Position numbers and translations under genes: made by a program. Under the pieces are notes generated by a model. The model saw only the letters and a list, made by a program, of their open reading frames with translations. It did not search any database and was not told where the DNA came from. From an uncultured Erysipelotrichaceae bacterium (GTDB lineage: Bacteria > Bacillota_I > Bacilli_A > RF39 > UBA660), in the NCBI GenBank assembly GCA_902775285.1, contig CACYLI010000001.1, positions 1-64,000 of the forward strand: a stretch of 64,000 nucleotides of DNA, in the 5' to 3' direction. Of this stretch, positions 1 to 64,000 are shown one piece after another (position 1 is the stretch's first letter; each line of letters begins with the position of its first letter).

Positions 1-20
1 CAAGTTATGCCTTAAATTAT

Positions 21-57
21 AAAACCCCAATTCAATATAAAATTGAATCGGGATTTT
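21..57 (-). terminator. Hairpin, probable minus-strand terminator
   Basis: A 16-bp stem (21-36 with 42-57) closes a 5-base loop. Read on the minus strand all pairs form, two of them G-U; on the plus strand the same positions are mismatches. That favours a terminator for a minus-strand gene, although no such gene is visible in the first bases of the window and the U-tract is weak. Confidence 0.5.
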
Positions 58-135
58 AATTCTCTTTTTAAAGTGTCTATTTTTTCTTGACTACTTCATA
101 ATCTTCTCTTTTTTTATTAGTAGAAAGGAGAACTT

Positions 136-465
136 ATGGATCAATATATTAGGATTCCATTTTTTATTTTAAGTGATACTCAATTACCTGATAAAGCTAA
201 ATTACTATATGGAGTATTATTATCCAATAGCAATAATGAACATGAATATGCTTTTGGTAGCAATAAATACTATGGTAAGTTATTGAATTGTTCTCATAAG
301 ACAATATCTAGATTATTTAAATCTCTTAAAAAATGTGGATATATAAAAACAGAATATAAAAAGAATAATTCTAGAACCACTTATGTGGTTAATCTCAAAA
401 ATGAGTATCCTATACTTACTTTTGATGAGACACTATCCCTATTTTCGAGTAAAGAGTCTACTTAA
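136..465 (+). CDS. Small helix-turn-helix protein of the integrated element
   Basis: A 109-residue protein with a winged helix-turn-helix of the HTH_36/replication-initiator type at about residues 15-85: an N-terminal IRIPFFILSD strand, then YYGKLLNCSHKTISRLFKSLKKCG as recognition helices, followed by a basic wing. The start has a good AAAGGAG site at 123-129. Proteins of this kind are common near the integration module of plasmids, ICEs and prophages, and its plus orientation next to an integrase fits that. It may regulate or help initiate replication of the element; which of the two cannot be told from the sequence. Confidence 0.6.
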   Translation: MDQYIRIPFFILSDTQLPDKAKLLYGVLLSNSNNEHEYAFGSNKYYGKLLNCSHKTISRLFKSLKKCGYIKTEYKKNNSRTTYVVNLKNEYPILTFDETLSLFSSKEST

Positions 466-554
466 TAGTGTCCAATATAATAAATAATATTAATTAAATA
501 AAAGAATATGTAAGACTAATAATTGTTATTTAAATAATCTTTTGGGAGGTTTTA

Positions 555-635
555 ATGATTTGTGTTTTTTTAAAAAATGTTGTATGGTTATTTCAATCTA
601 TCATTTATAGGACAAGGAGTTTTATTTATGAGTAA
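555..635 (+). CDS. Possible 26-codon upstream ORF
   Basis: An ATG at 555 sits 4 bases after a GGGAGGT ribosome site (544-550), a better site than many real genes here have. The ORF encodes a short hydrophobic peptide (MICVFLKNVVWLF start) and ends in TAA at 633-635, overlapping the first codons of the next gene in another frame. It may be a translational coupler for that gene, or a chance ORF. Confidence 0.3.
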   Translation: MICVFLKNVVWLFQSIIYRTRSFIYE

Positions 636-906
636 GGAGATTTCATGGAAAGAAAAGTTCAGATTAATATTAAAAGATGAACTTAGTATTAAAGACATAA
701 TGAAACTATGTTCTGTAGGACAGCCACGAGCTACTAGAATAAGAAATAAAGCTTTAGAATATGCTAAAACGCATAATATTAGATCTTATTCAGTATTTGT
801 CCCTACTGATGCAGTATTAAAGGTCTTAAATAAAGATGCTACTTACTTTTTAAATAAAATGAATTTGGAAAGTAATTTAGATAGATTAGAAAGTAGAGGT
901 AAATAA
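628..906 (+). CDS. Small DNA-binding protein, DUF3173/excisionase-like
   Basis: A 92-residue protein when started at the ATG at 628, which has AAGGAG 8 bases upstream; a longer reading frame from 577 lacks a site. Residues 20-75 contain a helix-turn-helix-like segment (IKDIMKLCSVGQPRATRIRNK) followed by a strand and a V-x-K-V-L motif, the general plan of DUF3173 proteins found immediately upstream of tyrosine integrases in ICEs. The stop is 2 bases before the integrase start, so the two are translated together. A role as recombination directionality factor is inferred from position and size; sequence similarity alone is modest. Confidence 0.5.
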   Translation: MSKEISWKEKFRLILKDELSIKDIMKLCSVGQPRATRIRNKALEYAKTHNIRSYSVFVPTDAVLKVLNKDATYFLNKMNLESNLDRLESRGK

Positions 907-908
907 TA

Positions 909-2006
909 TTGTCTGTTTATAAAGACAATAGAACTGGTTTATATTATATAAAGTATCAAAATAAAACATATCGTGGTTTTAATAAAAAAAATGATGCTTT
1001 AGATTATGAATCAAAAATACGATTAAATGAAATAGTAGAACACGACCATATAACAATTGAGGAAGTATCAAAAGATTTTTTAGAGAATTATAAACTTAAT
1101 AGATGTTTATCAACATATCTTAGTGCTAAAGGAATTATAAATAAATATATACTTACATTTTTTAAGAATATGGATATTTATAGTATTAATGAATTATCTT
1201 GTAGAAACTTTAAGTCATATATAGCTAATGAAAAATTATCTTCAAAAACAAAGAATCATATTATTGGTATATTAAAATTAATATTTCATCATGCTAAAGT
1301 GTTTTATAAAGTTAAAGATGATCCAACTTATGTACTTGAACAATTTGATAAAACTTTTGATGAAAAGATTCAAGAAAAAGAAAGAAGTAAAAAAATATGG
1401 ACTAATGAAGAGTTTTGTAAGTTTATAAGTCAAGTAGAAAGATCTGATTATAAACTATTCTTCACAGTTATGTATTTTACTGGTCTTAGAATTGGTGAAA
1501 TGCAAGCTCTTAAATGGTCAGATTATAATGATGGATACATTTCAGTTAATAAATCTTATGAGGAACGAAGTGAATTACATCATGGCACATTAAAAGAGCC
1601 AAAAACTGCTAATAGTTATAGAGATGTTTCCTTAGGTAAGCAAATTAATAAACTTCTTTATGATTATAAAGAAGCACAAACGATGAAATATGGCATTTTA
1701 GACCCAGATTGGTTCATTTTTGGAAGAATCGATGCATTTCACAGAACTACTATTAATCGTGTTAAAAAACAGGCAATTGAAGCCGCTGGAGTTAAATATA
1801 TATCAAATCACCAATTTAGGCATTCACATGCTTCTAATCTAATTTGTAATAGTGATGCTAATATCGTGGCAGTATCACAAAGGCTTGGACATAGTGACAC
1901 AAGTATAACATTACATGTATATACTCACCTATTACCAAAAATGGAAGATAAAATTACAAATTATATTGATGAAACTGTAATATCGACAATAAAAGAATTT
2001 AAATAA
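909..2006 (+). CDS. int: Tyrosine-type site-specific integrase
   Basis: A 365-residue tyrosine recombinase. Residues 1-45 form an AP2-like arm-binding domain (VYKDNRTGLYYIKYQNK), 50-150 the SAM-like core-binding domain, and 165-365 the catalytic domain with R194 (TGLRIGE), K232 in the beta-hairpin, H301-x-x-R304, H328 and nucleophile Y338. All catalytic residues are present, so it is probably active. Translation starts at TTG 909, with AGAGGT at 894-900. The gene reads toward tRNA-Pro, the usual arrangement for an element inserted in a tRNA 3' end; the body of the element would then lie to the left, outside the window. Confidence 0.93.
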   Translation: MSVYKDNRTGLYYIKYQNKTYRGFNKKNDALDYESKIRLNEIVEHDHITIEEVSKDFLENYKLNRCLSTYLSAKGIINKYILTFFKNMDIYSINELSCRNFKSYIANEKLSSKTKNHIIGILKLIFHHAKVFYKVKDDPTYVLEQFDKTFDEKIQEKERSKKIWTNEEFCKFISQVERSDYKLFFTVMYFTGLRIGEMQALKWSDYNDGYISVNKSYEERSELHHGTLKEPKTANSYRDVSLGKQINKLLYDYKEAQTMKYGILDPDWFIFGRIDAFHRTTINRVKKQAIEAAGVKYISNHQFRHSHASNLICNSDANIVAVSQRLGHSDTSITLHVYTHLLPKMEDKITNYIDETVISTIKEFK

Positions 2007-2069
2007 TTGTAAAAAACTCGTTTAAAAAACAACATAAAAAAAGAAGTAGATTTGAAAAAGATTTTAAAA

Positions 2070-2091
2070 ATCTTCTCCCAATCTTCTCCCA
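2070..2091. repeat. Two tandem 11-bp repeats between integrase and tRNA
   Basis: ATCTTCTCCCA occurs twice without a gap (2070-2080, 2081-2091), directly after a near-palindromic AT tract at 2060-2074. Tandem short repeats next to an attachment site are typical arm-type binding sites for integrases with an N-terminal arm-binding domain; here that is inference from position. Confidence 0.5.
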
Positions 2092-2097
2092 GAAATT

Positions 2098-2122
2098 AAA
2101 AAAGCCCTTAAATAAAGGCTTT
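2098..2122 (-). terminator. Rho-independent terminator of tRNA-Pro
   Basis: On the minus strand AAAGCC (2122-2117) pairs with GGCTTT (2106-2101) and runs into a U-tract of six. It lies just downstream of the tRNA-Pro 3' end. Confidence 0.7.
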
Positions 2123-2131
2123 AATCACTAA

Positions 2132-2175
2132 TGGTCGGGAAGACAGGATTTGAACCTGCAACCCCTCGGTCCCAA
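2132..2175. other. Probable attachment site (att) in the 3' part of tRNA-Pro
   Basis: The integrase gene points at the 3' half of this tRNA, which remains intact. Elements of this class recombine within the T-arm/anticodon-stem to 3'-end segment of tRNA genes. The second att copy would lie left of the window, so exact core limits cannot be set. Confidence 0.45.
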
Positions 2176-2208
2176 ACCGAATGCTCTACCAAGTTGAGCC
2201 ACTTCCCG
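2132..2208 (-). tRNA. tRNA-Pro (UGG)
   Basis: A cloverleaf with acceptor CGGGAAG pairing to CTTCCCG, anticodon loop TTTGGGA (anticodon TGG), T-arm GGTTCAAATCC and encoded CCA at 2134-2132. The element's integrase gene ends 126 bases from its 3' end. Confidence 0.95.
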
Positions 2209-2274
2209 AAACCCTATACCTCCTTGGTACAGGTAATATGTTATCATATTTTTTATAATTTGTGAATAGTTTTT

Positions 2275-3087
2275 TTAATTTTTATGAATTTTTTTTATTT
2301 TTTTCTCAGCTTTTTTTTGCATATTATTAATCTTATATTCATAATCTATTTTCATTTTTGATATTTTTGCTTCTGTATCTATTTTTATTTTTTCTTCTTT
2401 AACTTGTTCTTTAGTTAATACTCTACTAATATTGTTCTTTATTGCATTCTTTACATATTTCATTGTAGGGAAAGCATTCAATAGTCTTCTAGTAAGCCAA
2501 TTTTTTAATAAAAAGTCTTTGATAACATGAGTAATTTCTTCTGTATTATCTTTTTCTATTTTTGTGATTTTATTTTTTACTTTATCTATAACATAAGCAG
2601 AAATAAAAATATCTGTTATAAATATAATTAGTAATATTATTGATAATCTATTTAAAACTATAGGATTTAATTTAACTAATATTTTATTTATTAAAGGATT
2701 AATAAAATATATCATAAATGTTCCTAGTAAACCAAAAAGTAATACATTATATAAACATATTCTTCCATTAATATTATATTTAAATCTAGAATAATCCCAC
2801 CATCTAGCTTTAAATATTTTTTCTAAAATATAACTTGTGAAATATTCTAAAATAGAACATACAAAACTAGATAATAAAAATAAAACAATATAGTCTCCTT
2901 TATACTTATCTAATAATAATGTTATTAGTAATCCCCCAAAACCATAAATAGGTAAATAAGGGCCAATTAAAAAACCTCTATTAACAATTTTTTTTGTTGT
3001 AATTACTTCATTAACTTCTTCAATACACCATCCTACAAATGCATAAAACATAAAAGTTAAAAATAAAATACTATATTTGTCTATCAT
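2275..3087 (-). CDS. CmpB-type putative ABC-transporter membrane protein (PF06541-like)
   Basis: A 270-residue membrane protein with the hallmark start F-Y-A-F-V-G-W-C-I-E-E, followed by NRGFLIGPYLPIYGFGG and later a YNINGRICLYN segment, all typical of the family annotated as putative ABC-transporter type IV. About five hydrophobic segments fill residues 1-170; residues 190-270 are a basic, coiled-coil-like cytoplasmic tail. Function in the family is unproven and no ABC ATPase lies next to it. AGGAG upstream of the ATG supports the start. Confidence 0.8.
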   Translation of the reverse strand: MIDKYSILFLTFMFYAFVGWCIEEVNEVITTKKIVNRGFLIGPYLPIYGFGGLLITLLLDKYKGDYIVLFLLSSFVCSILEYFTSYILEKIFKARWWDYSRFKYNINGRICLYNVLLFGLLGTFMIYFINPLINKILVKLNPIVLNRLSIILLIIFITDIFISAYVIDKVKNKITKIEKDNTEEITHVIKDFLLKNWLTRRLLNAFPTMKYVKNAIKNNISRVLTKEQVKEEKIKIDTEAKISKMKIDYEYKINNMQKKAEKKIKKIHKN

Positions 3088-3105
3088 AATCTTCTCCTTA
3101 TTATG

Positions 3106-3765
3106 TTATTCATTTAATGGCAAAACTACATATTCAAACTCATATATACTAATCTCTTTTGTATTATTTATCATTCTATCTTTATAAGGTTTTAAACTTG
3201 AACCATGAATGTGATAAGGAACATTATTCTTGAATATATAATAGTTAATACCAAAAATACCATTTTGACCTTCAATATATCTATTAGAATAAGTAATTAA
3301 TACATCAGATGATGACAAAGAATTTAATTCTTTTATTGAATCTATATGATTATATGAATCAGTTTTATAACCAAGTACTTTTACATTATTTATTTTTATT
3401 ATTTTTTTATTTATATTTTCAATATCAGGTAAAGAATCAAGAGAATAGATTTTTTTATTATTTACATATTTTTTTATTATGTTTAAATCATTTTCACTTA
3501 TATTTCCAAGTATAATACAAGCATCATAATCTGAATATCTATAAACATAATCAGCAAATCTTAATTCATCTAAATTATTATTTGTATCACTAACTAATAT
3601 AAGTTTTATTGTTTTTTTTAATTCTTTAGCATCACCAAAAAAATTCAAAAGTTTTTCACTCTGATTATCATAAATATCTTCATTTGAAAAATCATTAATT
3701 AAAGAATTATAATATAATTCTAATTCTTTAGCTTTTTCTTTTTTTTCTTTTATAAAATTAAACAT
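3106..3765 (-). CDS. Degenerate metallophosphoesterase-like protein
   Basis: A 219-residue protein started at the ATG at 3765, which has AAGGGTGAT before it; a longer frame from 3846 runs through the tRNA terminator and is not credible. Residues 50-100 follow the calcineurin-type phosphoesterase pattern (LILVSDTNNN then ACIILGNIS), but the family's D-x-H is D-T-N and the G-D is G-N, and no GNHD block is visible. Metal binding is therefore probably lost. Residues 1-40 are helical and charged. The gene directly follows the tRNA operon terminator and precedes the CmpB-like gene by 18 bases. Confidence 0.45.
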   Translation of the reverse strand: MFNFIKEKKEKAKELELYYNSLINDFSNEDIYDNQSEKLLNFFGDAKELKKTIKLILVSDTNNNLDELRFADYVYRYSDYDACIILGNISENDLNIIKKYVNNKKIYSLDSLPDIENINKKIIKINNVKVLGYKTDSYNHIDSIKELNSLSSSDVLITYSNRYIEGQNGIFGINYYIFKNNVPYHIHGSSLKPYKDRMINNTKEISIYEFEYVVLPLNE

Positions 3766-3783
3766 AAATATCACCCTTATTAT

Positions 3784-3812
3784 AAAAAAAGCTAACTTAT
3801 AAGTCAGCTCAT
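3784..3812 (-). terminator. Terminator of the tRNA operon
   Basis: A near-perfect 20-base palindrome at 3790-3809 followed on the minus strand by a run of U (complement of 3784-3790). It closes the eleven-tRNA transcript and lies just before the 3765 start. Confidence 0.85.
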
Positions 3813-3853
3813 TTATTCCATTTCTAGCATTTATGTTAGAATACATTTTTCTA

Positions 3854-3930
3854 TGGTGCGCCCAAGAGGAGTCGGACCCCTAACCTTTTGATCCGTAGTC
3901 AAATGCTCTATCCAATTGAGCTATGAGCGC
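3854..3930 (-). tRNA. tRNA-Arg (ACG)
   Basis: Acceptor GCGCTCA pairs with TGGGCGC; anticodon loop CTACGGA gives ACG, read as ICG after deamination; CCA encoded. It is the last gene of the tRNA operon. Confidence 0.95.
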
Positions 3931-3950
3931 TTTATTTTATAACTTAAAAA

Positions 3951-4026
3951 TGGTGGCTTCAGTTGGAATCGAACCAACGACACCAAGATTTTCAGTCTTG
4001 TGCTCTGCCAACTGAGCTATGAAGCC
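3951..4026 (-). tRNA. tRNA-Phe (GAA)
   Basis: Acceptor GGCTTCA pairs with TGAAGCC; anticodon loop CTGAAAA; CCA encoded. Confidence 0.95.
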
Positions 4027-4029
4027 ACA

Positions 4030-4105
4030 TGGCGGTTCGTACGGGACTTGAACCCGTGATCTCTCGCGTGACAGGCGAGCGTGATAACCACTACACCAAC
4101 GAACC
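4030..4105 (-). tRNA. tRNA-Asp (GUC)
   Basis: Acceptor GGTTCGT with discriminator G; anticodon loop CTGTCAC; CCA encoded. Only 3 bases separate it from tRNA-Phe. Confidence 0.95.
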
Positions 4106-4106
4106 A

Positions 4107-4183
4107 TGGTTGCGGGAGCCGGATTTGAACCAACAACCTCTGGGTTATGAGCCCAGCGAGCTACCAGATTGCTCCATCCCGCG
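4107..4183 (-). tRNA. Initiator tRNA-fMet (CAU)
   Basis: The anticodon loop CTCATAA carries CAT. The first base C faces A at the end of the acceptor (unpaired 1-72), and the anticodon stem ends in three consecutive G-C pairs (GGG/CCC); both are initiator hallmarks. CCA encoded. Confidence 0.93.
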
Positions 4184-4196
4184 ATAATATATAAAT

Positions 4197-4289
4197 TGGC
4201 GGAGGAAAAGGGATTCGAACCCCTGCGCCGATTTCTCGACCTCCCGGTTTTCAAGACCGGTCCCTTCAACCAGACTTGGGTATTCCTCC
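4197..4289 (-). tRNA. tRNA-Ser (UGA)
   Basis: 93 bases with a long variable arm; anticodon loop CTTGAAA; acceptor GGAGGAA; CCA encoded. Confidence 0.95.
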
Positions 4290-4296
4290 AAAAAAA

Positions 4297-4385
4297 TGGT
4301 GCCCCAGGCCGGAGTCGAACCGGCACGAGCTTTTACACTCGCAGGATTTTAAGTCCTGTGCGTCTACCTATTCCGCCACTAAGGC
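4297..4385 (-). tRNA. tRNA-Leu (UAA)
   Basis: 89 bases with a long variable arm; anticodon loop CTTAAAA; acceptor GCCTTAG; CCA encoded. Confidence 0.93.
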
Positions 4386-4390
4386 ACACC

Positions 4391-4466
4391 TGGTGTCTCG
4401 CTGGGGATTTGAACCCCAGACCCCTTGATTAAAAGTCAAGTGCTCTACCGGCTGAGCTAGCGAGAC
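4391..4466 (-). tRNA. tRNA-Lys (UUU)
   Basis: Acceptor GTCTCGC pairs with GCGAGAC; anticodon loop CTTTTAA; CCA encoded. Confidence 0.95.
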
Positions 4467-4481
4467 ATATTATACAAAAAA

Positions 4482-4557
4482 TGGTTGCCTCGGCTGGATT
4501 CGAACCAGCGGAATGCAAGAGTCAAAGTCTTGTGCCTTACCACTTGGCTACGAGGCA
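4482..4557 (-). tRNA. tRNA-Gln (UUG)
   Basis: Acceptor TGCCTCG pairs with CGAGGCA; anticodon loop CTTTGAC; CCA encoded. Confidence 0.95.
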
Positions 4558-4566
4558 ATTTTCAAG

Positions 4567-4650
4567 TGGTGGAGAGAGATGGATTCGAACCATCGAACCC
4601 GAAGGAACAGATTTACAGTCTGCCGCGTTTAGCCACTTCGCTATCTCTCC
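4567..4650 (-). tRNA. tRNA-Tyr (GUA)
   Basis: 84 bases with an extended variable arm; anticodon loop CTGTAAA; acceptor GGAGAGA; CCA encoded. Confidence 0.95.
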
Positions 4651-4656
4651 ATAAAG

Positions 4657-4732
<76 letters not shown>

Positions 4733-4749
4733 GAAAAAAAATAAAATTA

Positions 4750-4826
4750 TGGTGGGCGATGAGAGACTCGAACTCCCGACCCCCTGCTTGTAAGGCAGAT
4801 GCTCTAACCAACTGAGCTAATCGCCC
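4750..4826 (-). tRNA. tRNA-Val (UAC)
   Basis: Acceptor GGGCGAT pairs with ATCGCCC; anticodon loop CTTACAA; CCA encoded. It is the first gene of the operon, about 20 bases after the predicted start point. Confidence 0.95.
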
Positions 4827-4850
4827 ATAATTTTCCTGTTGACGTAATTA

Positions 4851-4879
4851 AATATACCATTTATTACTTTTTATGTCAA
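4851..4879 (-). promoter_or_regulatory. Sigma-A promoter of the tRNA operon
   Basis: A perfect TTGACA (4879-4874), 17-base spacer and TATATT (4856-4851) on the minus strand, placing transcription start near 4844, just ahead of tRNA-Val. Confidence 0.9.
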
Positions 4880-4894
4880 GGAAAATCGTAATTT

Positions 4895-5254
4895 TTATGA
4901 TGTTTTTGAATTATTTTCTATTTCTTCGAGTTTTTCATTTATCCAATCATTTAAATTATTTTTTAATGGAGAAAAGCCTTCTCCTCTTTCTTCAATTCTC
5001 TTCTTTTTTCCTTTTTTTTCTTTCATTCCTTTAATTGTTAATTTAATTTGCTTCTTATTTTCATCAATTTCTACGATTTTAGCATCAATTATATCACCAA
5101 TCATATATATTTTTTGAATATCAGATACAAATTTATTAGATATCTCAGATATATGAATTAATCCACTATAATCATCATCTACTTTAACAAAAACACCATA
5201 ATCAGTAATACCAGTTACTTCACATTTTAATACATCATCTTTACTATATTTCAT
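4895..5254 (-). CDS. S1-domain RNA-binding protein (YugI/CvfD family)
   Basis: A 119-residue protein started at the second ATG (5254), which has GGAG six bases upstream; the first ATG at 5269 would place that site inside the gene. Residues 6-75 are one S1/OB domain (VTGITDYGVFVKVD, then GLIHISEIS and GDIIDAKIVEID), followed by a lysine-rich linker and an acidic tail. Length and domain match the general-stress S1 proteins YugI and CvfD, which bind ribosomes or RNA and modulate expression post-transcriptionally. A TATAAT box lies about 20 bases before the start. It stands alone between the tRNA promoter and the YutH-like gene. Confidence 0.85.
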   Translation of the reverse strand: MKYSKDDVLKCEVTGITDYGVFVKVDDDYSGLIHISEISNKFVSDIQKIYMIGDIIDAKIVEIDENKKQIKLTIKGMKEKKGKKKRIEERGEGFSPLKNNLNDWINEKLEEIENNSKTS

Positions 5255-5297
5255 ACATTTCTCCAACAAAATTATATCATAATATTTTTATTATTCA

Positions 5298-6170
5298 TTA
5301 AAACCATGTAAAGTTTTCTAATTTTTTTACATTTTTTATTATTTTTTTGCAAAATATTATTACATTAATATAATTTTCTATATTATCTATGTATTTTAAA
5401 ATAAATTCTTCTTTTTCTTCTTCCACTAATATTCTTTTCAAAATACTAAAATAATCAGAAGCATACAATAAGCAACTAATTAAGAAAACATTTTGATATG
5501 GTGAATTACTTTTTATAATTTTTGAAATGTTATTATAAAAATCTTCATTTATTTCATTTTTATATATTTTCATTTTTATATAATTTGAAACATTGTACAT
5601 TTTATTTGTCTTTATGAATGTAAAAGGATTGTTTAAAAAATATTCTTGATAATTATTATAAGGTAATATATGACATATAAAGTCATTTAATCTATCATCA
5701 TAATACTCTGATAATAACTGTATAGCATTTTCTGAAATACCTATATAAAAATCTATATTATATTTTATAAATAATAAGCTATCATGTTCTTTTAATTCTT
5801 CTTCTAAATCATCAATTTCTTTTGACCATTCACTAATAATATCATAATTCTTTAAATCATTTTTAATGTTAGAAAATTTGTTTATTTCAGATAATGATAA
5901 TTCTATTTTTTCATTTTCTTTCATAAGTACAATGTAATTGTCATCATTTTCAGAATAAAAACTATTATATTTATTTAAAATAAAAGTATTAACTTTTATA
6001 CCTTTTTTATATAGATTATTTGATATATCAATTAAAAGATTAAATTGTTTTTTATCCTTTGCTTTTAATATATATACTTTTTCATCATTTATAAAAAAAT
6101 AATAATTATTATTTTTTTTATAAATTTTTGAGACTTTCAAATTATAATTTTTATATAAAAAATCTTTCAT
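5298..6170 (-). CDS. YutH/CotS-like kinase-fold protein
   Basis: A 290-residue protein. The N-terminal 90 residues look like a small aminoglycoside-phosphotransferase-type N-lobe (YYFFINDEKVYILKAKD with a lysine, then YIVLMKENE as hinge), and a later W-x-x-x-I-D-x-L-E-E-E and GISENAIQLL segment resembles the spore-coat kinase family CotS/YutH. No clear catalytic H-x-D or D-F-D is seen, so it is probably degenerate. It neighbours YutD and YunB homologues, genes that are also linked to yutH in Bacillus. No Shine-Dalgarno site exists before the ATG; a -10-like TATATT ends 5 bases upstream, suggesting a leaderless transcript. Confidence 0.5.
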   Translation of the reverse strand: MKDFLYKNYNLKVSKIYKKNNNYYFFINDEKVYILKAKDKKQFNLLIDISNNLYKKGIKVNTFILNKYNSFYSENDDNYIVLMKENEKIELSLSEINKFSNIKNDLKNYDIISEWSKEIDDLEEELKEHDSLLFIKYNIDFYIGISENAIQLLSEYYDDRLNDFICHILPYNNYQEYFLNNPFTFIKTNKMYNVSNYIKMKIYKNEINEDFYNNISKIIKSNSPYQNVFLISCLLYASDYFSILKRILVEEEKEEFILKYIDNIENYINVIIFCKKIIKNVKKLENFTWF

Positions 6171-6185
6171 ATTATAATATATTCA

Positions 6186-6212
6186 AAAAAAAACTAGTTT
6201 TAACTAGTTTTT
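6186..6212 (-). terminator. Terminator after the Pro/Thr/Glu-rich protein gene
   Basis: AAACTAG arms (6191-6197 and 6204-6210), extended by A-T pairs, followed by nine U on the minus strand. The stop codon at 6211 overlaps the stem. Confidence 0.85.
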
Positions 6213-7386
6213 AAATAAACATACCTTTTATTTGTGTATCATCTACAACTGGCAATTCCTCAGGATTTGCTGTTGGAATTGGGTTAGATAAATTATTAAT
6301 TTGATTCATTGCATCAGCCATTATATCATCAACTTGAGAAGTTGGTGCATTATCTAAACTTGGCACTGCTGGTGTTTGATCTAATCCACCTGGTGTAACT
6401 GCACTTAAATCTTCAAGAGCAGGAGTTTCAACAGATGTTTCCTGAGTTGGCATAGTTTCTAAAGTTGAAACTGGTGTTTCTTCTATAGTTGGTACAGCAT
6501 TTAATGATTCTAAATCATCACTTCTATTTATAGCAACTTCTACTTTAGTATTATTTAAATACTTTTCTAATATTTTTGCTTTAAACTCATCAATACTATT
6601 ATTAATATTAACTTTAAATTCTTCAAATAATTTATCTATTTCATCACTATTTATATTTTCTTCTTGATTATTTATTGTTTCATTTAAATTTTGATTAACT
6701 GCTTCTACTGGTGTTTCTTCAACTGTAGGTGCTTGTACTGGAGTACTTTCCAAAGTTGGTGCTACACTACTTAATTCAGGAGTACTTTCTAAAGTTGGAG
6801 CTTGTGCTATTTCTTCAGAAATAAGAGGTGTTGTCTCTAAAACAGGCCTCACACTATTTAACTCTGGAGTACTTTCTAAAACTGGTGTTTCTGCTACTGG
6901 TTCACTAACTAGAGGAGCACTTTCTAATGCTGGTGTAACAGTTTCTAATGTTGGTGTTTCAATAGTTTCTTTTTCTGGTTCTGCTCCAATATTATTATTT
7001 ACGAATAAACTATTATCTATTCCAATAGGTTCTTGTGCCATTACCTCTTCTTGAGCTGGTAATGAAATATTTATTGGTATTTCTTCAACTGGAGACTCTG
7101 TAGGTGTTACAGGAGTTGGTTCATTTGAAGCACTAAGTGGATTTGTAAAATCAAAGCTTTCAAGTTTTTCAGGTGATGCTACATCTACAGGTTTATCACT
7201 TATTACGCCTTGGCTTTCTTGGATATCTGGAAGTGGCTTCATTAAAGCATTTTGTTTAGATAAAGGAGTTATTCCATTTGCATCTGGATTAATAGTTGCA
7301 TCAGATACAGCTATTGCTTTTATATCTTCAGTACTTTTTACAACTGTTCCATTTAAAATATTATCAACTTCACTTGTTAATTGCAT
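6211..7386 (-). CDS. Pro/Thr/Glu-rich repetitive protein of unknown function
   Basis: A 391-residue protein when started at the ATG at 7386, preceded by ATAGGAG; the longer frame would overlap the upstream stop. It has no signal peptide or membrane segment. Residues 20-380 are mostly low complexity, rich in P, T, E, V and S, with an irregular unit like A-P-T-L-E-S-T-P or E-T-P-V-L-E repeated about ten times. A short helical segment near residues 240-290 (DEIDKLFEEFKVNINNSIDE) breaks the repeats. It follows the DUF1292 gene by 10 bases. No function can be assigned; disorder suggests a scaffold or linker role. Confidence 0.6.
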   Translation of the reverse strand: MQLTSEVDNILNGTVVKSTEDIKAIAVSDATINPDANGITPLSKQNALMKPLPDIQESQGVISDKPVDVASPEKLESFDFTNPLSASNEPTPVTPTESPVEEIPINISLPAQEEVMAQEPIGIDNSLFVNNNIGAEPEKETIETPTLETVTPALESAPLVSEPVAETPVLESTPELNSVRPVLETTPLISEEIAQAPTLESTPELSSVAPTLESTPVQAPTVEETPVEAVNQNLNETINNQEENINSDEIDKLFEEFKVNINNSIDEFKAKILEKYLNNTKVEVAINRSDDLESLNAVPTIEETPVSTLETMPTQETSVETPALEDLSAVTPGGLDQTPAVPSLDNAPTSQVDDIMADAMNQINNLSNPIPTANPEELPVVDDTQIKGMFI

Positions 7387-7396
7387 ATTACTTCTC

Positions 7397-7651
7397 CTAT
7401 CCTTCCACAATTTCTTTCATTGCCTGTTTTACTTTAGCCCAAACATCATCATCAGTGATACCAATTAAGCTAAATACACCAGGTTCATTTTCAACAAATT
7501 CTGAAATATATATTTTGCTCATTCCTTCGCCAACTTTTTCACCCTTAGATAGAATAACAAATCTTTTATTTATATCATTTATCTTAAAAGCATTTATTAA
7601 ATCTACTTCTTCTATTGTTCCATCAATATTTTTAACAGATATCTTCTTCAT
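7397..7651 (-). CDS. DUF1292 family protein
   Basis: An 84-residue acidic protein. It starts at the ATG at 7651, with GGAAGGTG 7 bases upstream; a longer frame reaching 7705 has no site. The body shows the DUF1292 plan: a strand-rich first half, then a GKIYISEFVE-like stretch (SKIYISEFVENEPGVFSLIGI) and an amphipathic D-D-V-W-A-K-V-K-Q-A-M-K-E-I-V helix at the end. In Bacillus the relatives (YrzB) sit beside yrrK and yrzL; their function is unknown. Here it forms a short unit with the Pro/Thr/Glu-rich gene. Confidence 0.75.
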   Translation of the reverse strand: MKKISVKNIDGTIEEVDLINAFKINDINKRFVILSKGEKVGEGMSKIYISEFVENEPGVFSLIGITDDDVWAKVKQAMKEIVEG

Positions 7652-7691
7652 CCATATACACCTTCCTATCATATTAATCATAACACAATAA

Positions 7692-7724
7692 AAAAATAAT
7701 ATCAATTAAATTAATATTATTTTT
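7692..7724 (-). terminator. Terminator overlapping the end of the YutD gene
   Basis: Arms AAAAATAATAT (7692-7702) and ATATTATTTTT (7714-7724) with an 11-base AT loop; U-rich on the minus strand. It overlaps the yutD stop at 7717. Confidence 0.6.
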
Positions 7725-7995
7725 GAATTTTTTCTAATACAAAATATCTACAATCAAATGCACAATTTTCTTTTATATACTTTTCTAGATTTTTATAGTC
7801 ATTTATTCTGTTAAAAAATTTATTATCTTTTTTATTAAAACCCTTTAATCTCATTTTTGAATATGCTATATCTCCCACTATATAATCATAATTTTCAAAA
7901 TAAGAAGTATATTTTTCTAAAAATGTATCTTTATCAAATCCATCTCTATAATCTTTTATTAATTTATATTTATTATCACCAACATCAATAATCAT
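7717..7995 (-). CDS. yutD: YutD family protein
   Basis: A 92-residue protein matching the YutD (DUF1027) family throughout: YKLIKDYRDGFD, then YDYIVGDIAYSKMRLKGF, the conserved core of the family, and a C-terminal Y-I-K-E-N-C-A-F-D-C-R-Y-F motif with two cysteines. AAGGTGAT precedes the ATG. YutD is widespread in Firmicutes and has no settled role. It is followed on the same strand by the DUF1292 gene and preceded by yunB, an association like the yut-yun region of Bacillus. Confidence 0.88.
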   Translation of the reverse strand: MIIDVGDNKYKLIKDYRDGFDKDTFLEKYTSYFENYDYIVGDIAYSKMRLKGFNKKDNKFFNRINDYKNLEKYIKENCAFDCRYFVLEKIQK

Positions 7996-8036
7996 TATAT
8001 CACCTTTGCTTTCATTATTATATCATATACATTTTT

Positions 8037-8705
8037 TTATTTCAATGAAGTTGAAAAAGAGCCACCATAATAATTTGGTATTGTTCCTTGTATTATTTTA
8101 CTATCTAAAAGTACACTTTTATTAACATTTATCTTTTCCGATTTAAAAGGTAGTATTATTTGAACTTGCATATTTATATTTAACACTATTTCTACCATTG
8201 AACTATTAATTCCATATTCTTTTACTTCATTAGATATTTCATTATTTATATTTCCAAGTATATCCATCTTAAATGGAATCTTAGGACCTAAATTTGCTAT
8301 TACACTCATTCCATGAACTACTCCAAATGGTATATAATACACTTTATTATCATTTGATAAACTAATTATTTTTAATTCTTTATATTTTCCATTTTCAAGT
8401 AAATTTATATTATGTAATATATTATCATTAACCATATATAGAATACTATTTATTTGTTTATTATCAAAACTTAAACTAGTAATATCTCCATTTATATTTT
8501 TATCTATTTTAATAATTTCTTTATTATTATTTATAATATAACTTAATGAATTATTTATTAAATCATTTATTATATTTATTGACTCATTTTTAGCATAATC
8601 CATTAGAATAGGTTCACTTTTATAAGTAAATACTTTTAACATTAAATAAGAACATATTATTATTAGGACTATTATCATTATTATTTTATCATTCTTTTTT
8701 ATCAT
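8037..8705 (-). CDS. yunB: Sporulation protein YunB homologue
   Basis: A 222-residue protein with one N-terminal membrane anchor (about residues 8-27) and an extracytoplasmic domain. The C-terminal half carries the YunB pattern: NLGPKIPFKMDILGNI, YGINSSMVEIVLNINMQVQIILPF and a final V-L-L-D-S-K-I-I-Q-G-T-I-P-x-Y. In Bacillus subtilis yunB is a sigma-E-dependent sporulation gene. No Shine-Dalgarno site is seen; TATATT ends 5 bases before the ATG, directly after the U-tract of the preceding gene's terminator, so the mRNA may be leaderless. Confidence 0.82.
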   Translation of the reverse strand: MIKKNDKIIMIIVLIIICSYLMLKVFTYKSEPILMDYAKNESINIINDLINNSLSYIINNNKEIIKIDKNINGDITSLSFDNKQINSILYMVNDNILHNINLLENGKYKELKIISLSNDNKVYYIPFGVVHGMSVIANLGPKIPFKMDILGNINNEISNEVKEYGINSSMVEIVLNINMQVQIILPFKSEKINVNKSVLLDSKIIQGTIPNYYGGSFSTSLK

Positions 8706-8721
8706 ATTATAATATATGAAA

Positions 8722-8749
8722 AAAAATGAAAAAAATATTTTTCATTTTT
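8722..8749 (-). terminator. Terminator after the tail-anchored protein gene
   Basis: AAAAATGAAAAA (8722-8733) pairs with TTTTTCATTTTT (8738-8749) around an AATA loop, then U-rich sequence on the minus strand. The start of yunB is 17 bases further on. Confidence 0.75.
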
Positions 8750-9740
8750 ATATTAAATTCCAATCAAATATAAAGTTTAAAATAAGTATTACTGTTGCTA
8801 CTAAAAGTAAAATAATTATAAATATTGCAACTTTAGTAAACATACTACTCTTTTTAACACCATTTTCTAATTCTTCAAATCCATCAAAATCCGATTTATT
8901 AAATGACATAGAATTTGTGTAGAATGATTTATCCACTTCAGTAATTCTAGGGACTTCTTCAGTGTCATCTGAATCTGTTATTTCATCTAAATCTTTTTCT
9001 ATTGTTTCTTCATTAACTGATTTAGCTTCTTTTAAAGCTTCTTTTTCTAAATTTATTTCTTGTGTAAAATCGCTATCCGGTTCTTTAATTGATTCTAAAT
9101 CTTGGGTAATATCAAGCAATGCTTCTTTTAGTGACTCTTTATCATTTTTCTCTTCCATCATTGGCATTACAACGGTATCATCATCACCCATTAAATCTGC
9201 AAACAAATCTTTACCTTTATTTTTACTACTATTGCTTTGTATATCTTGTATAAGATCAACAATTGTTTTTTCTTCAGTATTTAGTTCATCTATAGGACCA
9301 GTAATATCCGGATCACTTTCTTCTTCTACTTCCTCAGTAATCTTAATATTTTTTAATATATCTATTTGTGTACTACTAAGTTTTCTATGTCTATCATTTT
9401 CATAATCAGTTTCTCTACTATCCTTTGCTTTTTCTAAAATACTATTAACATCATAATCTTTTGTTTCTTTTCTTTCAACATGTATTTCTTCTTCCTTAGG
9501 AAGTTCTAATGATATTCTTTTTCTTTTTTCTTCTTTTTCATCATTTTGTGAATTAATATAATTTCTTATTTTATCTAAATCTATCTCTTTTTGAGCATCA
9601 GAAATAACACTAACATTTGTGTTAGTTTTAATTCTAGATAATTCACCCATATCAGCAGAATTATAAATATCACGGTTTCTTTTAGTACGGCTCATATTAT
9701 CTAGTGAAACACTATCATATTTTTCCATCCTAGAACTCAT
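8748..9740 (-). CDS. Acidic cytoplasmic protein with C-terminal membrane anchor
   Basis: A 330-residue protein when started at the ATG at 9740, which has GGTGA before it (the ATG at 9752 lies before that site). Residues 1-290 are charged, rich in D, E, S and K, and predicted largely helical or disordered. A single membrane helix (VAIFIIILLLVATVILIL) at about 303-322 is followed by only eight residues, so the protein is tail-anchored with its bulk in the cytoplasm. No recognised domain. A TATTATAAT box precedes the start. It stands alone between yunB and the divergent ferredoxin gene. Confidence 0.6.
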   Translation of the reverse strand: MSSRMEKYDSVSLDNMSRTKRNRDIYNSADMGELSRIKTNTNVSVISDAQKEIDLDKIRNYINSQNDEKEEKRKRISLELPKEEEIHVERKETKDYDVNSILEKAKDSRETDYENDRHRKLSSTQIDILKNIKITEEVEEESDPDITGPIDELNTEEKTIVDLIQDIQSNSSKNKGKDLFADLMGDDDTVVMPMMEEKNDKESLKEALLDITQDLESIKEPDSDFTQEINLEKEALKEAKSVNEETIEKDLDEITDSDDTEEVPRITEVDKSFYTNSMSFNKSDFDGFEELENGVKKSSMFTKVAIFIIILLLVATVILILNFIFDWNLI

Positions 9741-9850
9741 ATTTTTCACCATTATAATAATATCATATTATTTTTTATTTTTCAACAATAGATAATTATA
9801 GATTTTTTCTAAAAACTTCGATATAATATATACATAAAGAAGGTGAAAAA

Positions 9851-10048
9851 ATGGAAAAATTAAGAGTATCTGATGCATGCATAGGATGTGGACTATGTGT
9901 TGCTCAAAACGAAAAATATTTTGAATTTAATGATGAAGGATTTAGTAAAGTTAAACAAGAAGATGTAGAAGAAAACGATAAAGAGGAACTTCTTAATATT
10001 GTAGAATCTTGTCCAGCACAAGCTATTACAATAGAAGAAGAAAAATAA
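9851..10048 (+). CDS. fer: Single-cluster [4Fe-4S] ferredoxin
   Basis: A 65-residue ferredoxin with C10-I-G-C13-G-L-C16 and the fourth ligand C54-P, hence one [4Fe-4S] cluster; the second cluster of clostridial 2[4Fe-4S] ferredoxins is absent and replaced by an acidic linker (residues 25-50). GAAGGTGA precedes the ATG and a TATAAT box lies about 25 bases upstream. It is a likely electron acceptor for the pyruvate:ferredoxin oxidoreductase encoded at 45672-49070, although the two are far apart. Confidence 0.93.
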   Translation: MEKLRVSDACIGCGLCVAQNEKYFEFNDEGFSKVKQEDVEENDKEELLNIVESCPAQAITIEEEK

Positions 10049-10077
10049 GTTTATTATTTAATAAACTTATTTTATTT
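10044..10077. terminator. Bidirectional terminator
   Basis: AATAAGTTTATT (10044-10055) and AATAAACTTATT (10060-10071) form a 12-bp stem with a 4-base loop between the convergent ferredoxin and PBECR4-like genes, with T-rich sequence on the plus-strand exit. Confidence 0.8.
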
Positions 10078-10947
10078 TTTTAAAGAAAGTTTTTCATCTT
10101 TACTACTCATAAGCATTGAATAGTAATCGCCATAAATATTTAATCTATTTTTTATGTTATATTCATTAACTATATTTTGATATTCTCTTAATAACTTGAT
10201 TTTTTCTTCTGATGTAGCATTCTTTTTATCTAATATACCATTGTTATCTGTAAGTATTTGTGTAGGAATAATTACTTCTTGTCCAGAAAAGAATTTAATT
10301 GGATTATCAGCTGCCATTAATGTTTCTATTATATATTTTTCTTCTAAATCATGTTCATCTTTTTTTATTCCCATCATAAAATATGGACTTATAACTTCAT
10401 CACTAGGAGTATATAAAAACTTTGTTGATTGTGGTGAAAAAGAAACATCAGGGTTTTCAACATCAAATATTCTTTTATCAAAATTTATACATCCATAATT
10501 AAAATTTGATAAATCTGCTAGTTTTGAAAATATATTACATTTTATACCTACTCTATAATAGTTAATCGCCATACAAGCCTGTTTATCATGATCATAATCT
10601 AATACTTTATCCATATTTTCAATAATTCTTTCAAGTAACATATATGAGCTTAATTGTTCATATGAATTAAAATCTAAAATGTTTTCTCTATATCCACTAA
10701 ATATATCTTTTAACATGTTTTTATAATCTATTCCAAGTATATGAGCAACATTTTTTGCCATAATTTCAAAGTCAACTTCTTCATTATTGCTAAATTGAAT
10801 AGTATATTTTCTATTTAAATATTTTTCATTATATAATTCAAAACACTTTTTTAATTTCATTAATACTCTATAGCAATAATCTTCACCTGGATATGGAATC
10901 TTATTTGGCCACATATTAATATAGCCCATTTCTTTTTTAGTAATCAT
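10072..10947 (-). CDS. PBECR4-like predicted nuclease-fold protein
   Basis: A 291-residue soluble protein with GGGGGA eight bases before the ATG. Residues 45-90 (VDFEIMAKNVAHILGIDYKN) are helical; residues 140-235 carry FLYTPSDEVISPYFMMGIKKD and YIIETLMAADNPIKFFSGQEVIIP, a pattern I associate with the PBECR4 family (barnase/EndoU/RelE-like nuclease fold, often in mobile elements of Firmicutes and mollicutes). The family call rests on memory of this pattern and is tentative. No obvious antitoxin or phage gene lies next to it: neighbours are ferredoxin (convergent) and rluB. Confidence 0.4.
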   Translation of the reverse strand: MITKKEMGYINMWPNKIPYPGEDYCYRVLMKLKKCFELYNEKYLNRKYTIQFSNNEEVDFEIMAKNVAHILGIDYKNMLKDIFSGYRENILDFNSYEQLSSYMLLERIIENMDKVLDYDHDKQACMAINYYRVGIKCNIFSKLADLSNFNYGCINFDKRIFDVENPDVSFSPQSTKFLYTPSDEVISPYFMMGIKKDEHDLEEKYIIETLMAADNPIKFFSGQEVIIPTQILTDNNGILDKKNATSEEKIKLLREYQNIVNEYNIKNRLNIYGDYYSMLMSSKDEKLSLKK

Positions 10948-11013
10948 AATAAATCCCCCTTTTTAAAACCTTGTAGATTATATCATAAAACACTCAAAAA
11001 GTCAATTTTAACA

Positions 11014-11038
11014 TTAAAAAAACAACTATAAGTTGTTT
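11014..11038 (-). terminator. Terminator after rluB
   Basis: AAACAACT (11020-11027) pairs with AGTTGTTT (11031-11038) around ATA; on the minus strand it exits into seven U. It overlaps the rluB stop codon. Confidence 0.75.
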
Positions 11039-11745
11039 ACATAATTATATAGTTTTTTTACTTCTTTTATAGAAAGAGATCTATATTCTCCAATATTCAT
11101 TCCCTTTAAATCTAAAAATGCATATTGAATTCTTTTTAATTTTAATACTTTATGATTAAAGTAATTAAACATATTTTTAACTTGATGATTTCTTCCTTCA
11201 CTAATAGTTATTTCTACATAACTTTTATTATTACGTTTATCTATTTTTCTTACCTTTACATCTGCTTTTTTAGTCTTTTTACCATCTAGAATAATTCCAT
11301 TTTCTAATGCTTTAATTTCATTTGGAAGTAAAATACCTTCTATTTTAGCATAATATGTTTTTTTAACATTCTTTTTAGGATGAGTTAACATATTAGATAG
11401 TTCTCCATCATTTGTAAGTAAAAGTAACCCGCTTGTATCATAATCAAGTCTTCCTACTGGAAAGATTTTTTCTTTTTCTTCAATTAAATCAATTACAGTT
11501 TTTCTACCCTTCTCATCTTTAACTGAACAAATTATTTTTTCTGGTTTATATAAAAGATAATATAATTTTTCTTGTTTTTCCACTTTTATATTATTAACAA
11601 GTACTTCATCTTTTTCTGTTACTTTAGTACCTAAATCTTTAATTACAATACCATTTACTTTTACTTTCCCGGAAAGTATTAATTCTTCACATTTTCTTCT
11701 AGAATCTACTCCACATGAAGCTAAATATTTTTGTAATCTTTCCAT
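11026..11745 (-). CDS. rluB: 23S rRNA pseudouridine synthase RluB/RsuA family
   Basis: A 239-residue enzyme started at the ATG at 11745 (AAGGTGAT upstream; the GTG at 11754 is part of that site). Residues 1-60 form an S4 RNA-binding domain (RLQKYLASCGVDSRRKCE), and the synthase domain carries GRLDYDTSGLLLLTNDG with catalytic D101, plus the GRNHQVKNMF motif near the end. It isomerises a uridine in the large-subunit rRNA (RluB) or possibly the small subunit (RsuA). The dac gene lies directly upstream, matching the dacB-spm-rluB neighbourhood of Bacillus, here without spmAB. Confidence 0.9.
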   Translation of the reverse strand: MERLQKYLASCGVDSRRKCEELILSGKVKVNGIVIKDLGTKVTEKDEVLVNNIKVEKQEKLYYLLYKPEKIICSVKDEKGRKTVIDLIEEKEKIFPVGRLDYDTSGLLLLTNDGELSNMLTHPKKNVKKTYYAKIEGILLPNEIKALENGIILDGKKTKKADVKVRKIDKRNNKSYVEITISEGRNHQVKNMFNYFNHKVLKLKRIQYAFLDLKGMNIGEYRSLSIKEVKKLYNYVNNL

Positions 11746-11773
11746 CAAAATCACCTTAATTGATTATACATTA

Positions 11774-12781
11774 TTATTTCCAAAATAACAATGATTGTTT
11801 AACTTTATTAGTTCTATTCAAGTATGAAAGAGAGTTTATTTTCTCTTTATGAATTAAATTATCTTTTAAATAAATACTAATATATTTAGAAGTATCACTA
11901 ATATTATATTTTATATTTAAATCTTTAATTTCATTATCTTTTAACATCATATAATAATCATTGTTAATATATAAATAATCATTGCTATTTTCTCTAATTA
12001 TAAAAGGAAGTGTATTTTTATCAATAATTTTATATTTGTTATATAGTGAAAAATACTTTTCATATAGACTTTTATGTAAATTAAATTTATCTTTTTCATC
12101 AATTGAAGCAATAATTAAAAGTTTATTATCTTTAATGGCAGAAGAAACAAATACTTGACCACTTGATTTAGTATACCCTATTTTTCCACTTATCAAATAT
12201 TTATAATCTGATAAAAGTTTATTCTTATTATACCAAATGTAGTTTTTTACTTTATATTTTTTTGTACTCGTTATTTTTAAAAATGAAGAATTTTTTATTG
12301 CATATTTCATAAGTAATGCCATATCATATGCTGTAGAATAGTTTTTTGTATTATCATTTAATCCATGAGGGTTTTCAAAACTAGTATTATACATCCCTAA
12401 TTTATAAGCTTTTATATTCATATTAGCAATAAATTCGTCATATTTCATTACATTATTTGCTATTACCATAGCTGCATCATTTCCACTTTGAAGCATAAGT
12501 CCATGTAATAAATCATTAAGTGTTAATTTTTCTCCTTCTTTAACATATATCATAGAGCCATTTACTTCTTTTATTTCTTTTCCAACTATATATTCATCTT
12601 CTAAATTTCCATTTTCTAACGCTATAATACTAGTCATTATTTTAGTAGTAGACGCAATTAGTTTTCTTTCATCTTGATTTTTAGAATATAAAACTCTTCC
12701 TGAAAATCCATCCATAACCACAACTGAAGCATTTACTTTTATAGATATTATAATTAATAATATAAATAATATTTTTTTCAT
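11774..12781 (-). CDS. dacF: D-alanyl-D-alanine carboxypeptidase (DacF/DacB type)
   Basis: A 335-residue penicillin-binding protein of the S11 family with a signal peptide (residues 1-18). Active-site motifs are S44-T-T-K47 and S99-G-N101. The third motif, K-T-G in the family, reads K200-I-G202 here (SGKIGYTKSSG), a change at a position that contacts substrate. The enzyme would trim pentapeptide side chains outside the membrane, perhaps in the spore cortex given its rluB neighbour. No Shine-Dalgarno site: the ATG comes 5 bases after a TAATAT box and about 19 bases after the nadK terminator, so it may be leaderless. Confidence 0.88.
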   Translation of the reverse strand: MKKILFILLIIISIKVNASVVVMDGFSGRVLYSKNQDERKLIASTTKIMTSIIALENGNLEDEYIVGKEIKEVNGSMIYVKEGEKLTLNDLLHGLMLQSGNDAAMVIANNVMKYDEFIANMNIKAYKLGMYNTSFENPHGLNDNTKNYSTAYDMALLMKYAIKNSSFLKITSTKKYKVKNYIWYNKNKLLSDYKYLISGKIGYTKSSGQVFVSSAIKDNKLLIIASIDEKDKFNLHKSLYEKYFSLYNKYKIIDKNTLPFIIRENSNDYLYINNDYYMMLKDNEIKDLNIKYNISDTSKYISIYLKDNLIHKEKINSLSYLNRTNKVKQSLLFWK

Positions 12782-12794
12782 ATTAAATATTACT

Positions 12795-12822
12795 AAAAAA
12801 AATAATGTCTTATGACATTATT
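12795..12822 (-). terminator. Terminator of the NAD operon
   Basis: AATAATGTC (12801-12809) pairs with GACATTATT (12814-12822) around a 4-base loop and exits into six U on the minus strand, right after nadK. Confidence 0.88.
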
Positions 12823-13619
12823 TAATCATTTAAAAACTTTTCATTAACAATGTTTATAAAATTATATTCTTTCATTCTTAAAAATTTTAGTTTTTTATTC
12901 TTAACATAACATTCAATTTTTTTAACATTATTATACTTTTTATTTTCACCATCAAAAATAGCTAAAAGTGTTTTCTTATGTGGATAAATTTCAATATGCA
13001 TTTTTTCTGGAATAATTATAGGATTTAATAAATTTCTATATGCTTTAGTATTTATTGGTGCTATAGGTGTTAACTGTAAAGCATGAAGAGTATTATATAC
13101 AAGTGCACCTCTAAAACTAGTATTATATGCACTAGAACCTACACTAGTTGATATTAATAATCCATCTCCAGCAAATGTTTCTAATTTATATTTTTCTATA
13201 AATACATCTGATAAAAAAACATTTAATTCAAGTTCACGAATAACTAGTTCATTTAATGAATAATATCTAGATATTGAGTCTTCTGTAGTAATTTTTGTTT
13301 CTAAAACTCCTATTTTATCTATTTTAAAACTATTATTATTAAGCGACACTACAAATTCACTAATTTTTTCTGGTCTAATTTCTTGTAAAAAACCAAGAGT
13401 TCCTGTATTAATACCAATATAGTAAATATCACTATTAAAGTTATTATTTTTAACCATTCTTAAGAAAGCTCCATCCCCACCAATAGCAATAGCTAAATCA
13501 TAATTTTCATCTACTATTTCAAAATTATATTTTGTTAATAGTTCTATTAATTCTCCTTCAATGTTTGATGAATAATCATTACTATTTGAAAAAATTTTAA
13601 TTCTATTTATTATTCTCAT
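12822..13619 (-). CDS. nadK: NAD kinase
   Basis: A 265-residue NAD kinase that phosphorylates NAD to NADP. It has the G47-G-D-G50 motif (AIAIGGDGAFLR), GINTGTLGFLQE, the N-E of SLNELVI, the conserved TFAGDGLLISTSVGSSAYNTS block and a C-terminal FDGE. Of two in-frame ATGs, the one at 13619 has GGTGA six bases upstream; the one at 13625 overlaps the nrtR stop with no spacing, so 13619 is chosen. It is the last gene of the NAD operon and is followed by a strong terminator. Confidence 0.95.
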   Translation of the reverse strand: MRIINRIKIFSNSNDYSSNIEGELIELLTKYNFEIVDENYDLAIAIGGDGAFLRMVKNNNFNSDIYYIGINTGTLGFLQEIRPEKISEFVVSLNNNSFKIDKIGVLETKITTEDSISRYYSLNELVIRELELNVFLSDVFIEKYKLETFAGDGLLISTSVGSSAYNTSFRGALVYNTLHALQLTPIAPINTKAYRNLLNPIIIPEKMHIEIYPHKKTLLAIFDGENKKYNNVKKIECYVKNKKLKFLRMKEYNFINIVNEKFLND

Positions 13620-13621
13620 TT

Positions 13622-14455
13622 TCATTCACCACTTTTATTTTTATATTTAAATAATACACTTGGTCTATGTCCTTCACCAGTTTTTATTTTATCTGTTTTT
13701 TCAACTTTATCAGCTATCATTCTTCTAAATGCAGGATCTAATAATTTTTTACCAATTATTATTTCATAAACTTGTTGAAGCTCTCCTAATGTAAAATAAT
13801 CTCCCATCATATTAAAAACTATATCTGTATATTTAATCTTTTGTTTAAGTCTAGCCATTCCTGCTGTAATTGCTCTTGGATTATCAAAGGCTAAGTTGCC
13901 ACCATCTTCTATTTCAAAATAATATCTATCAGTAGTACTTTCTTTTAATACTTTTCTAATAACATATTTTATTTGTTCATTTCCATTATCTAGAGTTACA
14001 TAATAATGTTTTTCATCTTCAATTGATGTTATATTAAACCAAGATGCATTTTCATATAATGAATCATTTAACTTATTTTTATCAACTAATCCCATATATG
14101 TAATACTCATAACTCTAGTTCTAGGATCTCTATCTAATGAATCAAAAGTATATAATTGTTCCATAAAAATATTATGAAGATTAGTTTCTTGAGCTAATAT
14201 TCTTCTAGCTGCTTGTTCACTAGTTTCATTATTATTTATAAATCCTCCAGGAAGACACCATTTTCCTTTAAATGGATAAGTATTTCTTTTAACAAGTAAA
14301 ACACTATAATGTTTTTTCTTTAGTTTTCTATAATTAGTTTGTTTTTCATCAGATACACTAAATAAAACTATATCACTAGTAACAGATGGTTTTTCATATT
14401 TTGAATCATCATATTCTTTTAAGAATTCTTCTTCACTTTCATATTCTTTTTTCAT
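13622..14455 (-). CDS. nrtR: NrtR-type Nudix-related transcriptional regulator
   Basis: A 277-residue protein. Residues 45-165 form a Nudix domain whose Nudix box (G71, E77, R85) has lost three consensus positions: E86 is I, E89 is Q and G92 is N, so hydrolysis is unlikely. Residues 180-270 form a winged helix (YFTLGELQQVYEIIIGKKLLDPAFRRM), the DNA-binding part of NrtR. NrtR regulators sense ADP-ribose or NAD-derived ligands and repress NAD genes. Its place among pncA, pncB, nadE, nadD and nadK, plus paired palindromes at the operon promoter, supports this. Four-base ATGA overlap with the methyltransferase gene. Confidence 0.88.
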   Translation of the reverse strand: MKKEYESEEEFLKEYDDSKYEKPSVTSDIVLFSVSDEKQTNYRKLKKKHYSVLLVKRNTYPFKGKWCLPGGFINNNETSEQAARRILAQETNLHNIFMEQLYTFDSLDRDPRTRVMSITYMGLVDKNKLNDSLYENASWFNITSIEDEKHYYVTLDNGNEQIKYVIRKVLKESTTDRYYFEIEDGGNLAFDNPRAITAGMARLKQKIKYTDIVFNMMGDYFTLGELQQVYEIIIGKKLLDPAFRRMIADKVEKTDKIKTGEGHRPSVLFKYKNKSGE

Positions 14456-16458
14456 ACTTCTTCTCCTTTTTCTATAACTAAAATATAAGTACTATTAGGA
14501 AGACTCACAGTATTATAATTTTCATCATAATAATTAATCTTATTAGCTAAATGTTCTTGATATCCAGATTGAAGAAAAGCATTAGAATAAATAATTATAC
14601 TATTCTTGAAATTTTCTTTTATCATTTTTTCATATTCACTTTTTGTATAATATCCAAATTGTTCTTGAACTTCCATAGAATATGATTCTTCTCCCCATGT
14701 ATATGTATATAAGAATTCCATAGCGTCATTTTCATTTATTAATACTTTATTATCATCTATTATTTGATAATTTATTACTCTTCCTTTAAAATCATTTTTA
14801 TATCTTTTTAATATATTTAAATCACTCTTATTTTTAAATTCTATTATTCTATTATTGTTAGTAGATGACATTATACCATCTCTAATAATTATTCTTCCAC
14901 CTACATCTAATAAATCATAAGCACTTTTTAATGCTTTAATAATAGTATTATGATTAAACTTTTTTCCTTCAAATGAAATATATGAAAAAAGTTCATGAAT
15001 TATTGAAGAATAAATTACAGTGTCTAATTGTCCTTTTTTAAAATAATCTTCTAAATTAAGAGCGTTCCCTTTTACTAAATTATAATTTCTATTTTCTTTT
15101 AATTTTTTTTGATTTAATTCATCTATAACATTGCTTGATATATCAATACCATATACTTTCTTATCTTTATAAGTATCAAGTATTAAATCCATTAGTGCCC
15201 CTCCACCTGGACCAACATCAAGTACATTTTCTCCTTTAATAAAATCTAATAAAACAGACTTATGATTAATTACAGAATTCATAGTTTCTAAATATTCAAT
15301 TTCATTATAAAATCTATCATATTCATCTTTTCTAAAACCAAATAAGTCATATAATAATATAACTGCTTTATTATATAAAGTTCCACTAGAATAAGCTATC
15401 TCACAAAATTCTATTAGTTTTTTTGCAACTTTTGAAAACTTAAAATTAAAATCTAAAGTTGTATTATATTTCTTTATTTCATAAGTTATATTAATATTAT
15501 TCTTTATTTTCTTATTTAATATATCTTCGAATTTAATATCATCTAAGTATTTTTCAATAATTCTTTTTTTATAGATATTAACTCTTTTAATATTATTATA
15601 ATTTAGATAAATACTTTTCATCATAGAACTAAAAGTTATTTCTTTAATATTTTCTAAATAATTTGATATTAGTAATAATATTTTAATTTGTTTTTCTATA
15701 TCAAATGATTTTAAAGATGATTCATAATACCATAATTCTCTTGTACAAAAGATTTGTTCTAATTGGTATTTTATCTTACTATCATTTAGAATTACTTTAA
15801 TTCTTTTTTTATCTTCTTCACTAATACCATTGTTAAGTTTATTAAGTCTATTTACAATATCTAGTTTTTCTTCAAAATCACCATTTATTATTTTATTAAT
15901 AATTCTCTCTATTTCTTTTTTTTCTTTTATATATATATTCTCACTTACTTCTCTAATAATACATTCATTTAATATTAATAATATTTCTTTTAATTCTTCT
16001 TTTGTTAATAACTTGTTGATTATCAAATTATATAATTCCTTATTAGTATTAAGATTTACTTCACCTTTTATATATTGACCTACTAGACCATGAGTTTTTA
16101 TCAATATATAAACTATTTCATTATAATTAGAAGAATACTTTTTATATATTTCTGAAGAACCTATATTATGAGTAAAAAGATTAAATCCTAATTTTTTCCA
16201 TTCTCTAATATCCTCTTTCGTACCAGCTTTAGCAGTATCCATCCAAAGTAAAACTTCTGATATAATATCTTTATATTTAGTATCTTTTGTATCTAATATT
16301 TCCAAACAATTAAGTACTGAATTATAAACAAGGCTAGTTTTTAAATCTTTAAGTGATTTAATTCTATCTAAATTATAATTTTTTTCCTTTGTACTAACTA
16401 ATTGTTTTATAGGATAAATATATATATTTTTATTTTTTAATTCATCTAGTGATCTCAT
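14452..16458 (-). CDS. SAM-dependent methyltransferase with large unknown N-terminal region
   Basis: A 668-residue protein. The class I methyltransferase domain is at about 400-560: NVLDVGPGGGALMDLI is the SAM-binding glycine loop, VYGIDIS the acidic second motif, and GRIIIRDGI the later strand. Residues 1-390 are mostly helical, with conserved-looking blocks LLWMDTAKAGTKEDI and THGLVGQYIKGE, and match nothing I know. The product's substrate is unknown; its place between pncC and nrtR, overlapping nrtR by 4 bases, ties it to NAD metabolism, possibly methylation of a nicotinamide compound or of a macromolecule. That is inference only. Confidence 0.7.
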   Translation of the reverse strand: MRSLDELKNKNIYIYPIKQLVSTKEKNYNLDRIKSLKDLKTSLVYNSVLNCLEILDTKDTKYKDIISEVLLWMDTAKAGTKEDIREWKKLGFNLFTHNIGSSEIYKKYSSNYNEIVYILIKTHGLVGQYIKGEVNLNTNKELYNLIINKLLTKEELKEILLILNECIIREVSENIYIKEKKEIERIINKIINGDFEEKLDIVNRLNKLNNGISEEDKKRIKVILNDSKIKYQLEQIFCTRELWYYESSLKSFDIEKQIKILLLISNYLENIKEITFSSMMKSIYLNYNNIKRVNIYKKRIIEKYLDDIKFEDILNKKIKNNINITYEIKKYNTTLDFNFKFSKVAKKLIEFCEIAYSSGTLYNKAVILLYDLFGFRKDEYDRFYNEIEYLETMNSVINHKSVLLDFIKGENVLDVGPGGGALMDLILDTYKDKKVYGIDISSNVIDELNQKKLKENRNYNLVKGNALNLEDYFKKGQLDTVIYSSIIHELFSYISFEGKKFNHNTIIKALKSAYDLLDVGGRIIIRDGIMSSTNNNRIIEFKNKSDLNILKRYKNDFKGRVINYQIIDDNKVLINENDAMEFLYTYTWGEESYSMEVQEQFGYYTKSEYEKMIKENFKNSIIIYSNAFLQSGYQEHLANKINYYDENYNTVSLPNSTYILVIEKGEEV

Positions 16459-16465
16459 AATTCAC

Positions 16466-16933
16466 CTACACTATTTCTATTAACTTTTCTAATACTTTAT
16501 TTACAATAAATTCTTTACAATCTTTTCTTTTTTTATTTGGACATATAATTTTTATATCATTAAAAGAGTTATCTTTACTATTATAAATAGTTGCATATAT
16601 TTCATTGTCTACTCCTCCAGGATTAAATTCATCAAATCTATTTATCATTCCACTTATTCCAACACCATAAGTACTACTAGTATATTCACTAATACACTTA
16701 CTCATTTCATGAGTTGTTTCAAAACTATATACACTATATTTATCTATTGTTTCTTCTTTTACACCCATTTTTATTTTATATTCATTTGAATATGTTATTG
16801 CAGAAAATTTTAATACTCTTGATGATCCATCTACGTTTGTTATAGTAGTAGCAAAATATCCAGCAGTACATGATTCCATACTAGATATTGTTTCGCCTTT
16901 TTCAATTAATCTATTAACAACTTTTTCTTCCAT
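16466..16933 (-). CDS. pncC: CinA C-terminal domain protein, nicotinamide-nucleotide amidohydrolase
   Basis: A 155-residue protein made of the CinA C-terminal domain alone: SSMESCTAGYFATTITNVDGSS near the start and TYGVGISGMI with GGVDNEIYATIY later. Stand-alone versions (PncC) deamidate NMN to nicotinate mononucleotide, which recycles NMN from DNA ligase into the NAD pathway through NadD. The gene lies between nadD (10-base gap) and the methyltransferase, exactly where such an activity fits. AGGAG precedes the ATG. Confidence 0.85.
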   Translation of the reverse strand: MEEKVVNRLIEKGETISSMESCTAGYFATTITNVDGSSRVLKFSAITYSNEYKIKMGVKEETIDKYSVYSFETTHEMSKCISEYTSSTYGVGISGMINRFDEFNPGGVDNEIYATIYNSKDNSFNDIKIICPNKKRKDCKEFIVNKVLEKLIEIV

Positions 16934-16942
16934 TTTTTCTCC

Positions 16943-17506
16943 TTATTTATATAAATTATTTTTCTCAATATATTCAATTACTTTTTTATCCAAATAATTT
17001 TCAAGGCTTTCATTTTTATTAATCTTTTCTCTTATTAAAGTACTTGATATATTATTCTTAATAGAACTTTTTATTATAGTAAATTTATCAGTTTTATTAA
17101 GTTTGTTTAAATAATACTTAATATCAATATTATCTCTTTCATAAATGATAAAATTTAGTTTTAATAAATCTTTATATTTTTTCCATTTATCAAATGAAAC
17201 AATATTATCAGCACCCATTATTAAGAACAGTTCATCATTTTTATATTTTTTTTGTAACCCTATAACTAAATCACATGTATATTCTATATTATTAAGTTCT
17301 TCTTCAATTATTATTTTATCTGATTCATAAAATTTAAGCATATCAATTCTATTATTAATACTTATTAAATCATTTTTATTCCAATAATTACCAGTTGCTA
17401 TTAAAAGAATTTTATCTACATAATTATTATTTATAATATGATTTGCTATTTCAATATGTCCTTTATGTACTGGATTAAAACTACCAATAAAAATACCAAG
17501 TTTCAT
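16943..17506 (-). CDS. nadD: Nicotinate-nucleotide adenylyltransferase
   Basis: A 187-residue nucleotidyltransferase joining nicotinate mononucleotide and ATP to NaAD. It has the GSFNPVHKGH nucleotide-binding motif at residues 8-17, the MGADNIVSFDKWKKY block in mid-protein and the C-terminal ISSTLIREKI signature; length is normal for NadD without the HD domain. AAAGGAA precedes the ATG. It lies between an unknown 128-residue gene and pncC in the NAD operon. Confidence 0.94.
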   Translation of the reverse strand: MKLGIFIGSFNPVHKGHIEIANHIINNNYVDKILLIATGNYWNKNDLISINNRIDMLKFYESDKIIIEEELNNIEYTCDLVIGLQKKYKNDELFLIMGADNIVSFDKWKKYKDLLKLNFIIYERDNIDIKYYLNKLNKTDKFTIIKSSIKNNISSTLIREKINKNESLENYLDKKVIEYIEKNNLYK

Positions 17507-17510
17507 ATTA

Positions 17511-17897
17511 TTATTCCTTTCTCATTATCATTTTTATATTTGGTTCATTTAAATATAATTTAACACCTTCAAATACTACAGTGTCTTCATCTGTATAATA
17601 ACCTACATTTCTAACATGACCAATATATTGAAATCTATCTAATTCATATCCCATTTTATGAGCATACTCATTTAAAACTTCACTAACCTCAAAGTCACTA
17701 ATTGGTGTTTCAATTCTAATTGTAGTTCTATTTTTATCAAAAAAGTATAAATGATATAATTGTAAATCTATTAATTTATCCGTATCAGTATAGATCACCT
17801 TAGGATTATCATATACTGTTACTTCCTTTTCTAAAGTATTTGTAAAATATTCACTTAATATATTTAAAAACTCATCTTTAATGATTGTTTTTTCCAT
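17511..17897 (-). CDS. Unknown protein in the NAD operon (128 residues)
   Basis: A soluble protein of mixed alpha/beta composition that I do not recognise. Notable segments are YNDPKVIYTDTDK-like strands near residues 25-45, an R-T-T-I-R-I-E-T-P strand, an SEVLNEYAHKMGYELDRFQYIG helix-turn and a C-terminal VVFEGVKLYLNEPNIKMIM. No cysteines or metal motifs. AGGAGGG before the ATG shows it is well translated. It sits 4 bases before nadD and 8 bases after another unknown gene, so it is co-expressed with NAD synthesis. Confidence 0.55.
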   Translation of the reverse strand: MEKTIIKDEFLNILSEYFTNTLEKEVTVYDNPKVIYTDTDKLIDLQLYHLYFFDKNRTTIRIETPISDFEVSEVLNEYAHKMGYELDRFQYIGHVRNVGYYTDEDTVVFEGVKLYLNEPNIKMIMRKE

Positions 17898-17905
17898 AAA
17901 CCCTC

Positions 17906-18217
17906 CTAAAAATAATAACTTTTTTCTAAAATCATATTATCATCTTTTTTTATACTAATTATTTTATTGTACTCTTCTTCACATAAAACATTTTTTAATT
18001 CTTCATAATTAATATTAGAACTAAAATCTGTTAGTATTATTTCTTGTAAATAATCCCAAAATGAATTACTATTTGATTTAACATATGTAAACTTATCATT
18101 ATAAAATGTTATTACTCCATCTATTTTTTGAGTATCACAATCTATATATAAATCTACTTTTTTATTAAATACATCCATATTAACATCTATTAATCTATAA
18201 ACAACTGTATTTTTCAT
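17906..18217 (-). CDS. Unknown protein in the NAD operon (103 residues)
   Basis: A small protein with an N-terminal beta-rich half (VVYRLIDVNMDVFNKKVDLY, then IDGVITFYNDKFTYV) and a helical C-terminal half (YEELKNVLCEEEYNKIISI). No family recognised. The ATG is separated by AGGAATAAGTAA from the nadE stop, so the SD overlaps the end of nadE and translation is probably coupled. It is followed directly by the 128-residue unknown gene; the two may act together. Confidence 0.5.
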   Translation of the reverse strand: MKNTVVYRLIDVNMDVFNKKVDLYIDCDTQKIDGVITFYNDKFTYVKSNSNSFWDYLQEIILTDFSSNINYEELKNVLCEEEYNKIISIKKDDNMILEKSYYF

Positions 18218-18973
18218 TTACTTATTCCTTTTATAAACTGGTATATTAAATTTATGCATAGAAGAATTATGAAGACGAGTAATTTTATTTTTTACTTCCT
18301 TATTTATTTCTTCATTATTTATATAAGAAGCTATATCTTTATACTTTACTCCTAGTTTATCTTCATCACTTAAATTACTTAATCCATCATTTGGAGTTTT
18401 ATATAAAACTTTTTCTGGCACTTCAAGATACTCTCCTATTTGTATTACTTCTTCTACAGTATAATCATTTAAAACTCCTATATCATATGTAGAATCTCCA
18501 CCTTTTGTAAAGTATCCAACATATAATTCACATTTATTTGACGTTCCACATACAATATAAGTTCCACCTTTTAATTCAGAATATAAAGCAGCTAAATAAT
18601 AAACACTAGACATTCTAAGTCTTGGTTTTAAATTAATATTACTATTTCTAAGTTCTTTTTCACTAAAATTACCAAGTTTATTTATTTCATTTAAGAAAGA
18701 ATCATATGTATTTGTTAAATCCAAATTAATTAGTTCAAATCCATACTTATCTGATATTAGTTTTGCATCACTTTTATCACTTTCAATTGAATGACATGGA
18801 AGAGTTACTCCTAAAACATTTTCACTTCCTAAAGCTTTAGAAAACAAAGCAGCAACTACAGCAGAATCTTTTCCTCCACTTATTCCGAGTACTACACCTT
18901 TAAGCTTATTATTGTCAAAATAATCTTTTATAAATTTAACTATATTATCTACTTCTTTTTTTGCATTAAACAT
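18218..18973 (-). CDS. nadE: NH3-dependent NAD synthetase
   Basis: A 251-residue amidating NAD synthetase. The ATP pyrophosphatase loop is S32-G-G-K-D-S37; GVTLPCHSIESDKSDAKLI, LKPRLRMSSVYYLAA, GTSNKCELYVGYFTKGGDSTYDI and LYKTPNDGLSNLSDEDKLGV follow in the family order. No nitrilase (glutaminase) domain is attached, so it uses ammonia. It converts NaAD to NAD. A good AGGTAAC-type site precedes the ATG and the Nudix gene ends 5 bases upstream. Confidence 0.95.
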   Translation of the reverse strand: MFNAKKEVDNIVKFIKDYFDNNKLKGVVLGISGGKDSAVVAALFSKALGSENVLGVTLPCHSIESDKSDAKLISDKYGFELINLDLTNTYDSFLNEINKLGNFSEKELRNSNINLKPRLRMSSVYYLAALYSELKGGTYIVCGTSNKCELYVGYFTKGGDSTYDIGVLNDYTVEEVIQIGEYLEVPEKVLYKTPNDGLSNLSDEDKLGVKYKDIASYINNEEINKEVKNKITRLHNSSMHKFNIPVYKRNK

Positions 18974-18977
18974 ATAG

Positions 18978-19574
18978 TTACCTCCTTAAATAATCTTTTA
19001 TTTTACATAGAGTTAATTTTGTATTACCTCCACTCAAATATCCCATTTTTTCTACTTCTAATAATTCCTCTAATGATAGAAACATATATTTTACAATTTC
19101 ATTTTCACCTAAATCTTGATTATACTTTTTCATAATATCTAGTGCTAAAAATGAATGATTATATGCTGAACTAATACCCTCATCTTGATAATATGAATCT
19201 AAATGAATATATTTTTTTGCAACGAATCCAGTTTCTTCTCTTAATTCTCTACTTGCAGCTTCTACAGCAGATTCATTACGTTCTATATATCCCGCTGGAA
19301 AAGAAACTGCAACACCAAATTTTGTAAATACTCTTGGTTCTATATTTACCAAAAATTCATTCTTTTTTGTATCATATGGAGCTATCATAACAGCAGATCC
19401 ATCTAGTCCATTTTTTAGGAGTTTTTCTCTTGGTATAATTCTACCATTATTAAGTGTATATAGATATGGAATGATTTGTATAAAGTTCTTTTTAGAATCT
19501 TCATTTATTTTATAATTTATAGTTTTAAGTTCATTAATATATAGTTTTAATTCATTTAATTTTTCTTTTCTCAT
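18978..19574 (-). CDS. Nudix hydrolase, ADP-ribose pyrophosphatase type
   Basis: A 198-residue Nudix enzyme with an intact Nudix box (GYIERNESAVEAASRELREE then TGF) preceded by VSFPAG, the arrangement of ADP-ribose pyrophosphatases. A Y-Y-Q-D-E-G-I-S-S-A-Y-N-H stretch after it is consistent with that group. It would split ADP-ribose or an NAD breakdown product into AMP and ribose phosphate. Since NrtR is known to respond to ADP-ribose in some bacteria, this gene could also set the level of the regulator's ligand (inference). Located 3 bases after pncB. Confidence 0.85.
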   Translation of the reverse strand: MRKEKLNELKLYINELKTINYKINEDSKKNFIQIIPYLYTLNNGRIIPREKLLKNGLDGSAVMIAPYDTKKNEFLVNIEPRVFTKFGVAVSFPAGYIERNESAVEAASRELREETGFVAKKYIHLDSYYQDEGISSAYNHSFLALDIMKKYNQDLGENEIVKYMFLSLEELLEVEKMGYLSGGNTKLTLCKIKDYLRR

Positions 19575-19576
19575 TA

Positions 19577-21031
19577 TTATCCTCTCATTTTATGACTATT
19601 AATCATTTCTCTTTTTAAACTAGCATATTCTGTTGTACCATCAACAAAATATAAATGAGGATTTAACAATCTTTTAACTTCTGGATATAATGATTGCATT
19701 TGTTCATTACAATATTTTATTTTTTCATTTAAACTTGGATTATTATATACTAATTCTCCATTTATAAATATATCTTTTTGAAGTTTTTCTAATCTATAGT
19801 TTTCAATAGTAGTGTTTTTTATTAAATCATTTAAACTAACAATTACTAAATTATCTTTATCAATACTTTTTCCACGACTACACATTATATCTGCTAAAGC
19901 ATAACCTGTATTTTTATCATAAGCTCTATATAAATCTTTAAAATCAGGATTGATAGTCTTAATCATATCTTCGCTAACTTTTATTCTAGGTGTAACTATA
20001 TCATTTTCAATAGTTGCTACTAATTTATATACAGCACCTATTCTACCATCAGGATCAGATATATTATCTCCTACACCAAGTGAATCAAATTTTGCTCCTT
20101 GAAGTACTAATGATTCAATTGTTTCTGCTTTTAATCCATTACTTAAACAAATCTTAGCATTTTTATATCCAGCATTATCAAGCATCTTTCTTGCTTCTTT
20201 TGAAAGCCAAGCTAAATCTCCTGAATCAATTCTTATTCCAATACTAGATAAATCCATATTTTGTTCTTTCATCCAATCAAATGTTTTAATTGCATTAATA
20301 ACTCCACTTCTAAGAGTATCATAAGTATCAACAAGAAGAGTTACATTATTAGGATTGTACTTTGCAAATGTTTTAAATGCATCTTCTTCCCTATCAAATA
20401 ATTCTACAAAGCTATGAGCCATTGTACCTAATGCTTTTTGATTAATCATTTTAGCTGCTTGTACATTACTTGTACCATGACATCCAGCCATAATAGCATA
20501 TATAGAAGTATTTATTGCATCTTCCATTCCATTTGCACGTCTTGCTCCAAATTCCATTACTTTAACATTTTCTGGAATTGCTTCAACTATCCTTCTTGCA
20601 GCAGTTGCATGTTTTAATGAACCATTAATAATTGCAAGAATTGCAGTCTCAAGTATTTGTGCTTCTACCATTTTAGCTTTTATAGTTAAAATTGGTTCAT
20701 TTGGAAAAACTGGTGTTCCATCACTAATAGCATATATGTCACCACTAAACTTAAAGTTTCTTAAATATTCATAAAACTCTTCACTAAAATTATAATTGTT
20801 TTCTTTAAAATAATTAATATCATCTTCAGTAAACTTTAGATTTTTTACATAATCAATTATATAATCTAAGCCTGCCATAACAACATACCCACCATTATTT
20901 GGAACTACTCTAAAAATAACATCAAATACACCAACACTATTTTTATTTGCTTGTAAATAAGTATTTGCCATAAATAATTCATAAGCATCTGCAAGCATTG
21001 TATAATTTCTTTTTAATAATTCATCTTTCAT
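19577..21031 (-). CDS. pncB: Nicotinate phosphoribosyltransferase
   Basis: A 484-residue NAPRTase. Family blocks include ADAYELFMANTYLQ near the N-terminus, VMEFGARRANGMEDAI, HGTSNVQAAKM, the TLLVDTYDTLRSG strand and IRIDSGDLAWLSKEARKMLD. The length fits the longer Gram-positive form. It makes nicotinate mononucleotide from nicotinate and PRPP, the second step after PncA. AGAGG lies upstream of the ATG. Confidence 0.95.
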   Translation of the reverse strand: MKDELLKRNYTMLADAYELFMANTYLQANKNSVGVFDVIFRVVPNNGGYVVMAGLDYIIDYVKNLKFTEDDINYFKENNYNFSEEFYEYLRNFKFSGDIYAISDGTPVFPNEPILTIKAKMVEAQILETAILAIINGSLKHATAARRIVEAIPENVKVMEFGARRANGMEDAINTSIYAIMAGCHGTSNVQAAKMINQKALGTMAHSFVELFDREEDAFKTFAKYNPNNVTLLVDTYDTLRSGVINAIKTFDWMKEQNMDLSSIGIRIDSGDLAWLSKEARKMLDNAGYKNAKICLSNGLKAETIESLVLQGAKFDSLGVGDNISDPDGRIGAVYKLVATIENDIVTPRIKVSEDMIKTINPDFKDLYRAYDKNTGYALADIMCSRGKSIDKDNLVIVSLNDLIKNTTIENYRLEKLQKDIFINGELVYNNPSLNEKIKYCNEQMQSLYPEVKRLLNPHLYFVDGTTEYASLKREMINSHKMRG

Positions 21032-21057
21032 AAAATACCTCTTTTTTATTATCTCAT

Positions 21058-21627
21058 TTATTTAATATTAATACCAGCTTGTTTCATTAATTTAAATGAT
21101 AAGCTATTGTATTCCATTCTGTCATGTAAATCTGAATTATATGTTTCAACCATATCTTTATAAACAGTTATATTAATATCTTTATTATTTTCATCAAAAT
21201 AGTTTATTAATGGAATAGCTAAATTTAAAATACATATATCTGTACAACATCCAGTTATAATTACTTCTTTTAACTTTTTCATTTTTTCAATATCAGAAAT
21301 AAAATTCTTAGCATAAATAGTACTTGTTGAATTTTTTTCATAACTTAAACCATAATTTTCAAACATTTTTAATTCATCTATTACTTCCTCTTCTCCACTT
21401 CCTTTAATACAATGAGGTGGAAATTTTTTAAATTCAATACTACTCTCATCATGAGTATCTTTGATAAAAGCAATTCCTTCCTTTTTAGCAATAAAAGATT
21501 CAACTATTTCTTTAATTCTTGGAGTTATCTTATTAATATCTGGATCAGCCATATTACCATATTTGATAAATCCATTTACCATATCTACTATTACTAATAG
21601 TTCTTCTAATTCTTCTTTTTTCTTCAT
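21058..21627 (-). CDS. pncA: Nicotinamidase (isochorismatase family)
   Basis: A 189-residue amidohydrolase with the D15-K75-C132 triad (IVDMVNGF, CIKGSGEE, TGCCTDICIL) and the metal site D57-x-H59 with H72, all as in PncA. It deamidates nicotinamide to nicotinate. It is the first gene of the NAD operon, with AGGAGGA before the ATG and a 5' leader of about 65 bases carrying the proposed NrtR sites. Confidence 0.92.
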   Translation of the reverse strand: MKKKEELEELLVIVDMVNGFIKYGNMADPDINKITPRIKEIVESFIAKKEGIAFIKDTHDESSIEFKKFPPHCIKGSGEEEVIDELKMFENYGLSYEKNSTSTIYAKNFISDIEKMKKLKEVIITGCCTDICILNLAIPLINYFDENNKDINITVYKDMVETYNSDLHDRMEYNSLSFKLMKQAGINIK

Positions 21628-21651
21628 AATTCCTCCTACTTATTAACTTTT

Positions 21652-21662
21652 TGTTAATAACA
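21652..21662. promoter_or_regulatory. Proposed NrtR operator 2
   Basis: An 11-bp palindrome TGTTA-A-TAACA in the leader of pncA. It lies inside a larger inverted repeat (21642-21660) that could also fold as an RNA hairpin before the ribosome site. Its centre is 40 bp from the centre of operator 1. Regulator identity is inferred from the nrtR gene in the same operon. Confidence 0.5.
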
Positions 21663-21691
21663 AATAATATTTTAAAAAGAGTTTTATCTCT

Positions 21692-21702
21692 TGTTATTAA
21701 CA
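21692..21702. promoter_or_regulatory. Proposed NrtR operator 1
   Basis: A palindrome TGTTA-T-TAACA that touches the downstream edge of the -10 box, so a bound repressor would cover the transcription start. Confidence 0.55.
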
Positions 21703-21730
21703 TTATATTAAAAACAAATGCATTTGTCAA
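21702..21730 (-). promoter_or_regulatory. Sigma-A promoter of the NAD operon
   Basis: Perfect TTGACA (21730-21725), a 17-base spacer and perfect TATAAT (21707-21702) on the minus strand. With both boxes at consensus it should be strong unless repressed, which fits the adjoining palindromes. Confidence 0.92.
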
Positions 21731-21738
21731 CTACTAAA

Positions 21739-21769
21739 AAATAATTAAGACATTTTTTCTTAATTATTT
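21739..21769 (-). terminator. Terminator after the lipoprotein gene
   Basis: AAATAATTAAGA (21739-21750) pairs with TCTTAATTATTT (21758-21769); T-rich exit on the minus strand. It insulates the NAD promoter just downstream. Confidence 0.75.
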
Positions 21770-22299
21770 TTATAATTGTATAACCCATGCAATTTTTCTA
21801 AATCATCTCTATCAAGTTCTAGAATTATCCATTCGCCATCAACTTTATTTAATTTAAATAGTATTTCATAGTCTACTCTATTGTTAGTTTTTAACATTTG
21901 ATTTATTCTATAAGTATTAAACAAGTCTTTATCAAATTCAAGATTAACATCATTAAATTCATCAGGATGATTATTTAAATAATTACTACTTTCAACTTCA
22001 GTCATAAATAAATCATAAACTGTTATTTTTACTAGAACTTCTGCTTTATTATCTTTTATACTTTCATCTTTTATTTCATATTTCATATCTTTATATTGCT
22101 TTAATAATACGTTTTTATATATTTCTCTATTATTATTTGATAAGTCTTCTGATGAAATAGTAGTTTCAAGATCCATCAAAACATCATCACTTAAACTAAT
22201 ATAATTATTTAAATATCTTTGTACAGAAGATGTTGGTGTATTAGTTAAACTACATCCAAATAATAAAACACTAAATAGAATCATAATAGTCTTTTTCAT
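21760..22299 (-). CDS. Lipoprotein of unknown function
   Basis: A 179-residue protein with a lipoprotein signal peptide ending in LLFGC (lipid-modified Cys16). The mature part alternates helices and strands (NKAEVLVKITVYDLF, VDYEILFKLNKVDGEWIILEL), reminiscent of NTF2-like lipoproteins of the DUF4878 kind, but no firm family. AGGTGAT precedes the ATG. It is attached to the outer face of the membrane. It stands alone between the NAD promoter and the DUF3603-like gene. Confidence 0.7.
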   Translation of the reverse strand: MKKTIMILFSVLLFGCSLTNTPTSSVQRYLNNYISLSDDVLMDLETTISSEDLSNNNREIYKNVLLKQYKDMKYEIKDESIKDNKAEVLVKITVYDLFMTEVESSNYLNNHPDEFNDVNLEFDKDLFNTYRINQMLKTNNRVDYEILFKLNKVDGEWIILELDRDDLEKLHGLYNYKNN

Positions 22300-22337
22300 T
22301 TTATCACCTAGTATTAGTATGTAAATAATAATAGAAA

Positions 22338-22919
22338 TTATACGAGTATTTTAATTACTTTATATAATTCTTCATGATTTAAACTATAATTTTGTTTTAT
22401 AGAATTAATTAATTTTTTATATTTATTATTACACTTATTATTTTTAAACCATTCAAAATATAAATAATCTATTAGTTCCTTATCATCTTTTTTACTATTA
22501 ATATAATCTAATAAAGTATTTATTATTTTTTCCTCTTCTCTTGTACTATAAGAATAATTATTTGTATTATTTATTTTTTTATATTTTAAGTCATATTTTT
22601 TCTTTAAACTAAGTTCATTAAATAATTCAAATTCTTCTTCTAAATCTAATTTACTAATTTGTTTAATTATTCCATCTTTATTAAATTTAACACATACCAT
22701 ATCAATATCATTATTGAAAATACAAATACCATCTTTTAAATATTTTAAAAAATCATTATCTACTTTAATTCTCATATTTAAAATATCATCATATATATTA
22801 TCATTCACATAATAAACATTAACTTTATTTAAATATGTTATTTTATCTGTTTTTTCCCATTCATAAAAACTTAATAATTTATCTTTTAGATTTACTCTTA
22901 TATTGTATGCATAATTCAT
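22338..22919 (-). CDS. DUF3603-like protein
   Basis: A 193-residue protein that follows the DUF3603 pattern: an N-terminal Y-N-I-R-V-N with L-S-F-Y-E-W-E-K-T-D-K-I (strand and E-W-x-K motif), a K-V-D-N-D-F-L helix, and a C-terminal helical half with DYLYFEWFKNNKCNNKYKKL. Function unknown in the family. AGGAGGA precedes the ATG. Its first 41 bases overlap the end of the small membrane-protein gene in another frame, so the two are co-translated. Confidence 0.55.
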   Translation of the reverse strand: MNYAYNIRVNLKDKLLSFYEWEKTDKITYLNKVNVYYVNDNIYDDILNMRIKVDNDFLKYLKDGICIFNNDIDMVCVKFNKDGIIKQISKLDLEEEFELFNELSLKKKYDLKYKKINNTNNYSYSTREEEKIINTLLDYINSKKDDKELIDYLYFEWFKNNKCNNKYKKLINSIKQNYSLNHEELYKVIKILV

Positions 22920-23118
22920 TTTTATTCCTCCTTAATGATATATATATTAGTATTATTCCCAAAAAAATAATTAAACATTCTATACTACTTCCAATATATT
23001 TTAAATATTCTATAAAACTATAACCCATTTTAAGTAAATTTAAATATATAATTATAAATGTTAATGAAAAAGAACATATTAATATCCCAAATATAAATAG
23101 CACTATCTTATGTATCAT
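22879..23118 (-). CDS. Small two-helix membrane protein
   Basis: A 79-residue protein with two hydrophobic helices (about 4-30 and 44-64) joined by MGYSFIEYLKYIG, and a basic tail, so both ends are probably cytoplasmic. The arrangement I-Y-L-N-L-L-x-M-G-Y-S-F-x-E-Y-L is typical of a short uncharacterised Firmicutes family. No Shine-Dalgarno site; a TATAAT box ends 5 bases before the ATG, suggesting a leaderless mRNA. The 3' end overlaps the DUF3603-like gene by 41 bases. Confidence 0.6.
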   Translation of the reverse strand: MIHKIVLFIFGILICSFSLTFIIIYLNLLKMGYSFIEYLKYIGSSIECLIIFLGIILIYISLRRNKNELCIQYKSKSKR

Positions 23119-23139
23119 ATTAAATTATATTATTTAAAT

Positions 23140-23168
23140 TTGAAATAATTATCATTATATGTTATAAT
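23140..23168 (+). promoter_or_regulatory. Sigma-A promoter of the GNAT-like gene
   Basis: TTGAAA (23140-23145), 17-base spacer, TATAAT (23163-23168); a leader of about 25 bases follows, ending in AAAGGGGAA before the ATG at 23200. Confidence 0.8.
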
Positions 23169-23199
23169 ATGCTTCGATTTAAAGGGGAATGAGTATTAT

Positions 23200-23814
23200 A
23201 TGGATAATAAGATGATTCTAAAATGGCAAAAAGAATATATTGATAATATAAATATAGATAATATTTCTTATTTAAATTTAACTCCAAATGAACTTAGAGA
23301 TTTCTTTTTTGATAATTATTTAGATACTAAAGAATGGACATTTGTAACAGATAGTATAAATCATTCTTATAGACCAATTGGATTATTATATTTAAATTAT
23401 GATAATTTTGATGAAAAGAATAAATACGAAATTAATAAAAGATACTTAATTGGAGTCGTAAATAATAATAAAGGAAAGAAAACAATTGTATCTTGTATCA
23501 AGTATTGTTTCGATTATGATTTTTATGAAAACCAAGTTATTCATTTAAACTATTTTATGACAGTTGAAGTAAATAAATATTTTAGAGGAAAAGGATTATG
23601 CAAAGACATTATAAAAGAATATACAAAATATATTGATTACAATAATCCTTTAATAATTACTCTTGAATCTGAAATGGGAAAACTTTGTAGTACTCATAAT
23701 ATAATTACTAATAATTTAAGAGAAAATGGATATGAACAAGATATAAGATCAATAGCAGACTGTAGTCAAGAATATATTAATATGTTAACTAATACATTTA
23801 AATTAAAAAAATAA
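23200..23814 (+). CDS. GNAT-like acetyltransferase
   Basis: A 204-residue protein. Residues 80-170 have a GNAT-like order: RYLIGVVNNNKGKKTIVSCI strands, then HLNYFMTVEVNKYFRGKGLCKDIIKEY with R-G-K-G-L as the acetyl-CoA loop, then a PLIITLESE strand and an NLRENGYE segment like the usual F-x-x-x-G-F end. Substrate unknown. It is the only plus-strand gene in a long minus-strand region and is flanked by its own promoter and a bidirectional terminator. Confidence 0.6.
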   Translation: MDNKMILKWQKEYIDNINIDNISYLNLTPNELRDFFFDNYLDTKEWTFVTDSINHSYRPIGLLYLNYDNFDEKNKYEINKRYLIGVVNNNKGKKTIVSCIKYCFDYDFYENQVIHLNYFMTVEVNKYFRGKGLCKDIIKEYTKYIDYNNPLIITLESEMGKLCSTHNIITNNLRENGYEQDIRSIADCSQEYINMLTNTFKLKK

Positions 23815-23840
23815 AGTGTTTTTTAAAAAACACTTTTTTT
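23813..23840. terminator. Bidirectional terminator
   Basis: A 24-base palindrome (AAAGTGTTTTTT at 23813-23824 and its complement to 23836) with T-runs, between the convergent GNAT-like and rmuC genes. Confidence 0.85.
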
Positions 23841-24924
23841 ATTCATCTTCTTCTATCATATTAACATCATTATTTTCTATTTTAACATTATTAATAGAAT
23901 CAAATCTTTTTGTTATTTTTTCTGTTGTTTTATGAATATTTTCAACATCATTACTTACAGTTTGAATACTTCTTGATAGTTTATCCCATCTATCTCTATA
24001 ACGTCCAAATTCTATTCCTAATTTATTTAATTCTTCATGTATAACAGATGTATACTTATCCCTTTCTAATCCCATTAATACAGATTGAATAATAGTTAAT
24101 AAACTCATCAAAGTAGTAGGCGAAGTTATCCACACTTTTTTACTAGCAGCATATTTAATAATACTAGTATGATAAGCATTAATTTCAGCAAATATTGCTT
24201 CTGCTGGTAAAAACATTATTGCTTGATCAGAAGTCTCTCCTGCGATTATATATTTATTTGATATAGCATCTATATGTTTTTTAACATCACTTTCAAATGC
24301 TTTACTTCTTGCTTCTCTTTCACTAGTTGAAAGACCTTTTTCAACTAATCTTCTATAATTTTCAAGAGGAAACTTTGAATCTATACATATTGTTCCTAAT
24401 GGTTCAGGACCAAAAACAATAGCATCAGCAATGGTATCATTCGATAATGTATATTGAGTTTTATATATTTTATCATTTTTTTCTCCAAATATTGAAGATA
24501 AAATATGATATAAATTTACCTCTCCAAAAACACCTCTACTCTTTTTATCTGTAAGTATACTTTCAAGAGAAACTATTTCATTACCAAGACCATCTATTTT
24601 CTTTTGAGCTTCATCTATTCTTGTAAGTCTATTCATAACTTCTTGAAAAGTTTTATTTGTTTTATCAAATCCATCTTCTAGTTTTTCATTTACTTTTTGA
24701 TTTATTAGATTTAACTTTCTTTCAATTCTATCATTTAATTGATTAAAATCTTTATTCATATCACTAGAAAATTCATGTTTAAAGTCACCTATTTCCTTTA
24801 TAACACTTATTTCTGTTCTAGATACTTTTTCAGTTATTTCACTATAATTATTTTTTCTTAATAAAAGTACTATCAATAAAATAATAGTTATTATTAAAAG
24901 ACCAATTATTATATACTCTATCAT
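23839..24924 (-). CDS. rmuC: RmuC family DNA recombination protein
   Basis: A 361-residue protein when started at the ATG at 24924, which has GGTGGTGA upstream. Residues 1-25 are a membrane anchor, 35-130 a coiled coil, and 130-330 the RmuC domain (KSRGVFGEVNLYHILSSIFG, IADAIVFGPEPLGTICIDSKFPLENYRRL, IMFLPAEAIFAEI, KVWITSPTTLMSLLTII), which belongs to the PD-(D/E)xK nuclease-like group. RmuC limits inversions at short inverted repeats in E. coli. It follows an unknown 322-residue gene. Confidence 0.92.
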   Translation of the reverse strand: MIEYIIIGLLIITIILLIVLLLRKNNYSEITEKVSRTEISVIKEIGDFKHEFSSDMNKDFNQLNDRIERKLNLINQKVNEKLEDGFDKTNKTFQEVMNRLTRIDEAQKKIDGLGNEIVSLESILTDKKSRGVFGEVNLYHILSSIFGEKNDKIYKTQYTLSNDTIADAIVFGPEPLGTICIDSKFPLENYRRLVEKGLSTSEREARSKAFESDVKKHIDAISNKYIIAGETSDQAIMFLPAEAIFAEINAYHTSIIKYAASKKVWITSPTTLMSLLTIIQSVLMGLERDKYTSVIHEELNKLGIEFGRYRDRWDKLSRSIQTVSNDVENIHKTTEKITKRFDSINNVKIENNDVNMIEEDE

Positions 24925-24959
24925 ATTATTCACCACCATAATTATAATTTATTTTATAT

Positions 24960-25928
24960 TTAAAGTCTATTTTCTTTTTTTAAAGATTCTTCAAATTCTT
25001 TTAGTTCATAATGCTCATTTTCACTATATCTACTTGCCTCATAATCTAAAGAATTATCAAGCCTATTTAAAAGAATATCATTATTTTCAAATTCTGCATT
25101 ATATCTTAATATTATAGGTATTAAAGTTTTTGAAGAAATTGGAATAAAATCTTTGCTTTTTTCATTTTTTAATGAATTTTCAACTAATCTACTCACAGTT
25201 GCACATAATGAAGATTTAACTATATTATTATCATTAAAATATGATTTTAAATTATGTTCTCCATCTCCATAAAAAACATATGCAACTCCATTACCATCTG
25301 TTCTTAAATTTCCAAGTGTTGACATACGATTATTATAATTCATTCTTTTTTCTCCTACTTTTGAAATATAATCATATACATCTTTATCATTTGCATCTTT
25401 AAAAATAGCAGTTGTTGCATATACATTAGATACATCTATTTCTGTAGCTATACAAACTAATGATATTTGAGATAAAATCCTTTTTATATCATTTTCACTT
25501 AATCCATCTGTTAATAATCTTTCTTTTAATCTTTTTTCAATTTGAACATATACTTCAGCCGCATTACAATAAACAAAGAAATTCATTCTTCTAGCTGCTT
25601 TTATCATTTTAGATAATTCTCTTTCACTTGATAACAATGGATAAATAAAATCATCTACAATATTTTTAAAATTCCCATCATTATCATATTTATATCCTAA
25701 AAAATCAACTTTTATTTCGTCTAATTTAAACCCACCAGCTAATTCATCTGTTGTTCTAATTCTTGCTGCACGAGCTCCTTCTTTTATTATTCCAAATGTT
25801 GAAGAATCATCATCTTTTGATGCAATGCAAAATAAAAATGGATTATTTACTTCATCAACTGATTTAATCTCTTTAATACCATATTCATTATCAACACTTT
25901 TTTCACATTTTTTGTAAATCTTATACAT
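24960..25928 (-). CDS. Unknown soluble protein (322 residues)
   Basis: A soluble alpha/beta protein with no signal or membrane segment. Recognisable stretches include FLFCIASKDDDSSTFGIIKEG near the N-terminus, GGFKLDEIKVDFLGYKYDNDG, a helical KMIKAARRMNFFVYCNAAEVYV segment and VCIATEIDVSNVYATTAIF. The pattern is compact and looks like a conserved enzyme-sized protein, but I cannot name a family. AGGTGAATAT precedes the ATG. It lies 35 bases upstream of rmuC and may share its transcript. Confidence 0.5.
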   Translation of the reverse strand: MYKIYKKCEKSVDNEYGIKEIKSVDEVNNPFLFCIASKDDDSSTFGIIKEGARAARIRTTDELAGGFKLDEIKVDFLGYKYDNDGNFKNIVDDFIYPLLSSERELSKMIKAARRMNFFVYCNAAEVYVQIEKRLKERLLTDGLSENDIKRILSQISLVCIATEIDVSNVYATTAIFKDANDKDVYDYISKVGEKRMNYNNRMSTLGNLRTDGNGVAYVFYGDGEHNLKSYFNDNNIVKSSLCATVSRLVENSLKNEKSKDFIPISSKTLIPIILRYNAEFENNDILLNRLDNSLDYEASRYSENEHYELKEFEESLKKENRL

Positions 25929-26016
25929 ATATTCACCTTATATAAAAAGATGAACTATATACTAAATAATAATATATAATTCACATTCTTCCTAATAAAA
26001 TTATAGTATAAGTTTA

Positions 26017-26232
26017 TTAATTTTTCAATAAAAACACCTTATATCCAAGTGATGATAGTACAAGAACTGCTCTTTTACTTAGTTTTCCACTTTTACAATA
26101 TAAATAATAACTTTCCATCTTATTCAAATAAGCTCTATAATTATTTATTAATTCATCATATGGAATATTAATACTATTATTTAAATGACCTAAACTATAA
26201 GTATATTTATCACTAACATCTATTATTTTCAT
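26017..26232 (-). CDS. Small rhodanese-domain protein
   Basis: A 71-residue rhodanese-like protein: IIDVSDKYTYSLGHLNNSINIPYDEL is the usual D-V-R-x-x-x-E-x-x-x-G-H-I-x-x-A-x-N-I-P block, followed by YYLYCKSGKLSKRAVLVL with active-site C46 in a C-x-x-G-x-x-S loop. It would carry a persulfide or take part in thiol chemistry in the cytoplasm. Somewhat shorter than usual single-domain rhodaneses (about 100 residues). GGTGAAAAG precedes the ATG. Confidence 0.82.
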   Translation of the reverse strand: MKIIDVSDKYTYSLGHLNNSINIPYDELINNYRAYLNKMESYYLYCKSGKLSKRAVLVLSSLGYKVFLLKN

Positions 26233-26257
26233 CTTTTCACCCTAGTTTATTTTATGC

Positions 26258-26287
26258 AAAAAAGATGAATAGTTAACTATTCATCTT
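26258..26287 (-). terminator. Terminator of the type IV secretion operon
   Basis: AAGATGAATAGTT (26262-26274) pairs with AACTATTCATCTT (26275-26287) and exits into U on the minus strand, overlapping the VirD4 stop codon. Confidence 0.88.
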
Positions 26288-28613
26288 CACCACCAAAGAA
26301 ATCATCAAAGAAATCATCACTATTTACATGTTTATCTACTACTACACTATCTACATCTATGTTAACTTTTGGTTTTTCAATTTCTTCATAAGTAGGTTCT
26401 GTAGTCTCATTCTTATGAATTTCAGCTTTTGGAGACTCAGCTTTAACTTCAATAATAGGTTGTTTTTCTTGAATAAAGTTTTTATCTTCTTCTTTTCTAT
26501 GTTCAAGTATTTCTTCAATATCTTCTTTTGCTTTTTCAATATCCGGTTTTAAATCTTCCTTATGTTCAAAAATATCTGTTATTTCTTTTTGAATATCTTT
26601 TTCTGTCTTTGTTATATCTTTTTCTAATTCTTCTACTTTTTTGTCTTGATTTTGTTTTTCTTTTTCAAGTCTTGCTTTTTCTTCAGCTTCTTCTTTTTCA
26701 AGTTCAGCAATTTTTTCATCAAGTTTCTTAACATATTCATCAAGACTAGCATTCATTCTTGGTTGAGCTAATCCACCTGGAATAAATGGAGCAGATGTCA
26801 TTGGCATAGATCCCATCATTCCTGGAATCATTCCCCCACCCATCATTCCAGGCATTCCACCAGGAGTAATAGGCATTCCTTGTTCTTCTTTAAGCTTAGT
26901 AACAAATCCTTTTAAATCAAAAACCTTAACATCATGTTTTGGCCTTTTAGTATATTCCATAATTGGGTATTTTTTACCCCAATCAATTTTATAGTTAAAT
27001 GTTAGTTTAGTTTTAAATGGCATACTTCTAAACCTATTAATTATAACTTCTCCTTCTTTTAAAGCTTGTAAATCACTTACTGAGAAAAGTGGTCTAATAG
27101 GAGGAGCTGGTTCATCTTTCTTAGGTTTTTCAGGTTTCTTATCACCTAATAATTTACTTATCTCTTCTAGCGCTGATAATTCTGTACTCATAATATATAC
27201 AAAGTTTCCACAGTTACCTTTTATAGTTTCAGCAACTTCTTTACCATATACTTGATTTAATTGAGAAAAGTTTTGAATTGCAAAACTAAATCTTATATTT
27301 CTACTACGAGACGCTGTTATCATTGTACCAACATCTTTTAATGCTGGCATATTTGCAAACTCATCTAAAATAAAGTTTGTTCTATATGGTAACTTTAATC
27401 CAGGACAAGTTTGTGCTACTGCTATTAAAGCTTCATATGCTTGTTTTACAAAAATTGTAGCAAGAGCATGATATGTAGTCTTTTCATCATGTACTTTTAA
27501 GAATACTGCTGTTTTTTCTTTACCTATATCTCTTATATCAAAATCACTATAAGAAAGCATTTCAGATAAACTTTCTTGAGAACTAAATATTCTTGTTTTA
27601 GTTCTAAATGTAGACATAATTCCACCACGAGTTTCATTAGGTGCATTTATACAAGATGCAGCAGCTATATATGCAGGTGATAATTCACCCTTACTTTTAA
27701 AATACTCTTTAATATAATTAGAAGCTCCAATTCTATCTTCACCAACTTCTGCCATCATATTAATACTATTAATATTAATTTCTTCTTCTTTAGCATCATC
27801 AAATAATCCTAAAGATAATCCTGTAAAGAAATTACTAGCTGTTTGTTCCCAGAATGGTTCAGCTTTATTATTTGGATCAATTAATATATTACTTGCAAGG
27901 TCTTGTAAAAGTTCATTTGCTTTATCAACATTTCCTTCTTTATATACTCTATATGGATAACTAAATGGATTCCATGCTGCTCCTTCTTTAGGATCACGGA
28001 AATTTATAAGAATAATTCTATATCCTTTTTCTTTAAGCATGTTTCCACATTCTTCATATAATTCACCTTTTGGGTCAGTAACAATCATACTTTCACCATG
28101 GCGTCCAAGTATTTTAATATATGGATACATTAACGCTTGTGTTTTACCTGAACCAGAAGCACCCATAATAAGTGAATGTGGTTGTCCACTATCATCAACC
28201 CATGCATCTTTTCCATCATTAATAATAGGAATTCCACCAGCATCATAGGTATCATCTTTTAAGTGAACTTTCTTAATACCATAATCTTTCTTCATTTCTT
28301 TTTCACTCATTAATTTTGAGTAACCATCTGATTTTTCTTTCTTTTTAGTAGTAATTCCTATACCTTCTTCTCTTTCAAAGAAATAAGAAGAAGCTGCTAA
28401 CATCAAAGCAAGTAATGCTAAGAAGTAAAAAATTAGTGTATATAACAAAAATTCAGGGCCAAATGCCGGAAATGGATTTAATCCCCTAAATACACCATCT
28501 ACTGCAAAGCTATTTAAATTAAGCACAGCAATTGCTACAAAATATAATAATACAACACAAAAAATTAAAAATATTACTATATCTTTAGCATCAGCTCTAA
28601 ATTTTAATTTCAT
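26277..28613 (-). CDS. virD4: VirD4/TraG-type coupling ATPase
   Basis: A 778-residue coupling protein started at the ATG at 28613 (AGGTGA upstream). Two membrane helices (about 11-33 and 54-77) precede an ATPase domain with Walker A GASGSGKT at 151-158, DPKGELYEE, Walker B FILDEFANMP and SFAIQNFSQL, as in TraG/VirD4 proteins. After the ATPase there is a Met/Gly-rich segment (GMPGMMGGGMIPGMMG), a coiled coil of about 100 residues and an acidic end with DDFFDDFFGG. It would feed substrates to the secretion channel at the inner membrane. Last gene of the operon; no relaxase gene accompanies it. Confidence 0.92.
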   Translation of the reverse strand: MKLKFRADAKDIVIFLIFCVVLLYFVAIAVLNLNSFAVDGVFRGLNPFPAFGPEFLLYTLIFYFLALLALMLAASSYFFEREEGIGITTKKKEKSDGYSKLMSEKEMKKDYGIKKVHLKDDTYDAGGIPIINDGKDAWVDDSGQPHSLIMGASGSGKTQALMYPYIKILGRHGESMIVTDPKGELYEECGNMLKEKGYRIILINFRDPKEGAAWNPFSYPYRVYKEGNVDKANELLQDLASNILIDPNNKAEPFWEQTASNFFTGLSLGLFDDAKEEEININSINMMAEVGEDRIGASNYIKEYFKSKGELSPAYIAAASCINAPNETRGGIMSTFRTKTRIFSSQESLSEMLSYSDFDIRDIGKEKTAVFLKVHDEKTTYHALATIFVKQAYEALIAVAQTCPGLKLPYRTNFILDEFANMPALKDVGTMITASRSRNIRFSFAIQNFSQLNQVYGKEVAETIKGNCGNFVYIMSTELSALEEISKLLGDKKPEKPKKDEPAPPIRPLFSVSDLQALKEGEVIINRFRSMPFKTKLTFNYKIDWGKKYPIMEYTKRPKHDVKVFDLKGFVTKLKEEQGMPITPGGMPGMMGGGMIPGMMGSMPMTSAPFIPGGLAQPRMNASLDEYVKKLDEKIAELEKEEAEEKARLEKEKQNQDKKVEELEKDITKTEKDIQKEITDIFEHKEDLKPDIEKAKEDIEEILEHRKEEDKNFIQEKQPIIEVKAESPKAEIHKNETTEPTYEEIEKPKVNIDVDSVVVDKHVNSDDFFDDFFGGEDE

Positions 28614-28664
28614 GCTTTTCACCTCAATACAAACATATTATACACTATAAATTACTTTTTTTCA

Positions 28665-29456
28665 CTAATAATCTATATTTTTACTAACTAAAATCTGATA
28701 TTTAAACATTTTTCCATCACTATTAATCTTAAATTGTAACTGTTTATGAGTTACTTTTCCATTTAAATTATTTAATACTATATCACTTGATGCACTAAAA
28801 TTAGAATTATTTATATAATTTTCTAAATTATTTATTAAAACCTTTTCTTCACTTGTAAGTGTTGTATAGTATTCATAAACATAAACATTTGTTGTAACAA
28901 TATTATCTTTAACACTAATAGCATCTATTCCTAGTTTAATATCATTATTGTATTCATTTGATACATTTTTATAATTAAAACAATATCTATTATTATTATA
29001 ATTAACATATTGATAATATCCTTCAAATAAAGGAATATCTTTTGTTATATTTATTCCATATAATTCATCAAATCCTTTTACAACATTTGATTGTCTTAAA
29101 CAAAATTTAGAGTTTCCTTTTGATGAAATATATTTTGTGTTATTAAGTTCAAAAGAAAATATAAAATTCCATATTAATTCTTGAAGATTTGAACTTGAAT
29201 AATTCTTATAATTAAAATTTGAAATTAAAGATTCTTTAGCAAAATTATGATCATGTTCTAATTGATATTTAATGTCAGAATATGATTTACTTGATACATC
29301 TTCTACATCTTTTTCTGTTATTTGAACATTTGTATAATCAGGAAAGTTTTTTTCTCTATCATTCCTATTAGAAATAATTATAGAAGGAATTGCGATTAAA
29401 AAGAATATACCAACTATACTTGCTAAAATAATAATTGTTACTTTATTTTCACTCAT
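28665..29456 (-). CDS. Membrane-anchored protein of the secretion operon
   Basis: A 263-residue protein with one N-terminal membrane helix (about 6-28) and an extracytoplasmic domain that is helical first (60-110) and strand-rich later (NIVTTNVYVYEYYTTLT, THKQLQFKINSDGKMFKYQILV). Two cysteines (C116 and C153 approximately) may bond. Size and layout are compatible with a VirB8-like (NTF2-fold) subunit, but no signature is visible and this is inference. AGGAGGA precedes the ATG; it lies between the wall-enzyme gene and virD4. Confidence 0.5.
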   Translation of the reverse strand: MSENKVTIIILASIVGIFFLIAIPSIIISNRNDREKNFPDYTNVQITEKDVEDVSSKSYSDIKYQLEHDHNFAKESLISNFNYKNYSSSNLQELIWNFIFSFELNNTKYISSKGNSKFCLRQSNVVKGFDELYGINITKDIPLFEGYYQYVNYNNNRYCFNYKNVSNEYNNDIKLGIDAISVKDNIVTTNVYVYEYYTTLTSEEKVLINNLENYINNSNFSASSDIVLNNLNGKVTHKQLQFKINSDGKMFKYQILVSKNIDY

Positions 29457-29465
29457 AATTCCTCC

Positions 29466-32318
29466 TTATTTGTATTTTAGTTGAAATAAATTGCCTCTAT
29501 AACTTCCATTATTACCATTTCTACCAAAGTTTCCACCCCATTCAAATCCTGCATCTTTATAAGCAGAAACCCATAATACATAATTAATATTTTTACAACT
29601 TTCTTCTCCACCAATAGCATTTACAAAATCTAAATATTCTTCTTTAGTAGTTGTTTGTGCATATGGAGAATATTTTTTACCATTAATATTATAAGATGAT
29701 AAATAATTCCATGATTGAGCAAGACCATAAGCATGCAAATCAAAGTCTCCCATTTCTGTTTTAGCTTCTATAAAAGCTGTACCTCCCTGTAAATCAGACA
29801 TAGTATATTTACATGTTTCATTTCCTACTTTTACACCTTCTGTCAATAGTTTACAAATACCTGTAAATGCTTTGTTATAATTATCACTTGCTCTTTTATG
29901 AACTGTAAATTGCATACTTGCAAATTGTGAATTTGAACACGTTGGTCTAATTGTAACCAAGTTTTCTTCTTTCCATTTTGGATTAATTGATATTTCTTTT
30001 GAATTTGGAGTATCTTTATACGAAAAACCATAATAAGAACCTAAATCATCAGAAACTTTTGGATAATCTTCTGTTGCCTTATTTCCAATTTTTGCTATAT
30101 CTGTTTCATCATTGGTATTAGTTGTACTTGTACTTGGAGGTTCACTACATTTAATGACTTCCGCTCCTTCACTTTCATATGTTTCTTGTATTATTTGTGT
30201 AAAATTCATTCCTTGTAAAGCTTTTCTCTTCCATTCATTTTGAATTGTGCTTACATAATGTGCATTATGAACTTTACCATTTGATACAACTAAAAATTGT
30301 TTAGCAGTTTCATATAACATTTTATATTTTGCATAAAGTGAAGGATTACGTCCTCTTGAACCACCAATATAAAATGATGAACATCCTTTACATATAGTCG
30401 GATTAGCTTCTACTCTACATCCTTCTTTCATAGAACAATATGCTTGATCACATGTTCCACTTTTCATCATGATAGTATCACCTTTTGTATAATTAGAACG
30501 TCTATTTAATGCATAACTAATAGCTGCTACCATTTCAGATAAAACATAATTATCATGAGTATTACTTACTTCTGCATTAGCTACTCCAATAATATAATCA
30601 TCAAATGGAATTGTTGCAAGTCTATTACCAAAGCAATCTCTTAAATCAACTTTAATATCATCTAAATTTGCAGTTAAATAACTTGAACAATATGCACCTG
30701 TAACAACTGATGAACTTCTATCAGCATTTCTAAATACGTCAGGTCTATCTGAATCTTCAATAAGTAATATTTCATTCATATCCACTTTTTGACTAATAAT
30801 ATTTTGAATAAGAACCTCTATTTGTTTTGGAGTATACACATCATCATATTTAATTGTAGTTAATGGACTATTAGCTTGCATAGATGCTCCAAAACCAGGA
30901 AAATTATTGAATGCAAACCCATTAGCATAATCAAAAGTAATATTACCAAAATTAGTAAATACATCTTTTGTATGTGAATTAATATCAGCAGCTTGATAAA
31001 AAGCTGAAGAATATGAATCAGAAGAACCTTTCATAGCTTCTAATGCTTCACTTACGTCAACTGAATATGTAATATCATCTGCATTTTCTCCTTTAACAGA
31101 TTCAGATTCTCTTACCCTTTGCAATAATTCACTTTCACTCATACTTCCATTGCATTCTTCAGAAGATGAATTATATGCATATGTTTTATTATTAGCTGAA
31201 TCAAAAGCACTAGCAGCACGAGAACCAAATCTCATAAATACTTTCCACTTATCTAAACTATATTGTTTCTTTTTAGATTCTTTATATTTACATATTCCTT
31301 TTTTAGAAATAACTTCTCCATCACTATTAGTTTCTTCTTCAATTTCCCAATCATAATACCAACTAGTTGAAGTTGAAATAGTATTATCAATAATAGTATC
31401 TAACATTCTTTTAGTAATTGGACTATCATCTTGACTTAATATTTTATCTAATACTTCATAATGATTTACAACAGAAGTATAATCTCCTGGAACATCTTCA
31501 TTATCTAAATATTGACTTGGAGAAGGTTGTGTTCCATATCCATATATAATTGTTGATATAATTAAACTAGCATCAGTTCCTTTATTTGCAGCTGCTTTTT
31601 TTACGTATCTCATAAATGCACAACGATTATCAAGGCCTACAAATAAATCTGTTATACTATTCCAAAATGTAGCTTTACACGCATCTCCATCACTTTTTAA
31701 CATTTTAACAAGTTCTTCGCTACTTCTCTCTTTTCCATTTTCATCAAAAAGATACTCTTCTTCTGTATATAAACCACTTCTTGTTTTATTATTTTCTATT
31801 ATATTTCCTTCAGGTATACCAAAAAAATTACTAATTGCAGTAGTAAATACATGTAAATACTTTAATGCACTTGTAAATAACACTAGTGTCATCATTCCAA
31901 TAAAAATAGCTAAGAAACCAATTATTGCAATTTTAACTTCAAGTTTTAATACAACGAACTTTCTTTTTAAAGCTCCAATACCAGTAATATCTTCAAGTGC
32001 TTCTTGAGCATTTAATTTTTTATTAAACTCTTTATCGTCTTTTATATCTTTTTCTTCATTTTTTATTTCATTTTTTTTATCTTCTAGTTTATCTTTTTCT
32101 TCAAGAGATGAAGGATTTTTATTATCCTTTTTTTCATTTGTTGTTTCTTCATCATTTTGACGAGGTTTACTTTCATTTACACCAGTTCTATTTTTAATTC
32201 TTTCTATATTTTCTTTGTGAACCTCATTACGTGAATATGCATCCAAAAAAGAGTCTGCTGTTTGTCTAAAACCAGACTTATTAGTTTCCTCATTTTCATC
32301 ATACATATTATCCCTCAT
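29466..32318 (-). CDS. Secretion-associated wall protein: SpoIID-like domain plus degenerate VanY-like domain
   Basis: A 950-residue protein. Residues 1-125 are charged and cytoplasmic; a membrane helix at about 130-155 (KIAIIGFLAIFIGMMTLVLF) puts the rest outside. Residues 563-710 resemble SpoIID: IPFDDYIIGVANAEVS with E583 at the lytic-transglycosylase catalytic position, EMVAAISYALNRRS and CDQAYC. Residues 770-950 resemble M15/VanY peptidases (INPKW, LHAYGLA, FEWGGNF), but the zinc aspartate is S869 and the final H-F is L944-F, so that domain is probably inactive. It would open the wall for the channel, replacing VirB1-type enzymes. AAGGATGTGA precedes the start. Confidence 0.78.
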   Translation of the reverse strand: MRDNMYDENEETNKSGFRQTADSFLDAYSRNEVHKENIERIKNRTGVNESKPRQNDEETTNEKKDNKNPSSLEEKDKLEDKKNEIKNEEKDIKDDKEFNKKLNAQEALEDITGIGALKRKFVVLKLEVKIAIIGFLAIFIGMMTLVLFTSALKYLHVFTTAISNFFGIPEGNIIENNKTRSGLYTEEEYLFDENGKERSSEELVKMLKSDGDACKATFWNSITDLFVGLDNRCAFMRYVKKAAANKGTDASLIISTIIYGYGTQPSPSQYLDNEDVPGDYTSVVNHYEVLDKILSQDDSPITKRMLDTIIDNTISTSTSWYYDWEIEEETNSDGEVISKKGICKYKESKKKQYSLDKWKVFMRFGSRAASAFDSANNKTYAYNSSSEECNGSMSESELLQRVRESESVKGENADDITYSVDVSEALEAMKGSSDSYSSAFYQAADINSHTKDVFTNFGNITFDYANGFAFNNFPGFGASMQANSPLTTIKYDDVYTPKQIEVLIQNIISQKVDMNEILLIEDSDRPDVFRNADRSSSVVTGAYCSSYLTANLDDIKVDLRDCFGNRLATIPFDDYIIGVANAEVSNTHDNYVLSEMVAAISYALNRRSNYTKGDTIMMKSGTCDQAYCSMKEGCRVEANPTICKGCSSFYIGGSRGRNPSLYAKYKMLYETAKQFLVVSNGKVHNAHYVSTIQNEWKRKALQGMNFTQIIQETYESEGAEVIKCSEPPSTSTTNTNDETDIAKIGNKATEDYPKVSDDLGSYYGFSYKDTPNSKEISINPKWKEENLVTIRPTCSNSQFASMQFTVHKRASDNYNKAFTGICKLLTEGVKVGNETCKYTMSDLQGGTAFIEAKTEMGDFDLHAYGLAQSWNYLSSYNINGKKYSPYAQTTTKEEYLDFVNAIGGEESCKNINYVLWVSAYKDAGFEWGGNFGRNGNNGSYRGNLFQLKYK

Positions 32319-32332
32319 ACTTCACATCCTTT

Positions 32333-32361
32333 AAGAAAAAGAAGGATTCTGTTTAGAATCC
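32333..32361 (-). terminator. Internal hairpin after the VirB4 gene
   Basis: GGATTCT (32344-32350) and AGAATCC (32355-32361) with a 4-base loop, followed on the minus strand by a C-interrupted U-tract. A weak terminator or processing hairpin inside the secretion operon, likely reducing expression of the downstream wall-protein gene. Confidence 0.5.
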
Positions 32362-34143
32362 TCCTCCAGAACCAAATGATTCTAACTCTTGTTGAGTTGC
32401 AATTATATTTATACGCATTCTTCTGCTTCCACAGACAAATAATGCTTGCCCTTGACTATATCTTTTAATTGAATCTCTTTCTTGATCATTTAAATCAATT
32501 AATCTTGATAAATCATCTACTGCTTGTTTTTTAAGTCCCATTACTAAATAATAAGATGCATTATCAAATATTGCTTTTCCATGTATTAATATATTAGGAG
32601 CAGCAAAATCTGTAGGTTGTTGTGTAATAATTATAGTACCTGTATTATATTTACGACTACGTCTTTGAATACGTGCTAAGAATTCAGCACCTAAAGTATT
32701 TTGATCTGCAAGTAACATATGTGCTTCATCAACCATTAATATTGTATTTATTTCTCTATCTAAAGTAAGACCCCATGCATATTTCAAAATATTAAAGAAA
32801 AGTGCATTTCTAATATTATCATCAGCATTCATTATTTCTCTAATATTAAATACTATAAAATCTGCATCTGTATCTATTGTTGTCTTACCTGTAAAATAAT
32901 ATCTTAATTCATTTGTTAATGGTCTAATTTTCAATTCTAATCTTTCCATTATATCTCTTTCATGAGTGTGTTCAGTCATTGCAAATAATTTTCCTTTAAT
33001 AGTTGCATACACATCATCAAAAGTTGGATAATCATGTTCAATTATTTTTGTAAAATCAGTATTATAATCTATTCTATATCTCTTATATGTTTCTTGAACT
33101 ACTTCACTAAATAAAGTAAGAACATCTTCTTCAATATCTGGATATAAATATTTCATAAATGCTTTTAATGTTTGAAGAGTACGAGTAAGTATAGCATACC
33201 CCATACCTTCTCTCATTTCTTCTTCATCTGCATCTAATACTACTTCAAGTGGATTTATCATACCAAAATCTCCACCACGACCTAAATCTAAGAAATCTCC
33301 ACCATATAATTTTGTCATTTCTTCTAGTTCACCTTCAGGATCAATAGCAACAATTTTATGTCCATTTCTAATATTAGTTCTAAGTAATACTTTAGCAGCA
33401 GTAGATTTACCTGAACCAGATGTACCTAAAATAATCATATTAGCATTATTTCTATTAAACTCTTTCTTAGTTTGATATAAGAATTGATTAAATAAAATAA
33501 CACCACCAGAATAATCAACACCTAATAAACAAGATAAACCTGGATCTTTTATACTATCAAATACAAATGGATACATAGCAGCCATAGTTACTGATGGGAT
33601 TGGTGTACCAATTCTATCTTCTATATCATTTCTATTGAATATTGGTAACATACTTTCAAGGATTTTTTGTTGTTCAAATCTTAATACAAATCCTTTCATA
33701 CCCATTGCATCTAAATAATTCTTAACTTGTACTTTTTTATTTTCTAATTCTTCATGAGAATCAGCTGATATTAATAAATGCATTTGAAAATCAAATATTC
33801 TTGCTTGAGTAGCTGTTAACATAGATATGAATTGTTCAATACTTTCATAATCTTGTCTAATTCTTTCTTGAATTGTTCTATCATTTTCATCTGCATATTT
33901 TGCTTTCATATCAGATATTTCTTTATTTAGCATTTTTGATAATACTGAAAAAGAAATAGGAATATGTTTAATACATACTTTAATACCTGATAATTGTGTA
34001 ATATTAGCAAGAAAACCTTCATTTATCATTTTTGGATAACTTACTATAGATAACACAGCACAATATTTATCACTAATTATTATTTCAGAAGGCTTAAATT
34101 CTAAAGCCTTAGGAGCTAATTGACTTTTAAAACTTATACTCAT
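32353..34143 (-). CDS. virB4: VirB4-type ATPase, motor part
   Basis: A 596-residue protein with Walker A GTSGSGKS at 240-247, IVAIDPEGELEEMTKLYGG, Walker B TILMVDEAHMLLA and IIITQQPTDF, the TraC/VirB4 motor order. Residues 1-200 hold the rest of the N-terminal domain (MLTATQARIFDFQMHLLISA). Usual VirB4 proteins of Gram-positive conjugation systems are about 800 residues: this one and the preceding 191-194-residue gene together make 790, so VirB4 is split. The ATG overlaps the preceding stop in ATGA. It powers assembly and substrate transfer at the membrane. Confidence 0.93.
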   Translation of the reverse strand: MSISFKSQLAPKALEFKPSEIIISDKYCAVLSIVSYPKMINEGFLANITQLSGIKVCIKHIPISFSVLSKMLNKEISDMKAKYADENDRTIQERIRQDYESIEQFISMLTATQARIFDFQMHLLISADSHEELENKKVQVKNYLDAMGMKGFVLRFEQQKILESMLPIFNRNDIEDRIGTPIPSVTMAAMYPFVFDSIKDPGLSCLLGVDYSGGVILFNQFLYQTKKEFNRNNANMIILGTSGSGKSTAAKVLLRTNIRNGHKIVAIDPEGELEEMTKLYGGDFLDLGRGGDFGMINPLEVVLDADEEEMREGMGYAILTRTLQTLKAFMKYLYPDIEEDVLTLFSEVVQETYKRYRIDYNTDFTKIIEHDYPTFDDVYATIKGKLFAMTEHTHERDIMERLELKIRPLTNELRYYFTGKTTIDTDADFIVFNIREIMNADDNIRNALFFNILKYAWGLTLDREINTILMVDEAHMLLADQNTLGAEFLARIQRRSRKYNTGTIIITQQPTDFAAPNILIHGKAIFDNASYYLVMGLKKQAVDDLSRLIDLNDQERDSIKRYSQGQALFVCGSRRMRINIIATQQELESFGSGGGF

Positions 34144-34715
34144 ATGCTACTCATCACCGTTCCAAACTCAGTGGTATCTCCACCATTCATAAATCCATCA
34201 AGTAAAACTCTTAAATCATCATTACTTACTTGTGTTGATTGAAGTCCAGCCCCTGATAAACCTGATATCATATTTTGTATTCGCTTTTGAATAATTTCAG
34301 GTCTTCTTTCTTTAAATAGAATAAAATATTCAGTATCTGTAACATTTACTTCTTTACTCATAAATAAATTTGCTTTATCAATATCTTCTCTAACAAGTTT
34401 TCTTATAGCTTGAACTTGAACAGAATTATATAAAAGTTTTAATTGATTTAAATATACATTAATATCTACTGGTCTATCTGAAACAATTAACCAAAATGGA
34501 TAATCAATAGTATTATAGAAATTTCTTAAATTAAATATAGCATTATTCTGAGAATCATAATCTAAAATAAATATATTTCTAGGTCTTACTTTTACTCCAG
34601 TAACTCTTAAACCATTATCTAATAATATTTCACCATTTTGAATTGACTTAACTGGAAGCCAATCTTCAGCAAATTTTCTAGTTGAAGAACTATTTTTTTG
34701 ATTCGTCATTGCCAT
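34140..34715 (-). CDS. VirB4 N-terminal part encoded separately
   Basis: A 191-residue protein (ATG at 34715, GGTG upstream; 34709 or 34724 are alternatives). Residues 10-120 read like the start of VirB4/TraC proteins: AEDWLPVKSIQNGEILLDNGLRVTGVKVRPRNIF, then DYPFWLIVSDRPVDINVYLNQL. It lacks any ATPase motif. It overlaps the PrgI gene by 26 bases and the motor gene by 4, so the three are translated in series. The clean ATGA overlap suggests a true split rather than a recent frameshift, but only homologues can decide. Confidence 0.75.
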   Translation of the reverse strand: MAMTNQKNSSSTRKFAEDWLPVKSIQNGEILLDNGLRVTGVKVRPRNIFILDYDSQNNAIFNLRNFYNTIDYPFWLIVSDRPVDINVYLNQLKLLYNSVQVQAIRKLVREDIDKANLFMSKEVNVTDTEYFILFKERRPEIIQKRIQNMISGLSGAGLQSTQVSNDDLRVLLDGFMNGGDTTEFGTVMSSI

Positions 34716-35010
34716 AAGTAGCACACCAACCTTTCCAATGATATTGTCTTTGATTTACAAAAAACATTATTGCTTCTGTTAAAAATACAAGCCCATTATG
34801 ATAATAAGGGATAGGCATAACTAATAATGCACTAATTCCTATTGGTAATAATTTAATAACCATTAATAATATACTATTACCTTCAACCAAAAACATAAGT
34901 ATTAAAGTTATTAATCCACCAGTTAATAAAATTGCTAAATCAATTGGTCTAAATATATTAAATAATAATTGTCCCTTTTTACTATTAGCAGGTATTAAAT
35001 ATTGATTCAT
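34690..35010 (-). CDS. PrgI family (VirB3-like) membrane protein
   Basis: A 106-residue protein with the PrgI layout: YLIPANSKKGQLLFNIFRPIDL, two membrane helices (about 26-44 and 50-68) and a C-terminal QRQYHWKGWC. PrgI proteins are the VirB3 counterparts of Gram-positive type IV secretion and always lie just before VirB4, as here. AAAGGAAA precedes the ATG. Confidence 0.88.
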   Translation of the reverse strand: MNQYLIPANSKKGQLLFNIFRPIDLAILLTGGLITLILMFLVEGNSILLMVIKLLPIGISALLVMPIPYYHNGLVFLTEAIMFFVNQRQYHWKGWCATYGNDESKK

Positions 35011-35036
35011 AATCTTTTTTCCTTTCTATAATATAT

Positions 35037-37055
35037 CTATTTTCCTCCACCTTTAGGTAAATGAGTTGTTTGATATGCAGCAGTATCTTGTAATGCATAA
35101 CTTGCATCTTCAAGAGCACCAGTAGATTTCTTAACATCTACTCCACCATTTACATCAGTAGCAAGACTAACTCCAGCATCTTGCATTGTTTTATCAACAT
35201 TACTTCTTAAATATGATGCATGGCCATTTCCAGCAACTCTACTATCTGTAACTAATTGATGACGAGCTGTTTCATAAATTGCACTTGCAAAATCATCAGA
35301 TTCTTGTTGAGCTTGAGCAATAAGAGCATTTTGTCCGGCAATTGCAGATTGAGAAGCTCCAGAATCAATCATTTGTTGTCTTTTAGCAATAGCTGATTGT
35401 AATTTTGTATTATACTCTCTCATTTCAGCTTTATATTCATCTTTACTTTTCATTTTAACATCACTAGCACCACTTGAGAAATGACTAGAAATATTTGCTG
35501 TTCTTGTTATACCACCTGAATCTTTATATTTAAAGCTTGTAATTCCATATTTGTTAGCTGTAACACTATTTTGTTTCATTAAAGCAGCTGTACCCTTATC
35601 ATAAGCCTCAATTGCTTTAGTTGCTTGACTAAATTTGCCAAGTCTAGTATCCATTCTCTTACCAGTTCCAATAGCATTTCTAGCAGCACCACTAATAATA
35701 TTTCCAAGGCCACCAGCAGCAGCTATATTTTGTGCTCTAGCATAATTATTTTTTCCAGCTGCAGCACTTATATTTTTAACTTTGTCAGCTACACTATTAC
35801 CTTTAAATCCACTTGTTGCGCCACTAGCGCCACCTGCAAGAGCATTACCTACAGTTCCTAAAACTCCTGCACCTGCATTAATTCCAGCAGCAGCTCCACC
35901 TACAAGTCCAGCAATAGCACCAACGCCACCACCAACAAGGCCACCTAAGAATTTTCCAAATCCTTCTTTTTTATCTCCTCCAGCCATCTTAGTTCCTAGA
36001 ACTTCATCTATAAACTTAGGAATATCTCCAGCAAATTTATATGCAGCAAGAACTATAATTGCTTTTATTAAGAAGTTTGTAAATCCATTTTCAGCAGGTA
36101 AATCTCCAAAGAAATCTCCAATATTTATAAAGAATTTACATACAAATACTGTAATAATTAACATAGTAAAAAGTCTAGTAAATGCTTCTATAAAAACTGA
36201 AAAATATGTTTTTATATAACTACTAAATGTTTTTGATTTAAACCCACCATCTAATACAGATACAATTGCTACTGGAGCAAGTATTTGTAATATAAGTAAT
36301 TTAAACATACGTATACCAATTTGAATAGCAGATTTTATGATTGTATAAACTAAATAAATACCCATTATTAAACAAAGTCCACCATGATATTGAACTGTAA
36401 CATCGACTTGATCTGCAAGAGTATGTAACTTACTAAAATCACAAGTACCATCTTCATTACAAAGTGCATTTACTACTGCAGTATTGCTTCCTTCTTTATT
36501 ATAATCATGTAAGAAAATAGATAAAGTAGATAATGATAAAAAATCTCCTATATCAGTTATTTTATCAGAATCACTACCAATAACAGCTCTCATAATAAGA
36601 CCTTTATTATCTTCTTCAGATGGTGAAACATCTATTATTGTTGATAAATATGTATATGGATAATTAGTTGGATTTCCCATAACTAATAAACTAATTTCAT
36701 TAAACACATTAAATATAAATTCATAACTAATTAGTAAGGCTGCCATAATAAATATATTTACTATTATTTTAGAACCTTCTTTACTAGCTTTTTCAGGTTC
36801 AAGTAAGAATTGTATTAATGCTATACCAAGTTTAAATACTACAAGAACCATTATTATCGCTTTTAGAGTATCAATTAAAGATGTAGCAATACCTGCTATA
36901 CTACTATAATTTATACCACACATTAATAAGAACAAATTAAAAGCATAAGAAACAAGTTGATAAACCCAACCTTCTAAATAAAACAATGCACCTATAAAAA
37001 ACTCCCCTATATAACCTAGGCACACATTTACAAGTGATGTAATAAATGACATCAT
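35037..37055 (-). CDS. VirB6/TrbL-like channel protein
   Basis: A 672-residue protein. Residues 1-360 contain six or more membrane helices (for example 50-85, 95-125, 225-260, 280-315, 330-350) with a large loop between the third and fourth, the plan of VirB6/TrbL. Residues 365-450 are Gly/Ala-rich, and 450-672 are a long soluble, helical, Q/A/S-rich tail, longer than in simple VirB6 proteins. ATG at 37055 or the next codon, after GGGAGTGGGG. First gene of the operon, with a promoter about 30 bases upstream. Confidence 0.82.
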   Translation of the reverse strand: MMSFITSLVNVCLGYIGEFFIGALFYLEGWVYQLVSYAFNLFLLMCGINYSSIAGIATSLIDTLKAIIMVLVVFKLGIALIQFLLEPEKASKEGSKIIVNIFIMAALLISYEFIFNVFNEISLLVMGNPTNYPYTYLSTIIDVSPSEEDNKGLIMRAVIGSDSDKITDIGDFLSLSTLSIFLHDYNKEGSNTAVVNALCNEDGTCDFSKLHTLADQVDVTVQYHGGLCLIMGIYLVYTIIKSAIQIGIRMFKLLILQILAPVAIVSVLDGGFKSKTFSSYIKTYFSVFIEAFTRLFTMLIITVFVCKFFINIGDFFGDLPAENGFTNFLIKAIIVLAAYKFAGDIPKFIDEVLGTKMAGGDKKEGFGKFLGGLVGGGVGAIAGLVGGAAAGINAGAGVLGTVGNALAGGASGATSGFKGNSVADKVKNISAAAGKNNYARAQNIAAAGGLGNIISGAARNAIGTGKRMDTRLGKFSQATKAIEAYDKGTAALMKQNSVTANKYGITSFKYKDSGGITRTANISSHFSSGASDVKMKSKDEYKAEMREYNTKLQSAIAKRQQMIDSGASQSAIAGQNALIAQAQQESDDFASAIYETARHQLVTDSRVAGNGHASYLRSNVDKTMQDAGVSLATDVNGGVDVKKSTGALEDASYALQDTAAYQTTHLPKGGGK

Positions 37056-37080
37056 AGCCCCACTCCCAATTCATTATCTC

Positions 37081-37110
37081 ATTATAAATTATAACATAAT
37101 ACTTTATCAA
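37081..37110 (-). promoter_or_regulatory. Promoter of the type IV secretion operon
   Basis: TTGATA (37110-37105), 18-base spacer, TATAAT (37086-37081) on the minus strand, followed by a short leader. A second TATAAT occurs nearby at 37089-37096 but with a poor -35. Confidence 0.65.
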
Positions 37111-37138
37111 AATAAAGCATTTTGTTATTATACAAGAA

Positions 37139-37642
37139 TTAATCATTTATTGCAAACATTTTTATATCATCTTCAAAATCTAAAAATAATTCATATAAAA
37201 CTTCATTAAATTCTTGGTCATCTATAATATTTATTAATTCTATATTTTCATAAGTATTTTTTATCTTTTTAATACATGTATTATCCATATATTTATCTTC
37301 ATTTATTAAATATAGATATGTATTATTATTTATATTAACTATATCTAAAATACGATATTTTCCATTACTAAAAACAATAATATTATTTTTATGAAATTTA
37401 TTGTTAGTACTATTTTTTTCTAAACTATTTAAATTTTTTTCATTATGTATAACTTCATATCTTTCATTATCTATTTTAAGTAATCCACATATATCCATAA
37501 GTGAAAAAATAACTATACTTCCATATTCTCTTTTTTCATTATTTTCTTCAGATTCTAAAATTTCAATATATGTAGTTTCTATATAATTATCATATCTACA
37601 ATTATCAAGTAATGTATTTCTATTTATTGATTTTATTTTCAT
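37139..37642 (-). CDS. Unknown protein (167 residues)
   Basis: A soluble, acidic protein with no recognised domain. Features are a strand-rich middle (EYGSIVIFSLMDICGLLKID, NNIIVFSNGKYRILDIVNI), possibly a small beta barrel binding a ligand, and a C-terminal acidic helix (FNEVLYELFLDFEDDIKMF). TAGGAGA precedes the ATG. It lies between YebC and the secretion operon; its stop is 29 bases before the -35 box of that operon. Confidence 0.5.
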   Translation of the reverse strand: MKIKSINRNTLLDNCRYDNYIETTYIEILESEENNEKREYGSIVIFSLMDICGLLKIDNERYEVIHNEKNLNSLEKNSTNNKFHKNNIIVFSNGKYRILDIVNINNNTYLYLINEDKYMDNTCIKKIKNTYENIELINIIDDQEFNEVLYELFLDFEDDIKMFAIND

Positions 37643-37677
37643 ATTTTTCTCCTATTATAATTTTAACATATGAAAAG

Positions 37678-37706
37678 CAAAAAAAATAGAGTTAATTATA
37701 ACTCTA
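37678..37706 (-). terminator. Terminator after yebC
   Basis: TAGAGTTAAT and ATTATAACTCTA form an imperfect palindrome at 37687-37706, exiting into eight U on the minus strand. Confidence 0.8.
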
Positions 37707-38409
37707 CATTATGATAAACATTACTTACATCGTCTATTTCATCAAGCATATCTAGTAGTCTAGTAAACTTTTCTTTTTCTTCATCACTTAATTTAACTGT
37801 ATCTTTTGGATAATATGATATTTCATCAATTTCAAAAGTTATTCCTGGAAATGCTTCTTCTAATGCCTTTTTAGCATTATTTAAATCACTTACTTCTGTA
37901 TAAACAACTATCATATCATCTTCAACTTCAATATCATTAGCATCTACATCTGCATTTATTAAAGCTTCCATTACTTCATCTTCACTATGTCCTTTAATTC
38001 CTACAGCACCTAAATGATCATACATAAAACTTACTGCATTTTGTCCAGCTATCTTAGCTCCACATTTATTAAATACAGTTTTTACAAATGTAATAGTTCT
38101 ATTAGGATTATCAGTTAAACATTTAACAATTAAATTACTTCCACCTTGAGCAAATGCTTCATATTCTACTACATCATAATTCTCAGCTTCACCTTTTTTA
38201 GCCTTTTCTATATTTCTATTAATTACATCAGATGGAACTTGTTCTCTTTTAGCTTTTTCTATTACTCTTCTTAATACATCATTACTTTCAGGATCAGGAT
38301 TAGACTTTGCAGCCTTCATAATTTCCTTTGCATAAATTGAATATAATTTTGATTTTTTAGCAGCAGTTGCTGCCATAGCTTTTGCTCTTACTTCATGAGC
38401 TCTTCCCAT
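37696..38409 (-). CDS. yebC: YebC/PmpR family protein
   Basis: A 237-residue protein matching the family from the N-terminus (GRAHEVRAKAMAATAAKKSKLYSIYAKEIMKAAK) through PDPESNDVLRRVIEKAKREQVPSDVINRNIEKAKKG and GGSNLIVKCLTDNPNRT. Family members act as transcriptional regulators or help ribosomes through proline stretches. AGGAGGAAAATATT precedes the ATG. The upstream 109-residue gene ends 14 bases before it. Confidence 0.93.
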   Translation of the reverse strand: MGRAHEVRAKAMAATAAKKSKLYSIYAKEIMKAAKSNPDPESNDVLRRVIEKAKREQVPSDVINRNIEKAKKGEAENYDVVEYEAFAQGGSNLIVKCLTDNPNRTITFVKTVFNKCGAKIAGQNAVSFMYDHLGAVGIKGHSEDEVMEALINADVDANDIEVEDDMIVVYTEVSDLNNAKKALEEAFPGITFEIDEISYYPKDTVKLSDEEKEKFTRLLDMLDEIDDVSNVYHNVEL

Positions 38410-38423
38410 AATATTTTCCTCCT

Positions 38424-38753
38424 TTAGCGTGTTAATCCACGTTCATTAAATATTTCATTTTGCATATAAAGAATCAATTTTTTTATTAATTCTTTATCTT
38501 GAATAGCAGCTAAATATATAGCAATTTGACCTTCGACAATTTCTAAACTATCTTCTTTTACTTCACCATTTTCAATAGAATCTATTAATCTAATTGCTTG
38601 TTCATATAAAAAGGTAGTAGAATAATTTTCATTAAATTTAGTAATACAATCTCTTATTTCTTTATTCTTTAATAGTTCAATAAAATAATCATATTCTGCA
38701 TTTAAATACACTTGTCTTAAATTATCAATTTCTTCTTTATCAAAGTTACTCAT
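38424..38753 (-). CDS. Unknown helical protein (109 residues)
   Basis: An all-helical acidic protein (EEIDNLRQVYLNAEYDYFIELL, then TFLYEQAIRLIDSIE and EGQIAIYLAAIQDKELIKKLILYMQNEIF). No family recognised. TAGGAGTTATT precedes the ATG; it is 8 bases after recG and 14 before yebC, so the three form an operon. Confidence 0.5.
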   Translation of the reverse strand: MSNFDKEEIDNLRQVYLNAEYDYFIELLKNKEIRDCITKFNENYSTTFLYEQAIRLIDSIENGEVKEDSLEIVEGQIAIYLAAIQDKELIKKLILYMQNEIFNERGLTR

Positions 38754-38761
38754 AATAACTC

Positions 38762-40762
38762 CTAATCCAAATTTCTAATTTCATTTACTATTTTAGCATA
38801 TTCTTCATAATTTTCAAAATTATTATTAATATTATTATTTAAAAATTCTTTTGAATCATCTCTTGCTTGTAAAAGTATTTTCATATCTTGATGTAAAGAT
38901 GCAACTTTAAATTCCATATCACCACTTTGTTTAACACCAAATAAATCCCCTTCTCCACGCATTTCATAATCTTTCTCTGTAATATAGAAACCATCGTTAC
39001 TTTCACTTAATACTTTAAGTCTTTCATTATCTTCATTTCCAATTAATATACAAGTTGAATCATATTCATTTCTTCCTACTCTTCCTCTTAATTGATGAAG
39101 TGTAGCAAGACCAAATCTTTCAGCATCAAATATTACCATTAATGTTGCATTTTTAACATCTATTCCCACTTCTATTACTGTAGTAGATATTAATATATCA
39201 GTTTTACCAGATTTAAAATCTTCCATTATTTTATCTTTATCATTTTTAGATAGTTTTCCATGCATAATTGCACTCTTTACTTTTCCTTTGAAATATAGTT
39301 CAATATTTCTTTTTATTTCATTAACAGTTGTTAAATCTAATGCAGCTTCACTATCTTCTATTAATGGAGAAACTATATAAACTTGATGTGAAGAATCAAT
39401 TTCTTTTTTCATCATTTCATAAACAGAAATTAATTCTTTTTCACTCTTTATAATAGTTTTTATTTCTTTTCTTCCCTTAGGCTTAGTTTTTATATTTGTA
39501 ATATCCATATCACCATAAATAGTTAATGCAAATGTTCTTGGAATTGGTGTTGCTGACATATATAAAGTATCAGGAAGTAATCCTTTATTTTTAAGATTTG
39601 CTCTTTGATTAACTCCAAATCTATGTTGTTCATCAGTAATAACAAGTCTTAAATTCTTAAACTCAACATTATCACTTATAAGTGCATGCGTACCAATTAT
39701 TAAATCTATTTTGCCATTTTTTAATTTTTCTAAAACATCATCTTTTTCTTTCTTTTTCATACTTCCAACAAGCAAATCAACTCTCATATTAGTCTGACTA
39801 AGTAACTGTTTAATATTTTCATAATGTTGATATGCAAGTACTTCAGTTGGAGCCATTAAAGCAGTTTGATGATGAGATAAAAAATTAATATATGCTGCAA
39901 TTACAGAAACAATAGTTTTTCCAGAGCCTACATCTCCTTGAAGCATTCTATTCATTCTTTTACTAGAAGTCATATCTTTATATATTTCTTCAATCGCAGT
40001 ATTTTGATCAGCAGTAAGCTCAAATGGTAAACTTCTAATAAAATCATTAACATCTTCTGGATCAATATTTCTAATATATCCACTTTTATTTTCTTTATTT
40101 ATTTCTTTCATATAATTAATCTTAAACATAAATTCAAATAATTCTTCATATTTAAGTTTAATTAACGCTTTTTTAACTTCATCTTCATTTTGAGGATTAT
40201 GTATCATTCTTACAGCTGCTTCTTTTGAAATAAAATTATATTTTAAATTTAAATAATCTGGTATATAGTCTATATAATTATCATACGTAAGTAATGCTTC
40301 ATTAATATATTTTTTTAGTGCTTTAGAAGTTAAACCGCTTGTTAAATGGTAAACACTTTCTATTGAACCACTAACCATTTTTTCAAATTTAATATCACTA
40401 GCTATTACAGTATTTTTTAAAGCATCATATTTTCCAAACACAGTAACTGTATCTCCAGGGTGTATATGTGTTTTTAAAAATGCTCTATTAAATATTACAA
40501 CAGCTATCATCTTTTTAGATGACATAGCTCTAAAAGTTAAAGAAGTCATATTAGCTCTAAAACGTCTTGTTAATGGTACAGAATCAACAATACATTCTAT
40601 AATAACATTTTGTTTATCACTAGCTTCTTTTATATCATTTAAAACTATAATATCATGACGATATGGATAATAATTAACTAAATCATCTATATTATTTATA
40701 TTAATGTTTTTTAAATAGTCTAATGTTTTTGGCCCTAATCCTTTTATATCTGTTAATTGCAT
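38762..40762 (-). CDS. recG: ATP-dependent DNA helicase RecG
   Basis: A 666-residue helicase. The N-terminal wedge/OB domain (DIKGLGPKTLDYLKN, then the OB strands with RFRANMTSLTFRAMS) is followed by motif I MLQGDVGSGKT, motif Ia ALMAPTEVLA, motif II ITDEQHRFG, motif III MSATPIPRTFALT, and the C-terminal lobe with GRVGRNEYDS and the TRG-like VKQSGDMEFKVASL end. It remodels stalled forks and branched DNA. GGAGGTGAAAG precedes the ATG. Length is normal. Confidence 0.96.
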   Translation of the reverse strand: MQLTDIKGLGPKTLDYLKNININNIDDLVNYYPYRHDIIVLNDIKEASDKQNVIIECIVDSVPLTRRFRANMTSLTFRAMSSKKMIAVVIFNRAFLKTHIHPGDTVTVFGKYDALKNTVIASDIKFEKMVSGSIESVYHLTSGLTSKALKKYINEALLTYDNYIDYIPDYLNLKYNFISKEAAVRMIHNPQNEDEVKKALIKLKYEELFEFMFKINYMKEINKENKSGYIRNIDPEDVNDFIRSLPFELTADQNTAIEEIYKDMTSSKRMNRMLQGDVGSGKTIVSVIAAYINFLSHHQTALMAPTEVLAYQHYENIKQLLSQTNMRVDLLVGSMKKKEKDDVLEKLKNGKIDLIIGTHALISDNVEFKNLRLVITDEQHRFGVNQRANLKNKGLLPDTLYMSATPIPRTFALTIYGDMDITNIKTKPKGRKEIKTIIKSEKELISVYEMMKKEIDSSHQVYIVSPLIEDSEAALDLTTVNEIKRNIELYFKGKVKSAIMHGKLSKNDKDKIMEDFKSGKTDILISTTVIEVGIDVKNATLMVIFDAERFGLATLHQLRGRVGRNEYDSTCILIGNEDNERLKVLSESNDGFYITEKDYEMRGEGDLFGVKQSGDMEFKVASLHQDMKILLQARDDSKEFLNNNINNNFENYEEYAKIVNEIRNLD

Positions 40763-40905
40763 CTTTCACCTCCAACAAACTGCTCATATTATAACATAAT
40801 ATAAAATAATTGAAAAGAAAAAAGTATCTATTTTTTAGATAAATAGTCTTCTAAAGCAAAGTAAAATTAAGTTTTTTATAAATTTAATTTTTTTTCAAAA
40901 AAAGC
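40763..40905. other. Intergenic AT-rich segment before the leader RNA promoter
   Basis: The divergent region upstream of recG holds a TATAAT box for recG on the minus strand (near 40786-40791) and two small AT hairpins (about 40829-40845 and 40863-40890, the latter with a T-run on the plus strand). No ORF is supported. Confidence 0.4.
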
Positions 40906-40934
40906 TTGACAAAATATACCTTTTCAACTAATAT
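40906..40934 (+). promoter_or_regulatory. Sigma-A promoter of the structured leader RNA
   Basis: TTGACA (40906-40911), 17-base spacer, TAATAT (40929-40934); transcription would start near 40941. Confidence 0.88.
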
Positions 40935-40939
40935 ATAGA

Positions 40940-41045
40940 CTTACCAATTCACTTTTAGGCGAATTGGTGCTAGTATCACACTAGCCAACCCCTTTTTATT
41001 CTTTTTTCCGGACTGTTCATCAGGGGGTGACAGTCCTATTTTTTG
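40940..41045 (+). ncRNA. Structured leader RNA ending in a terminator
   Basis: About 105 bases with three stems: P1 ACCAATTC/GAATTGGT (40943-40950 with 40961-40968, loop of 10), P2 GCTAGT/ACTAGC (40969-40974 with 40980-40985, loop of 5) stacked directly after it, then a pyrimidine-rich linker, then P3 GGACTGT/ACAGTCC (41010-41016 with 41030-41036) followed by a T-run: an intrinsic terminator. ACCCC at 40988-40992 can pair with GGGGT (41024-41028) in the terminator loop. The compact fold, tertiary-contact potential and terminator before a coding start suggest a riboswitch or other attenuator. Two hairpins plus terminator recalls the guanidine-IV (mepA) layout, an untested comparison. Confidence 0.6.
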
Positions 41046-41089
41046 TCATTAAGTGGAAACACAAAACATATATTATAAAGGAGGAAATA

Positions 41090-41419
41090 ATGCAAGAAGA
41101 CTTTGAATTAGAATCAATTTTATCAATTCTAACTGGTATTAATTGTACTGATAATTTTATTAACGTATATGAATTATTTTGGTTTATCTTTGAAGATAAT
41201 TCAATTAATGCAATGGGTATTAGTGCATTAAAAGAAACTGCTAAAAAACATATACTATCTATTCATCCAGAATTAAAAACAATTAAATATAATTCAAATA
41301 TTAATTTAGATTCTTGGATTGAAGATCAAAAAAATCTTTTTGGAAATGAATTAACAATTAGTATAATTGGTGAACCAATAATTAGTTTAAAAAGAAAATC
41401 TTATCAATCAAATAGATAA
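41090..41419 (+). CDS. Small protein with DUF7736-like segment, behind the leader RNA
   Basis: A 109-residue protein started at the ATG at 41090, which has AAGGAGGAAATA before it; a longer frame from 41027 would begin inside the terminator. Residues 8-55 (ESILSILTGINCTD, VYELFWFIFEDNSINAMGIS, HILSIHPEL) resemble the pattern of small phage-like DUF7736 proteins (I-L-S-x-x-T-G then Y-E-x-L-x-x-M then a Q-x-P-x-L). The similarity is weak and the role unknown. It is the only gene after the structured leader and ends in its own terminator. Confidence 0.55.
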   Translation: MQEDFELESILSILTGINCTDNFINVYELFWFIFEDNSINAMGISALKETAKKHILSIHPELKTIKYNSNINLDSWIEDQKNLFGNELTISIIGEPIISLKRKSYQSNR

Positions 41420-41427
41420 GATTTTTT
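41395..41427. terminator. Bidirectional terminator
   Basis: AAAATCTTATC (41395-41405) pairs with GATAAGATTTT (41415-41425), with a T-run on the plus side, between convergent genes; it overlaps the 41419 stop. Confidence 0.85.
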
Positions 41428-42355
41428 ATTTGCATTTAATTCCTTGATAAGAATTTCTCTTTTTCATTTCTTTATCAATATCATTTAAAATAGTAGTTTT
41501 ATTAATTAACCATTTAGGCTCTATTAAGTCTTCTACACATGGATCTCCAGTTAGTCTATGTATTACTATATCTTCTCTTAAATATTCTAATTGATCACAT
41601 ACAGTATTTATATATTCACTTCTATCCATTACTTTAAAATGACTTTCATTATATAAATCTGCAAGTCTTGTTCCTTTTAATATAGATAAAGCATGTATTT
41701 TAATACCTTGTATATCAAGATTACTTAAATATTTAACAGTTTCTATCATCATATCATGAGTTTCATATGGAAGACCATTAATAATATGAACTACTACATT
41801 AATATTTCTCTTTCTTAGCTTTTTAACCATACTTTCAAAATTTTCTAAAGTATGACATCTATTTATTAAAATAGATGTTCTTTCATGTATAGTTTGAAGT
41901 CCTAATTCAATAGTTAGAAATGTTCTTTTATTTAATTCTTCTAAATAATCAAGACATTCTTCACTAATAGCATCACTTCTTGTAGCAATATTTAATCCTA
42001 CTACATTTGGTAAAGATAAAATTGTTTCATATTTTTCTTTTAATACATCTACACTAGCATAAGTATTCGTATTTGCTTGAAAATAACCAATATATTTTGC
42101 ATTTGGCCATTTTTTAAGCATCATATCTTTAACTTCATTAAACTGAGTTATTAAATCTTTATTTTTATCTCCAGCATATTCTCCACTTCCACTTTTAGAA
42201 CAATATATGCATCCATTAATTCCAACAGTTCCATCTTTATTTGGACATGTAAAACCAGCATTTAAACTAACTTTAAATACTTTACTATTAAATTTATGTT
42301 TATAAAAATAATCAAGTGTATAATATCTTTTATTAGTATCACTATATTTAAACAT
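41426..42355 (-). CDS. Radical SAM protein, TIGR01212/YhcC family
   Basis: A 309-residue radical SAM protein with the unusual cluster motif C37-x11-C49-x2-C52 (CPNKDGTVGINGCIYC), then YIGYFQANTNTYA, GLNIATRSDAIS and TIELGLQTIHERTS, all typical of the TIGR01212 (YtqA/YhcC) family. The reaction is not established. AGGAGGA precedes the ATG. The next gene on the strand, upstream, encodes a transglutaminase-like protein, 8 bases away. Confidence 0.9.
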   Translation of the reverse strand: MFKYSDTNKRYYTLDYFYKHKFNSKVFKVSLNAGFTCPNKDGTVGINGCIYCSKSGSGEYAGDKNKDLITQFNEVKDMMLKKWPNAKYIGYFQANTNTYASVDVLKEKYETILSLPNVVGLNIATRSDAISEECLDYLEELNKRTFLTIELGLQTIHERTSILINRCHTLENFESMVKKLRKRNINVVVHIINGLPYETHDMMIETVKYLSNLDIQGIKIHALSILKGTRLADLYNESHFKVMDRSEYINTVCDQLEYLREDIVIHRLTGDPCVEDLIEPKWLINKTTILNDIDKEMKKRNSYQGIKCK

Positions 42356-42363
42356 AATTCCTC

Positions 42364-44136
42364 CTAATGAAGTTCAAATCCTTCTTGAATTTCATTATTA
42401 TAATATTTATGATTAAATTTAGCAATTTTTTCTATTTCTTTTTCTAAATATTCACCCTTATATCCTTCAGCAATTCTAACATTTCTAATTAATGCTAAGA
42501 ACTTTTCAAATGAAAGTCTTTTAGAATCAAAACATTTAATTTTATCATTATTTTTTTCTACATCATCAAGTATACTTCCTAAAACATATTGATTGAATAT
42601 TTTTTCATCTCTTGGATTTAATTCATTAATTTCTTTTTCTTGTTCTTTAAAATGTTCTACTTCTTCATTTAAATGAACTGAATCAAGATTAGTATTTAAA
42701 TTAGATAGTTTTCCTTCAAAAAAGCTAGGACATGTATCATGAGGAAAAAACTTTTTATATTCAGTAAAAGGGACTAAAAAATATGCATATAAACTAAGAG
42801 CATCATAATCTTCACCTAAAACTTCTTTTCCACTTTTTTTAAAACTATCCCATGTTGAATCTAGTGCATAAATTCCATGAACATCATACTTAGGATCATC
42901 AATTCTAACCATACTTCTAGAGTGATATCCTCTTAATGATTTATCATCTTCTTTATAACATGTAACACTAAAATCACCTACTTTTATATTATCATCAACA
43001 TAACTTAACATTTCTTTTAACATAGCCGTATATCCAGCACAAACTATATTACCAGTTTCTATAATTCTATGAGGATTCCTTGAATCCATTTTATCATTTT
43101 CACTCTCATTATATGGAAATGTTTTCATAATATCATATGCAAATGTTAGTTTCTCTAAAGGTGATAAATCATAATCATTAATTATTTGTTTATACCATTT
43201 CATACTTTCAATTAATCCTTTAAATTCACTATAAGGACTAGTTGTTACAAATGTTTTATCATATCCTATTATTACATTTGTTTTTTCTGATATAGAATCT
43301 AAAACACTAAAATCAGTATCTACATATTTTGTTTCTTGTTTAGTTGTATCTTTAACAGATAAATATAACGTTGATATATTAAATCCATTAGTTTTTAACA
43401 TATTTAATAGATTATCTAAATTATTATAATTATTTTCATTTGTTTTTATTTCTATATCTTTTCCATTTAAAACAATAGAATATGAAATATCATCAACTTC
43501 AATATTTAGTTTTTTAAGATTCTTATATCTATTTAATAATAATAAAGAATTAAAATCTAATTTTTTAGTAGATATATTTAACTCTGTTAATTCATCAACA
43601 TTGGTGTTAGGTCTTTCTATAATTATATCCTTATAAATACCAACTTTATTTGAAACTAATGCTTCATCTATTTTATTTAAAGAATATATACCATTAGAAA
43701 TAATTTTTTTAACATTTGTAAACTTAAGTAAATATTCTAATTCTTCTTTATTAAACATAGAATAATCTGATATTTCTATAACTTCTAAAGAAGGAAAACT
43801 AGAAAAATATGATACATCTATAATACCATTAGATAGTGGCAAAGATATTTTTTTAATACTTTTTGGAATAACATCTTTAATTCTATTCCAAAAAGAAGGA
43901 AAATTATATGCAAGTGATATCTTATTATCTGTAAGTTTTACTTCATTATCTATTTTATAATCATTATTTTTTGATTTATTAACACAAGAATTTAATAAAT
44001 CATTTGTAACTTCCATATTAAACTCAGTAGTACACCCTTTTATATGTTCTAAGATTTTATCAAAATTCTTTTCATTTTCTTTCATAAAATCTTCACTAAA
44101 GAATTTATCAAACATTTTATCTAAATCTATATTCAT
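42364..44136 (-). CDS. Leucine-rich-like protein with transglutaminase-like domain
   Basis: A 590-residue protein without signal peptide. Residues 90-260 have irregular leucine-rich-like repeats (IKKISLPLSNGIIDVSYF, NLKKLNIEVDDI). Residues 320-480 form a transglutaminase-like (papain-type) domain with a probable triad C366 (NIVCAGYTAML), H405 (GYHSRSMV) and D426 (ALDSTWD). Such domains act as proteases, amidases or cyclising enzymes; the target is unknown. A C-terminal 100-residue helical tail follows. AAGGATT precedes the ATG. The next gene upstream also combines LRRs with a protease-like motif. Confidence 0.72.
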   Translation of the reverse strand: MNIDLDKMFDKFFSEDFMKENEKNFDKILEHIKGCTTEFNMEVTNDLLNSCVNKSKNNDYKIDNEVKLTDNKISLAYNFPSFWNRIKDVIPKSIKKISLPLSNGIIDVSYFSSFPSLEVIEISDYSMFNKEELEYLLKFTNVKKIISNGIYSLNKIDEALVSNKVGIYKDIIIERPNTNVDELTELNISTKKLDFNSLLLLNRYKNLKKLNIEVDDISYSIVLNGKDIEIKTNENNYNNLDNLLNMLKTNGFNISTLYLSVKDTTKQETKYVDTDFSVLDSISEKTNVIIGYDKTFVTTSPYSEFKGLIESMKWYKQIINDYDLSPLEKLTFAYDIMKTFPYNESENDKMDSRNPHRIIETGNIVCAGYTAMLKEMLSYVDDNIKVGDFSVTCYKEDDKSLRGYHSRSMVRIDDPKYDVHGIYALDSTWDSFKKSGKEVLGEDYDALSLYAYFLVPFTEYKKFFPHDTCPSFFEGKLSNLNTNLDSVHLNEEVEHFKEQEKEINELNPRDEKIFNQYVLGSILDDVEKNNDKIKCFDSKRLSFEKFLALIRNVRIAEGYKGEYLEKEIEKIAKFNHKYYNNEIQEGFELH

Positions 44137-44163
44137 AACATAATCCTTTTTACTTATTTCACT

Positions 44164-45657
44164 TTAGTAACTTTTTTTCTTTTTTATATAAATAGTTATT
44201 AATATACATACTATAGAAATAAATATAGTTACTATAGAAATACATGCTCTTATTTCTTCATTAAAATAATCATTTATACTAATTTTCTTTTTATTATTTA
44301 TTTCTCTTTTTTCTTCAATTGTTTCTATAGTTGAATTTTCAAACACTTCTTTTTCTTCTTCTTTTTCTTTTTCTTCCTCTTTAATTTTTTCTGAATGATC
44401 TTTATTATACATTGTTGGTGTATATTCCCACATAGCAGGTCTAATTCCTATCTCATTTGAATTATTAGGATTAGTTGCTCCTGTTAAAAATTTATATGTA
44501 CCATACACTCCATAACCATTAACAGAATACTTATTTTTAATAGTATAAGCTTTTAGAGCATTATGGTAATCCCATATATTATAATTTTTATAATTTTTAT
44601 TAAAAGCTTCTACAGTGTGACAAAATTCATGTAAATATGCATAAATGCAGCCATAATAAGAAATGTTTTTTGATTTAATACCTTCTTTACATCTATTGAA
44701 ATTATTATCATCTTCAAATATAATACCTTCTCCTATTACATATCCATTATTTGAATTGGCACCAGCCAACCCTAAAATAGATGTATTAATTATATTAAAA
44801 TCTACATATATTGGCATTAATGCAGAATCATAATTTTTCAATATTTCTTTTAATTCTAGAATTTCATCTGGATATATATTATATTCTATCGTATTATCAT
44901 CATAAATAGTTTCTGTAAATTTCTTTATTTTTTCCTTTACTACATAGGATTCTGCAACGATGTCTACATTATATCCAGATAAAACTTCAACCATCATTTC
45001 AAAAAAATCTTTTAAATCATCATAATATTCTTTTTCTCTATCAGACATTTTATGTTTATAATTAAGATTTTTACCATTCTTTTTAACATTTACATCTATT
45101 TCACTTAAATAAACAAACAATACTTTATATTTAGGTTTATTCTTTACTTTAGCTTTAGTATAAATTACTTTTTGTTCTTCTATTCCAATTAAATCAATAT
45201 TTTTTTTATATATTCTATCAACTATATCGACTGTATTAGAATCATATTTTCTAAAAATAGAAGCATTAACAAGATTGTAGGCAATATTAACTTTTATATT
45301 ATCTTTAAGTTCTAATAAAGGTTTTATATTTGAAATATTATTGTTAGAAAGATTCAAATTATTAAGATGTTTTAGTTCTTTTACTAAGCTGATATCTTCT
45401 ATTTCATTATTACCTAAATTTAAATCTACAACATTGGAAAAATATTCTAATCCATCCAAATATTTTATATTTTTTCCATATAATTCCAATATTTCAACTT
45501 GGATTGCTTCTTCATATGATATTTCACCATCTTTATTTATATCATATTGAGCCACTAATATTTTTTTTAAATTGTTATCTTTAAACACAACAAATTCTTC
45601 TGCATTTAATCTACTACAAAAGATAATTGTAATAAAAAACAATAATACTTTTTTCAT
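44164..45657 (-). CDS. Surface-anchored LRR protein with EF-hand and HExxH motif
   Basis: A 497-residue exported protein: signal peptide (1-19), a canonical 12-residue EF-hand-type loop D39-I-N-K-D-G-E-I-S-Y-E-E50, three internalin-like leucine-rich repeats (55-125, for example LKHLNNLNLSNNNISNI), a domain of about 230 residues with H343-E-F-C-H347 in YLHEFCHTVEAF, an acidic K/E-rich stalk (425-455) and a C-terminal membrane helix (471-490) with a basic end. The HExxH helix makes it a probable zinc metalloprotease on the cell surface; further zinc ligands cannot be fixed. AAGGATG precedes the ATG. Confidence 0.72.
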   Translation of the reverse strand: MKKVLLFFITIIFCSRLNAEEFVVFKDNNLKKILVAQYDINKDGEISYEEAIQVEILELYGKNIKYLDGLEYFSNVVDLNLGNNEIEDISLVKELKHLNNLNLSNNNISNIKPLLELKDNIKVNIAYNLVNASIFRKYDSNTVDIVDRIYKKNIDLIGIEEQKVIYTKAKVKNKPKYKVLFVYLSEIDVNVKKNGKNLNYKHKMSDREKEYYDDLKDFFEMMVEVLSGYNVDIVAESYVVKEKIKKFTETIYDDNTIEYNIYPDEILELKEILKNYDSALMPIYVDFNIINTSILGLAGANSNNGYVIGEGIIFEDDNNFNRCKEGIKSKNISYYGCIYAYLHEFCHTVEAFNKNYKNYNIWDYHNALKAYTIKNKYSVNGYGVYGTYKFLTGATNPNNSNEIGIRPAMWEYTPTMYNKDHSEKIKEEEKEKEEEKEVFENSTIETIEEKREINNKKKISINDYFNEEIRACISIVTIFISIVCILITIYIKKKKSY

Positions 45658-45671
45658 TTAGGCATCCTTTT

Positions 45672-48600
45672 TTATTCTTTGTTTTCTAAATTCTTATAAT
45701 AATTATATCTTTCTTTAGCATAATTAAGATTTTCTTCATAAAGTCTTTGATACTCTTCTTCATTTCTAACTTCAAGATTTTTATATCTTAATTCTTTTCT
45801 AAATACTTCATCATAATCATCAAATTCAACTTCTTTTGTATCTATTGTTAAATTGCCCTCTTCTGGATTATATCTCATAAGTAAATTATATCCAACTCTT
45901 TCAAGCATTTTTTGTTCTTCTAATTGATTAGACATACCACCAATTATACCTTGCTCTATACATGGACTATAAGCAATTATTAAAGAAGGTCCATTATGTT
46001 CTTTTGCTTCCTTAAATGCTTTTAATGTTTGCATTGGATTAGCTCCCATTGAAATAGATGCTACATATACATTTGGTATTGCCATTGCTATTTTAAATAA
46101 ATCTTTTTTAGTTTCTAATTTACCACTTGAAGCAAATTCTGCTACTCCACCAATTCTGGTAGATTTAGATTTTTGACCTCCAGTATTTGAATATACTTCT
46201 GTATCAAGTACCATAATATTTATATTTTCATTACTATGTAAAACATGATCAAGTCCACCATATCCAATATCATATGCCCATCCATCTCCACCTAGAATCC
46301 ACATACTTCTACTTGGAATATAATCAAGTAACTCTTTAATTTCTTCTGGTATTAAACTATTTTCAAGCTTTTCCTTTATAGCAAAAGTTATATCATCATC
46401 TTCCATATTGTCAATCCACTCTCTAAATGTTGCTTTTACTTCAGGAGAAACTTTATCTTTATATTTATACATAAGTTTCTTTATTCTATTTCTTGTATTT
46501 TTATATGATTGATATATACCAAATCCAAATTCAGCATTATCTTCAAATAAGGAATTCATCCATGGAATCTTATAAGGTGTTAATGGAAGAGATCCACCAT
46601 AAATAGATGAACATCCAGTAGCATTAGCTACTACCATATTTTTACCATATAACATTGTTAGTAGTTTTATATAGCCAGCTTCTCCGCATCCAGCACATGC
46701 TCCACTAAATTCAAAATAAGGTTTATTAAATCCTATTCCTTTTACACTATATTTATTAAATGGAACATCGTTATTATGATTATCAAATAAATATTCACTT
46801 ATCTTATCATGTCTTTCACTATATTTACCTTCTTCTAAAGCTTTATTTCCATTTTTACCAGGACATACACTAATACATAATCCACATCCAGTACAATTAG
46901 ATTCATTAATAGCCATATAGAAATTTTTATCTTTTTCACCAATACTAACTATTGTTTCACCTTTATCTAAATGAGCATCAATTAATTCATTATCTGTAAG
47001 AGAAAAAGGTCTAATACATGCATGAGGACAAACAAAAGCACATTGATTACATTCAATACAATTACCACTACACCATTTTGGTACACTAGAAGCTATTTTT
47101 CTTTTATCACTACTAGCTGTTCCTCCTTCAAAAGTACCATCTTTATATTTTTCAAAATCAGATACTTTTAAAAGGTTACCTCTTAGTTTTAATACTTCAT
47201 CTGTAAAGTTAAAATCATTTTCTTTACTTTCAATTAACGTAAATATCTTATTATTAATTTCTTCTAAATATTTTAGTCCTTCATTAATAGCACCAATATT
47301 ATTATCAACAACATTTTGTCCTTTACTTGAATATGTCTTTTCTACTAAATGTTTAAATTCTTCTATTTCTTTTTTATCATAACCACTTATTTTTAACATA
47401 TACATACATATAATATTGTTAATTTTTCCACGTAAAGAATACTTTTCATTTAATTCATCTAAATTAGCTATATAAACTTTTATATTTTTATCTACTATTT
47501 CTTTTTTATTTTCATAGCTAATTAAAGAATTTAATTCACTATCTGTTTTGTTACTAGATATTAATAATACACCATTTTCTTTAATATCTTTTAAGCAATA
47601 ATATCTATTTAAATAAATATCTTTAGATACAACAGTAAAATCTGGGCTTGTTAAAAAGTATGGAGCATCAATCTTATTTGGTCCAACTCTTAAATGTGAA
47701 ATAGTAACTCCTCCACTTTTTTTAGAATCATATTCAAAATAACCCTGAACATAATTATCTTCTCCTAAAACCTTCATAAAGTTTTTAGAAGCTCCTACCA
47801 TTCCATCAGAACCAAAACCATACACTTTTATTTCTTTATAATCAGTTTCTATATCTATTTCTTTTGGTTCTAAACTTAAATTAGTTACATCATCTATTAT
47901 TCCAATAGTAAATTTCTTTTTAGCATTATTTTTAAAACTATTTTCAAATACTGCATTTATATCTTTTAAAGGAACATCTTTAGAAGATAATCCATATCTA
48001 CCACCATACACTTTAATATTTTTATCTTTTAATGCTTCTACTATATCTAAGTATAATGGTTCTCCTTGACTTCCAGCTTCTTTTGTTCTATCAAGAACAC
48101 TAATACATTTTACACTACTTGGTAAAACTTCTAATAAGTGTTTTGTACTAAATGGTCTATATAAATGAACTTCTATTAAACCTGTTTTTTTACCATGATT
48201 ATTTAAATAATCTACTACTGTTTTAATTGTACTACATACACTACCCATAGCTATAATTATATGAGTTGCTTCCCTACTTCCATAATACTCAAATGGTTTG
48301 TAAGAAGTTCCTGCTAATGAGTTTATTTTATTCATATTATTACTAACTATATCAGCAACTTTATCATAATATTTATTTCTTATTTCAGTATTTTGAAAAT
48401 AAACATCTCCAGTTTCTGAAGTACCACGAGTAATTTGTTTTCCTATATTTAAAGCTCTTTTCTTAAATTCATTTACTTTATCATAATCAATTAATTTTAA
48501 AACTTCTGTATCATCTAATATATCTACTTTATTAAGTTCATGACTAGTTCTAAATCCATCAAAGAAATGTAAAAATGGTAATGAAGAATCAATTGCACTA

Positions 48601-49070
48601 AGATGAGTTACAATTGACATATAATACGCATCTTGTACACTACTTGATGAAAGAATACAAAATCCTGTACTACGAGTTGCATATACATCTTGATGATCAC
48701 CGAATATTGATAATGCATGAGTAGCTAAACTACGAGCTGCTACATGTATTACTCCAGGTAACATTTCACCTGCCATTTTATACATCGTAGGTATCATTAA
48801 AAGTAAACCTTGAGATGCTGTAAATGTAGTAGCTAAGCTTCCTGCTTGAAGTGCTCCATGACATACAGCTGCAGCACCTGCTTCACTTTGCATTTCAATA
48901 ACTTTTACAGTATCTTCAAACAAATTTAATTTTCCACTACTACTCCATTTATCAGTTAAAGATGCCATGGTACTAGCAGGAGTTATTGGATATATTCCAC
49001 ATACTTCACTAAATAAATAACTTCCCCTAGCACAAGCTTCATTTCCATCAATTATATAACTTTTTTTCAT
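45672..49070 (-). CDS. nifJ: Pyruvate:ferredoxin (flavodoxin) oxidoreductase
   Basis: A 1132-residue single-chain PFOR, started at the ATG at 49070 (GGTGAATGAT upstream). Order: pyrimidine-binding domain (IDGNEACARGSYLFSEVCGIYPITPAS), domain II with RGTSETGDVYFQNTE, gamma-like domain, a ferredoxin domain with two [4Fe-4S] motifs (CIECNQCAFVCPH and CTGCGLCISVCPG), then the TPP-binding domain (GDGWAYDIGYGGLDHVL, YSNTGGQ) with CAGCGE as proximal cluster ligands. It oxidises pyruvate to acetyl-CoA and reduces ferredoxin, the standard entry to anaerobic energy metabolism. All domains are present. Confidence 0.96.
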   Translation of the reverse strand: MKKSYIIDGNEACARGSYLFSEVCGIYPITPASTMASLTDKWSSSGKLNLFEDTVKVIEMQSEAGAAAVCHGALQAGSLATTFTASQGLLLMIPTMYKMAGEMLPGVIHVAARSLATHALSIFGDHQDVYATRSTGFCILSSSSVQDAYYMSIVTHLSAIDSSLPFLHFFDGFRTSHELNKVDILDDTEVLKLIDYDKVNEFKKRALNIGKQITRGTSETGDVYFQNTEIRNKYYDKVADIVSNNMNKINSLAGTSYKPFEYYGSREATHIIIAMGSVCSTIKTVVDYLNNHGKKTGLIEVHLYRPFSTKHLLEVLPSSVKCISVLDRTKEAGSQGEPLYLDIVEALKDKNIKVYGGRYGLSSKDVPLKDINAVFENSFKNNAKKKFTIGIIDDVTNLSLEPKEIDIETDYKEIKVYGFGSDGMVGASKNFMKVLGEDNYVQGYFEYDSKKSGGVTISHLRVGPNKIDAPYFLTSPDFTVVSKDIYLNRYYCLKDIKENGVLLISSNKTDSELNSLISYENKKEIVDKNIKVYIANLDELNEKYSLRGKINNIICMYMLKISGYDKKEIEEFKHLVEKTYSSKGQNVVDNNIGAINEGLKYLEEINNKIFTLIESKENDFNFTDEVLKLRGNLLKVSDFEKYKDGTFEGGTASSDKRKIASSVPKWCSGNCIECNQCAFVCPHACIRPFSLTDNELIDAHLDKGETIVSIGEKDKNFYMAINESNCTGCGLCISVCPGKNGNKALEEGKYSERHDKISEYLFDNHNNDVPFNKYSVKGIGFNKPYFEFSGACAGCGEAGYIKLLTMLYGKNMVVANATGCSSIYGGSLPLTPYKIPWMNSLFEDNAEFGFGIYQSYKNTRNRIKKLMYKYKDKVSPEVKATFREWIDNMEDDDITFAIKEKLENSLIPEEIKELLDYIPSRSMWILGGDGWAYDIGYGGLDHVLHSNENINIMVLDTEVYSNTGGQKSKSTRIGGVAEFASSGKLETKKDLFKIAMAIPNVYVASISMGANPMQTLKAFKEAKEHNGPSLIIAYSPCIEQGIIGGMSNQLEEQKMLERVGYNLLMRYNPEEGNLTIDTKEVEFDDYDEVFRKELRYKNLEVRNEEEYQRLYEENLNYAKERYNYYKNLENKE

Positions 49071-49124
49071 ATCATTCACCACTATAATTATAATACATTT
49101 AAAAGATAAAAAAAAGAATATTTA

Positions 49125-49514
49125 CTAAATAACACTAGTAATATTCTCTATCTTAGTAAGTTCTTTATTTTCACATCTTATAACTAACCCATTAATTATA
49201 ATTCCATGATTTAAATAATATATTTTTTCATTTAATGGTTTATCTTCAATATAAATATCAATAAGTTCATCTATATTTTTAGCATAATATTTTTTATCAT
49301 CAATTATATAACTAAGTACCATAACATTAACTTCTTCTAAAACATTTTTTAATCTTTGAGAATCCATATCATAAAAATATAACATATGACTATTTTCCTC
49401 ATGAATATTTTTTTTATCATAAATAAGTCTTTTATCACTATTAGAATCTATATCTAAAGTATTAAATAAAAAGAAAAAGCATAAAAATATCATAATCTTC
49501 TTTATAAGAATCAC
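49125..49514 (-). CDS. Small exported or anchored protein of unknown function
   Basis: A 129-residue protein with an N-terminal hydrophobic segment (IMIFLCFFFLFN) like a signal anchor and a soluble part with strands VMVLSYIIDDKKYYAKNIDELI and IIINGLVIRC. No family recognised. The start is uncertain: GTG at 49514 lacks a clear ribosome site (it overlaps an AGGTGAT string), and ATG at 49493 has only a weak AAAGAAG. It is divergent from the ureohydrolase gene. Confidence 0.45.
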   Translation of the reverse strand: MILIKKIMIFLCFFFLFNTLDIDSNSDKRLIYDKKNIHEENSHMLYFYDMDSQRLKNVLEEVNVMVLSYIIDDKKYYAKNIDELIDIYIEDKPLNEKIYYLNHGIIINGLVIRCENKELTKIENITSVI

Positions 49515-49628
49515 CTAATATTATTATGCTTAAATATTAATTATAAATTTTACCAATTATTGGAAAACTAGTGTAAAGTTTATAATAAATACTATAATTA
49601 TATGTTATAATTACAAAAGGTGATTTAA

Positions 49629-50471
49629 ATGAAGATTAAATATATAGGATATCCTATGAAAGATGGATGCCATGTAAATGGTGCTGATAAGGGGATTGAA
49701 GTATTAAATAAAAATATTAATATAGATAAAATAATTGAAATAGAAAAATTTGATACTGATTTACAAACGGTTATAAATAATGATTTAAAATTAGCAGCTG
49801 TTGTTAATGAAACTCAAAATGAAGGTGATTTTCCTGTAACACTTGGAGGAGATCATAGTCTTGCTATTGGATCTATTGCTGGAAGTCATAGGAATAATAA
49901 TGATTTAGGTGTCATATGGCTTGATACTCATCCAGATAGTAATACAAATGAAACAACAGTTACATATAATATACATGGTTACCCATTAGCTGCTTCTATG
50001 GGATTTGGATTAAAAGAATTAACTAATCTATTTGATAGTGAAACTAAAGTAAATTATGAAAATGTTGTAATGTTTGCTATTAATGATATAGATGAGCCAG
50101 AACAAAAATTAATTGATAAATATAATATTAAACATTTTACTTTAAATGATATTAATACTAAAGGAATAGATTATTGTATAAAAGAAACTATTAATTATTT
50201 AAAGGAAAAAACAAATAAAATTCATTTAAGTTTTGATATAGACTCAATAAATACTAATGATTGTCCTGGAGTAAATGTTCCAAATAGATGGAATAATGGA
50301 ATTAAAAAAGAAGAAGCTCTTAAAGCAGTAAAAGAATTTTTAGAAAAATTAAATATTGTATCTATGGATATTGTTGAATATAATCCATTAACAGATAAAG
50401 ATAATAAATCATTAAATATTGTATTAGATACTATTAAAATAATAGAAGAAATTAAAAAAGGTTCAAATTAG
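49629..50471 (+). CDS. Ureohydrolase (arginase/agmatinase family)
   Basis: A 280-residue protein with the manganese motifs GGDHS, D-T-H-P-D (VIWLDTHPDSNT) and D-I-D (LSFDIDSINTNDCPGVN), and the end motif MDIVEYNP. The third block usually reads D-x-D-x-x-D-P; here N replaces the last D, a position outside the metal site. The family splits arginine, agmatine or formimidoglutamate; the GVNVP stretch is arginase-like, but the substrate is not certain. AAAGGTGATTTAA precedes the ATG. Confidence 0.88.
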   Translation: MKIKYIGYPMKDGCHVNGADKGIEVLNKNINIDKIIEIEKFDTDLQTVINNDLKLAAVVNETQNEGDFPVTLGGDHSLAIGSIAGSHRNNNDLGVIWLDTHPDSNTNETTVTYNIHGYPLAASMGFGLKELTNLFDSETKVNYENVVMFAINDIDEPEQKLIDKYNIKHFTLNDINTKGIDYCIKETINYLKEKTNKIHLSFDIDSINTNDCPGVNVPNRWNNGIKKEEALKAVKEFLEKLNIVSMDIVEYNPLTDKDNKSLNIVLDTIKIIEEIKKGSN

Positions 50472-50481
50472 AACCTTTTTT
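50454..50481. terminator. Bidirectional terminator
   Basis: AAAAAAGGTTC (50454-50464) pairs with GAACCTTTTTT (50471-50481) around a 6-base loop between convergent genes. Confidence 0.88.
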
Positions 50482-51176
50482 TAGCATCCAGAAATATCAC
50501 AACTATTCAATGCTTCACTAACTTCTTTAATAACTGATACAAATATATCATATGTTTCTTGTTGCATTTCACTTGTAAGTTCCATATATCCATCAGTTTG
50601 TAAAGAACTAATTCCAGTAACTACATCAATTACTTTTCCATCTATAACACCAACTATATTTGGAGCATATATTCTCTTTTCATTTGTACTAATAGTATTA
50701 CCATCTTCAGTAGTTAAATTATAATCAGCTAATTTATCTTTTAGTAATTCTAGTAATTTATTATATCCACTTGTACCCTCTTTTGCTTTAACTGGTTCAT
50801 TCTTATCATTTAAAGCATATGCATCTCTTATATCTTCTACATTTACATAATATATTTTATTTATACTATATTCTTTACTTACATCAATTAATGTAGGAAG
50901 AACACTTCTACACCATGGACATGATGGAAATCCAAAATAAACAATAAATGTTTCTTTATTATTTATTGCATTTACTATATCATCTTCTGTCTTATATACA
51001 AATGGATTATTTTCATCAATATTTAATTCTCTAATAGTTTTTCCACTACTACTTTTAGTTAAATTTAAACTTTCATATTCTTTTTTAAACTTATAAGCAT
51101 CTGTATTCTTATCTTTACATCCACTTATTACTAATAAACAAATAATTAATATTAATACTATTTTACTTTTTTGCAT
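50481..51176 (-). CDS. Thioredoxin-fold lipoprotein
   Basis: A 231-residue lipoprotein (VISGC lipobox, Cys20) with a thioredoxin-like domain: FIVYFGFPSCPWCRSVLPTLIDV, with C86-P-W-C89 as redox pair, then KIYYVNVEDIRDAY and the late cis-proline-like APNIVGVIDGK. A second cysteine pair (C226, C231) ends the protein, SCDISGC. It should act on disulfides at the outer membrane face. Its start overlaps the end of the upstream CxxC protein gene by 14 bases, so the pair is co-translated. Confidence 0.82.
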   Translation of the reverse strand: MQKSKIVLILIICLLVISGCKDKNTDAYKFKKEYESLNLTKSSSGKTIRELNIDENNPFVYKTEDDIVNAINNKETFIVYFGFPSCPWCRSVLPTLIDVSKEYSINKIYYVNVEDIRDAYALNDKNEPVKAKEGTSGYNKLLELLKDKLADYNLTTEDGNTISTNEKRIYAPNIVGVIDGKVIDVVTGISSLQTDGYMELTSEMQQETYDIFVSVIKEVSEALNSCDISGC

Positions 51177-51888
51177 TTGTTCTTTTCACTACCTTTTTTT
51201 GAATAGTTGAAGTTTCTTTAGTAGTTATTTTCACATTATTCGTATTTTTTATTTCATCTAATTTTTCTAATACTTTTTGATTAGATTTGTTAACAAAATG
51301 AATAATTATAAAACTAGCTATTGCAAGTAGAATTATATTCCATATAACCATTTTAGCAGTTGTACTTAAATGATATTTAATACTATCATTATAAGCTTCA
51401 AAAACATCATATTTATCTTTACCATTATAAACATCTTCTATAGCTTGTATTATAGCATCATTATATTGTTCAGCATATCCTCCAAATACTTGTTCACCAA
51501 TTAAGATGTATGGAACTCCTCCAGCTGTCTCTCCTTTAAACGATGAAATATCATCTAATAAATTAGCATTATCTTGATTGTACCATAATTCAAATGATAC
51601 AACTTTGAAATGACTACCATATTCTTCTGATATATCATTTAAATAACTTAAAAATGATTGACAAACATGACATCCTCTTCCTCTAAATAAATAGATAGTT
51701 GCTTGTTTATCATTTTCAGAATAAGACTTGTTTTTTAATTCTATGCCTTCTTCTTCCAATGCTTGTTTAAAGTTAAGAGTTTCATATTTAGATAAATCTA
51801 TTTTTGTTCTTTCTTTCTCTTCTGCTTTTAACATAATTGGTAATAAAGCAAACATTAAAACAACTATATATGTTAATACTTTTTTCAT
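51163..51888 (-). CDS. Membrane-anchored thioredoxin/glutaredoxin-fold protein
   Basis: A 241-residue protein started at the ATG at 51888, preceded by AAGGAGGATATT (a longer frame from 51927 has no site). Signal peptide 1-22, then a thioredoxin-like domain with C73-H-V-C76 (IYLFRGRGCHVCQSFLSYL), GGVPYILIGEQVFGG (cis-Pro loop), a membrane helix at about 178-200 and a basic cytoplasmic tail. It is oriented with the redox site outside. It pairs with the following lipoprotein, suggesting a two-step thiol relay across the membrane face. Confidence 0.78.
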   Translation of the reverse strand: MKKVLTYIVVLMFALLPIMLKAEEKERTKIDLSKYETLNFKQALEEEGIELKNKSYSENDKQATIYLFRGRGCHVCQSFLSYLNDISEEYGSHFKVVSFELWYNQDNANLLDDISSFKGETAGGVPYILIGEQVFGGYAEQYNDAIIQAIEDVYNGKDKYDVFEAYNDSIKYHLSTTAKMVIWNIILLAIASFIIIHFVNKSNQKVLEKLDEIKNTNNVKITTKETSTIQKKVVKRTNAKK

Positions 51889-51935
51889 AATATCCTCCTT
51901 AGTAATATTATATAGTATTTCACTCATAAATAAAA

Positions 51936-51961
51936 GAAAAAAGTAAGAAATAATTCTTACT
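51936..51961 (-). terminator. Terminator after the ABC exporter gene
   Basis: AGTAAGAA (51942-51949) pairs with TTCTTACT (51954-51961) around a 4-base loop, followed by U-rich sequence on the minus strand. Confidence 0.75.
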
Positions 51962-51962
51962 C

Positions 51963-53693
51963 TTATGAATTTAAAGATTCTGTTTCATATAAATTTTTAT
52001 AAATATTATTATTTTTTAATAATTCATTATGTTTACCAGAAGCCATTACTTCACCTTTATCTATTACATGTATAATATCTGCATCAATTATTGTTGATAA
52101 CCTGTGAGCAACTATAATAACAGTGTGATCTTTAACTAAATTATCAATAGACTTTTTAATATATTCTTGAGATTTATTATCAAGAGCAGATGTTGCTTCA
52201 TCTAATAATATTATTTTGCTTTTCTTAGCAAGAGTTCTTGCAATTGATAATCTTTGTTTTTGACCACCTGATAAATTCACTCCACCTTCTCCTAGAATAG
52301 TATTATACTTATTAGGCAAACTCATAATATAATCATCTAAATAAGCCATTTTTGTATACTTTCTTACTTCTTTTAAAGTTATTGTTTTATCAATCATTTT
52401 AAAGTTATCAAAAATACTTCTATTAAATATAAATGGTTCTTGTCTAATAATAGATACTTGTTTTCTAAGTTCTTCTTCATTTAAATTCTTTATGTCTATA
52501 TTATCTATTAAAATACTACCATCCACTGGATCAAATATTCTTGTAAGTAAATTAAATATAGTTGATTTTCCTTGACCAGATGCACCTACTAAAGCTATTT
52601 TTTTATTAGGTTCAATTTTTAGATTAAAACTATTTAATAATATTTTTTCTCCTGGATAACCAAATTTAACATTTTTAAAATCAATTATTCCCTTAATATC
52701 AGAAATCATTTGATTACCAAATTTTTCATCTTGATATAATCTATTTAATAATATATCATTTACTCTACTAACTGATACATATAATTTTTGATATGTTTCA
52801 CTAAATTCATTTATTTCATCAATCAACCACATAAATTTATAAACATAATATGTCATTGCTACAAAAAATGATAAAGAACAAATGCCTATATACATAAGTA
52901 TTATACAAGTTAAATATACACATACTTCTAAAGAAGTTCTAATTATTTTATTAATAATTTTATATTTTTTATAGTTATCTATTTCATTATTAGAAATATT
53001 TAAAATAGATTTTACTAATTCTTTAGCATCACTTATTAAATTATTCTTAACTCCTAAAGTTTTAATTTCTCTAATACCTCTTACAGATTCGTTTACTAAA
53101 GAAGAAAATTTATCTTGTTCTTTTTTTCTTTTTTTATGAATATCTATTAAAATTGGATTATACTTTTTAACAACAAAATATAATATTGTTACAAAAAATA
53201 CTATTTCTAGACCTACTATCCATGAATTAATAAATACATATACTATTATTATAACAGAACCAATTAATGATGAAATCATTTGAAGCAGTCTTCCAAATAC
53301 AAAACTAAGTGAATCAGCATCATTTGTTATTCTATTAATAACTTCACCAGATGAAGTTTTCTCATATGCAAATGATGGTAAATTAAGTGCTTTTTTATAT
53401 GTATTAAAACTTAGTTTTCTAGATACTTTATTTTCAATTCTTTGTAATATAGACCATGCTTTCATATTCAAAAGAATGTCTATAAAAAAATTAATGAATG
53501 CATAAATACCTAAATATATTAATGCATCTTTAATATTTAGTTTTGTTATTAATTCAACTGTTTGTCCACTTAAATAACCACCTATTGTATTACCAAGTTC
53601 AACTATTACTATAAAAATAGTAGCTAAAATAATTTTAAATTTTTCTTCTTTAAAATAATTCCAAAGAGGCTTAAATTCTTTTAATTGTTTCAT
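51963..53693 (-). CDS. ABC exporter half-transporter (permease-ATPase fusion)
   Basis: A 576-residue half transporter. Residues 1-300 contain about six membrane helices; residues 340-576 form the ATPase with Walker A GASGQGKST, signature LSGGQKQRL, Walker B IILLDEATSALD and the H-loop VAHRLST. It would act as a homodimer, or with a partner elsewhere, to export a drug, lipid or peptide. GGAGGTG precedes the ATG. A 28-codon leader ORF, an antiterminator option and an intrinsic terminator lie upstream, strongly suggesting translation-controlled induction. Confidence 0.93.
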   Translation of the reverse strand: MKQLKEFKPLWNYFKEEKFKIILATIFIVIVELGNTIGGYLSGQTVELITKLNIKDALIYLGIYAFINFFIDILLNMKAWSILQRIENKVSRKLSFNTYKKALNLPSFAYEKTSSGEVINRITNDADSLSFVFGRLLQMISSLIGSVIIIVYVFINSWIVGLEIVFFVTILYFVVKKYNPILIDIHKKRKKEQDKFSSLVNESVRGIREIKTLGVKNNLISDAKELVKSILNISNNEIDNYKKYKIINKIIRTSLEVCVYLTCIILMYIGICSLSFFVAMTYYVYKFMWLIDEINEFSETYQKLYVSVSRVNDILLNRLYQDEKFGNQMISDIKGIIDFKNVKFGYPGEKILLNSFNLKIEPNKKIALVGASGQGKSTIFNLLTRIFDPVDGSILIDNIDIKNLNEEELRKQVSIIRQEPFIFNRSIFDNFKMIDKTITLKEVRKYTKMAYLDDYIMSLPNKYNTILGEGGVNLSGGQKQRLSIARTLAKKSKIILLDEATSALDNKSQEYIKKSIDNLVKDHTVIIVAHRLSTIIDADIIHVIDKGEVMASGKHNELLKNNNIYKNLYETESLNS

Positions 53694-53708
53694 TTAAACA
53701 CCTCCTCA

Positions 53709-53733
53709 AATAAAAAGCCTACTTTTAGTAGGC
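53709..53733 (-). terminator. Attenuator (intrinsic terminator) before the ABC exporter
   Basis: GCCTAC (53733-53728 on the minus strand) pairs with GTAGGC (53722-53717) around TAAAA, then a run of five U. The exporter ribosome site follows at once. The 5' arm and adjacent bases (53727-53738) can instead pair with 53782-53793 inside the leader ORF, 11 of 12 bases. Confidence 0.85.
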
Positions 53734-53744
53734 ACAAAACGTTT

Positions 53745-53831
53745 CTAGAAAGAATGAGAAAATAATAATACCCATCTTTCATTTGTGACTACTTTAGAAT
53801 TATATGTAATTTTTGAATTTAATGTTATCAT
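53745..53831 (-). CDS. 28-codon leader peptide of the ABC exporter
   Basis: MITLNSKITY NSKVVTNERW VLLFSHSF: a complete small ORF (ATG 53831, TAG 53747-53745) with GAGGAG 8 bases upstream, too strong to be chance. It ends 7 bases before the 5' arm of the attenuator. Its codons 13-17 (K-V-V-T-N) contain the strand that can form the antiterminator, so ribosome position would decide between terminator and antiterminator. The layout equals that of bmrB upstream of the bmrCD drug exporter of Bacillus subtilis, though the peptide sequence is unrelated. The peptide itself may have no other function. Confidence 0.75.
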   Translation of the reverse strand: MITLNSKITYNSKVVTNERWVLLFSHSF

Positions 53832-53848
53832 TTTCTCCACTCCTCTCT

Positions 53849-53866
53849 CTTTAAATTCATTTAAAG
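53849..53866. repeat. Inverted repeat at the exporter transcription start
   Basis: CTTTAAAT and ATTTAAAG flank a 2-base centre between the -10 box and the leader start. It may be an operator or simply a small 5' hairpin of the leader RNA. Confidence 0.35.
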
Positions 53867-53893
53867 TTTAACACTATAAAATAAAAATGTCAA
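53865..53893 (-). promoter_or_regulatory. Promoter of the leader ORF and ABC exporter
   Basis: TTGACA (53893-53888), 17-base spacer, TAAACT (53870-53865) on the minus strand. The -35 box is part of the 3' arm of the csaA terminator, so terminator and promoter share bases. Confidence 0.7.
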
Positions 53894-53913
53894 CTATTTT
53901 TAGTTGACATTTT
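53880..53913 (-). terminator. Terminator of csaA
   Basis: A 13-bp stem (53884-53896 with 53901-53913) around TTTT with U-rich exit. Confidence 0.88.
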
Positions 53914-53915
53914 AA

Positions 53916-54245
53916 TTATCCCAATTTATCTCCATTTTCTACTTTTTTATCAGGCACTATTAAAACCACTCCATCTTTTGAATATGTACCGAGAACTAAA
54001 ACTTCTGACATAAAATCAGCAATTTGCTTTGGTGGAAAATTTACAACAGCTAAAATTTGTTTATTTAATAAATCTTCTTTTTTATAAATGTTAGTAATTT
54101 GTGCAGAAGTTTTTTTAATACCAATATCATCACCAAAATCAATTGTTAATTTATAAGCTTTTCTTTTAGCATTAGGAAAATCAAATACTTCTATAATTGT
54201 ACCAACTCTTATATCTAATTTCATAAATGTTTCAAAATCAGTCAT
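53916..54245 (-). CDS. csaA: CsaA-type tRNA-binding domain protein
   Basis: A 109-residue one-domain protein of the EMAP/tRNA-binding OB fold: FMKLDIRVGTIIEVFDFPNAKRKAYKLTIDFG, KKTSAQITNIYKKEDLLNKQILAVVNFPPKQI and a final VLIVPDKKVENGDKL, matching CsaA throughout. CsaA is a dimeric, chaperone-like or tRNA-binding protein tied to protein export in Bacillus. The gene lies 1 base after the phosphatase-like gene. It is usual in length. Confidence 0.93.
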   Translation of the reverse strand: MTDFETFMKLDIRVGTIIEVFDFPNAKRKAYKLTIDFGDDIGIKKTSAQITNIYKKEDLLNKQILAVVNFPPKQIADFMSEVLVLGTYSKDGVVLIVPDKKVENGDKLG

Positions 54246-54246
54246 A

Positions 54247-55350
54247 TTACTTCCTCTTTAATATTAAAGGTATTCTCATTTCATCTTCACTAAGTCCTGC
54301 ATGATGAGAAATAAATCTATGTTTAGGAACACTATATTTAAAATGTTTATCGCTAATAGCTATTGCTATATAGTCTCCTAAAGAATCTCTAAATTCTTTA
54401 TGTTCATTTCCAGTTCCAAACCATTTTTCATCAATTATTTCTTGCTTAGTTTTTAATATAAAATAATTACCAAAATAAAACTCAAATAATCTTTCAAATT
54501 CTTTATTCATTCCATTTTTAACTTTAAACGAACAAAATCTTGGCTCAATTGATGTATCAGTTTCTAATGTATTATAAAAATCCATATAATCAGTTAATAA
54601 TATTTCGTCTGAATTTAAATGTCCATGATCAGCTGTTACTATTAATAATGTATCATTTAAATTATCAGATAGTTTTCTAGTACTCTCATCAATTAATTTA
54701 AATACAGTTTTTGTTTCATCTGAAGTAGTTCCTGTCAAATGCATAGTTGCATCTGGATCTTCATAATATGCATAAATATATCTTTTTCCTTCTTTATTAC
54801 ATTCTTCTAATATTTTATTATTCATATCTTCTAAATCTGTATATACAATATTTTTTTCTCCAAATGGAAAAACTATACTTGCTTTATATTTGTATTCTTC
54901 TATTTGTTCTTTTAAATTTTTATAATACAAATATTTTTCACCAACTGAATATGGTGCAGCCACTTCTTCAGTTCCTTTTATTGTATTTTTAAAAAGTGTA
55001 ACTATTTTATCTTCTGGTTTTATATATGTATCCCATCCAAGCCATCCATGTTCACAAGGATTTAGTCCGCTAAGTATACTAGTAGTAGATGCAGTTGTTG
55101 TACTAGGACAAACAGAAGAAATAGATTTAACCATATTTTCTCTTAAAAAACTATTTTCATCTAGTATTCTATTAATTAAATTATATCCCATACCATCATA
55201 TAAAATAACTACTACGTTCTTTGGATTTGTATCTAGCATATCATCTATTTCTTTTATAGTATTATGTTTATATGGAACTTCAAAATACTTTAATACACTA
55301 CATGCTATATTTGTTATACATTCATTATAATCAGGTTTTATAGTTTTCAT
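54247..55350 (-). CDS. Alkaline-phosphatase superfamily nucleotide pyrophosphatase/phosphodiesterase-like protein
   Basis: A 367-residue protein started at the ATG at 55350 (AAAAGAGATG upstream; a longer frame begins in the terminator). Metal-site motifs of the superfamily are VVVILYDGMGYNLI, the nucleophile threonine in VCPSTTTASTTSILSG, PDATMHLTG with D and H, TADHGH, and SHHAGLS near the end. No signal peptide, so it acts in the cytoplasm. It hydrolyses a phosphodiester or pyrophosphate, substrate unknown. A TATAAT box follows directly on the U-tract of the upstream terminator. Confidence 0.82.
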   Translation of the reverse strand: MKTIKPDYNECITNIACSVLKYFEVPYKHNTIKEIDDMLDTNPKNVVVILYDGMGYNLINRILDENSFLRENMVKSISSVCPSTTTASTTSILSGLNPCEHGWLGWDTYIKPEDKIVTLFKNTIKGTEEVAAPYSVGEKYLYYKNLKEQIEEYKYKASIVFPFGEKNIVYTDLEDMNNKILEECNKEGKRYIYAYYEDPDATMHLTGTTSDETKTVFKLIDESTRKLSDNLNDTLLIVTADHGHLNSDEILLTDYMDFYNTLETDTSIEPRFCSFKVKNGMNKEFERLFEFYFGNYFILKTKQEIIDEKWFGTGNEHKEFRDSLGDYIAIAISDKHFKYSVPKHRFISHHAGLSEDEMRIPLILKRK

Positions 55351-55386
55351 AAATACATCTCTTTTCTTAAGTGATATTATACAAAA

Positions 55387-55414
55387 AAAATGTCCTTTTG
55401 AAAAGGACATTTTA
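55387..55414 (-). terminator. Terminator after the XRE membrane regulator
   Basis: AAAATGTCCTTTT and its complement form a perfect hairpin (55387-55414) with eight U on the minus strand; GTATAAT follows at once as the next gene's -10 box. Confidence 0.88.
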
Positions 55415-56779
55415 ATATAAATATGGATTATTATTTATTTGTTTTTCTCTATTTTCATTTAATTTATTTATATTATTTTTATTTGTATATATTTTAATCT
55501 TCAAATAATCTGGATCAACTATAACTTTTTTATTAATCATTTTTATAAAATAATTAATTCTATTAGTATTCACATCACATTCTTGATAAATAACTAATTC
55601 ATTATTATTCTTATATGATTTAATATCACATGTTGGAGTATATTCATAAACAATTCTTATATCATTATTATCACTTTCAATATATTCTATTCCATATCCA
55701 TTATAATCTCTAATAACTAAATCTTTATCCATACTAACTTTTTCTTCTTTAGTAACCATATATGCTTTATTATAATCTTCAACATACTTAAAGTCTTTAA
55801 TTCCAATTAATATTAACGCAATACCTACACCACCTAATACCAAAGATGTAATAAACAATATAAATAATCTAAGTAATTTACATTTTCTATTTACAACAAA
55901 ACAGAATATTAAATCTAATATAATTAAATTAATAATAATACAACCAACTAATCCAAGAAGTCCTCCTAAAAACAAGAATCCTGTTTTAATAAATAAGAAA
56001 GATATAACAAATAATACTACAAAACTTATTAAAGATAAGCAAAACCAAAATCCAACAAATATAGCAAACATTTTTAAAAAGAATAAAATAACTTTTACAA
56101 TACCATTTATAAATTTATATCCAGAATGACTTGGATCTCTAATAATTATTTTTTCATTCTTTCTTTCAAAAACTTCTTTATCTTTATTTTCATCACTTTT
56201 TAGATCTATACTATCATCATCTTTAATAACAATATTATAATAATCTAAATATCTAGTTTTAAATATATGTAGTAAAAGAGTTATTCCAACAAAACTAGCA
56301 ATTAAGTAAAATACTCCATCAATAATATTTATTAAATTACTATATAATGTTCCTGGTAAAAAACTAAATATTGAACCAAATATACTTGATAATATATTTT
56401 CCAAAATAGTAATTATAATAACATAGAAAACTATAAGAATAATTTGTTCAAATAAACATTTAATTTTATCTTTAAATTTCATTGAACTAAACATATTTAT
56501 TGTTTTAGTAACATAAGATAAAAAATCATCAATATATTTATTAACATTTATTTTTGATTCTTTTGTATTATTTACCTCCTTAATATTTTGATTTAATAAT
56601 TCATCAATATTTAAATCAAACATTTTGCATAATTGTAGTACTTTATCCATTTCAGGATAAGCAGCACCTGATTCCCATTTAGATACAGACTGTCTTGAAA
56701 CATTTAGTTTTTCAGCTAATTCTTCCTGTGAAAGATTATTGTCTTTTCTTAGTTTTTTTAAATTGTCTTTAAAATTCAT
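55412..56779 (-). CDS. XRE-family regulator with membrane domain
   Basis: A 455-residue protein started at the ATG at 56779 (AAAGGAGAAAAAGA upstream). Residues 1-62 form a Cro/CI helix-turn-helix (NLSQEELAEKLNVSRQSVSKWESG). About six membrane helices lie between residues 105 and 330, and residues 345-455 form a soluble strand-rich end (LVIRDYNGYGIEYIESDNNDIRIVYEY). Such membrane-attached repressors are thought to sense the envelope. Paired direct repeats upstream suggest autoregulation. No co-transcribed target gene is visible. Confidence 0.8.
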   Translation of the reverse strand: MNFKDNLKKLRKDNNLSQEELAEKLNVSRQSVSKWESGAAYPEMDKVLQLCKMFDLNIDELLNQNIKEVNNTKESKINVNKYIDDFLSYVTKTINMFSSMKFKDKIKCLFEQIILIVFYVIIITILENILSSIFGSIFSFLPGTLYSNLINIIDGVFYLIASFVGITLLLHIFKTRYLDYYNIVIKDDDSIDLKSDENKDKEVFERKNEKIIIRDPSHSGYKFINGIVKVILFFLKMFAIFVGFWFCLSLISFVVLFVISFLFIKTGFLFLGGLLGLVGCIIINLIILDLIFCFVVNRKCKLLRLFILFITSLVLGGVGIALILIGIKDFKYVEDYNKAYMVTKEEKVSMDKDLVIRDYNGYGIEYIESDNNDIRIVYEYTPTCDIKSYKNNNELVIYQECDVNTNRINYFIKMINKKVIVDPDYLKIKIYTNKNNINKLNENREKQINNNPYLY

Positions 56780-56818
56780 TTCTTTTTCTCCTTTCATATA
56801 AAAATTATATAAAAGCAA

Positions 56819-56870
56819 TTGGTTGCATCACACCAATTTTAGGTTGTTTTTTGTAACTTTTTGGTTGCAT
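56819..56870. repeat. Direct repeats upstream of the XRE regulator
   Basis: TTGGTTGCAT occurs at 56819-56828 and 56861-56870, 42 bp apart (about four helical turns), with a partial copy (TAGGTTG) near 56840. They bracket the promoter region of the gene; a TATAAT lies at about 56805-56810. Likely operators for the regulator itself. Confidence 0.45.
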
Positions 56871-56885
56871 TTTTATTTTATCATA

Positions 56886-56914
56886 AAAAAAGACTTAATT
56901 ATATAAGTCTTTTT
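56886..56914 (-). terminator. Terminator after the coiled-coil small gene
   Basis: AAAAGACTTA and its complement form a stem with a 4-base loop, U-rich exit on the minus strand; it overlaps the last codons of the 56895 gene. Confidence 0.75.
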
Positions 56915-57041
56915 GTTCATTATTAATACTTTCAATTATTTTTTCTTTATTATTAATATTTTCTTCTAATATTTTATTTTCTTCTTGTAAATTTTTAATT
57001 TCTTTTTTAATTATTTTTATTTGAGAATCAAGCTCATGCAT
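56895..57041 (-). CDS. Small coiled-coil protein (48 residues)
   Basis: MHELDSQIKI IKKEIKNLQE ENKILEENIN and so on: a continuous heptad-type helix, highly charged, ending in TAA in the terminator. The ATG at 57041 is 10 bases after the stop of the alpha-CTD-like gene with a weak AAGAG; in-frame TTG and GTG starts further up overlap that gene and follow GAGGAG, which would make a 55-59-residue protein. Either way, it is translationally coupled and probably partners the coiled coil of the upstream protein. Confidence 0.5.
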   Translation of the reverse strand: MHELDSQIKIIKKEIKNLQEENKILEENINNKEKIIESINNEQKDLYN

Positions 57042-57051
57042 AACTCTTATT

Positions 57052-58023
57052 TTATCTTCTAGCAACTTTTTCACTCTCCTCTTGACTATTCAATTGTTCA
57101 AGTAATTCTTGAAGCTTAATATCTATTTCTTTTTCTCTTTTTAATAGTTTATCTTGTTCTTCAAGTAGTTTATTATATTCTTCAAGTAAACTCATTTTTT
57201 TATTAATCCTATCTTGAATTTCAGCATTATCATTTACTACTTTTTTTAATATGTTAGGATTTGGATTTTGTTCTATTAATTGTAAATCTATTTTTACTTC
57301 TACATCATTTTGATTAGAAAATTTAAGATTATACCTTTTCATTGCAGTTTTAATTTCTTCAATACTAACATTTCCCATTCCAAATAATTTAAATACTCTA
57401 GGACCATAATCAACTAAATCTCTAATTGTATATATTTTATTTTTATATAATATATTAAGCACTCTATTAGACAAACCTAAATTATCAACAGCATTTTTTC
57501 CATTTTTATTTCTTATTTCAGTTGTAGTAGGTATTTCATTTCTAAGCTTAAATCCTAATGAGTGAACATAGTTTTTTATTTCAATCATATCCTCATCAGT
57601 TAATAAATATATATTAGAGAGTGCTAGATAATTATATGTTAACAAATCACCTAAATAACATATATAAGTTTTATTTTTAAATATTCTTTTAATCTTTTTA
57701 CTTAAACTTGTTTCTTTTATAGGAATTAATGCAATATCATAACTAATATTTAGATTATCTAATGTTTCTTTTTCTCCATTTAGTAAAAAACCTGCATCAT
57801 GAATATCTTTAAGTAATTGATCAAATCCATTATAACGTAATTCTTTAAAAATATTTCGTAATTCTTCCATATTACATAATAGTAATTCACCTAAAGTATT
57901 TATATTCATTTTTTCTTTTAATAAATTAGCACAATCACTAGTTGTTATTTGACTAAGATTCTTAGATAAATCAATATTATCTTCTTCTTTTCTTGTTGTT
58001 TTTAGAGATATTACACTTTCCAT
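57052..58023 (-). CDS. Protein with three RNA polymerase alpha-CTD-like domains and a coiled coil
   Basis: A 323-residue protein, ATG at 58023 (AGGTGA upstream). The best domain is at about 185-245: AVDNLGLSNRVLNILYKNKIYTIRDLVDYG then GMGNVSIEEIKTAMKRYNL, the alpha C-terminal domain pattern of RNA polymerase. Two weaker copies lie at 25-80 (NINTLGELLLCNMEELRNI) and 110-165 (TYICYLGDLLTYNYLALSNI). Residues 265-315 are a coiled coil (MSLLEEYNKLLEEQDKLLKREKEI). Helix-hairpin-helix modules bind DNA or proteins; a role in transcription or DNA binding is inferred. No polymerase catalytic part. Confidence 0.68.
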   Translation of the reverse strand: MESVISLKTTRKEEDNIDLSKNLSQITTSDCANLLKEKMNINTLGELLLCNMEELRNIFKELRYNGFDQLLKDIHDAGFLLNGEKETLDNLNISYDIALIPIKETSLSKKIKRIFKNKTYICYLGDLLTYNYLALSNIYLLTDEDMIEIKNYVHSLGFKLRNEIPTTTEIRNKNGKNAVDNLGLSNRVLNILYKNKIYTIRDLVDYGPRVFKLFGMGNVSIEEIKTAMKRYNLKFSNQNDVEVKIDLQLIEQNPNPNILKKVVNDNAEIQDRINKKMSLLEEYNKLLEEQDKLLKREKEIDIKLQELLEQLNSQEESEKVARR

Positions 58024-58074
58024 ATTATTCACCTACTTTATAATATCAAATAATTAATAATTTTTAAAGTTTTA

Positions 58075-59073
58075 TTATTTACAATGTTCTTCTACTGCTA
58101 CTGATATAGAAACAGTTGCTCCAACCATTGGATTATTTCCCATACCAATTAGTCCCATCATTTCAACATGAGCAGGAACACTTGAAGATCCTGCAAATTG
58201 AGCATCACTATGCATTCTTCCCATTGTATCAGTCATTCCGTAAGATGCAGGTCCTGCAGCCATATTATCTGGATGAAGTGTTCTTCCAGTTCCACCACCA
58301 GATGCTACTGAAAAATATTTTTTTCCTTTTTCAATACATTCCTTTTTATATGTACCTGCTACTGGATGTTGAAATCTTGTTGGGTTTGTTGAATTTCCTG
58401 TTATAGATACATCAACATCTTCATAATGCATAATAGCAACACCTTCTCTTACATCATTAGCACCATAACATCTAACTTTTCCTCTTTCTCCATTTGAATA
58501 TTTTATTTCATCAACTATTTTTAATTTACCTGTAAAATAATCAAATTCAGTTTTAACATAAGTAAATCCATTTATACGAGAAATAATTTGAGCTGCATCT
58601 TTTCCTAATCCATTTAAAATAACTTTTAAAGGTGTTTTTCTTACTTTATTAGCATTTTTAGCTATTCCAATTGCACCTTCTGCTGCTGCAAATGATTCAT
58701 GTCCTGCTAGAAAAGCAAAGCATGATGTTTCTTCATTTAATAACATAGATGCAAGATTTCCATGTCCAAGTCCAACTTTTCTATCATCTGCTACACTACC
58801 AGGAATACAAAATGCTTGTAATCCCTCTCCTATAGCTTTTGCTGCTTCACTTGCTTTAGTTCTCCCTGATTTAATAGCAATTGCAGCACCTAAAGTATAT
58901 GCCCAACATGCATTTTCAAAACAAATTGGTTGTATAGACTTAACAATTTCATATGGATCAAATCCTTTTTCTTTGCAGATATTTCTAGCATCTTCAAAAT
59001 CCTTAATTCCATATTTTTTCATAACTGGTTTAATTTGTTCTATTCTTCTTTCATAACTTTCAAATAATGCCAT
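58075..59073 (-). CDS. GGGtGRT protein
   Basis: A 332-residue protein with the signature GGGTGRTLHPDNMAAGP near residue 260 that names the family, plus GNLASMLLNEETSCFAFLAGHESFAAAEGAIG and a glycine-rich C-terminus. The family is always next to an Fe-S scaffold-like gene, as here (3 bases apart). Its biochemical function is unknown; a role in iron-sulfur or redox metabolism is the usual guess. AGGAGGAATAAATT precedes the ATG. Confidence 0.9.
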   Translation of the reverse strand: MALFESYERRIEQIKPVMKKYGIKDFEDARNICKEKGFDPYEIVKSIQPICFENACWAYTLGAAIAIKSGRTKASEAAKAIGEGLQAFCIPGSVADDRKVGLGHGNLASMLLNEETSCFAFLAGHESFAAAEGAIGIAKNANKVRKTPLKVILNGLGKDAAQIISRINGFTYVKTEFDYFTGKLKIVDEIKYSNGERGKVRCYGANDVREGVAIMHYEDVDVSITGNSTNPTRFQHPVAGTYKKECIEKGKKYFSVASGGGTGRTLHPDNMAAGPASYGMTDTMGRMHSDAQFAGSSSVPAHVEMMGLIGMGNNPMVGATVSISVAVEEHCK

Positions 59074-59076
59074 AAT

Positions 59077-59766
59077 TTATTCCTCCCTTGGATCAATCTT
59101 TTTGACTGCTTCATCAAATCTTCCATATGTTCCACTTGCATCTTCGATAGCTTTCATAGGATCAATTCCTTTTTTAATACCTTCCATCATTTTTCCAAGA
59201 TTTACATATTTATAACCACATATTTCATCATTTTCATCTAGACCCATTTCAACAATATAGCCTTCTGTTAATTCTAAATATCTAGGTCCTTTTAATTTAG
59301 TAGAATAAATAGTTCCTATTTGACTTCTTTTTCCTTTTCCTAAATCTTCCATTCCAGCACCTATAGAAAGACCACCTTCAGAAAAAGCAGATTGACTTCT
59401 ACCATATACAATTTGTAAGAATAGTTCTCTCATTGCTGTATTAATTGCATCACATACTAAGTCGGTATTTAGTGCTTCTAATATAGTTTTTCCTACTAAT
59501 ATTTCCCCTGCCATTGCTGCACTATGAGTCATACCACTACAACCAATAGTTTCAACTAATGCTTCTTCAATAATACCATTCTTAATATTTAAAGTTAATT
59601 TACATGCTCCTTGTTGAGGTGCACACCATCCTATTCCATGAGTAAGTCCAGAAATGTCTTTTATTTCTTTTGCTTGTACCCATTTACCTTCTTCAGGAAT
59701 TGGAGCACATCCATGACACACTCCATGTACAGGACACATATTTTCTACTTCTTTAGTATATATCAT
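59077..59766 (-). CDS. Fe-S cluster assembly scaffold-like protein (GGGtGRT partner)
   Basis: A 229-residue protein started at the ATG at 59766 (AAGGAGGTAAAT upstream). Conserved cysteines appear in CPVHGVCHGCAPIP, WCAPQQGACKLTL and ETIGCSGMTHSAAMAGEILVG, the last resembling the NifU/IscU scaffold motif. The C-terminal third is an acidic domain with GTIYSTKLKGPRYLELTEGYIVE. It should hold an Fe-S cluster or metal. First gene of a two-gene unit with the GGGtGRT protein; a TATAAT box lies just after the preceding terminator. Confidence 0.86.
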   Translation of the reverse strand: MIYTKEVENMCPVHGVCHGCAPIPEEGKWVQAKEIKDISGLTHGIGWCAPQQGACKLTLNIKNGIIEEALVETIGCSGMTHSAAMAGEILVGKTILEALNTDLVCDAINTAMRELFLQIVYGRSQSAFSEGGLSIGAGMEDLGKGKRSQIGTIYSTKLKGPRYLELTEGYIVEMGLDENDEICGYKYVNLGKMMEGIKKGIDPMKAIEDASGTYGRFDEAVKKIDPREE

Positions 59767-59815
59767 ATTTACCTCCTTATATACTTTCACTAATATAATT
59801 ATATCAATAATTACA

Positions 59816-59845
59816 TATAAAAACTAGAATTTTAAATTCTAGTTT
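59816..59845 (-). terminator. Terminator after the 59844 gene
   Basis: AAACTAGAAT (59821-59830) pairs with ATTCTAGTTT (59836-59845), then U-rich on the minus strand. Confidence 0.78.
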
Positions 59846-60596
59846 ATTGATAATCTTTAATTAGTTTTAAACTACTAATATTTTTATATTTAGCTAGTTC
59901 TAATAAATTAAATAAATCCTCCTCTTCAGCATTTAAATCTTGCATTAATATACCTTTCAAATTATTTTTAAATTCATCATTCATTTTATTAATACTTTCA
60001 TAATTAATATTACCATCAATATAATTTTGTATTGTTTCATTTATTAAAACTAAATTGTTTAGTACTTCTTCATTATCTTTTGAATCTAATAAATGCTTAA
60101 GAATTTTCCTTTCCTTACCATCTAATAATCTTTGACAATTTTGTAAAGTATTAGTGATGATTTTTACTTTATCTTCATCAACTATTTCCATAGCATTATA
60201 AACACTTTCAAGTTCAATAGCATAATCTTTATTTGCTTTTTTACTTAATACTACATAAGCAAGAAGCGCTAATATAGAACTACTTAAAAATGAAAACATT
60301 GTTGCAAAAATAACCATAAGTTTTTTAAATTGGTATCTTCTAGTAGCATATGAAAAACTATTTTCTTCTATTTTATTTAAACTATTACTTGCTTCAATAG
60401 TATCTTTAGTAATACTAGCTAGTTTATTAGTTCTTAAATATAAACTCATTAATTTATAATATGAATAATCACTTAAATCTATTATTTCATTAAATAAATC
60501 AAAACTTTCTTTATCTAACTTATTAAATGTATCATAAACAAATTTTTCTTTATCTTCTAAACTATCTTTTCCTTTTACATACTCTAGTGCATTCAT
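59844..60596 (-). CDS. Membrane protein of unknown function (250 residues)
   Basis: ATG at 60596 after GGGGTGAAATA (upstream codons of the frame lack a site). Residues 1-95 are helical and soluble (DNFNKLDKESFDLFNEIIDL-like), two membrane helices near 95-125 (KLMVIFATMFSFLSSSILALLAYVV), then a helical cytoplasmic region of 120 residues (LQNCQRLLDGKERKILKHL). No recognised family. It stands alone between the CDF transporter and the Fe-S unit. Confidence 0.55.
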   Translation of the reverse strand: MNALEYVKGKDSLEDKEKFVYDTFNKLDKESFDLFNEIIDLSDYSYYKLMSLYLRTNKLASITKDTIEASNSLNKIEENSFSYATRRYQFKKLMVIFATMFSFLSSSILALLAYVVLSKKANKDYAIELESVYNAMEIVDEDKVKIITNTLQNCQRLLDGKERKILKHLLDSKDNEEVLNNLVLINETIQNYIDGNINYESINKMNDEFKNNLKGILMQDLNAEEEDLFNLLELAKYKNISSLKLIKDYQ

Positions 60597-60651
60597 TATT
60601 TCACCCCACACTTAAGTTTCTTATTTTATCACTTAAATATTATTAAATCAA

Positions 60652-60675
60652 TAAAAAAACTAGTAATACTAGTTT
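60652..60675 (-). terminator. Terminator of the CDF gene
   Basis: AAACTAG (60657-60663) pairs with CTAGTTT (60669-60675) around TAATA; exits into U on the minus strand. Confidence 0.75.
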
Positions 60676-61822
60676 ATATATAAGGTCTATCTACTTCAAT
60701 AATATAAAAATACTTTTGATTATTAATTTTACTTCTTAAATACTTTATTAAATCTTTAGTTGAATAATCTTTTTCATATGGAATAACACAATCAAATAAA
60801 ATATTTATTTGATATTTACTTTCTATTACTCTAAAATCATGTATACTAATACGTTTATCTAATTCTTTTAAAGATCCCTCAATTTTATTTTTTATTTTAT
60901 CCAACTCTTTATCTCCAACTATTACTGGATCAACATGTATAGTTAAATCAATTCCATCTTTTTTAAAATCATTTTCTATTTCATCAATTAAATCATGTGC
61001 TTTTATCATACTTAATGATGAATCCACCTCAATATGAACTATAACAAAATCATTTCCTACTCCATAATTATGTATAATTAAATCATGAATACCTAAAACA
61101 CAATCATATGAAAGTAATCTGTTTTTTATAGTTTTAACTTGTTTTTTATTTGGTCTTATTCCAATTAATGGTTCAATAACTTCTTTTATCATTTTATAAC
61201 TACTATAAATAACAAATAATGAAACTATTAGTCCTATATATCCATCTATATTTATATTATATTTTTTCATAATTAATACTGATATTAGTATAGATAAAGA
61301 TGTTAGTATATCATTTCTTGTATCTATAGCATTAGCTTTTAAAGTATTTGAATTAATTGATTTAGAAAAATCAAGATAAACAGTCATTTGAAATATTTTT
61401 AATATAATGGCTATTATTAATACAATAATTGTATATTTATTGATAACTAAAACACTAGGATGTATTATTTTCATTATAGATTCTTTTATAAATATTAAAC
61501 CCATAGATAACATAAAAGTAGCTATTAATAATCCAAAAACATATTCATATCTAGCATATCCATATGGATGATATTTATCAGGCTTTTTATTTGATAATTT
61601 AAATCCAACTACTGTAAGTATAGATGTAAGCATATCTGATAGATTATTAACAGCATCAGCTATAATACTAATACTATTTGAAATAATTCCTATAAATAAT
61701 TTCATTACTCCTAAAATTAAATTTGTAAATATACCAAAATAACCAGAAACAATTCCATAATTATTTCTAACATTTTTATTATTAATATCATCATAATTTT
61801 TAATAAATAATCTTTTTAACAT
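60674..61822 (-). CDS. Cation diffusion facilitator, probable Mn2+ exporter
   Basis: A 382-residue CDF protein, ATG at 61822 (TAGGGATGATT upstream). Six membrane helices occupy 25-225, and a cytoplasmic ferredoxin-like domain follows (LIIHNYGVGNDFVIVHIEVDSSLS, TIHVDPV). The metal site reads N59-x3-D63 in helix 2 (ADAVNNLSD) and D167-x3-D171 in helix 5 (AIDTRND), the N-D/D-D set reported for manganese CDFs rather than the H-D set of zinc exporters. Its length is normal with an extra C-terminal segment of about 80 residues. Confidence 0.88.
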   Translation of the reverse strand: MLKRLFIKNYDDINNKNVRNNYGIVSGYFGIFTNLILGVMKLFIGIISNSISIIADAVNNLSDMLTSILTVVGFKLSNKKPDKYHPYGYARYEYVFGLLIATFMLSMGLIFIKESIMKIIHPSVLVINKYTIIVLIIAIILKIFQMTVYLDFSKSINSNTLKANAIDTRNDILTSLSILISVLIMKKYNINIDGYIGLIVSLFVIYSSYKMIKEVIEPLIGIRPNKKQVKTIKNRLLSYDCVLGIHDLIIHNYGVGNDFVIVHIEVDSSLSMIKAHDLIDEIENDFKKDGIDLTIHVDPVIVGDKELDKIKNKIEGSLKELDKRISIHDFRVIESKYQINILFDCVIPYEKDYSTKDLIKYLRSKINNQKYFYIIEVDRPYI

Positions 61823-61862
61823 AATCATCCCTACTATTTTAATCAATTTTTGATAATTTATA

Positions 61863-61887
61863 ATAAAAATCCTAACTATTTAGGATT
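61863..61887 (-). terminator. Terminator after the 61913 gene
   Basis: AATCCTAA (61868-61875) pairs with TTAGGATT (61880-61887) around CTAT, exiting into U-rich sequence on the minus strand. Confidence 0.75.
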
Positions 61888-61912
61888 CTTATATTCATAA
61901 TAACATAATAAA

Positions 61913-62425
61913 TTATTTATGTAAATTTAATTTTTTTTGAATCATTTCTATTAAGTTAATTATATCTTCATCTCTAAATTGATTAATAATAATTATATAT
62001 TTGTCTTTATATTTATCAATAATTCCAATATCAAACTTTTTAGCATTATCAAATTTTTTATTAATATTTTTAACAAAATCAAATTCAACTATATCATCTA
62101 ATTCTATTTCATATGAATATATACTATAATATTTAAATTTTTTAATAAACGGAGATAATATATTTGATAAACTTTTATTTTTTATTTCTTTTAAAAAACT
62201 CACATGTAAAATATTATCATCTATTTTTATATAACAATTTTTAAGCATTAAAAATCCATTAATTAAAATTACAAATAAATATATATTTACAATTACAATA
62301 GATATTTTAAATATTTGACTTTCAATTTTATTAAATAATACTATAGATATTATTATAATAATTAATATCGTTATTAATTCAATAATTTCCAGTTTATTCT
62401 TTCTCTTGATTTTCATACTCATCAC
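61913..62425 (-). CDS. Small membrane protein with PH-like soluble part (unknown)
   Basis: A 170-residue protein (the ATGs at 62422 and 62416 are equally likely starts; the frame overlaps the upstream gene by about 30 bases). Two hydrophobic segments (15-33, 40-62) precede a strand-rich domain (NCYIKIDDNILHVSFLKEI, YSYEIELDDIVEFDFV) that resembles the bacterial PH-like domains following two helices in small membrane proteins; this comparison is tentative. Unknown function; coupled to the upstream gene. Confidence 0.5.
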   Translation of the reverse strand: MMSMKIKRKNKLEIIELITILIIIIISIVLFNKIESQIFKISIVIVNIYLFVILINGFLMLKNCYIKIDDNILHVSFLKEIKNKSLSNILSPFIKKFKYYSIYSYEIELDDIVEFDFVKNINKKFDNAKKFDIGIIDKYKDKYIIIINQFRDEDIINLIEMIQKKLNLHK

Positions 62426-64000
62426 TACTAAAAATAGTATCCTCTTTTGGTAATATATTTAAATAATTATAAATATTTTTTTCTATTTTATCAATAGCTG
62501 TCTCAATATGATTTGATTCTCTAGTTAATTTAATATTAAATGGTTTAATTGTTACTTTAAATCTATTATTAAAGTTTTCATTCATTTTTTTATAACATAA
62601 ATTTAATTCTATTTCTATTATCCTTACATCTTTTAATAATCTGGAATTAAACATTTTATTAAGTAAGGCTAAATGATTATCAAAAGATAATATTTTATAG
62701 GAATTAAACAATATATAAACATTTAATCCAGTCAAATAAGTTTTATCAATATTGTTCATTTTTTCTAAGCTTTCATCAAAACTTGAATACACATAATTAA
62801 AATATTCTATTATTTGATTAATATTTTTATTACTTGAAAGTACATTAGAAAAATCATATACTTTTTTAATTTGTTCACTACTTGTATCTTTCTTTTTATA
62901 GTCTTTTTCTTCTTTAATAGATAATAAAATATCTAAATCTATATTAAAATCTTTAGAATTAATTAAATCTGTATATTTTTTATAAAGAATACTATTTTCT
63001 AAACTAGATTCTATCTTTAAAATATGATTATTAACAGTAACATAATATATATTTAAAATATCATTATCTTTTCTTAATATATTATGAATAATATTATCTG
63101 GTAAATTGTCAGAAGTAAGTGAATATTCTTTAATTAAAGTAAATCCTTCTTCATCACATAATTTTTGATCTAATTCAACATTATTACCATTAGACACTCC
63201 TAAATCATAAAAAATAATACTTTTTGTATAGTTTTTATTTGAAATTAATAATAATTGATTCTTTTCATTTGATTCTTCTACTATTAAATTAATATTCTTA
63301 ATAAAAGAAAAACTCAAATTATTATTTACACATATAACTTTTTCTTCTACTTTTTCATTTGATGTAAGCCACATAAGTGCATTATATTGTTCATTAACAA
63401 CACTTTTGTTTAATCTTTTATTATTAATAGACATATATCTTATAATTAAATCAGACATATCAAGTATTTCTTTTTTACTTCTAATCTTACTATTATTTAT
63501 AAGACTATTTTTATCTTTAATAGTAAAAATAACTCTATTTATTTTTTTAATATTACATTCTTTACTTGAATCTAATGAATCTAAATAACCTAATGCCCAT
63601 AAAAATACATATACTCTTTCATATAAAGAACTATAATAATTTAATTTTATTTCTGAAATATTCTTTTTAAGTATCTCTTCTACTAAAACCAAATCATCAT
63701 TTTTAAAGATACTTTCTATATTAAATTTATTATTTAATACTTTATATGTAGCATTAATTAAATTAGATGATTTATCTAAAGAATATGTAGCAAAAGTTGC
63801 TAAAGTATAATATATTAATAATTTATCTACAATTTCACTAACTGATTTTATTTTACTAGTATTATTTGTAATAGTATAAATAATCTTTTTTGGATTAACA
63901 AAATTATTGTATTCTAAAAAATCAACATTGTTTTTAATTCTAATCTTATCTATTTCTTCTAATTTATTATCATTTACAATGTTTTCAATATAAATCGTTA
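62394..64000 (-). CDS. Unknown protein, N-terminus beyond the window
   Basis: The frame stays open from 62394 to the right edge of the window, so the gene begins outside it; TTG at 63692 is not needed as a start. At least 534 residues are visible. They are soluble, rich in N, K, S and I, with alternating helices and strands and many short repeats of polar residues (for example SSEQIKKVYDFSNVLSSNKNINQIIEYF). No recognised domain. The end overlaps the following membrane-protein gene by about 30 bases, implying coupling. Confidence 0.6.
   Translation of the reverse strand, partial: TIYIENIVNDNKLEEIDKIRIKNNVDFLEYNNFVNPKKIIYTITNNTSKIKSVSEIVDKLLIYYTLATFATYSLDKSSNLINATYKVLNNKFNIESIFKNDDLVLVEEILKKNISEIKLNYYSSLYERVYVFLWALGYLDSLDSSKECNIKKINRVIFTIKDKNSLINNSKIRSKKEILDMSDLIIRYMSINNKRLNKSVVNEQYNALMWLTSNEKVEEKVICVNNNLSFSFIKNINLIVEESNEKNQLLLISNKNYTKSIIFYDLGVSNGNNVELDQKLCDEEGFTLIKEYSLTSDNLPDNIIHNILRKDNDILNIYYVTVNNHILKIESSLENSILYKKYTDLINSKDFNIDLDILLSIKEEKDYKKKDTSSEQIKKVYDFSNVLSSNKNINQIIEYFNYVYSSFDESLEKMNNIDKTYLTGLNVYILFNSYKILSFDNHLALLNKMFNSRLLKDVRIIEIELNLCYKKMNENFNNRFKVTIKPFNIKLTRESNHIETAIDKIEKNIYNYLNILPKEDTIFSSDEYENQEKE

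Follow-up and report, generated by a model that had tools for sequence, protein, structure and literature searches.

The window analysed here, a stretch of 64,000 nucleotides, contains a gene for an ABC exporter half-transporter that is preceded by a short open reading frame (ORF) and an intrinsic terminator. The question raised by this locus is what decides whether transcription continues into the exporter gene. A preliminary description had proposed an architecture of leader ORF, antiterminator, and terminator before a half-ABC exporter, similar to bmrB-bmrCD, in which an early-stalled ribosome turns the exporter on. Its coordinates for the promoter, ORF, antiterminator, terminator, and exporter start, all on the minus strand, were found to be correct to the base. 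In this work, both the architecture and the logic were supported by conservation, covariation, and folding. In addition, a third helix (P1), absent from the preliminary description, was found to join 53847-53827 with 53766-53748; it is stronger than the antiterminator helix (AT) and it covaries.

Features of the locus

53888..53909, minus strand: 22-bp dyad TGTCAACTAAAAATAGTTGACA, overlapping the -35 box, with 9/9 arm match in the window
53865..53893, minus strand: sigma-70-type promoter, TTGACA-17-TAAACT with TG before the -10 box (promoter reading of the sequence)
53837..53858, minus strand: conserved RNA 5' end GAAUUUAAAGAG and extended Shine-Dalgarno of the leader ORF; almost no variation in an alignment of 14 leaders
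53827..53847, minus strand: P1 5' strand, from the leader Shine-Dalgarno to AUG+4 (duplex -17.1 kcal/mol; 0/50,000 permutations)
53745..53831, minus strand: leader ORF of 28 codons and TAG, MITLNSKITYNSKVVTNERWVLLFSHSF (ATG at 53831, TAG at 53745)
53782..53793, minus strand: b, antiterminator 5' strand, AGTAGTCACAAA, codons 13-17, pairing with d (covariation)
53748..53766, minus strand: P1 3' strand, formed by the final codons of the leader ORF, best partner of the leader ribosome-binding site (RBS) in the whole leader
53727..53738, minus strand: d, antiterminator 3' strand, TTTGTGCCTACT, overlapping the terminator 5' arm and pairing with b (covariation)
53707..53733, minus strand: T, intrinsic terminator GCCTACT-AAA-AGTAGGC (53733-53717) followed by the U tract TTTTTATTT (terminator scan)
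53701..53707, minus strand: exporter Shine-Dalgarno GAGGAGG
51963..53693, minus strand: ABC exporter half-transporter of 576 aa, ABC_membrane and ABC_tran, MsbA/P-glycoprotein type (ATG at 53693)
53664..53669, minus strand: exporter codons 9-10, CCT CTT (most relatives have CCT CTA), complementary in sequence to the Shine-Dalgarno of the exporter

Distribution of the leader and its promoter

Leaders were collected from exporter orthologs in the genus, by DNA search, and by searching 386 family genomes for the motif; further sources were 288 genomes of the order, a sample that comprised the window's family only, and 183 genomes searched for the exporter. In total, these searches yielded 37 leaders from 20 genera of the window's family, almost all located immediately before the orthologous ABC exporter, and one copy in the window's own genome. 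In the exporter tree, the leader occurs in two clades, in 15/17 and 5/9 of their members. One sequence (L123, G008:C2:43806) is a leader remnant, with a terminator that has no U tract and no exporter in the sequence beyond it. No leader was confirmed outside the family: of 346 genomes sampled across the class, about 300 belonged to other families, and in these, two unconfirmed motif matches with 2 mismatches were seen. A related-locus search on GTDB contigs returned distant ABC proteins only. No Rfam 15 family matched the leader at its gathering score; the best sub-threshold match, MicA (32.6 bits against a threshold of 41), was considered to be due to chance.

The leader RNA begins near 53858, and the distance from its 5' end to the -35 box is identical in 36/37 leaders. 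The motif formed by the RNA 5' end and the Shine-Dalgarno is present with 0-2 mismatches in many genomes. The segment GAAUUUAAAGAG (53858-53847) is located 5' of the Shine-Dalgarno, outside P1, and is unpaired; its conservation across genera is that of the Shine-Dalgarno. The exporter promoter (53893-53865, minus strand) reads TTGACA-17-TGTTAAACT when written out. The arms of the dyad at its -35 box were matched at 7/9 or better in 18/36 leaders, compared with 2.3% in shuffles, and the spacer is almost always 4 in leaders with a good arm match, so it is a possible operator or promoter element. The dyad over the exporter -35 box, TGTCAAC-N8-GTTGACA, recurs in most leaders. The idea of an operator private to the exporter was weakened, because the same dyad also occurs, in degenerate form, at the promoter of rpsP (ribosomal protein S16) in the same genus (G000:C2:127342-127363). 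Upstream, a csaA-like gene has an apparent terminator at 53913-53884, and the -35 box of the exporter promoter serves as the 3' arm of this terminator. Elsewhere in the window, a dense cluster of 11 tRNA genes lies at 3857-4826 on the minus strand, with one further tRNA gene at 2135-2208.

The leader frame is kept and its peptide is not

The 28-codon ORF with a strong ribosome site, as proposed earlier, was confirmed at 53831-53745; the peptide printed for it had 20 residues. The small ORF is conserved among relatives: its frame is open in 30/30 leaders, compared with 0/30 for either alternative forward frame. Its length varies from 21 to 34 codons, and the differences are multiples of 3. Substitutions are about equally frequent at codon positions 1, 2, and 3, and almost every changed codon alters the amino acid. 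Neither an excess of synonymous change nor a shared peptide motif was found in the 30 leaders, nor a run of one amino acid of the kind that serves as regulatory codons in trp/his-type leaders. Selection keeps the frame and the length or distance, and not the peptide. Because the codon positions change alike, it is the position of the ribosome that counts. It had also been stated that the peptide appears undescribed, which is beside the point for a peptide that is not conserved; likewise, the conserved leader peptide of arrest leaders of the ermCL/msrDL kind was not seen here. Thus, an arrest peptide or amino-acid-specific codons can be excluded as the common mechanism.

Antiterminator and terminator

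A terminator scan of 4 kb gave 2 sites against 0.2 expected. Strand b (53793-53782) forms 11/12 pairs with strand d (53738-53727), as had been described together with a terminator formed by the same bases. In the window alone, this duplex reaches z = -2.6 against shuffles. The comparative evidence for AT is far stronger than such single-sequence statistics. The terminator occurs with a covarying AT in 33/37 leaders, and the mean energy of own pairs in the 33 leaders was -11.35 kcal/mol, compared with -6.86 kcal/mol for cross pairs; 0/50,000 permutations reached the observed sum (z -11.4). The covariation called for between 53782-53793 and 53727-53738 is therefore present among relatives. It was also found in leaders picked via the exporter protein alone (z -7.6), with 14 representatives below 75% identity, and in leaders found after the model was set (p<=0.014 in 5/5). 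These tests used narrow windows on the terminator arm, as wide 80-nt windows gave no information. Strand b is located at codons 9-21 across leaders and pairs with the terminator 5' arm in every terminator-bearing leader. The helices are mostly of 9-17 bp, and their strands vary among leaders yet pair, for example ACAAGTGGTTT/AAGCCATTTGT in L021, GATAAGAGTTTTAAT/GTTAGACTACTCTTATT in L017, and GTTTAGTAGT/ACTACTAAAC in L136.

Helix P1 closes on the leader ribosome-binding site

In P1, the leader Shine-Dalgarno, spacer, and AUG are paired to the tail codons of their own ORF, with 18 continuous pairs in L027. The energy of own pairs was -16.44 compared with -12.65 for cross pairs (0/50,000 permutations, z -9.5), and A-U, G-C, G-U, and U-A exchanges were observed at the paired positions. 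As for AT, the covariation was found in leaders picked via the exporter protein alone (z -6.8), with 17 representatives below 75% identity, and in leaders outside the first set (p<0.05 in 6/6). P1 and AT are formed by separate strands with no shared bases, and the loops between them are 2-30 and 3-33 nt across leaders. Three leaders (L018, L030, and L152) have neither T nor the AT strand and keep the ORF, the RBS, and a strong P1. L030, which shares its exporter with L147, and L152 belong to sister exporters (support 82), and their P1 strands differ and still pair. Since P1 is kept in these terminator-less leaders, it probably has, or had, a role beyond termination, for example as a brake on translation of the leader or as protection for the 5' end of the mRNA.

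Folding states and the proposed mechanism

The states of 31 leaders were folded with pseudoknots forbidden, and mean probabilities were taken. In free RNA, they were 0.90 for T, 0.03 for AT, and 0.87 for P1. With a ribosome at the start, covering the RBS, T was 0.43 and AT 0.49, and with a ribosome on b, T was 0.94 and AT 0.00. When the RNA extended up to d, mean AT was 0.86 with the ribosome at codons 1-3, 0.74 at codon 6, and 0.01 at codons 13-14. The same RNA with no ribosome gave AT 0.48 and P1 0.41 at equilibrium, so the untranslated off state would need P1 to form first, which it can because the ORF tail is transcribed before d. A ribosome at codons 22-27 still allowed AT in many leaders in the same folding model. 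For the leader in the window, AT was 0.02 in free RNA and 0.93-0.94 with a ribosome at codons 1-6; a ribosome that has reached the stop codon overlaps d in part, which again favours T. These states lead to a model in which the exporter would be switched on solely by a ribosome held on or close to the start.

In our view, the leader probably acts as a ribosome-mediated transcription attenuator that responds to ribosomes stalled on or close to the start codon. Comparison of the leaders showed P1, AT, T, the conservation of the frame, and the lack of conservation of the peptide, and the three states were computed; we infer in addition that P1 excludes AT, that drugs are the signal, and that the exporter, judged by its sequence, may act as a drug pump. 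The very strong RBS at the RNA 5' end would load ribosomes on a throw-away ORF. If no ribosome is loaded, the ORF tail would pair with the RBS as soon as it is transcribed; b would then be shut in a closed loop, AT would be hard to form, and T would terminate. In normal translation, ribosomes would cover b, so that T forms and the exporter stays off. A ribosome stalled on the start codon, or elsewhere within the first six or so codons, would block P1 and leave b free, and AT could therefore form ahead of synthesis of the terminator 3' arm, so that the exporter is transcribed. The exclusion of AT by P1 would be topological, as suggested by a folding model free of pseudoknots. A narrower proposal is that of a widespread sensor of start-codon stalling that does not depend on the peptide, in which a ribosome parked on the RBS prevents P1 and only thereby opens the loop for AT; we hold it tentatively, with the balance slightly against it. 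The predicted inducers are drugs that stall ribosomes at the start codon (lincosamides, pleuromutilins, and tetracyclines), which would act through the leader. The model agrees with the fall in bmrB read-through when translation of its leader is abolished (PMC4191407) and with the induction of vmlR and toiL by drugs of this type (PMC9226507; PMC12121999).

Translation signals of the exporter

Exporters associated with the leader typically start with MK.LKEFKPL, and CCTCTA was found in 19/24 leader-bearing Pro-Leu sites (codons 9-10), compared with about 3% expected from codon use. The predicted hairpin between the exporter Shine-Dalgarno and codons 9-10 exceeds synonymous recodings in most leader-bearing exporters. 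In isolation, the exporter Shine-Dalgarno at 53701-53707 was paired with the exporter's own codons at P = 0.99, and in the full leader it was 0.47 paired, 0.35 with its own codons. This predicted pairing is a possible translation layer. The suggestion that the AT state frees the exporter Shine-Dalgarno was unsupported, as mean pairing was 0.87 in both the AT and T states. The two genes directly 3' of the exporter (50481-51927) encode a weakly thioredoxin-like protein and a PedC/BrcD disulfide isomerase-like protein, in this order.

Alternative explanations

The same helices could work in the opposite sense if P1 and AT coexisted as a pseudoknot, with P1 shutting the leader RBS when loading is late and locking the exporter on, so that a scarcity of free ribosomes would be the signal. 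P1 covers precisely the leader RBS and leaves every base of AT free, the loops between the helices would suffice for a pseudoknot in most leaders, and P1 outlives the terminator in three of them. On the other hand, winding d around b in a closed loop, with d tethered to RNA polymerase, should be unfavourable for an AT of mostly 9-17 bp, and loss of leader translation lowers read-through in bmrB rather than raising it, according to the cited passages (PMC4191407). We regard this arrangement as unlikely. Much less probable is that P1 serves mainly to control translation of the leader or the stability of the mRNA; translation would then determine exporter output, and the terminator would have been added later. 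The terminator-less leaders with their ORF, RBS, and P1, the differing P1 sequences that still pair at the sister exporters of L030/L147 and L152, and the predicted pairing of the exporter Shine-Dalgarno with CCUCUA codons in most leader-bearing exporters would fit it. However, T is present with a covarying AT in 33 of the 37 leaders, and folding gave no state-dependent opening of the exporter Shine-Dalgarno.

The order of ORF, AT, and T is also that of trp-type leaders, in which specific codons, or elsewhere a nascent peptide, stall the ribosome. This explanation is largely refuted and very improbable, because the leaders have no single-residue run or shared motif and their substitutions are about equal at the three codon positions. 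AT-rich sequence yields many weak pairings, and chance pairing round an ordinary terminator, with no regulation, would be another reading; however, P1 and AT covary beyond every permutation, including in unbiased and out-of-sample leaders, and the comparison refutes it. Attenuation by start-held ribosomes is thus the reading that we prefer. If true, it would mean that a whole family of small-genome bacteria has a conserved built-in sensor that responds to ribosome stalling by activating an exporter, irrespective of the peptide that it encodes. The leader would be a clear example of an attenuator that senses the occupancy of its own RBS and would give a specific guess at the drugs these bacteria answer with efflux. 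Moreover, the 5' motif and the three-helix model are usable to find further members.

Comparison with known systems

In the E. coli trp leader, alternative helices are read by the position of the ribosome, and the leader-peptide RBS is reportedly occluded in the read-through RNA. The present leader is alike in its alternative helices, which would be read by ribosome position, here without amino-acid-specific codons. As in bmrB-bmrCD of Bacillus subtilis, a translated leader ORF and mutually exclusive antiterminator and terminator precede an ABC exporter, and read-through in that system is set by the speed of leader translation (PMC4191407, in the passages cited). According to the same passages, bmrB is 162 bp long and precedes a heterodimeric exporter, whereas the leaders here have 21-34 codons and precede a single half-transporter; the leader peptides are unrelated to bmrB and unconserved, and the passages on bmrB-bmrCD give no helix between RBS and ORF tail such as P1 (PMC4191407). 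The vmlR leader of B. subtilis shares with the model proposed here the logic of anti-antiterminator, antiterminator, and terminator set by start-codon-stalled ribosomes, and it has a further hairpin on the Shine-Dalgarno of the target gene (PMC9226507), as is predicted here for the exporter. However, vmlR has a 3-codon uORF, an anti-antiterminator that overlaps the antiterminator, and an ABC-F factor as target (PMC9226507); P1, unlike the vmlR element, has no base in common with AT, and the site on which it closes is the leader RBS. Both vmlR and toiL are induced by drugs that stall ribosomes at the start codon (PMC9226507; PMC12121999). In the toiL uORF of Escherichia coli, stalling of ribosomes by drugs of several classes activates the gene downstream; tetracycline and retapamulin stall at the start codon, and the leader RBS region changes reactivity (PMC12121999). 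toiL acts via the RBS of the downstream gene and Rho (PMC12121999), whereas the output here is an intrinsic terminator. The patAB attenuator of Streptococcus pneumoniae, where a terminator, an antiterminator, and an anti-antiterminator are predicted ahead of ABC exporter genes, is likened by description only; the cited passages report fluoroquinolones and DNA damage as inducers and describe no leader ORF (PMC4319486). The layout is thus of a known kind, that of bmrB-bmrCD and vmlR. As far as Rfam and the open-access literature were checked, they contain no description of the sequence, the peptide-independence, the host family, or the helix between RBS and ORF tail. What is new is a conserved leader family with an unusual helix that occludes its own RBS.
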